Origin: a virus
DNA: 35,604 bases
Virus record (IMG/VR): IMGVR_UViG_3300028840_001695
Span: 1-35,604 of that record
Strand: one strand, 5' to 3'
Shown piece by piece: positions 1 to 35,604 of this stretch. The translations under genes were made by a program, and so were the position numbers. The notes below the pieces were generated by a model. It did not search any database, had not been told where the DNA came from, and saw only the letters and a list, made by a program, of their open reading frames with translations. How positions within the stretch are numbered: the first letter of the stretch is position 1; each line of letters begins with the position of its first letter.

Positions 1-144
1 CTCGAGAGCGAGCTCGAGCTCTTCGACGCGCGCCTTGAGCTCGTCGCGCTCGCGGATCACGCGGGCGAGCGTATCCGCGTAGGATTCCGGCCCGGCGTCG
101 AAGGACTTCACGGCGTCGAGCTGCTCGGCGAGAGCGTGCCGGAG
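1..144. repeat. Terminal direct repeat, left copy
   Basis: These 144 bases are identical to the last 144 bases (35461-35604). This is the usual mark of a circular or terminally redundant contig cut at an arbitrary point. The copy lies inside the C-terminal part of a coiled-coil gene on the minus strand, not in an intergenic region, so it is more likely an assembly overlap than a dedicated phage end sequence. Confidence 0.95.
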
Positions 145-723
145 CGAGCTCGCCTCTTCCTCGAGCTCGACGAGAGCGACGTTCCGCTTCTCGAGAACCC
201 CGATTGCCGTCTCGAGCTCGGCCCTCTGAGCGTCGGCGAGCTCGAGCTGTTCCTGAGCGACGCGCCGGTTCTCTTCGGCCTGAACCGAAGTCTCGGCGAG
301 GCTCCGGTGAGCGTTCCGCACGGCCTCGAGCTCGCGCTCGAGGTTCGCGGCTCGACGCTCGGCCTCGCGCCGGCGACGGTTCAGCCCCTCGACGGCCTCG
401 CCGTGCTCGAGGATCATATCGGCGACCTGCTCAGTCTGACTTAGAGCGAGATCCTTCATTGCCGCCTCGATCTCAGCGACGCGCGCGGCCTCTCGCTCGA
501 TCCCTTGCTGAGCTTCCTCGAGCGCTTCCGAGAACCCCCGCGCCAGCTCGGCGACGTGCGTCTCGAGCTTGCTCCGGATCGCGATTCGGCCGTAACCCGG
601 ATGTCTCTTGAGCAAGTGTCGCGTCGCGCCCGTCTCGACGACGAGCCGAGTCGCCGGCCCCCCGTCGACCGTATCGAAGAGATCGTAGAGCAGCTTTTCG
701 ACCGCCTGGGTTGCGTCTGACAT
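1..723 (-). CDS. Coiled-coil protein, 3' end off the window edge
   Basis: The frame starts at ATG 721-723, seven bases after the terminase stop, and stays open for 241 codons to the window edge. The protein begins MSDATQAVEKLLYDLFDTVD. From about residue 60 it is almost entirely Glu/Arg/Ala/Leu-rich heptad sequence, predicting a long coiled coil. No enzymatic motif, signal peptide or membrane segment is seen and I do not recognise the family. If the contig is closed on its 144-bp overlap, the frame runs into the 79-bp inverted segment at 35382-35460 and stops after seven more codons (TGA at 35437-35439), so the true C-terminus is probably missing. Its position directly after terL suggests a late or packaging-linked role, which is inference only. 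Confidence 0.8.
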   Translation of the reverse strand, partial: MSDATQAVEKLLYDLFDTVDGGPATRLVVETGATRHLLKRHPGYGRIAIRSKLETHVAELARGFSEALEEAQQGIEREAARVAEIEAAMKDLALSQTEQVADMILEHGEAVEGLNRRRREAERRAANLERELEAVRNAHRSLAETSVQAEENRRVAQEQLELADAQRAELETAIGVLEKRNVALVELEEEASSLRHALAEQLDAVKSFDAGPESYADTLARVIRERDELKARVEELELALE

Positions 724-730
724 GACTCAC

Positions 731-2284
731 CTAGCCTTTCCCGAGCAAAGCGGCGAGCTGATCGTCGAGCCGGCGAGGCTTCCGAGCCTTCGGTTTCTCC
801 CGCTCGACCGTGACGCCGAGGATCTTACTCGGCGACACCCCCAGAACCCGGAGCCCCTCGAATTTCCTCGGGATCACGAGCCCCGCATAGCTCGCCGTGT
901 CGACCTGATCGTCGAAGTCGCCCCCCGGGAAGTCGAGAAGCTCGTCTTCGTAGGCCGTGAGCCAAGGGGCCCCGGCGCGATGGTAGACGACGCCATTCGC
1001 GTAGAGCGTCGAGATCGGGCCGGCGCGCGTCACCTTGTCGGCGTCTGCCTTTAAGACCTTGAACGGCCGGCCGTCCTTCCGGGCTTGCTGGATCAGCGAA
1101 TGCCCCGAGCTCGCCTTCTCGACCCCCTGAAACCGGAGCCGCGGATAGCGCTCGCGCTGAGCGTAGAGAAACCGGAGCTGCAGCGGAATCTCGATCCGCT
1201 CGCGCATCACGTCGAAGAGAAGCAGCTCGCGGTCGGGCGTGACGATCCAAGTCGAGACGACCGTGAAGTCGTTCGAAGAGCCGGCTTCCTGAGCCGTGTC
1301 GGCAGTCTGAAACCACCAGCATTCAGCCTCGAGCACGCGCTTCTCGCCCCCGTCATGATCCCGGAGCACGAAGACGCGCTCGCCGCTTTCCTCGAGCTGC
1401 TCTGAGAAGTAGCGGAACCGAGAGCGCTTGAACTGGCCCGTTCCCTCCGATCTCGGGTTGCCCTGAAACTGAGCAGCCCATTCGATCGGCCCGACGTCGG
1501 AACGGATCAGCCGGAGCGTTTCGGCCGAGTAGCGCTCCGGCCATAGCGCGTCGCCGGCGTGCCGTGTCCATCGCGGAAGCGTCTCGAGCTCTTCGCAGAG
1601 CGCGGGCAGGTTCAGTACGAACCAAGGTTCAGCGTCTTCGCCGCCTTCCTCTTGCTGGCGAAGCAAGTAGCCGCAGAGATCGTCACGGGCCCACCGTGTC
1701 TGCACGATCACCATCACGCCCCCGGGCTCGAGCCGGGTTCTGATCACAGATCGGAACCAGCTCTGCACTTCGGCTCGATGGGCCTTGCTGAGAGCCTCTT
1801 TCCGGCTCTTCGTCGGGTCGTCGATGATGATCAGATCGCCGCCCTTCCCGACGGTCGCGCCCGAGACGCCGCGCGCGATCATGCCGCCCCCTGCCGTCGT
1901 TTCCCATTCGGCAGCGGCGAGAACGTCGGGGTTGAGTCGAACGGCGAGCTTGTCGGTGTTCCCGAGCAGCGTGTCGCGGGTTCGCCTCGAGTAGTATTTC
2001 GCGAGCGCTTCGGTATGGCTCGCGCTGATCACGCGCTTCGCCGGGAAGAGCTCGAGGAACCATGCCGGGAGGAAGTGATTGATCAGCTCGCTCTTTCCGT
2101 GCCGGGGCGGCATGTTCACCATGAGCCGGGTTATCCCGTCGCGGAAGACAAGCTTCGCCAGCACGCGCCCGAGCAGCTCGAGATGCTTCGCCCTGATCCA
2201 AGCGTCGCCCCAGATCACGCGGGCGAACCGATCCGGGTTCACCATGCGACGAGCTCGAGCGAGCTGCTCGGCCGTGAAGCTCAT
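731..2284 (-). CDS. terL: Terminase large subunit
   Basis: This 517-residue protein is the packaging motor: an ATPase that drives DNA into the prohead plus a nuclease that cuts concatemers. Walker A is PPRHGKS (about residues 59-65), and Walker B is LIIIDDP (about 151-157) after the typical GGxxxARGVSGATVGKGGD stretch. The C-terminal half carries the RNase H-like nuclease features: an acidic NDFTVVSTW strand, LLLFDVMRERIE, and a late FDDQVDTASYAGL motif. Length fits the phage TerL family. The ATG start overlaps the small-subunit stop by four bases (ATGA), indicating translational coupling. The stop is TAG at 731-733. Confidence 0.95.
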   Translation of the reverse strand: MSFTAEQLARARRMVNPDRFARVIWGDAWIRAKHLELLGRVLAKLVFRDGITRLMVNMPPRHGKSELINHFLPAWFLELFPAKRVISASHTEALAKYYSRRTRDTLLGNTDKLAVRLNPDVLAAAEWETTAGGGMIARGVSGATVGKGGDLIIIDDPTKSRKEALSKAHRAEVQSWFRSVIRTRLEPGGVMVIVQTRWARDDLCGYLLRQQEEGGEDAEPWFVLNLPALCEELETLPRWTRHAGDALWPERYSAETLRLIRSDVGPIEWAAQFQGNPRSEGTGQFKRSRFRYFSEQLEESGERVFVLRDHDGGEKRVLEAECWWFQTADTAQEAGSSNDFTVVSTWIVTPDRELLLFDVMRERIEIPLQLRFLYAQRERYPRLRFQGVEKASSGHSLIQQARKDGRPFKVLKADADKVTRAGPISTLYANGVVYHRAGAPWLTAYEDELLDFPGGDFDDQVDTASYAGLVIPRKFEGLRVLGVSPSKILGVTVEREKPKARKPRRLDDQLAALLGKG

Positions 2285-2856
2285 TCGTCGTCGCCCTCGA
2301 GAGCTGCCCTCAGAACGGGGTCGGAAAGGATCGCGGCGAGCTCGCTCTCAGACGCCGCGCCGGCGATCTTCCCGAGATGCGCGACGAGATGCTTCTCGCT
2401 GAACCTCGCCGGCAAGTCTCGAGCGAGCAGCCATGCCGCCGCGCGCCAGTCGCCCGGCTCTTCCCATTCGAGGATCTCGACCCGACCGTCGCGGTAGTGA
2501 GTCGTCTTCGTGCGCTTCTGTGGGCCGTAGGCCCGGCGAAGAGCTCGAAGCCGGCCGACGATCCCGCGCGCCCTCGCGCGCGTAGCGCCCCGGTATAGCC
2601 GGCAGCACGGGCCCAGAGCCCCCGGGTCGATGCCTTCGGCCTCGAGGATCTCGGCAGATTTGCTCTCGGATTCGCCCCATTTCAGCCAGCGCTCGAGAGT
2701 CGTCGCGTCGATGCCGACGACCTCGCAAGCCTCCGTCTTCGGCGCGCCGAGAGCGAGAGCAGAGACGAGAGCTCGCTCGGCGACCTCCGTGAGCTTCGCC
2801 GGATAGTGCGCGCCCCCGGCTGCTACGTTCCGGCCGTTTCCGTTGCTGCCGCTCAT
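2281..2856 (-). CDS. terS: Terminase small subunit
   Basis: This 191-residue protein lies directly upstream of and overlaps terL, the standard position for the DNA-recognition subunit. Residues about 18-55 contain a helix-turn-helix-like segment (ALVSALALGAPKTEACEVVG, then DATTLERWLKWG) typical of phage terminase small subunits. The C-terminal half (GDWRAAAWLLARDLPARFSE) matches a segment often found in these proteins. The start is ATG 2854-2856. There is no Shine-Dalgarno sequence in front of it, and a -10 box ends only six bases upstream, so the message may be leaderless. Assignment rests on context plus the HTH. Confidence 0.85.
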   Translation of the reverse strand: MSGSNGNGRNVAAGGAHYPAKLTEVAERALVSALALGAPKTEACEVVGIDATTLERWLKWGESESKSAEILEAEGIDPGALGPCCRLYRGATRARARGIVGRLRALRRAYGPQKRTKTTHYRDGRVEILEWEEPGDWRAAAWLLARDLPARFSEKHLVAHLGKIAGAASESELAAILSDPVLRAALEGDDE

Positions 2857-2862
2857 GCGTTC

Positions 2863-2891
2863 AGGGTAGCCGGAAGGAAAGACGCCTTCAA
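2863..2891 (-). promoter_or_regulatory. Sigma70-like promoter of the terminase operon
   Basis: On the minus strand, TTGAAG (2886-2891) and TACCCT (2863-2868) are separated by exactly 17 bases. The -10 box ends six bases before the terS ATG, so transcription would start at or within a base or two of the start codon. It follows a terminator-like hairpin at 2997-3021, as expected for the start of a new operon. Confidence 0.55.
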
Positions 2892-2996
2892 GGGGCCTCA
2901 GAGCACGGCGAGGGTTCCCGCGACGTCTGAGTCGGGGCCTTCCGCGTGCGAGCAGCGGGCGGGAACGGGGCCGTTCTGCCGGCCGGAATGAGACGA

Positions 2997-3021
2997 GCCC
3001 CCCGACAACAAGCCGGGGGGC
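2997..3021 (-). terminator. Terminator-like hairpin upstream of terS
   Basis: GCCCCCCG (2997-3004) pairs with CGGGGGGC (3014-3021) in an 8-bp all-GC stem with a 9-base loop. On the minus strand the following bases are only weakly T-rich, so termination may be partial or factor-assisted. The 210-base gap 2857-3066 also has an 11-bp direct repeat GGGGCCGTTCT at 2967-2977 and 3017-3027, 50 bp apart. No gene was found in the gap. Confidence 0.6.
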
Positions 3022-3066
3022 CGTTCTCTCGAGGATCCATGCGACCCCGAAAGGAGCTTCGGAAGC

Positions 3067-3471
3067 CTAATCGGGGATAGGGACATCCCGGGGCACGTCG
3101 GCCCCGAGCTGCTCCGCGATCGTGAGCTGCCGCTCGTTCGGCAGATCGCCCCCCGTCTCGAGCCCGAAGATCCTGAGCTCGCTCGAATGGTGAAGCTCGA
3201 TCTCTGCGAGCCGTTGGGCGATCTTCCGGAGGTAGAAGAAGAGCGAGCACGCCGGATCGGCGAGAGCGACGCTCGGCCGCTCGTCGAGCGCCTCGCCGTC
3301 GTCGCTCATGCCGCGGGCCCAGAACGTCGACGGGGGGAGCCCGTAGCAGATCCCCCGCGTCGGCTCTTCGTCGCCCTTCGCGGGAAACGCCCGGCAGAAC
3401 GCGCACGCCCCGCAGACGGGCTCGGGCTCGTCGAGATTCGGGTCGCCGACCGTCATGTCGGGGCCGGTCAT
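3067..3471 (-). CDS. Small protein with CxxCxxC cluster
   Basis: This is a 134-residue hypothetical protein. Near the N-terminus it has CGACAFCRAFP, followed about 20 residues later by GICYGLPPS, a spacing seen in small phage zinc or Fe-S proteins of the form CxxCxF...GxCxxxPP. The C-terminal half is helical. I chose ATG 3469-3471 because it overlaps the upstream stop as ATGA. An in-frame ATG at 3496-3498 would add nine residues but overlap the previous gene by 31 bases. It is the last gene before the hairpin at 2997-3021 and so closes the replication operon. Function unknown. Confidence 0.7.
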   Translation of the reverse strand: MTGPDMTVGDPNLDEPEPVCGACAFCRAFPAKGDEEPTRGICYGLPPSTFWARGMSDDGEALDERPSVALADPACSLFFYLRKIAQRLAEIELHHSSELRIFGLETGGDLPNERQLTIAEQLGADVPRDVPIPD

Positions 3472-3752
3472 GAGCTCGCCCGGGTTCTCAGGGACCATTC
3501 GAGCAGCGTCGCCAGCTCGCGCACGACGTCGGTGAGCCCCTCGATCGTCGTCGCGATCTCGTCTTCGCCGATGCCGAGCACGCTGTGCACGGCGAGCTGA
3601 TCGGCCCGCTGGCGAGCTCGCTCGGCGTTCCTGAGCACGAGCTCGAGCGGCGTCGCCTTCGGCGCGGGCTCGCTCTCGGTCTCGGGGGCCGGCTCTTCGA
3701 CGAGAGCCTCGCGAATCTCTCTCATTCCGGTCGGTCCGTTCGCCTCACTCAT
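3468..3752 (-). CDS. Hypothetical 94-residue protein
   Basis: The start ATG 3750-3752 overlaps the initiator stop by eight bases, and the stop overlaps the next start as ATGA, so it sits in a coupled chain. The protein begins MSEANGPTGMREIREALVEE, has a Glu/Pro-rich stretch at about 20-35, then a helical region with a conserved-looking C-terminus (IATTIEGLTDVVRELATLLE). No family is recognised. A longer frame reaches back to 3806, but the extra 18 residues overlap the initiator gene and look non-coding. Confidence 0.65.
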   Translation of the reverse strand: MSEANGPTGMREIREALVEEPAPETESEPAPKATPLELVLRNAERARQRADQLAVHSVLGIGEDEIATTIEGLTDVVRELATLLEWSLRTRASS

Positions 3753-4332
3753 GATCGGCCCCTTCCGAGCCAAGCGCTTCGAGCATCCGGCGCGCGTAGC
3801 CGGCACCGTTGCCGCCTCCGGCTGCCATCTTCTCGAGCGTGCTGATCCATTCCGCGTCTTGAGCCGCGAGCCGTTTCAACCGCTCGCGGGGGATAAGGGG
3901 GTCTCTTCTCTTCTCTTCTTGTGGAGTTTCGCCGCCGTAACCCCTTGTCTTTCCACGACCGGAGGAACCCGACGACGACCCGACGGCAACCCGAGCAGAA
4001 CCCGAGCCCGACCCGAGCGCAACCCGAGACGGCTTCCGCTGGCTCTCGTCGAAGTTGGTGAGAACCAGAGTTTCGCCGTCGCGATGCATGAACCCGACCG
4101 AGACGAGCTTCTCGATCCATGCCCGAACGTCGCGGAGCTGCCGCGCGTTCACTTCCTCGCGGAGCTCGCTGTCTGTGATCGGCCGGCCCGAGCGGATCTC
4201 GAGCCGGCCTTCGGGTGAGCAGAACAGCATGCACTGCAGGTAGAACCCGCGGGGGGCAGCCTTGAGCCGCCCCCACTTCGGCGAGGCCCTCACCTTGTCC
4301 TGCCAGAGCTTGAACCACTGTTTCCGCGCCAT
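3745..4332 (-). CDS. Replication initiator / replisome organizer-like protein
   Basis: This 195-residue protein begins MARKQWFKLWQDKVRASPKW. Residues 1-95 resemble the N-terminal winged-helix domain of phage replisome organizers (DnaD/gp38-like): a WFKL start, LREEVNARQLRDVRAWIEKL, and then FMHRDGETLVLTNFDESQRK. Residues about 101-125 are a Gly/Ser linker encoded by an 11-bp DNA repeat array (3967-4032). The C-terminal part is basic and helical and may recruit host helicase factors, though this is inference. I chose ATG 4330-4332 because GGGGGGCCGAG precedes it. The open frame extends to 4386, but that part overlaps the ATPase gene. No helicase or polymerase was found, so replication probably relies on host enzymes. 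The layout recalls lambda O, whose gene contains its own origin. Confidence 0.65.
   Translation of the reverse strand: MARKQWFKLWQDKVRASPKWGRLKAAPRGFYLQCMLFCSPEGRLEIRSGRPITDSELREEVNARQLRDVRAWIEKLVSVGFMHRDGETLVLTNFDESQRKPSRVALGSGSGSARVAVGSSSGSSGRGKTRGYGGETPQEEKRRDPLIPRERLKRLAAQDAEWISTLEKMAAGGGNGAGYARRMLEALGSEGADHE
3902..3920. other. Pyrimidine/purine-asymmetric tract, possible unwinding element
   Basis: The plus strand here is a run of T and C only, built of TCTCT/TTCTC units, and is far richer in A+T than its surroundings. It lies 46 bases from the iteron-like array in the same gene. In iteron origins an easily melted tract normally sits beside the initiator sites. That role here is inferred. 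Confidence 0.4.
3967..4032. repeat. ori: Six 11-bp iterons, candidate replication origin inside the initiator gene
   Basis: ACCCGA occurs at 3967, 3978, 3989, 4000, 4011 and 4022, six times at exact 11-bp spacing. The last four copies read ACCCGAG. The unit is not divisible by three, so successive copies are read in different codon phases and the periodicity cannot come from a protein repeat. The array encodes the flexible linker after the putative DNA-binding domain. An 11-bp direct repeat GAGTTTCGCCG flanks it at 3924-3934 and 4068-4078, and a pyrimidine tract lies at 3902-3920. Iterons in an initiator gene are known from lambda O. Origin function is inferred. Confidence 0.6.
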
Positions 4333-4354
4333 CTCGGCCCCCCGGGTGAGCCGA

Positions 4355-6181
4355 CTAGAGCGGAACGATTGAACCCTCAAGAACATGCCAGCGACGGAAC
4401 CAGCTCGGCGCGCCGTCCGGAGTAGCCTCCGGCGCGTCGTCGGCAGCCGTCGCGAAGATCACGTCGAACCGATCGCGGATCAGCGCGAGAGCGACCGCGA
4501 GAGCCTCTCTCGTCGTCATGTCGAGATCCGCGTGAAGGTCGAGCAGCAGGATCCGGATCCCCGCGATCTCGCAGAGTGCCGCGCGAAGACAGAGATCGAC
4601 GAGCGCGCTCTTCGCGTCGCCGGCGCGCTGCCACGGTCGGCCCCCTGAGCCGATCTCGAAGTCGGAAGCGAGCTCGATCGGATCGACGAGCTCACGGCCC
4701 GTCGCGGGGTCGATCAGAGCCTTCCGCACGTTCTCGATCGCCGCCCTCACGGCAGCGAGCGGATCGTTCGCGCGGTCTTCCTCGATCGCTTTCAGCGTGT
4801 CCTCGATGCCGGCCCACTTGTCGACCGTCTCTTGCAGCTTGCCGGCCGAGAGCCGCCATTCCGCCGCTTTCTTCGCCTGCCCCGCGTAGTGAATCACGCG
4901 ATCGCGCACGGCCTCGAGCTGAGCGATCTCGGCCTTCGCCGTCTCGACGCGCTCGGCTGCCCCCTCGAGCGAAGCCTCGCCGCCCCCGGCGATCACGCCC
5001 CGAAGACTCTCGACGCGAGCCGTGATCCCGCGATAGGCCGTGAGAGCCTCGCCGGCCTCCGTCGCGATCTTCTTCGTCCGGGCTTCGTCGCGCCGGCGAG
5101 CCGCGACCGTCTCGGTCGCAACCCGAAGCCGCTCGTCGAGATTCACGAGCTCGTCTTTCATCCCCCCGACGACCTCGCGGAGCTGCTCGAGATCCGGAAC
5201 CGTGAATTCCCGTCGGCACGTCGGGCAGCCGCACGCGCCCGGCGTGAGCTCGTGCTCGATCGCGCCGGCGAGCTGGCGGATCGTCGAATCCTGCCGCGCG
5301 CGTTCCGAGCTGATCTCGCCGCGCATCTTCTCGGCGTGCTTCCGGTTCTCGGTCGCGGTCTCGGCATCGGCCCTCGCCCGCTCGACGGCAGCCTCGAGCG
5401 CTTCCGCGTCGAGCCCCTCGAGCTCGGCTTCGTAGGCCGCGATCCGGTCGCGAACCTCGCCGTCGCGACGATCGCCCTCGAGCGCGTTCTCGTCGGCCTT
5501 GATCTCGGCGCGCTTGCGCTCGATCAGGTTCCCGAGCTCGGCCGGATCCAGCTCGGCGAGGAAGCCGAGCGGCGTCTCTTCGTTCGTGGGGTCGGTCACG
5601 GCCGAGTCGCTCTGATCCCGCTGAACGGCCCGACGCTGCTCTTCACAGTATGCGATTGCGCTCTTCACGCCGCGATCGAGAACGCGCTTCACGACGGCCG
5701 TATCGACGACACCCTTCGCCTGCAGCTCGGCTGCCGTGATCGGCTTCCCCTGAGCAGCGGCGAAGAGCTTCGCGCGCTTCGCCGGCGTGAGGCCGAGGAT
5801 CCCCCCGGGCTCGAGCGCGGCGACGATCGCTTCGACGCCGGTCGCCCCCGGGAAGAGCTTCAAGAGCTCGGCCTTGCTGAGCTTCTTTCCGCCCGGCGAC
5901 CACCGAATCGGGTTCTTCACGCCCTCGAGAAAGAGCGAAACGGCCGGCCCCTTGCCGTCGAAGCCGGGCCGGTCGCACCGGAGATCACGGAGATTGCTCT
6001 TCAAGAGCCCCTCGACATGCCCCCCGAGCGCGAGCCGGATCGACTCGATCGTCGTGCTCTTCCCGGCACCGTTCGCGCCGAGAAGGAAGTGAACGGCTGC
6101 CCCGTCGTCGAAGAGCGGCAGCTCGAGATCGACGTGCTCGAGGTTCTGAATCCCCTCGATCCGCAGTCGGCGAAGCCTCAC
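4355..6181 (-). CDS. Rad50/SMC-like ATPase with zinc hook
   Basis: This 608-residue ABC-type DNA-repair ATPase begins at GTG 6179-6181, overlapping the upstream stop as GTGA. The N-terminus MRLRRLRIEGIQNLEHVDLE leads to Walker A GANGAGKS (about residues 35-42). Long coiled coils flank a central ACGCPTCRREF (Cys 317, 319, 322), which matches a Rad50 zinc hook. A degenerate signature (GSGGRPWQRAGDAKSALVDL) precedes Walker B ILLLD at about 544-548. It is short for Rad50/SbcC, as in phage versions. No Mre11/SbcD-type nuclease gene was recognised nearby. The neighbours are a RecT-like annealing protein and the initiator, so a role in end processing or recombination-dependent replication is likely. 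A 79-bp piece covering Walker B (4512-4590) recurs inverted at 35382-35460. Confidence 0.85.
   Translation of the reverse strand: MRLRRLRIEGIQNLEHVDLELPLFDDGAAVHFLLGANGAGKSTTIESIRLALGGHVEGLLKSNLRDLRCDRPGFDGKGPAVSLFLEGVKNPIRWSPGGKKLSKAELLKLFPGATGVEAIVAALEPGGILGLTPAKRAKLFAAAQGKPITAAELQAKGVVDTAVVKRVLDRGVKSAIAYCEEQRRAVQRDQSDSAVTDPTNEETPLGFLAELDPAELGNLIERKRAEIKADENALEGDRRDGEVRDRIAAYEAELEGLDAEALEAAVERARADAETATENRKHAEKMRGEISSERARQDSTIRQLAGAIEHELTPGACGCPTCRREFTVPDLEQLREVVGGMKDELVNLDERLRVATETVAARRRDEARTKKIATEAGEALTAYRGITARVESLRGVIAGGGEASLEGAAERVETAKAEIAQLEAVRDRVIHYAGQAKKAAEWRLSAGKLQETVDKWAGIEDTLKAIEEDRANDPLAAVRAAIENVRKALIDPATGRELVDPIELASDFEIGSGGRPWQRAGDAKSALVDLCLRAALCEIAGIRILLLDLHADLDMTTREALAVALALIRDRFDVIFATAADDAPEATPDGAPSWFRRWHVLEGSIVPL
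4512..4590 (+). repeat. Source copy of the 79-bp segment inverted at the contig junction
   Basis: The reverse complement of these 79 bases is present without mismatch at 35382-35460. Here it is an uninterrupted part of the zinc-hook ATPase gene around Walker B, so this is the native copy. Confidence 0.9.
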
Positions 6182-7641
6182 TTCGCACCCCCCGTCAAGC
6201 CGCGAAGGTTCTCGAGCTGCTTCCGCGTCTTCTCGTCGACGCCGGCGAGAGCCCCCGGGAGGATCCCCCGGGCCGTGCCGCTGCCGCTCTTCGTCGTTTC
6301 GGCCGAGGAATCCGGCCCGCTGCTCGCCCCCTGCTCGTTCGGCGCGGGGTCCGGCGTCTGAGTCGTCTCGTCGGTCGCCTCGCCCTGAGCGGCTTCCTGA
6401 GCCCTTTTCTCGCGGGCGAGCCTGAGCTGATTCTCGGCGACGCAGACGGGATCAAGGCAACCCCCGTCGGCGCTCATGCGCCCCTCGCATCTCGGGCAGG
6501 TATTCGACTTCTCGGGAACCGGAGCTTTCTCGGGCTCCGGCTGGCCGTCGAAGAGGCCTTCGGAGCACTCGGGGCACGCGCCCCCCACGACGCCGATCGC
6601 CGGCTTCCCGCACGCGAGACACTTCTGAACGCCGGCCCCGAGAGCCTCGAGAACCTCGCCCGTGCTCGGGTCGACGCTCTGGCCGGTCTCGGGGTCGAAG
6701 GGAATGCCGTTCTCGTCGAGCGGGTAGCCTTGCGACGTCTGAGGCTCGCGAGCCGCGCGCCGGGCTTCCTTCTGGCGTTCGGCCTCGCGCCGGGCCTCGA
6801 GCTCGTGCCGGAGCCTCTCGGCTTCCTCGGCCTTCGCGCGCTCTTCCGCCTCGACCTTCGCCGCTGCCGCTGCCTTGAGCTCTTCCTCGCTCGGGCCGGT
6901 CTCGAGGAAGTCGTCGATCGTGCTCTCGCCGGCCTTGATCGCGTTGAAGACGCCGCGGAGCCGGCCGATATCGCCCTTCGTCCAATTCGCGCACGGCTTC
7001 CCGACGACGGTCTCGAGCTGCTCGCGCTCGACGCCGAAGTGATCGAACGCGCCGAGCAGCTTTCCGAGCCCGTCGCCGACGAGCCTCACGGCGATCTCGC
7101 GCGCCTTCGCGAAGAACCGATTCCGAACCGGGAACGGGATCCCGCCGAGAATGGCGTTCCGGCACGCCTTCGCGAGACCGCTCTGAATCGCGGTCTGCAG
7201 CTTGTCGGCCCGGAGCCGGTACGGGTTGCCCTGCCGGGGGTGGAACATCTTGGACACGACCCATTGAGCCGTGCTGCCGACGTTCGTCTGATAGTCGAGA
7301 AAGCGCCCCTCGCAGACGACCTTTTCGTCATCCTCGCTCACGACGTAGGCCGTGAAGTGACAATTCCCCCAGACGAGCGCGAGCGTCTTCGCGGCGTGAA
7401 CGCTGAGCCCCTCGACGTAAACCGTGACGGTCTCGCCGTTCTGCTTCGACTTGTACGGGATCGAGTAGAAGGCGTTTTGAGCTTCCTCCGGATCCATCTC
7501 GAGAAGAGCGAGCGCGTTCCGGCTCGCGGCTTCCATGTCGCGCGGTCGCTGGATCGCGACCGCGCTCTGTCGTTCCTGATCCATCCTGATCACGGTCGCA
7601 CCGTCGCGCACGACCGGAAGCAGCGCGTTTCCGTCGTTCAT
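6178..7641 (-). CDS. RecT-like single-strand annealing protein with two zinc ribbons
   Basis: This is a 487-residue protein. Residues about 40-245 resemble a phage family considered RecT-like: VYVEGLSVHAAKTLALVWGN, then LQTAIQSGLAKACRNAILGG and IPFPVRNRFF, then EREQLETVVGKPCANWTKGD with the LRGVFNAIKAGESTIDDFLE end. Residues 250-300 are a charged helix. Two Cys clusters follow: CLACGKP...ACPEC (341, 344, 356, 359) and CPRCEGR...CLDPVC (382, 385, 395, 400). The low-complexity Ser/Thr/Glu C-terminus may bind partners. It would anneal complementary strands during recombination-dependent replication together with the downstream zinc-hook ATPase. The RecT-like call is from remembered family patterns, so the exact superfamily is uncertain. 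Confidence 0.6.
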   Translation of the reverse strand: MNDGNALLPVVRDGATVIRMDQERQSAVAIQRPRDMEAASRNALALLEMDPEEAQNAFYSIPYKSKQNGETVTVYVEGLSVHAAKTLALVWGNCHFTAYVVSEDDEKVVCEGRFLDYQTNVGSTAQWVVSKMFHPRQGNPYRLRADKLQTAIQSGLAKACRNAILGGIPFPVRNRFFAKAREIAVRLVGDGLGKLLGAFDHFGVEREQLETVVGKPCANWTKGDIGRLRGVFNAIKAGESTIDDFLETGPSEEELKAAAAAKVEAEERAKAEEAERLRHELEARREAERQKEARRAAREPQTSQGYPLDENGIPFDPETGQSVDPSTGEVLEALGAGVQKCLACGKPAIGVVGGACPECSEGLFDGQPEPEKAPVPEKSNTCPRCEGRMSADGGCLDPVCVAENQLRLAREKRAQEAAQGEATDETTQTPDPAPNEQGASSGPDSSAETTKSGSGTARGILPGALAGVDEKTRKQLENLRGLTGGAK

Positions 7642-7853
7642 GATCCGAGCCCTTCCATTCCGAGAGTCGCTTCGAGAGTGCCGGCAGCCAGAGCCAGCAC
7701 GAACCAGAGAAGACCGAGGATCAGCAGAACGGCAGCGAGGAAGCGCAAGCCCCGGGCGAGCTGCTTCCGCCTCTCGAGCCGCTCCGCGTGAATCCTCTCG
7801 AGGTATCCGCGAGCGCTCGCGTAGCGCTCCGCGTCAGTCGTCGGGCCCCTCAC
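7638..7853 (-). CDS. Small single-pass membrane protein
   Basis: This is a 71-residue protein from GTG 7851-7853, overlapping both neighbours by four bases. A charged amphipathic N-terminus (about 1-34, with LERIHAERLERRKQLARGL) precedes a clear transmembrane helix, FLAAVLLILGLLWFVLALAA (about 38-57). A short outside tail follows. No family is recognised. A membrane protein placed at the head of the replication operon could anchor replication or act on the host, but nothing in the sequence decides this. Confidence 0.65.
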   Translation of the reverse strand: MRGPTTDAERYASARGYLERIHAERLERRKQLARGLRFLAAVLLILGLLWFVLALAAGTLEATLGMEGLGS

Positions 7854-8032
7854 TTCTGAGCCCTGAGCTTCGCGAGCTCGCCGTCGACCGTGCGACGGCT
7901 CGTGAGAAGCCTCGCCGCGATCGAGCCGATCGACTCGCCCGTGAGAGCGCGGATCTCTGCGAGCTTCCGATGCAAGTCGCGCTCGCCGTCCGGAAGCGTC
8001 ACGGTCGGCCGAGCGCTGCCCTTCGTCGTCAT
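7850..8032 (-). CDS. Small helix-turn-helix-like protein
   Basis: This is a 60-residue basic protein from ATG 8030-8032 with ATGA/GTGA overlaps on both sides. Residues about 33-58 (GESIGSIAARLLTSRRTVDG, then ELAKLRAQK) look like a helix-turn-helix in which IAARLLTSRRTV would be the turn and recognition helix. It may be a small transcription regulator of the early block. Confidence in function is low because the motif is short. Confidence 0.55.
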   Translation of the reverse strand: MTTKGSARPTVTLPDGERDLHRKLAEIRALTGESIGSIAARLLTSRRTVDGELAKLRAQK

Positions 8033-8283
8033 GCTGCCCCCTTGCTGAGAATCGTCGTGATCACGCGCTCGGCCACGATCACGGCGAGCTCGTCGAGCTC
8101 GCGCGTCGTGCAGCAGTAAGCGAGCAGCCGGCCCGTTTCCTGACTGACGACGGCGAACCGCCCCGCCCCGAAGAAAACCGAGAGCGTGAGCCCGTGAACC
8201 TCGACGGATCCCGAGAGCTCTTCGCCCTCGAAAAGGATCTCGCCGGTCTTCGGAAGGATTGAGACCGTCACGGCATCCTGCAT
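8029..8283 (-). CDS. Hypothetical 84-residue protein, first gene of the replication operon
   Basis: I chose ATG 8281-8283 because GGAGG lies six bases upstream. The frame is open to 8352, but that part covers the promoter at 8312-8340. The protein starts MQDAVTVSILPKTGEILFEG, is beta-rich in the first half, and ends in a helix (ELDELAVIVAERVITTILSK). It has two adjacent Cys (AYCCTTREL). No family is recognised. Confidence 0.65.
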   Translation of the reverse strand: MQDAVTVSILPKTGEILFEGEELSGSVEVHGLTLSVFFGAGRFAVVSQETGRLLAYCCTTRELDELAVIVAERVITTILSKGAA

Positions 8284-8311
8284 CCGAGCCTCCGTGAGAA
8301 AGTAGAGCGGA

Positions 8312-8340
8312 AGTGTAGCGCGGCTCCGGCTTTCCAGCAA
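8312..8340 (-). promoter_or_regulatory. Sigma70-like promoter of the replication operon
   Basis: On the minus strand TTGCTG (8335-8340) and TACACT (8312-8317) are 17 bases apart. The leader to the ATG at 8283 is about 22 bases and carries GGAGG. It directly follows the terminator hairpin at 8363-8392. This is the clearest terminator-promoter pair in the window. Confidence 0.7.
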
Positions 8341-8362
8341 GCCGGAAGACACCGGAAAGGGA

Positions 8363-8392
8363 AGAGCCCCCGACGGATCCGACGGGGGCTCT
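8363..8392 (-). terminator. Intrinsic terminator of the nuclease/zinc-protein operon
   Basis: AGAGCCCCCG (8363-8372) pairs with CGGGGGCTCT (8383-8392) in a perfect 10-bp stem with a 10-base loop that contains GGATCC. On the minus strand it is followed by TCCCTTTCC. It lies between the stop of the 81-residue gene and the next promoter. Confidence 0.8.
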
Positions 8393-8402
8393 CGAGGGTG
8401 CG

Positions 8403-8450
8403 CGGGGCTCGGGTCCGCGCTCCGTGAGAGAGCATCGTAACCGAGCCCCG
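8403..8450. repeat. 10-bp inverted repeat after the upstream operon
   Basis: CGGGGCTCGG (8403-8412) is the exact reverse complement of CCGAGCCCCG (8441-8450), with a 28-base spacer. It begins five bases after the stop of the gene ending at 8456 and stacks upstream of the terminator at 8363-8392. It could be a second RNA hairpin or an operator. Nothing else was found in 8393-8455. Confidence 0.6.
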
Positions 8451-8455
8451 AGACA

Positions 8456-8701
8456 TCATTCTTCGAATACCGATCGCGCGACGAGCTCGCCGGCCTGATA
8501 GAGATGAACCTCGCCGGGCGGAACGAGCGGCGAGGCCTTGAAGCGGATCGTGTAGCTCGTCGTTCGGATCTCGAGCGGGTTCCCGTCCTTGTCGAGAACG
8601 TCGCGAGGCGACATGAGATCGACGAATCGGCGGATTCCCCCGAGCGCGTCGCTGAGAGCCTCGCGGGCGATTCGGTCGTGATCCTCCGGAAACGCGATCA
8701 C
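8456..8701 (-). CDS. Hypothetical 81-residue protein
   Basis: The start is GTG 8699-8701, overlapping the upstream stop as GTGA. The N-terminal helix MIAFPEDHDRIAREALSDAL is followed by beta-strand-like sequence with a DKDGNPLE turn and a YTIRFKASPLVPPGEVHLYQ stretch. It is the last gene before the terminator at 8363-8392. No family is recognised. Confidence 0.65.
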   Translation of the reverse strand: MIAFPEDHDRIAREALSDALGGIRRFVDLMSPRDVLDKDGNPLEIRTTSYTIRFKASPLVPPGEVHLYQAGELVARSVFEE

Positions 8702-8928
8702 GGCACGACCCCCGTCGCCTTCATGATCTCGGCGATCTTCCGGCCGATCGGCGTCTCGGGCGGAAGCCGGCCCCCGGCATTCGCCGGCTTCGCGCGCTTG
8801 ACGATTGCGGGGATCGGCCGGCCCATGAGCCGCGCGATTCGCTTCGCCGCGATCACGTCGGGGTCGGGAACGATCGCCGCCTTCGTCTTCTTATTGCGAG
8901 CTCGCTTCTCTCGCTTTCGTCTCTTCAT
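8698..8928 (-). CDS. Small highly basic protein
   Basis: I chose ATG 8926-8928 because it overlaps the nuclease stop as ATGA. The frame continues upstream only as antisense-like sequence inside the nuclease gene. The 76 residues start MKRRKREKRARNKKTKAAIV and are Lys/Arg-rich throughout, suggesting nucleic-acid binding. The C-terminus (PPETPIGRKIAEIMKATGVV) is helical. No family is recognised. Confidence 0.6.
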   Translation of the reverse strand: MKRRKREKRARNKKTKAAIVPDPDVIAAKRIARLMGRPIPAIVKRAKPANAGGRLPPETPIGRKIAEIMKATGVVP

Positions 8929-9680
8929 GATCCGAGCTCCGAAATCTGCCGGCTGAGCCGGCTCTTGAAACTCTCGACGCTCTCTTTGATCCGAGCGACG
9001 GCGTTCACGTCGTCGACGACCTGGATCGCGTCGCGAAGAGCCTCGAGCTTGCCTTTCCATCCGAGCAGCGGAACCCCGAGCTCTTTCTCGAGTCGCTCGA
9101 CCTTCTCAGCAACCCGAAGACGCTCGCGGAGCTCCGCGTATGCTCGGTCCTTGCCAGACTTGAGCCCGCGATCATACCCCCGGGCTTCGGCTCGCGTGCG
9201 CGCGAGCTTCTCTTCGTCCGAGTCGAGCGAGCGCTTCGCGTTCCTGAGAACAGAAGCAACGAAGGCGCGGTCGAGAGCCTCCGGCTCGAGGGAAGGCGCG
9301 GCCTTGCGCTGAACAAGCCCTTTGCCCCGCGTCTCGAGCAACCCCCACGGCTTCGGCAGCTCGTCGAGCTGAACGACCTTCGGGGGCGCGACGATCCAGA
9401 AGTGATCACAGAACTGCACGATCCCTTCCGCCTTGCGCGGCTTCGCGAGCTCGCGTCGCCAGTCGCCCCGGCTCACCTTGATCTCGAAGCCGTGAACGGC
9501 GAGGCCTCGAGACGGATAGCAGCAGATCGAGATCGCGTCGGCCGTGACATCGCCGGCCCATCCCGTGCCGTTGCGAACCTGCCGAAGCGTCGCGTATTCC
9601 GGATCCTTGAAGCGAGCGCAGATCCGCGCGAAGAGATCGGCTTCGGTGAGCTTCACCGCTGGCGGATCTGCCGCTTCCAT
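8925..9680 (-). CDS. MmcB-like PD-(D/E)XK nuclease
   Basis: This is a 251-residue protein. The N-terminal 100 residues fit MmcB-related restriction-endonuclease-fold proteins: GDVTADAISICCYPSRGLAV, then FEIKVSRGDWRRELAKPRKA, then FCDHFWIVAPP. The putative catalytic set is Asp48, Glu66 and Lys68 in the E-x-K strand. From about residue 130 it becomes a charged coiled coil, an addition not expected in the minimal family, which may carry an oligomerisation or partner-binding role. I used ATG 9678-9680, preceded by GGGGGCTCAGG; a TTG at 9693-9695 would add five residues. The 5' end overlaps the 49-residue zinc-finger gene by 28 bases. It may process DNA for repair or recombination, or degrade host DNA. 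Confidence 0.7.
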   Translation of the reverse strand: MEAADPPAVKLTEADLFARICARFKDPEYATLRQVRNGTGWAGDVTADAISICCYPSRGLAVHGFEIKVSRGDWRRELAKPRKAEGIVQFCDHFWIVAPPKVVQLDELPKPWGLLETRGKGLVQRKAAPSLEPEALDRAFVASVLRNAKRSLDSDEEKLARTRAEARGYDRGLKSGKDRAYAELRERLRVAEKVERLEKELGVPLLGWKGKLEALRDAIQVVDDVNAVARIKESVESFKSRLSRQISELGS

Positions 9681-9802
9681 CCTGAGCCCCCGCAAGCCGG
9701 GCAGCCTACGATCCGGACATGCCCCCCCTTGCTGAAATGCTGCCGGACGGTTCCGCGCCCCCGGCAGCGCGAGCAGCGCTCACGCCGATCGTCGGTCTTC
9801 AT
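9653..9802 (-). CDS. 49-residue DnaJ-like zinc-finger protein
   Basis: This short frame starts at ATG 9800-9802, overlapping the upstream stop as ATGA, and ends at TGA 9653-9655 inside the nuclease gene. The protein begins MKTDDRRERCSRCRGRGTV and contains two CxxCxGxG repeats, CSRCRGRG (10-17) and CPACGGSG (34-41), the signature of one DnaJ-type zinc site. It is too short for a chaperone and resembles the tiny zinc fingers common in phage early regions. The regular cysteine pattern and coupled start support a real gene. Confidence 0.75.
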   Translation of the reverse strand: MKTDDRRERCSRCRGRGTVRQHFSKGGHVRIVGCPACGGSGWKRQIRQR

Positions 9803-10167
9803 GGTGCCCCCTGAAATGGTTTCGGATCCATCCGGGCCGAAGCCCCGCGACGCTTGCCGCGGAACACGGCGACGGCCCAGAGATCGCCTTCACGTCGAAC
9901 GCCGTAGGTGAGCCCGTCGCGCCGATCGTTCCGGAGCTTGCGAGCTCGGCGGAACGCCGCGCGACGGGTTCGGTTCCTGCCAGCGAGAGGAAGCCAGAAC
10001 CGGCCGAAGAACGCCTCAGAAGCCCGGCACTCTCGCACGCGAGGATATCGTCGAACCTTGCGATAGCTCGCGCCTATGCGGGGCTCGAGCAGCGCGTCGA
10101 CGATTTCCCGGGCTTCGTAGGCCCGGAGCTCTTCCCAGAGCTCCGCTTCGGTCGGTTCGCGCGTCAC
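9799..10167 (-). CDS. Hypothetical basic 122-residue protein
   Basis: The start is GTG 10165-10167, overlapping the coiled-coil gene stop as GTGA. The first 35 residues are acidic and helical (MTREPTEAELWEELRAYEAR). The middle is rich in Arg and aromatic residues (ASEAFFGRFWLPLAGRNRTR), and the end is a beta-like DLWAVAVFRGKRRG. The composition suggests nucleic-acid binding, but no family is recognised. Confidence 0.6.
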   Translation of the reverse strand: MTREPTEAELWEELRAYEAREIVDALLEPRIGASYRKVRRYPRVRECRASEAFFGRFWLPLAGRNRTRRAAFRRARKLRNDRRDGLTYGVRREGDLWAVAVFRGKRRGASARMDPKPFQGAP

Positions 10168-11435
10168 CTTCTCGGAGCCCTTGCGATGAGCGACGCCGAG
10201 TCGGCTGCTTCACGAGCCCGCACGATGAACAGAAGCGTATCCTCGAGCGAGCCGTCGACGCGAACGCCGTGAGCCTTTTCGAGATGCCGCTTCACGTCGG
10301 CTCGCTCGGGCTCCGTGAGAGAGAGCGGAACCCCGGTCCATCGGCCGACGAGCTCTTCGACGAGATCCTCGAAGACGACGCCTTCGGGCTCGGGGGTTCC
10401 GGTGATCTTTCCGATCCGGCCGGCGAGCTCGGCGCGCTTCTCGAGCGCGATCGTGAGCCAGCCGTCGGGGCCGTGAGTGTCCTTCACGCGGTCGCGAAGA
10501 TCCTCGGCGAGATCGCCGAGCGATCGCCCGAGAACGTCGCCCCGGTCATGGTAGCGGCGAGTCGGGTCGATGAACCCGAGAGCGTCGAGCACGAGCTCGC
10601 GCGTATCTGCGAGCTCGGCTTGAACCTGGATCGCCTGAGCCGTGCTCTCGTCGCGCTGCCGGCGAACCTCTTTCGCCGCGCGCTGCTCGTCGCGGAGCCG
10701 GCGACGAAGCGTCGCGACCGTCGAGTCGTCGTGCTCGAGACCGCTCTCGAGCTCTGCGATCTGCTTCGTGAGCTGCCCGACGGCTCGCTCTGCCTCATGC
10801 CGCGCCCGCTGGCTCTCGGTTTCCGAGCTCCTGAGAAGTCGAAACTCGGCGCGGATCTTCTCGGCGAGTTGCGGGGCCGGATAGCGCGAAGCGTCGACGA
10901 TCCCGGCAGCTCGGCCGGCGTCGTGCAGCGCGCTCGAGATCCCGAGAATCGCGCTCTGCCGCTCGGCGAGGAGCTTCTGATCCGCGGCGACCCGAGAGTC
11001 GAGCTCCGCGAGAAGGTCGTCGAGCGAGAGGCTCGCCTTGATCTCGAGAAGCCGCGAGAGCTCGCGACGGGCGCGCGTCACCTTCTCGCGGGCGCGATCG
11101 CCGCTCTCGCGAAACTGCTTCACGCGCTCGAGCTGAGCCCTGAGCACCGTGATCCGCTCGCCCCGGCTGCCAACCTGAGCAGGATCGAGCCCCGCGCTCG
11201 AGAAGAGCACGCGGATCAAATCGTCGTCGTGACGCTCGAGGCCGTCGCCGCGATCGGCCTCGAGCTCGAGCTGGTCCTCGAGCTCGGCGATCCGGCCCCG
11301 GAGAAACGCGACTTCCTCGCCGCGCGTCTTCGCGAGCCCCTCGCCGTGCATCGCCCGGTCGCCGCAGAGCTCGAGCTCGGTCTCGAGTTGCTCGACCCGA
11401 GCTTTCAGCCAAGCGTTTTGCGTTGCTTCGTTCAT
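10164..11435 (-). CDS. Large coiled-coil protein
   Basis: This 423-residue protein starts at ATG 11433-11435, chosen because it has AAAGGA about ten bases upstream and overlaps the stop of a 26-residue frame as ATGA. Residues about 5-260 are long heptad stretches (NAWLKARVEQLETELELCGD at the start), broken near 75-100 and 150-165. The C-terminal about 150 residues are more globular, with GPDGWLTIALEKRAELAGRI and LTEPERADVKRHLEKAHGVR. No nucleotide-binding motif is seen. It resembles the left-edge coiled-coil protein in style but not in obvious sequence. Function unknown. Confidence 0.75.
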   Translation of the reverse strand: MNEATQNAWLKARVEQLETELELCGDRAMHGEGLAKTRGEEVAFLRGRIAELEDQLELEADRGDGLERHDDDLIRVLFSSAGLDPAQVGSRGERITVLRAQLERVKQFRESGDRAREKVTRARRELSRLLEIKASLSLDDLLAELDSRVAADQKLLAERQSAILGISSALHDAGRAAGIVDASRYPAPQLAEKIRAEFRLLRSSETESQRARHEAERAVGQLTKQIAELESGLEHDDSTVATLRRRLRDEQRAAKEVRRQRDESTAQAIQVQAELADTRELVLDALGFIDPTRRYHDRGDVLGRSLGDLAEDLRDRVKDTHGPDGWLTIALEKRAELAGRIGKITGTPEPEGVVFEDLVEELVGRWTGVPLSLTEPERADVKRHLEKAHGVRVDGSLEDTLLFIVRAREAADSASLIARAPRR

Positions 11436-11512
11436 CGTCGTTCCGTCCTTTCTGAGAGACCCTTCCGGGCCCGATTCATCTCGAGAAGCACGTCTTCGAT
11501 CGTAGTCTTCAT
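11432..11512 (-). CDS. Possible 26-residue leader peptide
   Basis: ATG 11510-11512 opens a frame MKTTIEDVLLEMNRARKGLS... that ends at TGA 11432-11434, overlapping the next ATG as ATGA. It begins just after the hairpin at 11520-11543. It may be a translational-coupling leader for the coiled-coil gene. It is very short and has no clear ribosome site, so it could be chance. Confidence 0.35.
   Translation of the reverse strand: MKTTIEDVLLEMNRARKGLSERTERR
11443..11455 (-). repeat. 13-bp leader box TCAGAAAGGACGG, copy 1
   Basis: This 13-mer occurs exactly three times in the minus-strand sense, each in the leader of a gene (here, 14363-14375 and 25773-25785). It contains the AAAGGA ribosome-binding core. 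Related leaders without the full 13-mer precede ATG 12425 and ATG 28435. Confidence 0.7.
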
Positions 11513-11519
11513 GACAGAC

Positions 11520-11543
11520 GGGGCCGAGCTTGCGCCCGGCCCC
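11520..11543 (-). terminator. Hairpin after the DUF932 gene
   Basis: GGGGCCG (11520-11526) pairs with CGGCCCC (11537-11543), a 7-bp stem with a 10-base loop, starting about 12 bases after the DUF932 gene stop. It lacks a strong T-run on the minus strand. It may reduce rather than stop transcription into the coiled-coil gene. Confidence 0.55.
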
Positions 11544-11555
11544 CCTCATGAGAGC

Positions 11556-12425
11556 CTAGTTCAGCGAGGGATCGAGGATCAGCCCCCGCACGCTCTCGAC
11601 GGCTTCCATCTCGCGCGCCAGCGAGAAGCCCTTCGAGACCTCCGTGAAAGCGTTGTAAGCGCTCCAGCCGTTGCGCTCGACAAACTCGGGGTGAGCCGGG
11701 TTCCGGAACGCCTCATCGACCTTGCCGAGCTTCGACCACGGGAAGAGCTCGCGCCGGCCGGCCTCACAGAGAACCTTTTCCCATCGGCGGGAACCGGCCT
11801 CGCCGTCGAAGCCGACGGCCCGGAGCGCTTCGTAGGTCTTCGGGGCTTCCTGAATCCGGTCGCTCCAAGCCGCGAGGCCGACGTCGAGCGCTTCGTCGAG
11901 ATCGAGGCCCGTCGTATGCTTCCGGGCGATCGCGATCCGGCCTTCGTCGATGATCCAGCCGTTCGCGCAAACGAGAATCCGGAGCATCACGACGACCTGC
12001 AGCGAGAGGCTCGAATCGTTCGAATGGACGAGCCCGATTCCCGGCTCGCCGCCCCCGACGATCGTCGGGAGAAAGTCGGTCATGGTGCCGTCGCCGGCGT
12101 GAATCCGCTTCGCCGCCTCGAAGGCCTCGCGAGCCTTCGGGCTCAGCGGCATCGTCGGCGAGCTGAGCCGGTTCGGCGTCTTCAAGCGCACGTCGCCGAA
12201 GAGCCGCGCACCGTTGCCGCCAACCTGCCAGCTCTCGCGCTTGATCTCGAGCCCGCGCCGGTCGATCGCCTCGACGAAGCGGTCGGCGAGCTCGCCGTGC
12301 TGGATCCCTTCCCATCGCGTGCGCTCGCCGCGATCCGTGACGGGAACGAGCCGGAGCTCTTCGCGGTCGAACCCGAAGAGCCCTTTCTTGCTGAGTCGGT
12401 CGGGAATGCTGAGCCTCTGAGCCAT
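11556..12425 (-). CDS. DUF932 family phage protein
   Basis: This 289-residue protein fits the DUF932 phage/plasmid-like family. Typical features are GIGLVHSNDSSLSLQVVVML, then RILVCANGWII, IAIARKHTTGLDLDEALDVG, and a C-terminal WSAYNAFTEVSKGFSLAREM. DUF932 proteins are common in phages and plasmids and have no settled biochemical role. I chose ATG 12423-12425, which has AAAGGA twelve bases upstream. The frame stays open to 12611 but there runs antisense-like through the zinc-ribbon gene. It is the most recognisable gene of this operon. Confidence 0.75.
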   Translation of the reverse strand: MAQRLSIPDRLSKKGLFGFDREELRLVPVTDRGERTRWEGIQHGELADRFVEAIDRRGLEIKRESWQVGGNGARLFGDVRLKTPNRLSSPTMPLSPKAREAFEAAKRIHAGDGTMTDFLPTIVGGGEPGIGLVHSNDSSLSLQVVVMLRILVCANGWIIDEGRIAIARKHTTGLDLDEALDVGLAAWSDRIQEAPKTYEALRAVGFDGEAGSRRWEKVLCEAGRRELFPWSKLGKVDEAFRNPAHPEFVERNGWSAYNAFTEVSKGFSLAREMEAVESVRGLILDPSLN

Positions 12426-12427
12426 GA

Positions 12428-12631
12428 TCACGAGTCCTTTCCGGTGCACACTTCGTAGCCGTCGACCGTGCGGAGCGCGAGCCGATCGCGATCCGCGTGA
12501 ACGTTGCTCGCCGGATGCCCGCTCGGCCGCTTGCAGCGCGACCCGACCGGGGCCCGGCACGTCGGACACGCGACCTCGAGAGCCGGGTCGCGCGCCCAAG
12601 TCTTCCCGCATGAGCTGCAGCTAAAGGTCAC
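12428..12631 (-). CDS. 67-residue double zinc-knuckle protein
   Basis: The start is GTG 12629-12631, two bases after the upstream TAG, and the TGA is two bases before the DUF932 ATG. The protein reads MTFSCSSCGKTW, then CPTCRAPVGSRCKRPSGHPA and HADRDRLALR. CxxC pairs at 5-8 and 22-25 could bind zinc, and the Cx2C...GxxCxxPSGxxxxxxHxxR pattern is common in small phage zinc proteins. Function unknown, probably nucleic-acid binding. The tight spacing implies translational coupling. Confidence 0.7.
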   Translation of the reverse strand: MTFSCSSCGKTWARDPALEVACPTCRAPVGSRCKRPSGHPASNVHADRDRLALRTVDGYEVCTGKDS

Positions 12632-12633
12632 GC

Positions 12634-13386
12634 CTAGAGCCCCGCTGCCGCGTCGAGCTCGGCGATCTCGCGCTGCTCGTCGGCGCGAAGAGCGTCGATA
12701 TCGTTCCCGCACGCGCGAAGCATGTCGACGATGCCGTCGAGATCGAGCCCTTCGCGATTGTCGAAGTAGGCCGGGTTTCCGGGCTTGTCCGCGTAAGTGA
12801 TCCAAGCTTCGCCGCGCTGGCCGTGCGCGACCTTGAGCACGACCCGAGCGTCGATCTGAGCCCGCGCCGAATCGAGAGCGGCGTCGAAGCTCGGCTCGGT
12901 CGCGATCGCGTCGCTCTGATCCGTGCCGGGCCGGAAGAACCCGACGACGCTCGCCGTGAAGAGCGCGCGGCTCGTGCCGCGCTCGTGCCACTTCTCGATC
13001 GTGATCTGACGACCTCGGTGAGCTGCGAGCCGCACGTTCGGATCGTCGGGCCGGTCGTGCCCTTCCTCCTGCCAGCCGGCGAGATCCCTCTCGGCGCGCT
13101 GAGCCTCGAGCTCGGCCCCGCAGCCGTCGCTGCAGACATCGGAACGGCCGGCCGGCAGCTCGCGATCGCAGCACCGGCAGAGCTCAGCCGCTGCCTCGAG
13201 CTCCGTCACGACGTACCATCCGTCACGTTCCGGAGTCCAAGGCTCGAGCCGGAGAAAGCCGCTCGAGAGCAGCGCTCGCCGCGTGCCGCTGTGAACCGTG
13301 TCCTCGACCGCGCCAGAAACCACGCCCCGGCCGTCTGCATGAACCATGAGCCAAGCTTTCGCCGCGTCGCCTGTTAGCTTCGCCAT
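12634..13386 (-). CDS. Hypothetical 250-residue protein with central Cys cluster
   Basis: This is the first gene of its operon. I chose ATG 13384-13386 because GGAGG lies six bases upstream. An in-frame ATG at 13426-13428 would add 14 residues but has no ribosome site. A central CRCCDRELPAGRSDVCSDGC cluster looks like a treble-clef or zinc-ribbon site. Before it is a possible winged-helix-like region (MAKLTGDAAKAWLMVHADGR), and after it a beta-rich region with RQITIEKWHERGTSRALF. No family is recognised. Position behind its own promoter suggests early expression. Confidence 0.65.
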   Translation of the reverse strand: MAKLTGDAAKAWLMVHADGRGVVSGAVEDTVHSGTRRALLSSGFLRLEPWTPERDGWYVVTELEAAAELCRCCDRELPAGRSDVCSDGCGAELEAQRAERDLAGWQEEGHDRPDDPNVRLAAHRGRQITIEKWHERGTSRALFTASVVGFFRPGTDQSDAIATEPSFDAALDSARAQIDARVVLKVAHGQRGEAWITYADKPGNPAYFDNREGLDLDGIVDMLRACGNDIDALRADEQREIAELDAAAGL

Positions 13387-13436
13387 TGCTTCCTCCGAGC
13401 CAGTCAACCAAAGAAAACTAGTTACCATGAACCCCG

Positions 13437-13465
13437 ATAATAGCGCTCGAGAGGGTATCCGGAAA
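13437..13465 (-). promoter_or_regulatory. Probable promoter of the zinc-protein/DUF932 operon
   Basis: On the minus strand TTTCCG (13460-13465) and TATTAT (13437-13442) are 17 bases apart. The -10 is good and the -35 is weak. The predicted leader to the ATG at 13386 is about 45 bases and carries GGAGG. It lies just after the late-operon terminator, and the surrounding sequence is the most A+T-rich in this part of the window. Confidence 0.5.
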
Positions 13466-13511
13466 GCTTGAACGCCGGATTTCCAGAAACTTTTTTTCGC
13501 TGCAATAGGAA

Positions 13512-13544
13512 GAGCCTCGAGCGGCGAGGGATCGCTCGAGGCTC
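13512..13544 (-). terminator. Strong hairpin terminator of the late operon
   Basis: GAGCCTCGAGCG (13512-13523) pairs with CGCTCGAGGCTC (13533-13544), a perfect 12-bp stem with a 9-base loop. The minus strand continues TTCCTATTGC. It lies 33 bases after the stop of the last late gene, and is the longest perfect stem found in the window. Confidence 0.8.
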
Positions 13545-13576
13545 CGGGATCGAGGGGCGACGCGCCCCCCGGCTGA

Positions 13577-14356
13577 TCAGTCGGTCGCGTTCGCCGCGGG
13601 TTGCATCGCGGCCTTCATGTTCTCGGCTGCCGCCCGGATCGCGTCGGCCGTGAGCTTGTCGGGCGGAACCCCGTTCAGCTTGAGCTGCAGAACGGCGAAG
13701 ACGACCGTCTGCAGCTTCTCGAAGCTCCCGGCGACGGCCTGAGCGCGTTTCAGCTTCGTCGCGTATTCGACCGAGAGCTCGGCCTTGAGCCTGTCGAGCC
13801 GCGAGTCGATCTCGGCGAGATCCGCGCCTTCCTTCTCACGGTCCGCGAAGGCGATCTCGATCTGCTTCTGAATGAGAGCCTCGAGCGGCGACACGGCGTC
13901 GAGCACGGCCTTCGCCGCGCGACCGCTGCCGCCGAGAACGAGCGTCGGCGAGTCGCCGGCTTGCGTGCTCTGGGTTCGGTCTTCGTTCCGCACCGGCGCG
14001 GCGACGGTCGTCGAGCCGGGATACCCGAGAGCGAGAACGGCGTCGATGTTCGGCTGAATACTGTCGGCGTCGCCCCCTCGAGTCGAGGCCGTGCCGGAGC
14101 CCGTAACGCCCGGCATGTCGGGCGTCGCGCATCCGACGAGCACGACGACGAGCAGGAAGGCGACGGCCTTCGGCCCGTGGGCCTTCACGATCGCGCGCAC
14201 GGTTCCATACCCGAGCGCGCTCGCGGTCGCGATGATCGCCCCCGCGACCTTGCCGACCATGCCCCCCGCGTCGATCGCGCCCGTCGTGAGCAGCGCGCCG
14301 AGCAGAGTCACGATCAGCAGAACCCAAAACTCAGACGTCTTGACGCCGGCTTTCAT
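13577..14356 (-). CDS. Holin-like membrane protein fused to a lipoprotein-like domain
   Basis: This 259-residue protein starts at ATG 14354-14356 behind the AAAGGACGG leader box. Residues 1-57 resemble small phage holins: KTSEFWVLLIVTLLGALLTT (first membrane helix), GGMVGKVAGAIIATASALGY (second), then TVRAIVKAHG. Residues 64-76 form a third hydrophobic run ending LVGC at Cys76, which reads as a lipobox. About 180 residues follow: a low-complexity part and then a helical domain (about 145-245). It may be a holin combined with an outer-membrane spanin-like or other envelope domain. Whether Cys76 is lipidated is unknown, since an internal lipobox would be unusual. It is the last gene of the late operon, a normal place for lysis functions. 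Confidence 0.6.
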   Translation of the reverse strand: MKAGVKTSEFWVLLIVTLLGALLTTGAIDAGGMVGKVAGAIIATASALGYGTVRAIVKAHGPKAVAFLLVVVLVGCATPDMPGVTGSGTASTRGGDADSIQPNIDAVLALGYPGSTTVAAPVRNEDRTQSTQAGDSPTLVLGGSGRAAKAVLDAVSPLEALIQKQIEIAFADREKEGADLAEIDSRLDRLKAELSVEYATKLKRAQAVAGSFEKLQTVVFAVLQLKLNGVPPDKLTADAIRAAAENMKAAMQPAANATD

Positions 14357-14362
14357 GCTGCA

Positions 14363-14375
14363 CCGTCCTTTCTGA
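14363..14375 (-). repeat. 13-bp leader box TCAGAAAGGACGG, copy 2
   Basis: This is an exact copy of the box at 11443-11455, filling the 19-base gap before the holin-like gene and supplying its ribosome-binding site. Confidence 0.75.
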
Positions 14376-14744
14376 TCAGCTCCCGATCGCCGACCGCGCC
14401 CCATGCAGCGACGACGACGTGAGCAGGAAGAAGACAAGCGTTCCGATCGCCGCGAGAGAAAGGAAGAGCGCGGAGATCAGGAAGTTTCGAAGCTGTGCAG
14501 AGATCCGGCGTGAATGATCCTCGAGCGCTGCCCTGAGCTGAGCCGTCGTCTCGCCGAGATCGCCGATCGCGTCGCTCATGGCGCGATGCCGTTCGTCGCA
14601 AACGCGCACGACCTGACAGCCCTTGAGCTGCTCGATGAGAGCGCGAAACCTGCCGCGAACCGTCTCGTATCGCTCTGAACCGACGGCCCTACACCGTGCG
14701 ACTTCCCTCTCGAGCTCACCGATACGCTCCGTGTTCGTGCTCAA
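14376..14744 (-). CDS. Membrane-anchored coiled-coil protein
   Basis: The likely start is TTG 14742-14744 with GAGGGAG about ten bases upstream. The frame is open to 14849, but that part overlaps the previous gene. The 122 residues comprise a helical coiled-coil domain (TERIGELEREVARCRAVGSE through about residue 85, with two further Cys) and one membrane helix near the C-terminus (FLISALFLSLAAIGTLVFFL, about 88-107). The arrangement is like XhlA-type phage lysis accessory proteins, but the sequence match is not clear. Together with the next gene it makes a plausible lysis cassette. Confidence 0.6.
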   Translation of the reverse strand: MSTNTERIGELEREVARCRAVGSERYETVRGRFRALIEQLKGCQVVRVCDERHRAMSDAIGDLGETTAQLRAALEDHSRRISAQLRNFLISALFLSLAAIGTLVFFLLTSSSLHGARSAIGS

Positions 14745-14776
14745 ATCCCATTGCTCCCTCTGCCCCCCGGCATGGG

Positions 14777-15088
14777 TTATATCGACGCGATCAGCTCCGT
14801 CTCGAAGCGATCGCGAGCCTGCCCGTCTACGGTGATCTGGCCGGAGCAAGCTCCGGCGTTGACATGCGACGTTCCGAGATCGAAGTATCCCTCGCCTTCG
14901 GTCGCGTCGGTCGCGACGACCGTATACTCGGCGACGGCGACGCCGATACTCTGAAACCGAACCTTGAGAGTCTTCCCGGTCATGTCGAACCGGGTTCTCG
15001 TCGCCTTGTTTTCCCAGAGGATCAGCTCGATCCGGTGAGCCGTTCCGGTGAAGAGCGGTCTCGTGATCACTTGCGCGGCGATCGTCAT
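14777..15088 (-). CDS. Small beta-sandwich tail/baseplate-like protein
   Basis: This is a 103-residue protein from ATG 15086-15088, preceded by GGGGGCTGAT. The pattern of alternating strands (HRIELILWENKATRTRFDMT, then GKTLKVRFQS, AEYTVVATDATEGEGYFDLG) resembles the N-terminal domain of BppU-like baseplate upper proteins. It follows the LamG tail protein by one base. Assignment to the tail is from fold resemblance and position. Confidence 0.55.
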   Translation of the reverse strand: MTIAAQVITRPLFTGTAHRIELILWENKATRTRFDMTGKTLKVRFQSIGVAVAEYTVVATDATEGEGYFDLGTSHVNAGACSGQITVDGQARDRFETELIASI

Positions 15089-15089
15089 A

Positions 15090-16472
15090 TCAGCCCCCGG
15101 GCGCGTCGCTGAGCTCGGTCTCGAGAAGCGCGAGCCCGACGTCGAGCTCGACGTTCGGGTTCGCCAGATCAGTAGACTCGACGGCAAGGGGCCCGAGCTC
15201 GAGCTCGAGCGTAACCCAGACGACCGACGCGCCGGTCGACACTTCGAGGCCCATCTCGAGAGCTGCCGCCCCCGAGCCCGGGGCCGAGCGCGTGCCGGCC
15301 CCGCTCGCGCCGGCGACGACGGCAGCCGTGCCGGAACCCGGCGAGCTCTTCGTCGAGCTGGCCGAGCTCCCGGCGACGATCGAGGCCGTGCCGGTGCCGG
15401 GCGACGTCTTCGAGCTCGTCGCGCTGAGCCCGATCGTCATCGTCGGATCGCCCGAGCCTTCCGCGTCGGTCGTGCCGTCGCCGCTCAGGCTTGCGACGAT
15501 CGAAGCCGTGCCGGCCCCCGGGCGCGAGACGCTCGAGGAACAGCTCAGCGCGATCGCTCCGGCTGCCGTGCCGGCCCCGGGCGACGTCTTGCTCGAGGAA
15601 ACCGAGACCCCCGCAGAAACGGCAGCGGAGCCCGCTCCCGGCTTCGTGACGGAGCTCGAGCACGAGAGGCCGACCGCGACGGCAGCCGTTCCCGTGCCCT
15701 GATAAGTCGTCGGTCCGCTGCTCGAGAGAGCGAAGAAAGGCCACGCTTCGCGGAGCATCGCGTAGGGGTCGGCCTGAGCGTTCGCGAGCTCCGCGTCGGT
15801 AAGCCAGCGATCCCAAATCAGAACGCAGTAGATCCGACCGGGCCAATGTCGTTCTGCAGCCGCGCGGCCTCGCCCGATGTTCAGCGGCAGAGCCACCGTG
15901 TGATAGTGATCGTCTGCCTGAGTCCATGAGACGTGAATCTTCCGGTCGCTGAGAACGTCGTAATTGCTCGACGCGATCCGCGACGAATGCCTGCAGACGT
16001 AGGTTTTGAACTCGCCGAGCGTCGCCGATGCAGACTTGTAGACCGCGCGCCATGCCGTGTCGGCCTCATTCCGAAAGGCCCCTCGAACCCGAGTCACGGT
16101 CGAGTCGATGAAGAGCATCCCCGAGGCCTTCGTGCTGTTACCGATATTCGCGAGGTTTTGGTCGACCCCGAGCGTGTGCCCCGTCTCGGATTCAGCGACG
16201 GCAAGAATCGTCATTCCTTCGTCAAAGAGCCAGCGCTCGTGCGCTGCCCAAGTGAGCCCGTCGCCTTCGGCGTCGAACTGAAACCCGCGCCCGTGCGCGT
16301 CGTCGATCCAGCCTGTCGGCGTTCCCTGGATCGTCGCCAGCGTGCGCGAGACATACTCGAGGGGCTCGCCAGAGCCTTCAAGGAAGGGAACGCAAACGAC
16401 GAGACCGCGCCCGAGAGGGTGCCCCCACCGTATGCGCGAGCCGGCAGCGGGCGGGATCGCAATCCTCGACAC
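15090..16472 (-). CDS. LamG-domain tail protein with tandem 20-residue repeats
   Basis: This is a 460-residue protein whose GTG start (16470-16472) overlaps the upstream TAG by one base. Residues about 15-245 form a concanavalin/LamG-like domain: GFQFDAEGDGLTWAAHERW, then SDRKIHVSWTQADDHYHTVA and RIYCVLIWDRWLTDAELANA. Residues about 256-408 are eight degenerate units of about 20 residues, each beginning P-G-(A/T/S)-G-(T/S)-A and ending in Ser-rich SSSxT(K/S). A short acidic C-terminal segment follows. LamG domains bind sugars, so this is probably a fibre or adhesin on the tail tip that recognises host surface glycans. The repeats would form a beta-rich stalk or variable surface. Confidence 0.7.
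   Translation of the reverse strand: MSRIAIPPAAGSRIRWGHPLGRGLVVCVPFLEGSGEPLEYVSRTLATIQGTPTGWIDDAHGRGFQFDAEGDGLTWAAHERWLFDEGMTILAVAESETGHTLGVDQNLANIGNSTKASGMLFIDSTVTRVRGAFRNEADTAWRAVYKSASATLGEFKTYVCRHSSRIASSNYDVLSDRKIHVSWTQADDHYHTVALPLNIGRGRAAAERHWPGRIYCVLIWDRWLTDAELANAQADPYAMLREAWPFFALSSSGPTTYQGTGTAAVAVGLSCSSSVTKPGAGSAAVSAGVSVSSSKTSPGAGTAAGAIALSCSSSVSRPGAGTASIVASLSGDGTTDAEGSGDPTMTIGLSATSSKTSPGTGTASIVAGSSASSTKSSPGSGTAAVVAGASGAGTRSAPGSGAAALEMGLEVSTGASVVWVTLELELGPLAVESTDLANPNVELDVGLALLETELSDAPGG
15249..15707 (-). repeat. About eight degenerate 60-bp coding repeats
   Basis: The array encodes eight units of about 20 residues (one of 22, one of 21, one of 19, a last partial unit of 11). The consensus is PGxGTAxxxxGxSxSSSxTS. 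Because the unit is a multiple of three and the phase is kept, this is a protein-level repeat, subject to unit gain or loss. Confidence 0.75.
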
Positions 16473-16819
16473 TAGATCCCCGTGATCTCGGCGACCTCGG
16501 CGTCGAGCGTGTGCCCAGACGAGCCGGTCGGGGCCGTATAGTCAAGGTCGACGTCGGTCGCCGCGTCGGGAACGTCGACGGTGAAGAGCTCCGTCGCCGA
16601 TGCCGTCGTGCCGCAAACGATCGTCGTGAGCTCATACCATGTCGAACCGCTGTTCGGCTTCCATCGGACGGTGATTTGCGCGCCGGCCGTGATCGTTCCC
16701 GTTCCGTTGACATGCTTGATCCCGAGCGTCGCTCGGTAGGCGTTCGAAACGTCGAGATCGCTCGAGTTTCCGGACGCCGTGACCTGAGTTATCGCCGTGC
16801 GAGTCTTCGTGAGTGCCAT
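16472..16819 (-). CDS. Small structural (tail) protein, beta-rich
   Basis: This is a 115-residue protein from ATG 16817-16819. It begins MALTKTRTAITQVTASGNSS. It is Thr/Ala/Ser-rich with repeating short strands (GTITAGAQITVRWKPNSGST, then VDVPDAATDVDLDYTAPTGS), as in phage decoration or tail-surface proteins. No Cys cluster or membrane segment. It lies in the distal tail block, so it is likely virion-associated. Confidence 0.6.
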   Translation of the reverse strand: MALTKTRTAITQVTASGNSSDLDVSNAYRATLGIKHVNGTGTITAGAQITVRWKPNSGSTWYELTTIVCGTTASATELFTVDVPDAATDVDLDYTAPTGSSGHTLDAEVAEITGI

Positions 16820-16834
16820 TCTCGGCCCCCCGTG

Positions 16835-17188
16835 CTAGGTCGCGTCGAACGTCTTCCCGGCGTACTGAAACCGAGAGACATATTGAGCGAGAAGCGTCGG
16901 CTTCCAACCCTGATAGAGCGCTTGCACTTTGGCGAGCAGAGCCGCGCCCGTCGAATCCGTCTCGATCGTCCGCTCTGCGAAGAGAGCCTCGCCCGCGTCG
17001 AGCGCGGCGAGCTGAGCGGCATCGAGCGCGCCGGCAGCTTCCGGCTCGAGCTCCGAGGAAGGCGACGGAACGTGAAGGGTTCCGGGGTTCCCGGGATCCT
17101 CGATCCGCTGAGCCTCCGGAATCGGATAGAAGAGCCCGACGCGCACCTTCCCGACGGAACCCTGCAGCCCGACGATCTCATTCGCCAC
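16835..17188 (-). CDS. Hypothetical tail-region protein, 117 residues
   Basis: The start is GTG 17186-17188 with GGGGGTG upstream. The protein begins MANEIVGLQGSVGKVRVGLF, has an alanine-rich helix at about 48-70 (GALDAAQLAALDAGEALFAE), and ends AQYVSRFQYAGKTFDAT. I do not recognise the family. Spacing (12-15 bases on each side) puts it firmly in the late operon. Confidence 0.55.
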   Translation of the reverse strand: MANEIVGLQGSVGKVRVGLFYPIPEAQRIEDPGNPGTLHVPSPSSELEPEAAGALDAAQLAALDAGEALFAERTIETDSTGAALLAKVQALYQGWKPTLLAQYVSRFQYAGKTFDAT

Positions 17189-17200
17189 GGAGCACCCCCG

Positions 17201-17602
17201 CTAGTTGAGAGTCCACTTGATCGAGCCGATCGCGAAATTCAGGCTCTCGCCGTCATTGATCGTTCTGCTCGTGTCCATCGCGGCGAAGCTCAGCAGGTTC
17301 GGGGTTCCCTCCGTGTCGAAGATCCCGAAATAGGTGATCGTGCCCCAGTTACCCCCGCTCGCCGTGAACGTGAGCGCGCCGGAGTTTGAGACCTGATAGG
17401 CCCCCCCGACCTGCCCGTCGCTACTGAACGCGACGGTTTCTTTCGCGTAGCCGTTGCCGCTCGGCTCCGTGAAGTTGGTTCCGTCGTCGCTCGGCGTCGT
17501 CGTGCTGAGCCCGATCGTGAGCCCGCTCGGCTGAGTGTAGGCCGCGATCCGCGAGACGTGATCGAGAAGCTTCTGCTCGAGATAATTCGTCGCTGCCGAC
17601 AT
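17201..17602 (-). CDS. Phage tail fibre-associated protein of the LLDHxxxxAAYT type
   Basis: This is a 133-residue protein. The opening NYLEQKLLDHVSRIAAYTQP followed by GLTIGLSTTTPSDDGTNFTE, PSGNGYAKETV and then GTITYFGIFDTEG is a pattern shared by small structural proteins of many siphophages, usually annotated near tail fibres. The function of this family is not well established. ATG 17600-17602 is a good start. Confidence 0.6.
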   Translation of the reverse strand: MSAATNYLEQKLLDHVSRIAAYTQPSGLTIGLSTTTPSDDGTNFTEPSGNGYAKETVAFSSDGQVGGAYQVSNSGALTFTASGGNWGTITYFGIFDTEGTPNLLSFAAMDTSRTINDGESLNFAIGSIKWTLN

Positions 17603-17614
17603 GGTTCAAGCCCC

Positions 17615-18331
17615 CTAGCTTGCGCGCTGCCAGTATCCGAGAATGTCGACGCGAAGGTCGAACGTGTTCGATCCGCTCGCGGCGATCTTTCGCTGAACGA
17701 CGCTCGTCGTCGCTTCGACCTCGAGCTCGAGAACGACGGTGTTCTCGACGCCGGAGGCTTGCGGGATCACGCGAAGCGTTCGCGCGTCGGTGATCCCGTC
17801 TTTCCTGAACTCGGCGAAGACCGTGCTCGCCGGCGTGCCGGAATCCTTCACTGTCACGGCGAGCTGCACGCGCGTCGCTCTCGCGCCGATGGTTCCCGAA
17901 AGGTCGAGATCCTGCCACGATCCGTCGGAGCTCTGGCCCGTCACGTTCAGCGCGTTCACGTTCGGCTCGACCGGAACGAAGCCGTAGAGATTGAGCAGAC
18001 GCCAGCCGTAAGTCGGCGTCGCCGTGAGCACGGCCCAGACGTAGAGCTCGCCCCCGAGATCGTCGCCGCCCGCGCCGATCGCGTTCGTCGACTTGTGCCA
18101 AGTCGTGCCGAGCTGATCCGCGCCCCACGACGCGCCCGTGCTCGGATCGGTCGTGCCGTAGTAATCGGTCCGGATCGCCTCGAGACCGGCTTGAATCTCG
18201 GCTTGAGCGACGCCGATATCGTGATCGCCGTCGGGAACGGGATACGACGTCGTATCCCACTCCTGAACCCCGAGCGGCCTCAGAAGCAAGTAGCCGGCGA
18301 CGACGACGAGAAGGATCAGAAACCAGCTCAT
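17615..18331 (-). CDS. Membrane-signal-bearing tail-region protein
   Basis: This is a 238-residue protein from ATG 18329-18331, overlapping the upstream stop as ATGA. The first 18 residues (MSWFLILLVVVAGYLLLRPL) are a strong hydrophobic anchor or uncleaved signal, unusual for a virion tail protein. The rest is beta-rich, with WADQL-type aromatic turns and two likely jelly-roll regions (ELYVWAVLTATPTYGWRLLN; ATRVQLAVTVKDSGTPASTV). It may be a surface-exposed protein made on the host envelope, or a tail protein whose N-terminus is buried. No family is recognised. Confidence 0.55.
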   Translation of the reverse strand: MSWFLILLVVVAGYLLLRPLGVQEWDTTSYPVPDGDHDIGVAQAEIQAGLEAIRTDYYGTTDPSTGASWGADQLGTTWHKSTNAIGAGGDDLGGELYVWAVLTATPTYGWRLLNLYGFVPVEPNVNALNVTGQSSDGSWQDLDLSGTIGARATRVQLAVTVKDSGTPASTVFAEFRKDGITDARTLRVIPQASGVENTVVLELEVEATTSVVQRKIAASGSNTFDLRVDILGYWQRAS

Positions 18332-19758
18332 GTCAACCCCACTGAGAAGATCGTTCCGCCGATGTTTACCTGAATCTCTTCGTTGCCGGAGTCCGTGCGA
18401 ACCCCGATTTGCTTCGTGCTGCCCGTGATGTCTGCGAGCTCGTCGTCGGCCGTGCCGGCGACGAAATCGGCCCCGTCCTTTTGCTTGATCGTCGCGTGCG
18501 CGGGGTCGTCGGCGTGATCAATCCACGCGCGAGCCTCGAGACGGGGGCAGATCACTTGCCAGAGCCCCGTCGGCTCGAGCAGCGTGATCCGAACTTGAAC
18601 GTATCGGCCCCGGAGCCGCACGCCGGGAACGTAGCGCTCCCACGGCTCCGAAGTGAGCGAGCTCTCGCTGATCCGGTATTCCCATTTCGGGGCCGGCAGC
18701 GGTCGCCGTGCCTTGCCGTTCTGCTTCAAGAGCTGGCCGAGATAGAAGAGCGGCGAGACGCGGGGGCTCGAGCGATCGTCGCCTTCGGTCCATCGCGACG
18801 AGCTCAGCGCGTCGAGCGCGTTCCGGGGGATGCCCCGGAGCGATCGCCGGCTGATCGTGCCGGTCGCGCCGCTCTCTCGCTGAGCCTGATCGGAGCACTC
18901 GAGCCGGAATTCGTATGAGGCCCCGAGATCCTTCTCGTCGCTCGTGAGCGTCGCTTCGGGCATGAACCGAGCAGCTCGCGGAACGCTCCGAAGGATGCCC
19001 GTGTTTCGCGTTCCCCAACCGTTCGCCGTCGTCGCCTGAGTCTGAGTCGGCAGAGCTCGAAGGGTAACGCCGTCGGTCGCGTCGAGCGTCCATTCGTCCG
19101 AGGTTCCCGGCGCGTCGAACCCGACGCGGGTATTTCCGATGATCGACGCGATCGCGATCGAATAGGCGTTTCTCGGGTTGAGGAAGGGAACCGTGAAGCT
19201 CTCGGCCGTGCCGGGCTTCCTGCCGGCCCCGGGGCGCGGCCTCGCGATCACGGTTCGGGTTCCGGTGCCGGGCCCCGGCTCGAGCTGAACCGGGATCCGC
19301 TCCGTCTCTTCGTTCTCGAGATCGAGGCCGTCGCTCGAGCGCACCGGCTGAACGGCGACGAGCTTCGCGCGGTCTTCGTCCGGCCCCTCGAGAACCTCGA
19401 CGGTCGCGGCAGCATTCTCCGGCAGCGGGCTCGAGAGCTGGATCACGACCGGATCGGCGACGACGGCCGAAGCCTTCACGTCGACGAGATCGGGAACGGC
19501 CGGCAGCGTGTCGCCGCTGAGCTTCGCGGAGCCCTGAGAGTCGCGCCATTCTTCCTCGAGCCCTGCCCTCGAGACCGCGACGACCCGAACCCAGAACGTC
19601 GAATCCGGCAGCGAATGAAGAACGTGCGAGCTCTCGTCGGGCTCGACTTCGGCGAAGAGCTTTCCCTTCTGATCCGCCGCGCCGGCGACGTACAGACGCC
19701 AGAGCTTCCGCCCGAGATCGGGCGTGCTCTGCCATTTGATCGCCGCCTTTCGCGCCAT
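18328..19758 (-). CDS. Tail tip / fibre protein with fibronectin-like domains
   Basis: This is a 476-residue protein from ATG 19756-19758. Residues about 1-95 look like a fibronectin type III module (KWQSTPDLGRKLWRLYVAGA ... STFWVRVVAVSRAGLEEEWR). A second beta-rich region runs to about 230. The C-terminus (RYVQVRITLLEPTGLWQVIC; GNEEIQVNIGGTIFSVGLT) resembles distal ends of J-like host-specificity proteins. It directly follows the hub gene, separated by one base, so it is probably the receptor-facing continuation of the tail tip. Confidence 0.65.
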   Translation of the reverse strand: MARKAAIKWQSTPDLGRKLWRLYVAGAADQKGKLFAEVEPDESSHVLHSLPDSTFWVRVVAVSRAGLEEEWRDSQGSAKLSGDTLPAVPDLVDVKASAVVADPVVIQLSSPLPENAAATVEVLEGPDEDRAKLVAVQPVRSSDGLDLENEETERIPVQLEPGPGTGTRTVIARPRPGAGRKPGTAESFTVPFLNPRNAYSIAIASIIGNTRVGFDAPGTSDEWTLDATDGVTLRALPTQTQATTANGWGTRNTGILRSVPRAARFMPEATLTSDEKDLGASYEFRLECSDQAQRESGATGTISRRSLRGIPRNALDALSSSRWTEGDDRSSPRVSPLFYLGQLLKQNGKARRPLPAPKWEYRISESSLTSEPWERYVPGVRLRGRYVQVRITLLEPTGLWQVICPRLEARAWIDHADDPAHATIKQKDGADFVAGTADDELADITGSTKQIGVRTDSGNEEIQVNIGGTIFSVGLT

Positions 19759-19759
19759 G

Positions 19760-21751
19760 CTAGATCAGCTCCGAGATCGAGACGTTCGTCGCTCCGCGCG
19801 GAATCGTAGCAGCTCGAGCGAGCGCTTCCGAGCGGGTAAGTGATTTTGCCTTCGCCGGCAGCGTGTCGGTCGTGTCGCTGTAAACGCCGGCGTCGTATTC
19901 CACGAGATCGAGAGAACCCTGATTCCATTCGTAGACGATGCCCTGCACTTGACAGACCTTCCCGGGCGAAGCGAGCCGGCTCGGATGATCGGCCATGAGC
20001 GTCACGAGCTGCATCGGCAGCAGATCGAGATCGCCCCGACTCACGCCGATTCGCCAGCCGATCGGGCGAAGCCTCGCGAGGTTCAGCAGGAATCGCGCTT
20101 GCCGGATCGCCTCCGTCTCGCGCGTGATGCCAGGAAGGAAGACTTCCGTTCGCACTTCGGGCGCGCCAGCGGCGAGCGCTGCCGTGTCCTTGACCTCGGG
20201 CGTGCGAGCTCGCCGGTATCGGTCGTCGCGGTCGACGAACTTCACGACGAGGATATTCACGTCGCTTGCGATCGGAAGCTGGACCTCTTGCAGCGCGAGA
20301 GGCCCCGGCGCGGTCGGCGAGCCGGTGCGAAGGATCGGCCGATTCGTCGAGAGCCGCGCTGCTCGGCCGTCGAAGGTCCGGTCGCTCGTTCCCGCCTTGT
20401 CGATCGCGAAGTGAAGCTTCCCGCCGACCTCGACGAGCTGAGCGCATCGGAACGTCTTCATGATGTGAGAAACCCAGTCGCCAGCCGGGCTCTTCACGTC
20501 GACGACGAGATCGAGCTCGTGCCGCGCTTCCTTGTGATCGCCCTCGCTGGCAGCGTTCGCCGCGCAGTAGTCAACCGCATCGTCGAGCGAGTCGTTGTCG
20601 AAGTCGCTCGCGCTGAGCCAGTCTCCGAGCCCGTCGTCTTCGTTCAGCAAGAGCTCGCGAAGCAGTAGCGGAGCGCTTCGCGTCCAAGAGACCGAATTCG
20701 AGTCGTTCGGATCCTCGGCCTTGATCCCAGAAACGAGAGCCGTCACGCGCGGCAGCCCCCCGGCGAGCTGAGCGTTCGCGACGGCCTTCAATCCGATCAG
20801 CGCGTGCCCCGCGTAGGTCCGAGCGTCGTCGACGAGCTCTTCGACGCGAACGATCGTCGCCTTCCGCCGATACTTCACCGTGCTCGAGCGCGTTGTTCGG
20901 ATCCGGACCGTGACGGCATCGGGGATCCCCGAGCTGTGCAGCGTCGAGAAGTCGAGCACCATCACGCGACGCACGGTGCCGGGCTCTTTCTCTTTCACGC
21001 CCCAACCGCCCGAGCTTTCCTTGTGCCAACCGTCGCCCGAGACCGTCGGGGCCGGATAGCGTCGCCAGTCGGCCGAATCGGAATCCGTGCTCAGCTTGTA
21101 GAGAACCTCGAATTCCTGCTCGCACTTCTCGAGCTTGCCGGGATCGCCGCTGCTCTTGATCGAGTAGAGCCCCCCGTAAAAGGCGATCCCGACCCTGAGC
21201 TCGTCGATCGGACGCTTCGCAACCCAAGTGAACGTTGCCGCGCTGCTCGTGCCGAGCTCGTGATTCTGGCCGTAGGGAATCCCGACCTTCTCGAAGCCCT
21301 TCATTGCCGTCTGAGTCGAGGTTCCGAGCCGCGTGTCGAACGAGACCTTTTTGAAGTGCTCGATCGGGGTCTCGTTCAGCTCGAGATCGTCGATGTCTTC
21401 GAGGCCCCATCGACCCCCGGAGCCGCACGAGAGCAGCGCATAGAGCGTTTCCTTGTCATCTTCCCAAGCGGTATACGCCGAGACGTAGGTCGGGGCGACT
21501 CGCATCTTCCCGAGCACGACGAAGAGCGGCGAGCCTTCATTCGCGACGTTCTGAGCTCGGTCGAAGCCGTAAGTCTGCGAGCTCTTCCAACCGTCGACCC
21601 CCGTCGGCTCCGGAGCGAGCGCGGTCGCTGCCGCCGACCCGAGCCCAGAGATGATCAGCGGAACGCCGGCCCCCGGGTTGCCCGTCGCCGTGAGCACGAC
21701 GCCGGCGACGACCTGGAGCCCGGAAACGACGTATGAGAGCCAATCGCTCAA
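19760..21751 (-). CDS. Tail tip hub, J-like
   Basis: This is a 663-residue protein. The start is taken as TTG 21749-21751, which overlaps the upstream TGA and has GAGAGAGGG before it. The open frame to 21991 is antisense-like there. The N-terminus LSDWLSYVVSGLQVVAGVVL is hydrophobic. It is followed by a GSPLFVVLGKMRVAPTYVSA segment that fits the opening of phage tail-tip attachment proteins. The central and C-terminal parts (LPRVTALVSGIKAE; MPLQLVT-like LDLLPMQLVTLMADHPSRLA) fit hub domains of gpJ-type or GTA megatron-like proteins. It would cap the tape measure and join the fibres. Confidence 0.7.
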   Translation of the reverse strand: MSDWLSYVVSGLQVVAGVVLTATGNPGAGVPLIISGLGSAAATALAPEPTGVDGWKSSQTYGFDRAQNVANEGSPLFVVLGKMRVAPTYVSAYTAWEDDKETLYALLSCGSGGRWGLEDIDDLELNETPIEHFKKVSFDTRLGTSTQTAMKGFEKVGIPYGQNHELGTSSAATFTWVAKRPIDELRVGIAFYGGLYSIKSSGDPGKLEKCEQEFEVLYKLSTDSDSADWRRYPAPTVSGDGWHKESSGGWGVKEKEPGTVRRVMVLDFSTLHSSGIPDAVTVRIRTTRSSTVKYRRKATIVRVEELVDDARTYAGHALIGLKAVANAQLAGGLPRVTALVSGIKAEDPNDSNSVSWTRSAPLLLRELLLNEDDGLGDWLSASDFDNDSLDDAVDYCAANAASEGDHKEARHELDLVVDVKSPAGDWVSHIMKTFRCAQLVEVGGKLHFAIDKAGTSDRTFDGRAARLSTNRPILRTGSPTAPGPLALQEVQLPIASDVNILVVKFVDRDDRYRRARTPEVKDTAALAAGAPEVRTEVFLPGITRETEAIRQARFLLNLARLRPIGWRIGVSRGDLDLLPMQLVTLMADHPSRLASPGKVCQVQGIVYEWNQGSLDLVEYDAGVYSDTTDTLPAKAKSLTRSEALARAATIPRGATNVSISELI

Positions 21752-22254
21752 AGCTCGCCCTCTCTCGGGATTCCCGGGAAGAGCTCCCGCGTGAAGGTCC
21801 GTTTCGGGATCCGCACGATCCGCATGATCGCGGCGAGGCTCAGCGCGCGGAAGACGACCCCCCGTTGCGAGCGGGTTCGATTGTCGATCCAGAACTGATC
21901 GCGCTTCGCATTGCTCGAGCTGCCGAGCGCGCTCCGCTCGACGTCGAGCACGATCACGCGCTTTCGGCGAAAGTCGGTCGTCTGCAGCCAAGTATCGAAG
22001 CTGTAATCACCGTCCGGAAACGTGATCTCGACATCGGGCGACTTGCCGGCAGCGTGCTCGATCTTCCCGACCTTGAACGGCCTCGCCGTGTAGACGTTCC
22101 CGCCCGAGCTCGGAAAGGTCACGTTGTCGGCCCCGGAGCAAAGCCGAATCCAAGGCGTCGTCGCGTCGCCCGTCTCGAGCTCGAGCAGCCGGATCGGCTC
22201 CGGGCTCGTGCTCTGAGCTGGCGTCGTGAACGCGCTCGGTAGGCTTCGAGTCAT
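21748..22254 (-). CDS. Minor tail protein, DUF2163/gpL-like
   Basis: This is a 168-residue protein from ATG 22252-22254, with a four-base overlap on both sides. It contains IRLLELETGDATTPWIRLCS, then GGNVYTARPFKVGKIEHAAG, then FDTWLQTTDFRRKRVIVLDV, a pattern of distal tail proteins between the tape-measure gene and the hub. It lacks the four-Cys iron-sulfur set of lambda gpL. Gene order (tape measure, DUF2460-like, this, hub) parallels gene transfer agent and siphophage tails. Confidence 0.6.
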   Translation of the reverse strand: MTRSLPSAFTTPAQSTSPEPIRLLELETGDATTPWIRLCSGADNVTFPSSGGNVYTARPFKVGKIEHAAGKSPDVEITFPDGDYSFDTWLQTTDFRRKRVIVLDVERSALGSSSNAKRDQFWIDNRTRSQRGVVFRALSLAAIMRIVRIPKRTFTRELFPGIPREGEL

Positions 22255-22814
22255 GTCGTGACCTCGAGCAGCTCCGCTCCAACCTCGATCCAGCCGGGCG
22301 CGAGGGGCTTCTCGGTCGCCGGCGCGACGAGCCGAACCCGACGATAGAAGTGATAGTCGGCCGACATGATCGAGCCGGTCGCCGGCGAAGCGGCAGCCGT
22401 GAACTTCCGATCGTCGACGCTCACCGTCTTCGAGACGGGCGAGCCGTCGTCATAGAGAATCGCGTTCGCGTCGTCGACCGGGTAGTCGTGCGCGTTCACT
22501 CCGGTCGTCGGGATCACGAATTCCGTCTGCCCGACGGTCGACGTGCCGAGCGCGACGTTCGTTCGCGCGTATCCGAATTTGACGTCTTTGATCAGGAAGC
22601 TCTCGACCGTCTGCGAGCGGAGCCGGGCGAATTCCTGCCACGTCGCCAGCTCGGAAGCCGTGAGCCGCATAGGCCAGATCCAGCGGTAACGCTCGAGGCC
22701 CTCGAGCGCGGCTCGGATCTCGGCCCCCTCGCCGTAAGACTGATTCAGAACCGGCAGCACGGGCGTTCGATCGTAGGTTTCCCACGGTGGCAGCGTGAGG
22801 ATCGCGAGCGTCAT
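22251..22814 (-). CDS. Distal tail protein, DUF2460-like
   Basis: This is a 187-residue protein from ATG 22812-22814, starting one base after the tape-measure stop. LERYRWIWPMRLTASELATW and QEFARLRSQTVESFLIKDVK match the pattern of DUF2460-like proteins (arms and KD-turn). A beta region follows, with HFYRRVRLVAPATE near the end. It would form the ring that follows the tail tube. Family call rests on gene order and these motifs. Confidence 0.6.
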   Translation of the reverse strand: MTLAILTLPPWETYDRTPVLPVLNQSYGEGAEIRAALEGLERYRWIWPMRLTASELATWQEFARLRSQTVESFLIKDVKFGYARTNVALGTSTVGQTEFVIPTTGVNAHDYPVDDANAILYDDGSPVSKTVSVDDRKFTAAASPATGSIMSADYHFYRRVRLVAPATEKPLAPGWIEVGAELLEVTT

Positions 22815-24917
22815 TTAGAGCCCCCCCTCGCCGGCGAGAACGCCGCGGAACTGTGCCGACCGCTGAGTCTGCCGCTCGAGAACATGCCCGACGAGCTCGG
22901 CGAGCTGATCGAGGTTCGATCCGGCCGGCGCGCTGATCGTGATCTGATTGATCGTCCTCCCGCCCCCGCCCCCGAGCCCCCCGAGCTTGCTCAGCTTGTG
23001 AAGCGGAATCACGAGCTCGGGCCCGTGAAGCATCGCGATCGTCGGGCGCGTCACGAGCCCGCCCTCCGAGAGCGAGGCTTGCGGCTTCGGCTTCGCTGCC
23101 GGCTCGCCGCCCCCGCTCGGAATCACGGTGTCGAGAAGCTGAACAAAGAGCCGATTCATTGCGAGCCGCGAGAGGTTCTTCAAGGCGTCGACGACGAAGG
23201 CGCGGAGCTTCTCGCCGGTGTTCATCGCGCCATTCTGGATCGAGGCCCAGAACCGATCCCAGAGCCCGATAGCCTGAGTCACGGCAGCCCCCCCGAGATC
23301 GTGCGCGTCTTGCTTGAGGCCGTCGACGGCATCCCTCGCGCCGGCCCAGAACGTGCGATCGGTCTCGATCTGCCCCCGGCGCGCGGCCTCATACTCGGCG
23401 AGCAAGTCGATCAGCTCCCGCATTTGCTCAGACGTGCGGCCTTCGGTCTCGAGCGCGGCCTTCCGGATCGTGTCGAGCTCTTGCTCGAGCGCGATCAGCT
23501 CGCGCTCTTTCTCGCTCGTCGCCCCGAGAAGCTCGACCTTGCTCGAGAGCGAGTCGAGAATCGAGTCGAGCGCGTTCGGATCCATGCTGCCGAGAATGCT
23601 CGCCGGCTCCGGCATGGGGCCGAGAGATGCCGCCCCGAGCTCGAGCTCCGGGCCTCGCCCGAACCAGCTCCGCGCGGCTTCCTTGATCGGGTCGACGAAC
23701 AGATCGAGAGAGCTCCGAACCTGATCATTCCAGACGGAGGCGATCCCCTCGAGAACCTGATTCAGCTCGCCCCTGGCTTCGGCTGCCTTCCATTCTGCCG
23801 CGCCCTGCTCGAGCCGGGCGCGGAAGCCTTCCCAGAACGCCCGAGCTGCCTTTTCGCCGCCCCCGGGGGCCTCTTTCGTCGCGGCTTCCGCTGCCGCGCG
23901 CATGATCATTCCGGTCTGCTCTTCGATCACTCCCGTCTGCTCGAGACCCCATGAGAGAATCCCGATCTGAGCCTTGAAGAGATCCTTCCCGAGCGACTTC
24001 ACGACGCTTCGGTTTTCGATCGCGTCGACGAGCTTCGCGATCCAGACCGAGACGGCTTCGAGAGCCGAAACGAGCGCGTTCGCAACCCAGAAGAGAACCC
24101 CCTTGAGAGCCTGAACGATGTTCCCCCGATACTTCGCGAGGATCCCCGAAACCGTGTCGAGCGTCTCGGCGATCGCCGGCATGAGCTCGAGCGCGAGAGC
24201 TCGCTTGATCCCGGTTAGGCTCGCCTCGAATCTCGTGATCGCGTCGTTCGTGCGCGCGGCGAGCTCGAAGTCGGCCTTCGAAATCGACATGCCGAGCCGC
24301 TCGGCCTCTTTCCGCATCTCGCGGATTCCGGCGACGCCGTTCGCGAACATCGGCAGCAGTTGAGGCCCGGCTTCCTCGCCGACCGCGCGCATTGCCAGAG
24401 CGACGCGCTCGCCTTCGTCTTCGACTCTCGAGAGCGCTTCGGCGATCGCGAGAAAGAGCGTCTCGGGGCCCTTCGCCGCGAGCTCGAGGAACTCGGCTTG
24501 CGAGAACCCGAGCTGATCGTAAACGGCGATCATTTCCCTCGAGTCGTTCGCGACCATCCGGGCGTTTCGCGAGACGTTCCGGAGGCCGCGCGCCATCACG
24601 TCGAACTTTGCCCCGCTCAGCTCAGCGGCGAGCCCCATTTCCGAGAGGAACTCGACGCTCACGCCGATCTTCTGAGCGGTCTTCCCGATCCGGTCGATCT
24701 CTTGAACGGCGTCGACGGTGATCGCCTTGATCGTTCGCCCGATCGCCTTCACGGCAGCCCGAGCGGCGAAGATCGCGGCCTGAGCCTTGATGAAACCAGC
24801 CGCGATGCTCCCCCCGCTCTTCGCGCCCTCTCGGCCGAGAGCTCGCATCTCGTTCGTGAGATGGTCTTTCAGCGTCGCCCGCACATTGACATCGTGATCG
24901 GATCTCGAGGGGCTCAC
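22815..24917 (-). CDS. Tape measure protein
   Basis: This is a 700-residue protein from GTG 24915-24917, the largest gene of the tail block and located directly after the chaperones. It begins with a helical, Ala-rich domain (AGFIKAQAAIFAARAAVKAI), contains a hydrophobic stretch at about 270-300 (LFWVANALVSALEAVSVWIA), long helical segments, and a C-terminal GGLVTRPTIAMLHGPELVIP segment typical of tape measures. Length predicts a tail of roughly 100 nm, if about 0.15 nm per residue applies. It determines tail length and may enter the host membrane during DNA ejection. Confidence 0.85.
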   Translation of the reverse strand: MSPSRSDHDVNVRATLKDHLTNEMRALGREGAKSGGSIAAGFIKAQAAIFAARAAVKAIGRTIKAITVDAVQEIDRIGKTAQKIGVSVEFLSEMGLAAELSGAKFDVMARGLRNVSRNARMVANDSREMIAVYDQLGFSQAEFLELAAKGPETLFLAIAEALSRVEDEGERVALAMRAVGEEAGPQLLPMFANGVAGIREMRKEAERLGMSISKADFELAARTNDAITRFEASLTGIKRALALELMPAIAETLDTVSGILAKYRGNIVQALKGVLFWVANALVSALEAVSVWIAKLVDAIENRSVVKSLGKDLFKAQIGILSWGLEQTGVIEEQTGMIMRAAAEAATKEAPGGGEKAARAFWEGFRARLEQGAAEWKAAEARGELNQVLEGIASVWNDQVRSSLDLFVDPIKEAARSWFGRGPELELGAASLGPMPEPASILGSMDPNALDSILDSLSSKVELLGATSEKERELIALEQELDTIRKAALETEGRTSEQMRELIDLLAEYEAARRGQIETDRTFWAGARDAVDGLKQDAHDLGGAAVTQAIGLWDRFWASIQNGAMNTGEKLRAFVVDALKNLSRLAMNRLFVQLLDTVIPSGGGEPAAKPKPQASLSEGGLVTRPTIAMLHGPELVIPLHKLSKLGGLGGGGGRTINQITISAPAGSNLDQLAELVGHVLERQTQRSAQFRGVLAGEGGL

Positions 24918-24921
24918 GGGC

Positions 24922-25766
24922 TCACTTCCGTTCTCGCTCGATCTCGTCGTGCCGATGCCAGATCGGCGCGAGGAAGTCGAGGATCTCGACGAACATCATG
25001 GATTGATCGAGCATCCCGCCAGCGGCAGGAAGCGTGCCGTTCCCGCGGTAGCGGGCGAAGGCCTTTAAGGCTTCCTGAACCTCGAGCGAGAGAACCCGGT
25101 TCGGGCAGCGCTTCATGAGCACGGCTCGGGTTCCGAGATGGGGAATGAGCTCGCAGACCGGGCAATCCTCGTCGCTGCCCCCGCAAGCCCAGCAATCGAC
25201 CCCCCATCCCTTCGTTTCCTCGCTTTCGTCGCAACCGTAGTGAAGTCGAAGATCCGAGTCGCTCGGGCAGCCTTTCCGCGCGCACGGGGCCGAGCAATGC
25301 CCGAAGATCGCTGCAGCCCCCGCTGCTAGTTTTTTGCCGTGTCCGCGCTCAGCGTGTTCGCGCTCAGGATCGCCGCGAAGAGCTCGGCCCAGATCCGAAT
25401 CGGGATCCGGTCGAGCGTTCTGCCGGTGAGCTCGTCGTTCGCGTCGAGCTCGACCTCGGTCGCGACGGCTCCGCTCGGCCCGCGCCAGCCGGCGCAACCG
25501 AGCTGAATCACGGGCCCGAAGCCGCTGAGCCTGTCGAAGTAGTGATCGCCGAGCTCTTCCGCGAGCTCGTCGGGAATTTCGGCGTTCTCGCCGGCTGCCT
25601 TGGCCTCTCGCACGCGCTCGACGGCACCTTCGGGCAAGACGTCGCGCACGCCCTTCATGAGCTTGAAGAGCCGTAGACGACGCCGCGACGGAAGAACGCG
25701 GATCAGAAACGTCTCGCCCTCGATCTCGTGCTCGAGGGTTTCGTCGGGATCGAGAAAGATCGACAC
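24922..25766 (-). CDS. Tail assembly chaperone GT, made by -1 frameshift
   Basis: The 146-residue G frame ends ...GCA AAA AAC TAG. The heptamer A AAA AAC (25329-25335) lies in the correct phase for -1 slippage. After it the minus frame reads CTA GCA GCG and stays open for 135 residues to TGA 24922-24924, giving a 281-residue fusion. The extension has no ATG, GTG or TTG before its Cys-rich part, so it cannot be translated alone. This matches the G/GT arrangement of lambda-like phages. Unusually, the T part is rich in cysteines: CSAPCARKGCP, then CWACGGSDEDCPVC (two CxxC-type pairs), suggesting a zinc site. GT would chaperone tail tube and tape-measure assembly. Confidence 0.75.
25286..25335 (-). 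promoter_or_regulatory. Programmed -1 frameshift signal
   Basis: The slippery heptamer A AAA AAC occupies 25329-25335 in zero-frame phase, immediately before TAG. Eight bases further, GGGGC (25316-25320) can pair with GCCCC (25286-25290) around a 25-base loop. A smaller GCAGC/GCTGC hairpin begins only two bases after the heptamer. The heptamer is clear; which structure stimulates slippage is uncertain. Confidence 0.7.
25326..25766 (-). CDS. Tail assembly chaperone G
   Basis: This is a 146-residue protein from GTG 25764-25766, preceded by the AAAGGACGG leader box. It begins MSIFLDPDETLEHEIEGETF and has the beta-then-helix pattern of small tail chaperones (FLIRVLPSRRRLRLFKLMKG; RIPIRIWAELFAAILSANTL). 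It lies between the tail tube and tape-measure genes, the fixed place for G/GT. Most ribosomes would stop at TAG 25326-25328, a minority would make GT. Confidence 0.8.
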   Translation of the reverse strand: MSIFLDPDETLEHEIEGETFLIRVLPSRRRLRLFKLMKGVRDVLPEGAVERVREAKAAGENAEIPDELAEELGDHYFDRLSGFGPVIQLGCAGWRGPSGAVATEVELDANDELTGRTLDRIPIRIWAELFAAILSANTLSADTAKN

Positions 25767-25769
25767 GGC

Positions 25770-25901
25770 TCACCGTCCTTTCTGAGTCTCCGCTTTCGGT
25801 GCCGGCTTCGGGGCCGGCGCGCTGCATCTTGGACACGGCGAGCACGAGCAGCGGAGAAACCCGCACTCGCCGCAGTATCGCTGAGCCTTACGGAGCCCCC
25901 T
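25770..25901 (-). CDS. Cysteine-rich open frame without start codon
   Basis: In the frame shifted +1 from the tail tube gene, sequence after the tube stop reads ...RYCGECGFLRCSCSPCPRCS... then APAPKPAPKAETQKGR and TGA 25770-25772, three bases before the G start. Seven cysteines fall within 17 residues. No ATG, GTG or TTG occurs in this frame; it is open back to a TGA at 25974-25976 inside the tube gene. It could be reached by a frameshift near the end of the tube gene, by an unusual start, or be a relic. A GCCGGC/GCCGGC hairpin (25801-25818) lies inside it. Confidence 0.4.
   Translation of the reverse strand, partial: RGLRKAQRYCGECGFLRCSCSPCPRCSAPAPKPAPKAETQKGR
25773..25785 (-). repeat. 13-bp leader box TCAGAAAGGACGG, copy 3
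   Basis: This exact copy of the box at 11443-11455 supplies the ribosome-binding site of gene G. Here it also overlaps the 3' end of the startless cysteine-rich frame. Confidence 0.75.
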
Positions 25902-27069
25902 AGAACATCGCGAGCTGCATCGCGAGCTCGACGGTATCGGTGAGAGCCGAGACCATGTTGAACTCGAGATCGCTCACGACCTGATCGTCGCGGTCGCCGT
26001 TCGCGTTCCCTCCGATCTCGATCGCCGGGCAAGCGATCGCGATCTTCTCGCCGGCCGTCGCGCCCGGCAGCTCGAGATAGAGCCGGCCTTCGGTGCCGTC
26101 CTCGAGCGCGCCCCAGAACGCCTCCGTCGCCTCGAGCACGGCCAGCGGATTGATTCGGCCCGTCGGCACGCGGTCGGGCAGCAGAGCCCGGCGAACACCG
26201 TTCGCGTAGCCGGCCGAGCGGTCGAGGGAAACGGTGTTCCCGGCGCGAAGGTCGACCTCGGTGAAGCTCGCTTCGTCTTCCGTGTCGCCGAGCGCGTAGA
26301 GAACCGACGTGATCGCCTTGAACATCACGGGAACCGTGCTCTCGTAGGTCACGCCCGAGAACAGACCCGTATCGGTCACGTCGACGTATCGGCCTTGGAA
26401 AGAGAACCGCATCATGACGGACTCGCCGACGCGCCCCTCGAAGGTCACGTCGCCGCGAGCCGCGACGAGCCCGAAGCTCTTCCCGTCGAGCCTGAGCGCG
26501 AGCGTGAGCGACGGAATCAGCGTCTCGTCGCTCGTCGGCAGCCATTCGAAGCCCTGAGCCGCCGTCGGCGTTCCCGAGCTCGTCGCGGTCGCGCCCGACG
26601 TTCCGCCCGTGAGCGTCTCGGCGTCGACGAGCGTTCCCGAGAGCTCGACGAGCTTGAGCACGCTCGCCCCGTTCGCGGTCTGGCCGACGACGCGAGCCGT
26701 CGCGCTCGAGGTTCCGCCCGTCACGATCTCGCCCGGGAGGAACGGCCCCCCCGTCACGGCCCCGATTCCGATCGACTTGATCGCCGTCTTCACGAAGCCG
26801 CACGCGCGAAGGTAGGGATCGAAGGCCGGATCGGTTCCGACGGCCCCGGAGCCCTTGAGCTCGAGGCCGAAGCTGATCGTTCCCGCCATCACGCCCCGAT
26901 GCTTCGCCAGCGGCGTCATGATCGCCCGCGCCGGCCGGCGATCGTGCATCTCGATGTTCGGCACGAATTCGGGGTCGAAGCAGAGCACGACGTCGCCCGC
27001 GTCGAGCGTCTCGGCCGTGCCTTCGGTTGCCTCAACCGCCCCCGCGATTTGAGCGCGTCGCTTTCTCAT
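25900..27069 (-). CDS. Major tail (tube) protein
   Basis: This is a 389-residue protein from ATG 27067-27069 with GGAGGG upstream. Position between the tail terminator and chaperones, and the beta-rich sequence (MAGTISFGLELKGSGAVGTD; VTFEGRVGESVMMRFSFQGR), identify the tail tube protein. Residues about 110-166 contain an inserted pair of related strands (FLPGEIVTGGTSSATARVVG ... ETLTGGTSGATATSSG), a Gly/Thr-rich module seen in many virion proteins. It makes the protein longer than minimal tube proteins and is probably exposed on the tube surface. Confidence 0.75.
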   Translation of the reverse strand: MRKRRAQIAGAVEATEGTAETLDAGDVVLCFDPEFVPNIEMHDRRPARAIMTPLAKHRGVMAGTISFGLELKGSGAVGTDPAFDPYLRACGFVKTAIKSIGIGAVTGGPFLPGEIVTGGTSSATARVVGQTANGASVLKLVELSGTLVDAETLTGGTSGATATSSGTPTAAQGFEWLPTSDETLIPSLTLALRLDGKSFGLVAARGDVTFEGRVGESVMMRFSFQGRYVDVTDTGLFSGVTYESTVPVMFKAITSVLYALGDTEDEASFTEVDLRAGNTVSLDRSAGYANGVRRALLPDRVPTGRINPLAVLEATEAFWGALEDGTEGRLYLELPGATAGEKIAIACPAIEIGGNANGDRDDQVVSDLEFNMVSALTDTVELAMQLAMF

Positions 27070-27085
27070 CGTCCAACCCTCCGAA

Positions 27086-27553
27086 TCAGAAGTGTCGCGT
27101 CGGGTCGTCGTAGACGACCCCGTAAGTTACTCGAAAGAGAACCTGAACGACGGCTCTCGTCGTGCCGGCAGCTCCCGCGTTCGTGCGCGAGCTGATCCGG
27201 CGCGTATCCCGGGCGATCCCGCCCCGGGTGATGTCGACGAGCAGAGCCTTCGTCGCGTCGCCGATCAGCGCGCGGCGAATCTTTCCCCCGTCGACGTCCT
27301 GGCTTTGCTGATAGTCCTGGATCAGCTCGACGTAGAGCTCAAGGCTCATGAGCTCGCCGATGCTCTCTTCGCTGATCACGGTTTCGCTCATGTCGAACAC
27401 GAAGACGCCGGGCGACGGCAGAGCGGAGCCCTGAGCCGGCACGCGCCAAGCGACGACGTGCCGATAGTCCTGAGAGAAGCCGGCCCCGACCGTCATGAGC
27501 CGGAGGCTCTCGACGGCGTTCTCGACGACTCGCTCGCGAACGGTCTCGATCAT
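27086..27553 (-). CDS. Tail terminator / completion protein
   Basis: This is a 155-residue protein from ATG 27551-27553 overlapping its neighbour as ATGA. Its order (before the tail tube, after the HK97 gp10-like gene) and fold pattern (GVFVFDMSETVISEESIGEL; MSLELYVELIQDYQQ; VVQVLFRVTYGVVYDDP) fit gpU-like terminators that cap the tube and join it to the head. Confidence 0.65.
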   Translation of the reverse strand: MIETVRERVVENAVESLRLMTVGAGFSQDYRHVVAWRVPAQGSALPSPGVFVFDMSETVISEESIGELMSLELYVELIQDYQQSQDVDGGKIRRALIGDATKALLVDITRGGIARDTRRISSRTNAGAAGTTRAVVQVLFRVTYGVVYDDPTRHF

Positions 27554-28170
27554 GCGAGAGCCCCTTCGTCGCCTTCCTGGCTTCGGCGAAACGCTTTCTT
27601 CACGGCGAGGTTAATCGCCTTCGAGAGCTTCGGAATCCAGCTCTTCCAATGGCGAACGAACCCGAGCCGCCCCTTGAGCACGACCCGACGCACGAGCAGG
27701 AAAAGCGGAACGTCCGGCTCGCCTTCCTGCCAGATCATGAGAGCCCCGCTCAGCGAGCAAGTCGTGATGAACGTATTCGGGAAAGACCGGGCCGGACCGC
27801 GCGCAACTCCCGCGGGCGTCTTCGCCGCCTCGAGCGGGATCGTGAGAAACTGAGCGCGAACGGGCCGGATCTCGCCGCCTTCCTCTTGCTTCCGAGCATA
27901 GGGTGAATCCGAGCCGATCTGAACGGCGAGCGTGTCAAGACGCTGCCCCGTGACGAAGCTCGAGAAGCTCCGCGAGAGCGAGCCGGATCGGGTCTGAACC
28001 CCGTCGCCGCTCGAGCTCGCGCGGAGCCTCTCACGCTTGAAGCTGCCGACGAACGATCTGCCGAACTTCGTGAAGCCGAGATGCAGCTCTTCGAAGAGCA
28101 GCTCTGGCGCGTGCTCAGCGACGTGCAGCAGCGCTTCGACGTTCACTTCGACAAGCTCGTCGTCGGCCAA
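27550..28170 (-). CDS. HK97 gp10-like head-tail joining protein
   Basis: This is a 206-residue protein. The start is TTG 28168-28170 with GGAGGG about eight bases upstream. The first 120 residues contain GFTKFGRSFVGSFKRERLRA, then RSGSLSRSF and a SDSPYARKQEEGG segment, the pattern of HK97 gp10-type tail-completion proteins (the SPYAR-x-x-E-x-G motif). The C-terminal part is basic. It lies between the connector block and tail terminator. Confidence 0.65.
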   Translation of the reverse strand: MADDELVEVNVEALLHVAEHAPELLFEELHLGFTKFGRSFVGSFKRERLRASSSGDGVQTRSGSLSRSFSSFVTGQRLDTLAVQIGSDSPYARKQEEGGEIRPVRAQFLTIPLEAAKTPAGVARGPARSFPNTFITTCSLSGALMIWQEGEPDVPLFLLVRRVVLKGRLGFVRHWKSWIPKLSKAINLAVKKAFRRSQEGDEGALA

Positions 28171-28174
28171 GGGA

Positions 28175-28435
28175 TCAGCCCTCCGGCTTCTCGTCGTCGT
28201 CGCCGTCGGGCTTGCCGTCGTCGGGCTTGCCCTTCGCCTTCGCGTCGCCGGTCTGAATGTGCGCGAGCAGCAGCGCGACCGTCCGGATCAGCGGGCGAAC
28301 GTGCGACTTGTCCGGGGCGCGCATCATCGAGCGGAGCGACCGCGCGTCGGCCAGCTCGACGACCTCGCCGGCGTTCTCGTCGCCGGCCTCGACGATCTCG
28401 TCGAGCGGCTCGAGCACTTCCTGATAGTCGACCAT
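28175..28435 (-). CDS. Small acidic/Lys-tailed protein in the connector block
   Basis: This is an 86-residue protein from ATG 28433-28435, preceded by AAAGGACACG. The frame extends ten codons further but overlaps the previous gene. It begins MVDYQEVLEPLDEIVEAGDE and ends in a low-complexity DGKPDGDDDEKPEG tail. The helical centre (SHVRPLIRTVALLLAHIQTG) gives no family. It may be a small joining or scaffolding protein, judged only from position. Confidence 0.6.
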   Translation of the reverse strand: MVDYQEVLEPLDEIVEAGDENAGEVVELADARSLRSMMRAPDKSHVRPLIRTVALLLAHIQTGDAKAKGKPDDGKPDGDDDEKPEG

Positions 28436-28452
28436 CGCTTCGTGTCCTTTCC

Positions 28453-29052
28453 TCAAGCGATCCATTTCCGCCGATACGGTGCGAGGCCCTGCCGCACCAT
28501 CGGCAAGAGGTTCAGCGTTCCCGGGAACCCGACATTCCCATCGCCGCCTGATACGTTCGTCGCCCCGAGCGTCTCGCGTCTCTGGAGATGGTGCGCGACC
28601 TGGATCGCGAGCAACTCCGCGATTTCCGGGAAAGCAGCCGCGATCGATGCAGCGTCGGCACCCATGCCCCCCGTGTAGGTCACGCGGAGCACGCCGTAAC
28701 CCGGCACGAGCTCCGGCACGTCCAGAACGAACGCGCCGAGATCGGCCTTGACGACGTAGTTACTCGAGGAAACCGCCGCGCCCGTGAACGAGCGATTCGG
28801 GTCGTTCACGAGCGTAAAGGTTTCGCCGGTGTCGATCGGATAGGCCGGCAGGGAAAAGATCGTCTGCCGCGCCCGCACGTCGAGATCGACGACGCGCTCG
28901 GTCTTCTCGGCCAGCCGGCCGAGCACGCTCAGGAAGCGCGCCGAGTAGAGCGAGACGAGCTCGGCTAGAAGGGCGTCGATATCGGAGCCGTAGACGGTCG
29001 CCCCGGCTCCGGTGAGATACGCTTTCACGAGCGCGCTCGTCGTGAGATCCAT
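28453..29052 (-). CDS. Head-tail connector protein (gp6-like)
   Basis: This is a 199-residue protein from ATG 29050-29052 with GGGGGGCGACG upstream. It begins MDLTTSALVKAYLTGAGATV, has helical SDIDALLAELVSLYSARFLS, and a YPIDTGETFTLVNDPNRSF segment. The C-terminus PEIAELLAIQVAHHLQRRE matches gp6-like connectors (first protein after the capsid). It would form the ring between portal and tail. Confidence 0.7.
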   Translation of the reverse strand: MDLTTSALVKAYLTGAGATVYGSDIDALLAELVSLYSARFLSVLGRLAEKTERVVDLDVRARQTIFSLPAYPIDTGETFTLVNDPNRSFTGAAVSSSNYVVKADLGAFVLDVPELVPGYGVLRVTYTGGMGADAASIAAAFPEIAELLAIQVAHHLQRRETLGATNVSGGDGNVGFPGTLNLLPMVRQGLAPYRRKWIA

Positions 29053-29074
29053 CGTCGCCCCCCTGATCGGGTCG

Positions 29075-29104
29075 GGCCGGCGAACCCCGTAGAGCTCGCC
29101 GGCC
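29075..29104 (-). terminator. Hairpin in the capsid-connector gap
   Basis: GGCCGGCGA (29075-29083) pairs perfectly with TCGCCGGCC (29096-29104), a 9-bp stem with a 12-base loop. It lies after a second hairpin at 29117-29133. It has no T-run and may act as an RNA stabiliser or a processing site rather than a terminator. Confidence 0.5.
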
Positions 29105-29116
29105 TCTCAGAAAGGA

Positions 29117-29133
29117 CACGGCGACAAGCCGTG
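29117..29133 (-). terminator. Probable attenuating terminator after the capsid gene
   Basis: On the minus strand CACGGC (29128-29133 side) pairs with GCCGTG (29117-29122 side) around a 5-base loop and is followed by TCCTTTCTGAG. It starts 16 bases after the capsid stop. With the next hairpin it would give more capsid than connector and tail message. Confidence 0.6.
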
Positions 29134-29148
29134 ATCCGTTGTCCGGTA

Positions 29149-30405
29149 CTAGCTCCGGCGCACGGTGTCGTCGACGACGAACGACACGGGATGCCGCACG
29201 CCGCAGTCGACCTCGCGCAGCACCTTGATCCAGAGCTGATGCTTCTTGAAGGCGTCGCCGGCCTCGCCCGAGACCTCGATCACGAGCCCGCCCCATGAGC
29301 CGATGATCAGATCGGCCCAGTTGCCGAAGAAGACGCGACCTTCGTCGGTGCCGGCCCCGAGATTGATCGGGATCTGCGAGCTCGTCGCGACGGGATGCCC
29401 GAGCAGACGCTTCGTCGCGCCTTCGGCGAGCGACCCCATGAGCGGACGGCCGGTCGTGTCGACGATACGCCGGATCGTCGACCACTCGCGGGGGTTCATA
29501 CCCCATCCGAGCGAGCCTTCATCGGCGTTGTCGGCCTCGACCTCGTACATCATCGCTTCGAGCAGCAGGAACGTCGGCACCGCGTCCATCGCGGTCGTGT
29601 TGATCCCGGTCGTCGCGTCGATGCCGGTGAGGTTCGCGCCGGTGCCGTCACCGTGCAGAACCTGATCGTCGAGCTTGAGCCCGAGCACGCGGGCGAGATC
29701 GTTCTGAATCATCGCCTCGACGCTCGGATTGCCCATCATCACGAGCCGCTTCGACGTGACGGTCAGAGCCGCCATCTCGTGCGGGGTGAGGGTGAGCTCG
29801 TCGGTCGTGAGGTTCGACTCGGTGATATCGCCGTGCTCCGCGACCATGTAGGCCGTGCCGCCCCCGTCCTGCATCGGGATGCGAACGGAGCCGGTGAGCC
29901 CGTCGAGCGAAGTCGCGCCGAGACGGAGCGCGATCGTCTTCGCCCTGAGAAGCTCGATGAACATCTCGGGAAGGTATTCCTCCGGGACGAGCACGCCGCC
30001 CGTCGCGTCGGTTCCCGTTCCGAGATCGGCACGGGCCATCGCGTCGACGTGCCGGGCCTCCGGATCGCGGCAGACCTCGCGCTCGAAACCGGCGTGATCC
30101 CAGTTGCCCGAGAGCAGCGCGCGGCAGATCTTCGAGAAGCTCACGCGCTTCTCGGCCTTCGGCTTGCCGGCGTCGTTCCGGCTGCCCCACTGCAGAGCGA
30201 GCTCGTCGGCCCGCTTGCGCTGCTCGTCGAGCCGCGCCCTGAGATCCGTGATCTCGGAAGCGTGCTCGGAGTCGCGCGCGGCGATTCCGTCGGCGAGCTG
30301 GCGCGCCCACGCGGGCGCGTTGTCGGCGAGCTCGATCGTCCGGATCGGCTCGCTCGGCGCGGTTGCGACCGCGCCGGCGTTCTGATTCTCGTCGTCGTCG
30401 TCCAT
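29149..30405 (-). CDS. Major capsid protein, HK97 fold
   Basis: This is a 418-residue protein from ATG 30403-30405, which has GGAGGT eight bases upstream; the frame continues to 30498 but overlaps the protease gene. Residues 1-95 are an acidic, coiled-coil delta (scaffold) domain (SEITDLRARLDEQRKRADEL). The coat domain shows TGGVLVPEEYLPEMFIELLR, then MVAEHGDITESNLTTDELTL, HEMAALTVTSKRLVMM, and LHGDGTGANLTGI, all hallmarks of HK97-type coat proteins. The delta domain would be cut off by the upstream-encoded protease. Cysteine content is low. Confidence 0.9.
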   Translation of the reverse strand: MDDDDENQNAGAVATAPSEPIRTIELADNAPAWARQLADGIAARDSEHASEITDLRARLDEQRKRADELALQWGSRNDAGKPKAEKRVSFSKICRALLSGNWDHAGFEREVCRDPEARHVDAMARADLGTGTDATGGVLVPEEYLPEMFIELLRAKTIALRLGATSLDGLTGSVRIPMQDGGGTAYMVAEHGDITESNLTTDELTLTPHEMAALTVTSKRLVMMGNPSVEAMIQNDLARVLGLKLDDQVLHGDGTGANLTGIDATTGINTTAMDAVPTFLLLEAMMYEVEADNADEGSLGWGMNPREWSTIRRIVDTTGRPLMGSLAEGATKRLLGHPVATSSQIPINLGAGTDEGRVFFGNWADLIIGSWGGLVIEVSGEAGDAFKKHQLWIKVLREVDCGVRHPVSFVVDDTVRRS

Positions 30406-30406
30406 G

Positions 30407-31543
30407 CTAGACCTCCGGTGAGGGTTCCGTGAACAGCCCCCGAATCCCGCTCGCGAGGCCGTAAGGATCGTCGGGCTCGAGCCCCTCAGAGCGGGCATGA
30501 TCCGCGCTCGAGTCGAGCTGAACGTCGATCCCTCGCGATCTCAGAACGGAAGAGACGGTCTCACGCGCGCTCGGCCTCTCGGGGGCTTCCGGGGCCGGCG
30601 TCTCGTCGCCCGTCGGCGACGGCGTGAGCTCGTCGATACGCTGCTCGAGCGCGTCGACGCGCGCTTCGAGCTCGTCGGTTCGATAGGTGATTCTCAGAAC
30701 GGCGTCGACGCTCTCGCGCGTCGGGCCGTCGACGTTCTCGGCGAGCCGCTCGAGATCGCCCCGAGAGATGATCCCTCGCGCGATGCCGCTGAGCGAGCTC
30801 GTGATCAGCGCGCCGGCATCGGCCGGCACCGGCACGGCCGAGACCTCGAGCAGCTCGGCCGACGTGATCACGATCCCCCACTGCTCGAGGCCGAGCTTCT
30901 TCTTCTCGTCGGCATCCGGGTTCTCGTAGGCCCGGATCAGGAAGCCGACCGACACGGCATGCATGAAGCCGTGCGCGTAGAGCCGGAAGACCGTCTCGGC
31001 GAAATCGTAGGCTTCCGCGTAGCCGGCGAACTGAACGACGATCTCGAGCCGCGGGTTCTTCTCGGCCTTGCCGGTGAAGAGCTCCGTCTCGACGATTCGG
31101 CCGATCGGGGGCGTGCCGTAGGAATGGGCCCAGAGAAAGACCGGGTTCCGCTCGAGCTGCTCGAGCACCCAACCGTCGGCGCGCACGATATCGCCGTCGC
31201 GGGCGACGTCTTCCGTGCTGGCGACGAAGCGCACCGTTCGCGCGTTCTCGTCGACGGCCCGAACGCTCACGCCGACCGTCGCCCGGATGCTCCGGCCGAT
31301 CACGGCGTCGTCGCTCAGCTCGCGGTCGGGGCCCGGAAGCGCGAGCTCGTTCGCGAGCTGGCTCTCGAGCTGGCCCGGATTGAGCTCGAGCCCCTCGAGC
31401 ACGTCGGGCCCGAGCCGGAACCCGCGCCCCCGAATCGCGTTCAGCGGAACGATAGTCTCGGGGTGCTCGCCGACGATTGAGACCGCTCCGCGCGGAACAA
31501 TCCCGCCCTTCCGGGCGATCGCTTCGCGTGCTCTCTTGCTCAT
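30407..31543 (-). CDS. Prohead protease with N-terminal extension
   Basis: This is a 378-residue protein from ATG 31541-31543. The protease core, about residues 85-260, includes FLWAHSYGTPPIG (His140), FMHAVSVGFLIRA (Ser198) and ELLEVSAVPVPAD (Glu233), the expected His-Ser-acidic set of HK97 (U35) proteases. The C-terminal 110 residues are acidic and helical. Residues 1-85 form an unusual extension with GAVSIVGEHPETIVPLNAIR, which recalls the GPELVIPL tail of tape measures. It would mature the capsid by cutting the delta domain. Confidence 0.8.
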   Translation of the reverse strand: MSKRAREAIARKGGIVPRGAVSIVGEHPETIVPLNAIRGRGFRLGPDVLEGLELNPGQLESQLANELALPGPDRELSDDAVIGRSIRATVGVSVRAVDENARTVRFVASTEDVARDGDIVRADGWVLEQLERNPVFLWAHSYGTPPIGRIVETELFTGKAEKNPRLEIVVQFAGYAEAYDFAETVFRLYAHGFMHAVSVGFLIRAYENPDADEKKKLGLEQWGIVITSAELLEVSAVPVPADAGALITSSLSGIARGIISRGDLERLAENVDGPTRESVDAVLRITYRTDELEARVDALEQRIDELTPSPTGDETPAPEAPERPSARETVSSVLRSRGIDVQLDSSADHARSEGLEPDDPYGLASGIRGLFTEPSPEV

Positions 31544-31550
31544 GGTTTCC

Positions 31551-33977
31551 TCATTCCGGCAGCGAGTCGCACCGGCAATTGCAGACCTCGCTCGCCTTGC
31601 CGGGGGCAGAGTCGAGGGGATACCGAAGCCCGTTCGCGAACTTCCCGCCGACGGGAATGCTGATCCCGTCGAGAACGTAGTGATTCCGGCTCTCGCCGGG
31701 CTTCCCGCTGCTCACGAATTCGTCGCCGGCCGTGAGCCATGAATGATTCTCGACGCCTTCGAGGCCGTAGGCTTCGGCCTTCGCCCCGACGGCTGCCATG
31801 CCTGTTTCGGTTCTGGCGATCGTGAGGGAACGACGCTGAGACATCGCGAAGACCGAGCGGATCCGCGTCTGCAGCTCCGCGAGGTTCTCGTTCTGCCCGA
31901 GCCCCGCGAGCAGAGCTCGCCGGATGCCCTTCTGCAGCGTCTCGTTCACGACGATTCGCCGGCCCCCCTGAGCTTCCATGAACTCGAGCATCGCCGGGTG
32001 AGCCGCGCTCGCGACGTTCAGACTGCCCCCGAGCTGCTCGCCGAGACGCTCGAGCGAGGCCTCGACGATCTCGCCGACGATCGGATTCGTCTGATCGAGA
32101 AGGATCTGATCCCATCGCTTCCGCTGCTCGGCGAGCCATTGCTCGACCGCTCCGTCGCTGATCTCGCGCAGAGCTCGAGCCGCCAGATCGTCGACTTCCT
32201 CGGTCCACGGTGCGCGCCCCTCGAGCAGCTCGCGGAGCTCGGGATACGGGCCCGACCGTAGCAGCTCGAGCTCGCGGGCGAGCTGGCCGAGCGAGACGCC
32301 GGCGCGCTGCTCGTCGAGCCTTCGGAGCTCTTCGAGCGTCTCGGCGCGCCGGCCGTAGAAGAACCCCGAGACCTTGCGCTTGAGACGCCGCTCGCCGGGG
32401 CCGTGAACGCCGCGAAGATAGAGCTCGTGCTGCTCGCGTCGAGCCTTGTCGCTGGCGCGCACGGGAAGAGAGAGCGGCGAAGGCGCGGAGATCAGCCGGG
32501 GGAAGGCGCGTTCGTCCTCGCCCTCGCTCGCGCCCTCGCCGTCGGGGTCGGCCTCCGGATCGCCGGGATCCTTCGGCTCGTCGTCGTCTTCGGGGTCTGG
32601 CTCTTCCGGGGGCTTCGGCTCGGTCGGGCCCGTCGCGAAGGGATCGTCGACGGTGAGAAGGTCGAGCCGTTCCCAACCGACGGGAATCAGCGCGACGTCG
32701 CCGCCTTCCTGCTCGTCGTATCCGAGCGAATGCTTCCGGATCACTTCGTTCAGCGGGATTCCGAGGCGCCGGTCGACTTCGGCCGTTCGACGCCGCTCGA
32801 GCGCTTCCTCGCGGAGCGCTTCGACGTCCTCGGTGTTCCATTTGGCCCAGACTGCCCCGCGGGCCCCGGCCCTCGCGAGCGTCTTTCCCGCGCCCCGGTT
32901 CCGGAAGAGCCTGGAATCGAGGGATCGGGCGAAGCGCGTCGCGAGCGGAATCACGGTCTCCCGCCAGAAGAACCGGATCGCCTCGCGGCTCGTCTCACGG
33001 TGAACGTCGGAAACGACCCCCATAAGAAACAGCGGAACGCCGTAGGCTGCCGCGACGGCCTCGCGGCTCCAAACCCGCTGATCCGAAAACTGCATGTCCT
33101 TGTGCGAGACCGTCGTCGGCTTGAACGAGAGGCCCCCCGGCAGGATCGCCGGCCGGCCCCGCTGCCCTTGCGCGCCCCCGAAGCGCTCGCGCCAGTCCTC
33201 GGCGAGAAGGTCGGCCTCTTCCTTCGAGAACGACGTGTTCTCGTCCTTGACCTCGAGCACGCCGTCGGGTTGCCCCCCGTCCTTGAGCATCGTCCGATTG
33301 TGCTCGCCGGCGAGAAGGTCGCTCTCGACCTCGCTCGTCGCGGCTTCGATCGGGGCTTGCCCCCGGCGAGGATTCCACGGGTTCGGAAGCCGGAACTGCA
33401 CGAGCTCGTGCGGAAGCAGCTCTTCGACGACGCCGGAGCCGGCCCGGCTGAAATCCCACGACCGAACGATTCCGTTCGCGCCGACGTTCGACTTGAGGAA
33501 CCGGCCCGAAACGGGCTCAGCCCATCTCGGAACCTCGCTCGGCATGAGATCGCCGCCTGTCCGGCTTCTCAGGATCCAGAAAGCATCGCCGGGCGGCAGC
33601 AGAGCGTAGACGGTCGTGAGAAGCCAGAGATCCGAAGCGTCGAGATCGGGGTGAGGGTTCTCGAATAGCTCGTGCCACGGGCCGTCGGGGGCCGGCGTCT
33701 CGGTCTCGCCCGGAACGCCGGTGAAGAGCTCGAGCGGCATCCGGGTTAGGTTCTCGGCGATCACCGAAATCGCCTTCCAAACCCAGACGTTCTGCACGAA
33801 GGGATTCGTGAGGCGAACGCCGGTGAGCAGGTTCCGGACACGGGGCGAGAGCAGGAAGAACGGATCGAGGTTCTCGGGGCCGGCGCGCTGAGATGTCTCG
33901 CGAGCTCGGGCTCGAGCTCGACGGTTCCGGCGACTCTCACGGAGCTTGTCTTGCAGGCTTGCTCTGGCTCTCAGCAC
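31551..33977 (-). CDS. Portal protein fused to a MuF-like domain
   Basis: From the GTG start 33975-33977 this is 808 residues (GGAG lies eight bases before). The portal part (about 1-445) shows KAISVIAENLTRMPLELFTG, YGVPLFLMGVVSDVHRETSR, and the long AVAAAYGVP helix. An acidic Pro/Glu/Asp linker (about 449-492) follows. The C-terminal MuF-like part has SLTIARTETGMAAVG (about 716), NHYVLDGISIPVGGKF, and CNCRC (about 799-803), matching the R-T-E-T, H...DG and NCRC elements of MuF head-morphogenesis proteins. Portal-MuF fusions are known but less usual than separate genes. The open frame to 34046 (TTG) covers the promoter at 34018-34046 and so is not used here. Confidence 0.85.
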   Translation of the reverse strand: MLRARASLQDKLRESRRNRRARARARETSQRAGPENLDPFFLLSPRVRNLLTGVRLTNPFVQNVWVWKAISVIAENLTRMPLELFTGVPGETETPAPDGPWHELFENPHPDLDASDLWLLTTVYALLPPGDAFWILRSRTGGDLMPSEVPRWAEPVSGRFLKSNVGANGIVRSWDFSRAGSGVVEELLPHELVQFRLPNPWNPRRGQAPIEAATSEVESDLLAGEHNRTMLKDGGQPDGVLEVKDENTSFSKEEADLLAEDWRERFGGAQGQRGRPAILPGGLSFKPTTVSHKDMQFSDQRVWSREAVAAAYGVPLFLMGVVSDVHRETSREAIRFFWRETVIPLATRFARSLDSRLFRNRGAGKTLARAGARGAVWAKWNTEDVEALREEALERRRTAEVDRRLGIPLNEVIRKHSLGYDEQEGGDVALIPVGWERLDLLTVDDPFATGPTEPKPPEEPDPEDDDEPKDPGDPEADPDGEGASEGEDERAFPRLISAPSPLSLPVRASDKARREQHELYLRGVHGPGERRLKRKVSGFFYGRRAETLEELRRLDEQRAGVSLGQLARELELLRSGPYPELRELLEGRAPWTEEVDDLAARALREISDGAVEQWLAEQRKRWDQILLDQTNPIVGEIVEASLERLGEQLGGSLNVASAAHPAMLEFMEAQGGRRIVVNETLQKGIRRALLAGLGQNENLAELQTRIRSVFAMSQRRSLTIARTETGMAAVGAKAEAYGLEGVENHSWLTAGDEFVSSGKPGESRNHYVLDGISIPVGGKFANGLRYPLDSAPGKASEVCNCRCDSLPE

Positions 33978-34017
33978 CCTTTCGCGCTCCGACCCTCGCA
34001 AGATCGGGACGCTCGAC

Positions 34018-34046
34018 CCTATATCATGGGGGCGACACTGAGTCAA
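34018..34046 (-). promoter_or_regulatory. Late promoter of the head and tail operon
   Basis: On the minus strand TTGACT (34041-34046) and TATAGG (34018-34023) are 17 bases apart, the best -35 match found in the window. The predicted start falls near 34011, giving a leader of about 35 bases to the portal GTG. It lies inside the open frame that would otherwise give the portal 23 extra residues. Confidence 0.65.
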
Positions 34047-34067
34047 CCCCCACGATCTAGGGACGGC

Positions 34068-34334
34068 TCAGAGCTCGGGATAGGCGAGGCGTAGCGTCTC
34101 GGTCGCCGTGAGCAGCACGCGGAGCGTCGTCACGGTCTGAACGCGAGCGATCTCGCCGTCCGGTAGACGCACGGTGAACGACGCGACGACGGCCGGTTTC
34201 CCGCCCTGGGTTCCGTCGCGCTTCACGGCGAGCTCGAGATCGCCCCCGTCGCTGAGCGAGCCCGATCCGTGAACCAGCTCGTCGAAGCGATCGTCGCCTT
34301 CCGGCCCCATCGTTACGCGCACCATTTCAGGCAT
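34068..34334 (-). CDS. Hypothetical 88-residue protein
   Basis: I chose ATG 34332-34334 (GGGGGTCGAG before it), which overlaps the upstream stop by eight bases; an ATG at 34347-34349 would add five residues. The protein begins MPEMVRVTMGPEGDDRFDEL and is beta-rich, with VVASFTVRLPDGEIARVQTV. No family is recognised. It is the last gene before the late promoter and is presumably read from the terminase promoter. Confidence 0.6.
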   Translation of the reverse strand: MPEMVRVTMGPEGDDRFDELVHGSGSLSDGGDLELAVKRDGTQGGKPAVVASFTVRLPDGEIARVQTVTTLRVLLTATETLRLAYPEL

Positions 34335-34629
34335 CTCGACCCCCTTCATAGGTGAGCAGCTCGGGCAGGAAGAACCCGAACGCGCTGAATTCCCAGAACT
34401 TCGCGAGCGCTGCCGGCGAGCTCTTGAGCGTCGTCGGGGGCTCGATCAGCGCGCCGGCGACCGGGCGAACCTCGAGCTCGGCCATGAGCCGCGCTCTCAG
34501 GATCTCAGATCGGCTCGCCGGCTCCGGGGCCGGCTCAGGCTCGAGCAGAGTCGCGCCCCACGGGTCGAAACGGAGCGGTCGCCAGACCTCGCCGTCGCCG
34601 CTCCGCGCGTAGCCGTTGCCGGAGCTCAT
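34327..34629 (-). CDS. Hypothetical 100-residue protein
   Basis: I chose ATG 34627-34629, overlapping the upstream stop as ATGA; the longer frame to 34761 is antisense-like. It begins MSSGNGYARSGDGEVWRPLR and includes FDPWGATLLEPEPAPEPASR, then helical EILRARLMAELEVRPVAGAL and a C-terminal KFWEFSAFGFFLPELLTYEG. The aromatic C-terminus is not a convincing membrane helix. Function unknown. Confidence 0.6.
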   Translation of the reverse strand: MSSGNGYARSGDGEVWRPLRFDPWGATLLEPEPAPEPASRSEILRARLMAELEVRPVAGALIEPPTTLKSSPAALAKFWEFSAFGFFLPELLTYEGGRDA

Positions 34630-34898
34630 GCCGGCCCCCGATACCAGAACCGGCGCGGAACCCGCTGCCGCTGGATCGAGCGAAGCGCGGCGACTTGACG
34701 CTTCGTGAAGTCGCTCGCCTGATCGAACCTCCGGACGTGCGCGAGGAACGAGCTTTCCCATTCGTTCAGACCCTCGCCCTTCTCGTCGATCACGAGCACG
34801 AGAGCCCCGCCTTCGGTCGGCCCCATCGGGCGATAGAGCCCGCGTCGCACGCGCTTACAGCGGCAGCCCTCGGGGCAGCTCGGGCCGTGCGAGCTCAT
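34626..34898 (-). CDS. Hypothetical 90-residue protein with N-terminal Cys cluster
   Basis: The protein starts MSSHGPSCPEGCRCKRVRRG, with three Cys within seven residues and then RGLYRPMGPTEGGALVLVID. The rest is helical (EWESSFLAHVRRFDQASDFT; KRQVAALRSIQRQRV). It overlaps the methyltransferase stop as ATGA. The Cys-basic opening resembles small nucleic-acid-binding phage proteins, but no family is recognised. Confidence 0.6.
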   Translation of the reverse strand: MSSHGPSCPEGCRCKRVRRGLYRPMGPTEGGALVLVIDEKGEGLNEWESSFLAHVRRFDQASDFTKRQVAALRSIQRQRVPRRFWYRGPA

Positions 34899-35440
34899 GG
34901 CCGGCCCCGATAGAGAACGACCCCGAGCCCCGCAAGCGGCGAGAGATCAAGGTTCAGCCCGACGAGAATAGAGCCGTGCGAAGCCGCCTCAGATCGGCCA
35001 TTCTCTCTCGGGATCCCGAAGCGTAGCCGAGCGCGAATAAAGAGTGTCGATACACCGGCCTCGATCGCGCGCTGAGTCGCCCGGGTTTCGGTATGGCAGG
35101 GGATCAAGAGCGCGATCTTCCGCGAGCTCTCTTCGATGCAGCGGTCTATCCAGCGAGCCCGAGCTTCGCCATAGGGTGGATTGACAAAGACGGTTCTAGC
35201 CGCCCCCCACGGTTCAGAGCATCCGTCGGCGGGAAGCGAGAAGAACGCTCGCGCCCCCGTCGGATTATCAGGCTCGGTGCAGGGGTCGAGATCGAACCCC
35301 CCGAGCAGCTCACGAAGCGGCTCGAGAAGATAAGCCGGCGTCAATCGCCGCTGCCGGTCGTGATCCTCAGAGCGTCGCCGCGTCTTCGCGCGGCACTCTG
35401 CGAGATCGCGGGGATCCGGATCCTGCTGCTCGACCTTCAC
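34895..35440 (-). CDS. Phage adenine-N6 DNA methyltransferase, 5' end disrupted
   Basis: The native part (to about 35381) has RRLTPAYLLEPLRELLGGFD, then LDPCTEPDNP, and the catalytic motif IV FVNPPYGEARARWIDRCIEE. Further on are KIALLIPCHTETRATQRAIE and STLFIRARLRFGIPREN, as in the phage Dam-type family (pfam05869-like). It transfers a methyl group from S-adenosylmethionine to adenine. The open frame begins at GTG 35438-35440, but its first 19 codons are the 79-bp inverted ATPase fragment, so the genuine start has been lost at the contig junction. It would protect phage DNA from restriction or mark it for packaging; the target sequence is unknown. Confidence 0.75.
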   Translation of the reverse strand: MKVEQQDPDPRDLAECRAKTRRRSEDHDRQRRLTPAYLLEPLRELLGGFDLDPCTEPDNPTGARAFFSLPADGCSEPWGAARTVFVNPPYGEARARWIDRCIEESSRKIALLIPCHTETRATQRAIEAGVSTLFIRARLRFGIPRENGRSEAASHGSILVGLNLDLSPLAGLGVVLYRGRP

Positions 35441-35460
35441 GCGGATCTCGACATGACGAC
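35382..35460 (-). repeat. 79-bp inverted copy of ATPase gene segment at the junction
   Basis: The bases match the reverse complement of 4512-4590 exactly; similarity ends abruptly on both sides. It places a Walker B-encoding piece between the methyltransferase and the coiled-coil gene and breaks both frames. Perfect identity and abrupt ends suggest a chimeric amplification or assembly product rather than an old duplication. Confidence 0.9.
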
Positions 35461-35604
35461 CTCGAGAGCGAGCTCGAGCTCTTCGACGCGCGCCTTGAGC
35501 TCGTCGCGCTCGCGGATCACGCGGGCGAGCGTATCCGCGTAGGATTCCGGCCCGGCGTCGAAGGACTTCACGGCGTCGAGCTGCTCGGCGAGAGCGTGCC
35601 GGAG
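35461..35604. repeat. Terminal direct repeat, right copy
   Basis: This is an identical copy of bases 1-144. It belongs to the coiled-coil gene that begins at 723 and supports joining the window ends into one circle. Confidence 0.95.

Follow-up and report, generated by a model that had tools for sequence, protein, structure and literature searches.

A probable replication origin with an 11 bp iteron array inside a candidate winged-helix initiator gene of a GC-rich phage

The region at approximately positions 3865–4030 of the window, which is the whole 35,604 bp viral record analyzed here, is likely a replication origin located inside the gene of the phage's own origin-binding protein and bound through its repeat array, as in SPP1 oriL. 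We place the probability of this reading at roughly 0.78. The element is built around six ACCCGA hexamers on the plus strand (3967–4027), which begin at positions 3967, 3978, 3989, 4000, 4011, and 4022. The first-pass annotation had reported this exact 11 bp spacing, and all six copies were found where it placed them. The hexamers are invariant, and the five spacer bases are unlike in every copy. In a scan of the window for any hexamer at spacings of 7–30 bp, the longest constant-spacing run is this six-copy array, and the runner-up, with four copies, is the same array read in a shifted frame. Runs in 40 dinucleotide shuffles of the window did not exceed three, and the array is the sole one of its kind in the genome. 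Since an exact 144 bp direct repeat occupies both ends of the record (1–144 and 35461–35604), the record probably represents a complete genome, with 35,460 unique bp.

The array lies approximately 300 bp inside the coding region of the candidate initiator gene (4332–3745, minus strand). Its constant-spacing direct repeats, six at 11 bp, immediately follow a probable winged-helix (wHTH) domain and occupy the linker, starting 12 nt past the glutamine that probably ends the domain. Since the gene is on the minus strand, the coding strand of the array reads TCGGGT-N5 and encodes the linker SRVALGSGSGSARVAVGSSSGSS. With the protein fixed and codons drawn at the genome's own usage, the probability of obtaining the six hexamers is 10^-7.9, and a run longer than four was never reached in 200,000 synonymous resamplings. 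The repeats are thus retained at the DNA level beyond the needs of the peptide. Selection on the DNA rather than on the peptide is the simplest reading of the array, and the earlier proposal that the codons do not impose it is borne out by these tests.

We considered whether the array is instead a coding tandem repeat, in which a low-complexity Gly/Ser linker has grown by repeat slippage and the DNA has no function of its own. The linker is indeed of low complexity, and part of the 11 bp signal in the gp38-like genes described below survives synonymous shuffling. Moreover, an exact scan of IMG/VR for four TCGGGT-N5 units recovered 18 contigs, and control scans for TCGGGT arrays recovered 27 at 10 bp spacing and 108 at 12 bp spacing, so the contig count alone is uninformative. 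Chromosomes carry ACCCGA-N5 arrays as well, at 119 loci or more, and none of the 119 overlaps a gp38-type wHTH ORF. Slippage is, however, difficult to reconcile with perfect hexamers separated by unlike spacers, with an 11 bp step that passes through all three reading frames, and with the codon test. The composition of the viral arrays points in the same direction, in that all three spacers are unlike in 7 of the 18 with an 11 bp step, compared with 0 of the 27 at 10 bp and 9 of the 108 at 12 bp. We regard an origin of the array in the peptide as highly improbable.

Four of the 18 arrays at 11 bp (L022, L024, L027, and L030) are situated in the linker of proteins assigned to "DnaD-like helicase loader" or "replication initiation" families. 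A primase/helicase gene comes next in L022 and L024, and the L030 protein is a relative of SPP1 gp38. Among the control arrays, none of the 27 at 10 bp spacing lies in such an initiator gene, and no more than one of the 108 at 12 bp does, a borderline case (E = 0.0016). A difference that weighs against the origin reading is that the ACCCGA strand is coding in these four phages and non-coding in the window. The hexamer was also observed in other settings. Five TCGGGT units at 11 bp spacing lie outside long ORFs in a group of related phage contigs (L021, L033, L025, L028, and L031), in which TTGACGGGG follows shortly after the array. In the chromosomes of Bacteroidales, Prevotella, and Clostridia, ACCCGA-N5 arrays are found near the 3' ends of ORFs (L044, L049, L050, L065, L087, L089, L103, L110, L112, L119, L123, L128, L139, L141, L144, and L148). 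These arrays often read ACCCGACAAGT and encode PTSTRQVPDKYPTSTRQV immediately ahead of a conserved LSVKEMM..LKDRENF-like stretch. Flavobacteriaceae chromosomes carry arrays of 4–13 copies outside long ORFs (L048, L055, L063, L066, L068, and L072, among others).

The candidate initiator comprises 195 amino acids from the ATG at 4332, or 213 from the ATG at 4386. It consists of a probable winged-helix domain (residues 1–98), the repeat-coded linker, and a C-terminal helical bundle (residues ~149–188). A single-sequence AlphaFold model predicts the bundle with confidence (pLDDT 80–89). Modeled with an alignment of presumed relatives, the N-terminus folds, with moderate confidence (pLDDT 62), into a wHTH topology, and the top-ranked PDB fold matches of this model are mainly wHTH regulators, with a best E value of 0.05. 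These matches to transcription regulators, together with a wHTH protein adjoining a DNA-level array, would also suit an operator, at which the protein, by binding within its own gene, would repress its operon or set the timing of its transcription, with no origin involved. The array, however, is located not at a promoter but ~300 bp into the coding region, it lies beside a low-GC tract, and the layout coincides with that of the proven SPP1 origin. A role as an operator is accordingly considered very unlikely.

Sequence searches did not place the protein in a known family. It has no significant match to Pfam, PHROG, or PDB sequences, the comparison with phrog_5810 ("replication initiation protein") being non-significant at E = 0.17–0.37. 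No homologues were detected in viral contigs, and INPHARED contained no near relatives at the DNA or protein level, with matches only at E ≥ 2. A lone homologue was found in 1 of 284 genomes searched in the phylum of L045, at a locus titled Myxococcales; it aligns with residues 1–79 (31% identity, E = 6e-7). The homologue stops where the wHTH region ends, lacking both the linker and the array, and is neighbored by Gam-like, ParB-like, and Holliday-junction-resolvase genes. Searches of genomes in the phyla of L039, L042, and L077 with the window domain, or with its two-row alignment, returned nothing at E ≤ 0.001, and the terminase relatives L004–L017 carry no comparable array. Membership in the SPP1 gp38/DnaD-like family was not supported, as a profile of 93 members aligned in the wrong register with E = 8. 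The window protein ranked best of 383 ORFs in this profile search, yet only at that E value, and pairwise profile alignments to the family do no more than hint at the right register (P = 0.01–0.02). The layout and the moderate-confidence wHTH fold therefore fit the first-pass proposal that the gene encodes a DNA-binding initiator, but homology lends it no support. Among the phrog_5810 matches themselves, in-gene repeats were noted at 11 bp in L471 (near 1972) and L488 (near 1687), at 21 bp in L484 (near 1738), and at 10 bp in L489 (near 1807), and in the phylum of L077, mixed repeat spacings were seen at phrog_5810 loci.

The sequence beside the array contains possible further features of an origin. 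Just two RY tracts in the 35.6 kb reach 14 nt, and the longer is the previously noted pyrimidine tract TCTCTTCTCTTCTCTTCTT (3902–3920, plus strand, 19 nt). It lies within a candidate unwinding region (3893–3952), predicted from a GC content of 50% against a mean of 66.5%, which ranks among the 0.2–0.3% least GC-rich 60 bp windows. Just beyond the pyrimidine tract is a hairpin-like inverted repeat (3864–3889) with 12 nt arms that are 92% complementary and a 2 nt loop. The 11 bp direct repeat proposed to flank the array does exist (3924–3934 and 4068–4078, with a wider match of 13/14 nt), but it is ordinary for this genome because the window contains 61 pairs of exact 11-mers less than 200 bp apart. 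The expected turn of the cumulative GC skew at the array proved uninformative; the detrended maximum falls at 3706, and the excursion is the same as in block shuffles (P = 0.46).

Among the closest known counterparts of this arrangement is gene 38/oriL of phage SPP1. An 11 bp array starts at position 35939 of a 44,010 bp contig whose surrounding sequence is identical to the SPP1 record, and it falls inside the 350 bp oriL fragment that has been used experimentally (35801–36151; PMC5615212). The gp38 protein binds the oriL direct repeats within gene 38 with nanomolar affinity (PMC6316719). As in the window, the SPP1 direct repeats lie within the gene directly after the wHTH domain and advance in 11 bp steps; the AT-richer tract that follows them has a putative counterpart in the candidate unwinding region of the window. 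SPP1 differs in its repeat motif, in having a second origin (oriR), and in encoding its own loader gp39 and helicase gp40, and no sequence homology was detected between gp38 and the window protein. In Salmonella phage L, gene 18 contains six imprecise 11 bp repeats with the repeat TGTCCAACGGA, proposed to be the likely origin, and its product is described as a distant homologue of lambda O (PMC8022706). The likeness to the window resides in the published layout of six 11 bp in-gene repeats. The first-pass annotation had cited lambda O as the precedent. The parallel is valid in that lambda O/ori-lambda and P22 gene 18 also carry iterons inside the initiator coding region, but lambda and P22 have four iterons of ~20 bp (PMC8022706), which makes SPP1 gene 38 and gene 18 of phage L the nearer parallels. 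The window, with six iterons at 11 bp, does not fit the lambda O type. The window element looks, and probably works, like the in-gene iteron origins of SPP1 and phage L.

The generality of the layout was assessed in the SPP1 gp38/DnaD-like initiators, for which 12 annotated relatives and 160 IMG/VR loci were reduced to a non-redundant set of 93. Over the 190 bp that follow the wHTH domain, the best repeat lag is 11 bp in 55 of these genes and 22 bp in another 12, a total of 67. The opening 190 bp of each gene served as the control region, in which the corresponding counts are 6 and 4, or 10 of 93. The outcome was stable whether 22, 33, or 44 nt were compared. When synonymous codons were shuffled, the 11 bp count fell from 55 to ~30 (width 33), so the signal is carried in part by the peptide and in part is additional at the DNA level. 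The motifs vary among members, including GAAACGCAAAC, AACCAACAA, GGGCAAACAAA, AGCGGGACAGC, and ACCCGA, and the linkers vary as well. In the 65 genes with an 11 bp array, the array begins at a median of 16 nt from the domain-ending glutamine (interquartile range 11–24), and the next 60 nt are 72% AT. These statistics describe the gp38-like family, to which sequence comparison does not assign the window protein. The earlier expectation that the 11 bp period is kept while the linker varies is favored in the gp38-like family and applies to the window's own family only by analogy, because no close relative with the linker was found. A statement of such an 11 bp rule was not found for this family in the open-access literature, a body that leaves out most subscription papers. 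The codon test, the 67 of 93 initiators with the same periodicity, and the location of the SPP1 array in oriL together sustain the original interpretation that the gene of a DNA-binding initiator carries an iteron origin in its linker segment.

The identified genes of the genome (terminase, portal, head, and tail) are all on the minus strand. The predicted large (731–2284) and small (2281–2856) terminase genes lie on one side of the candidate initiator gene, and an SbcC-like ATPase (4355–6181), the phrog_3657 protein (6178–7641), which has no homologues in viral contigs, and a DNA-repair-like protein (8925–9695) lie on the other. A DUF932 protein (11556–12611) and a Dam-type DNA adenine methyltransferase (34895–35440) are encoded farther away, both on the minus strand. 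The start of the small terminase gene is only ~1.1 kb from the array, and pac sites are sometimes located within or close to terminase genes and may include repeats. The array could on this basis be a packaging site bound by the small terminase, but it is situated in the linker of another gene, where gp38-like initiators carry 11 bp arrays, and we consider such a function highly unlikely. No helicase, loader, primase, or polymerase was recognized among the ORFs scanned, which did not include every small ORF, and no helicase loader, helicase, or primase gene adjoins the candidate initiator, whose neighbors are the SbcC-like ATPase and small ORFs.

For the probable replication origin, the following mode of action is proposed. 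The N-terminal winged-helix domain of the 3745–4332 product would bind the six ACCCGA sites. Since these are one helical turn (11 bp) apart, the sites would be located on one face of the DNA, allowing a stacked nucleoprotein array to form. This array may stress the less GC-rich tract at 3893–3952 until it melts. The C-terminal helices might then recruit the host helicase, either directly or via a host loader; recruitment from the host is proposed because no phage helicase, loader, or primase was recognized.

The in-gene iteron arrangement is already known from a few model phages. Our findings raise the possibility, which we rate slightly below even odds, that phage wHTH initiators in general carry an array with a one-turn spacing of 11 bp in their own linker, with the motif and the linker peptide free to change. 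This rule would extend to unclassified initiators such as that of the GC-rich phage studied here, whose ACCCGA copies are on the non-coding strand, through either undetectably deep descent or convergence. If this is true, the linker peptide would be largely a by-product of the origin DNA. An 11 bp lag directly after a wHTH domain would then locate origins and name initiators in uncultivated phages, and this signature would reach proteins without recognizable homologues. It would also make testable why the one-turn spacing stays while the motif and linker change, and whether the recognition helix of each domain co-varies with its own iterons.
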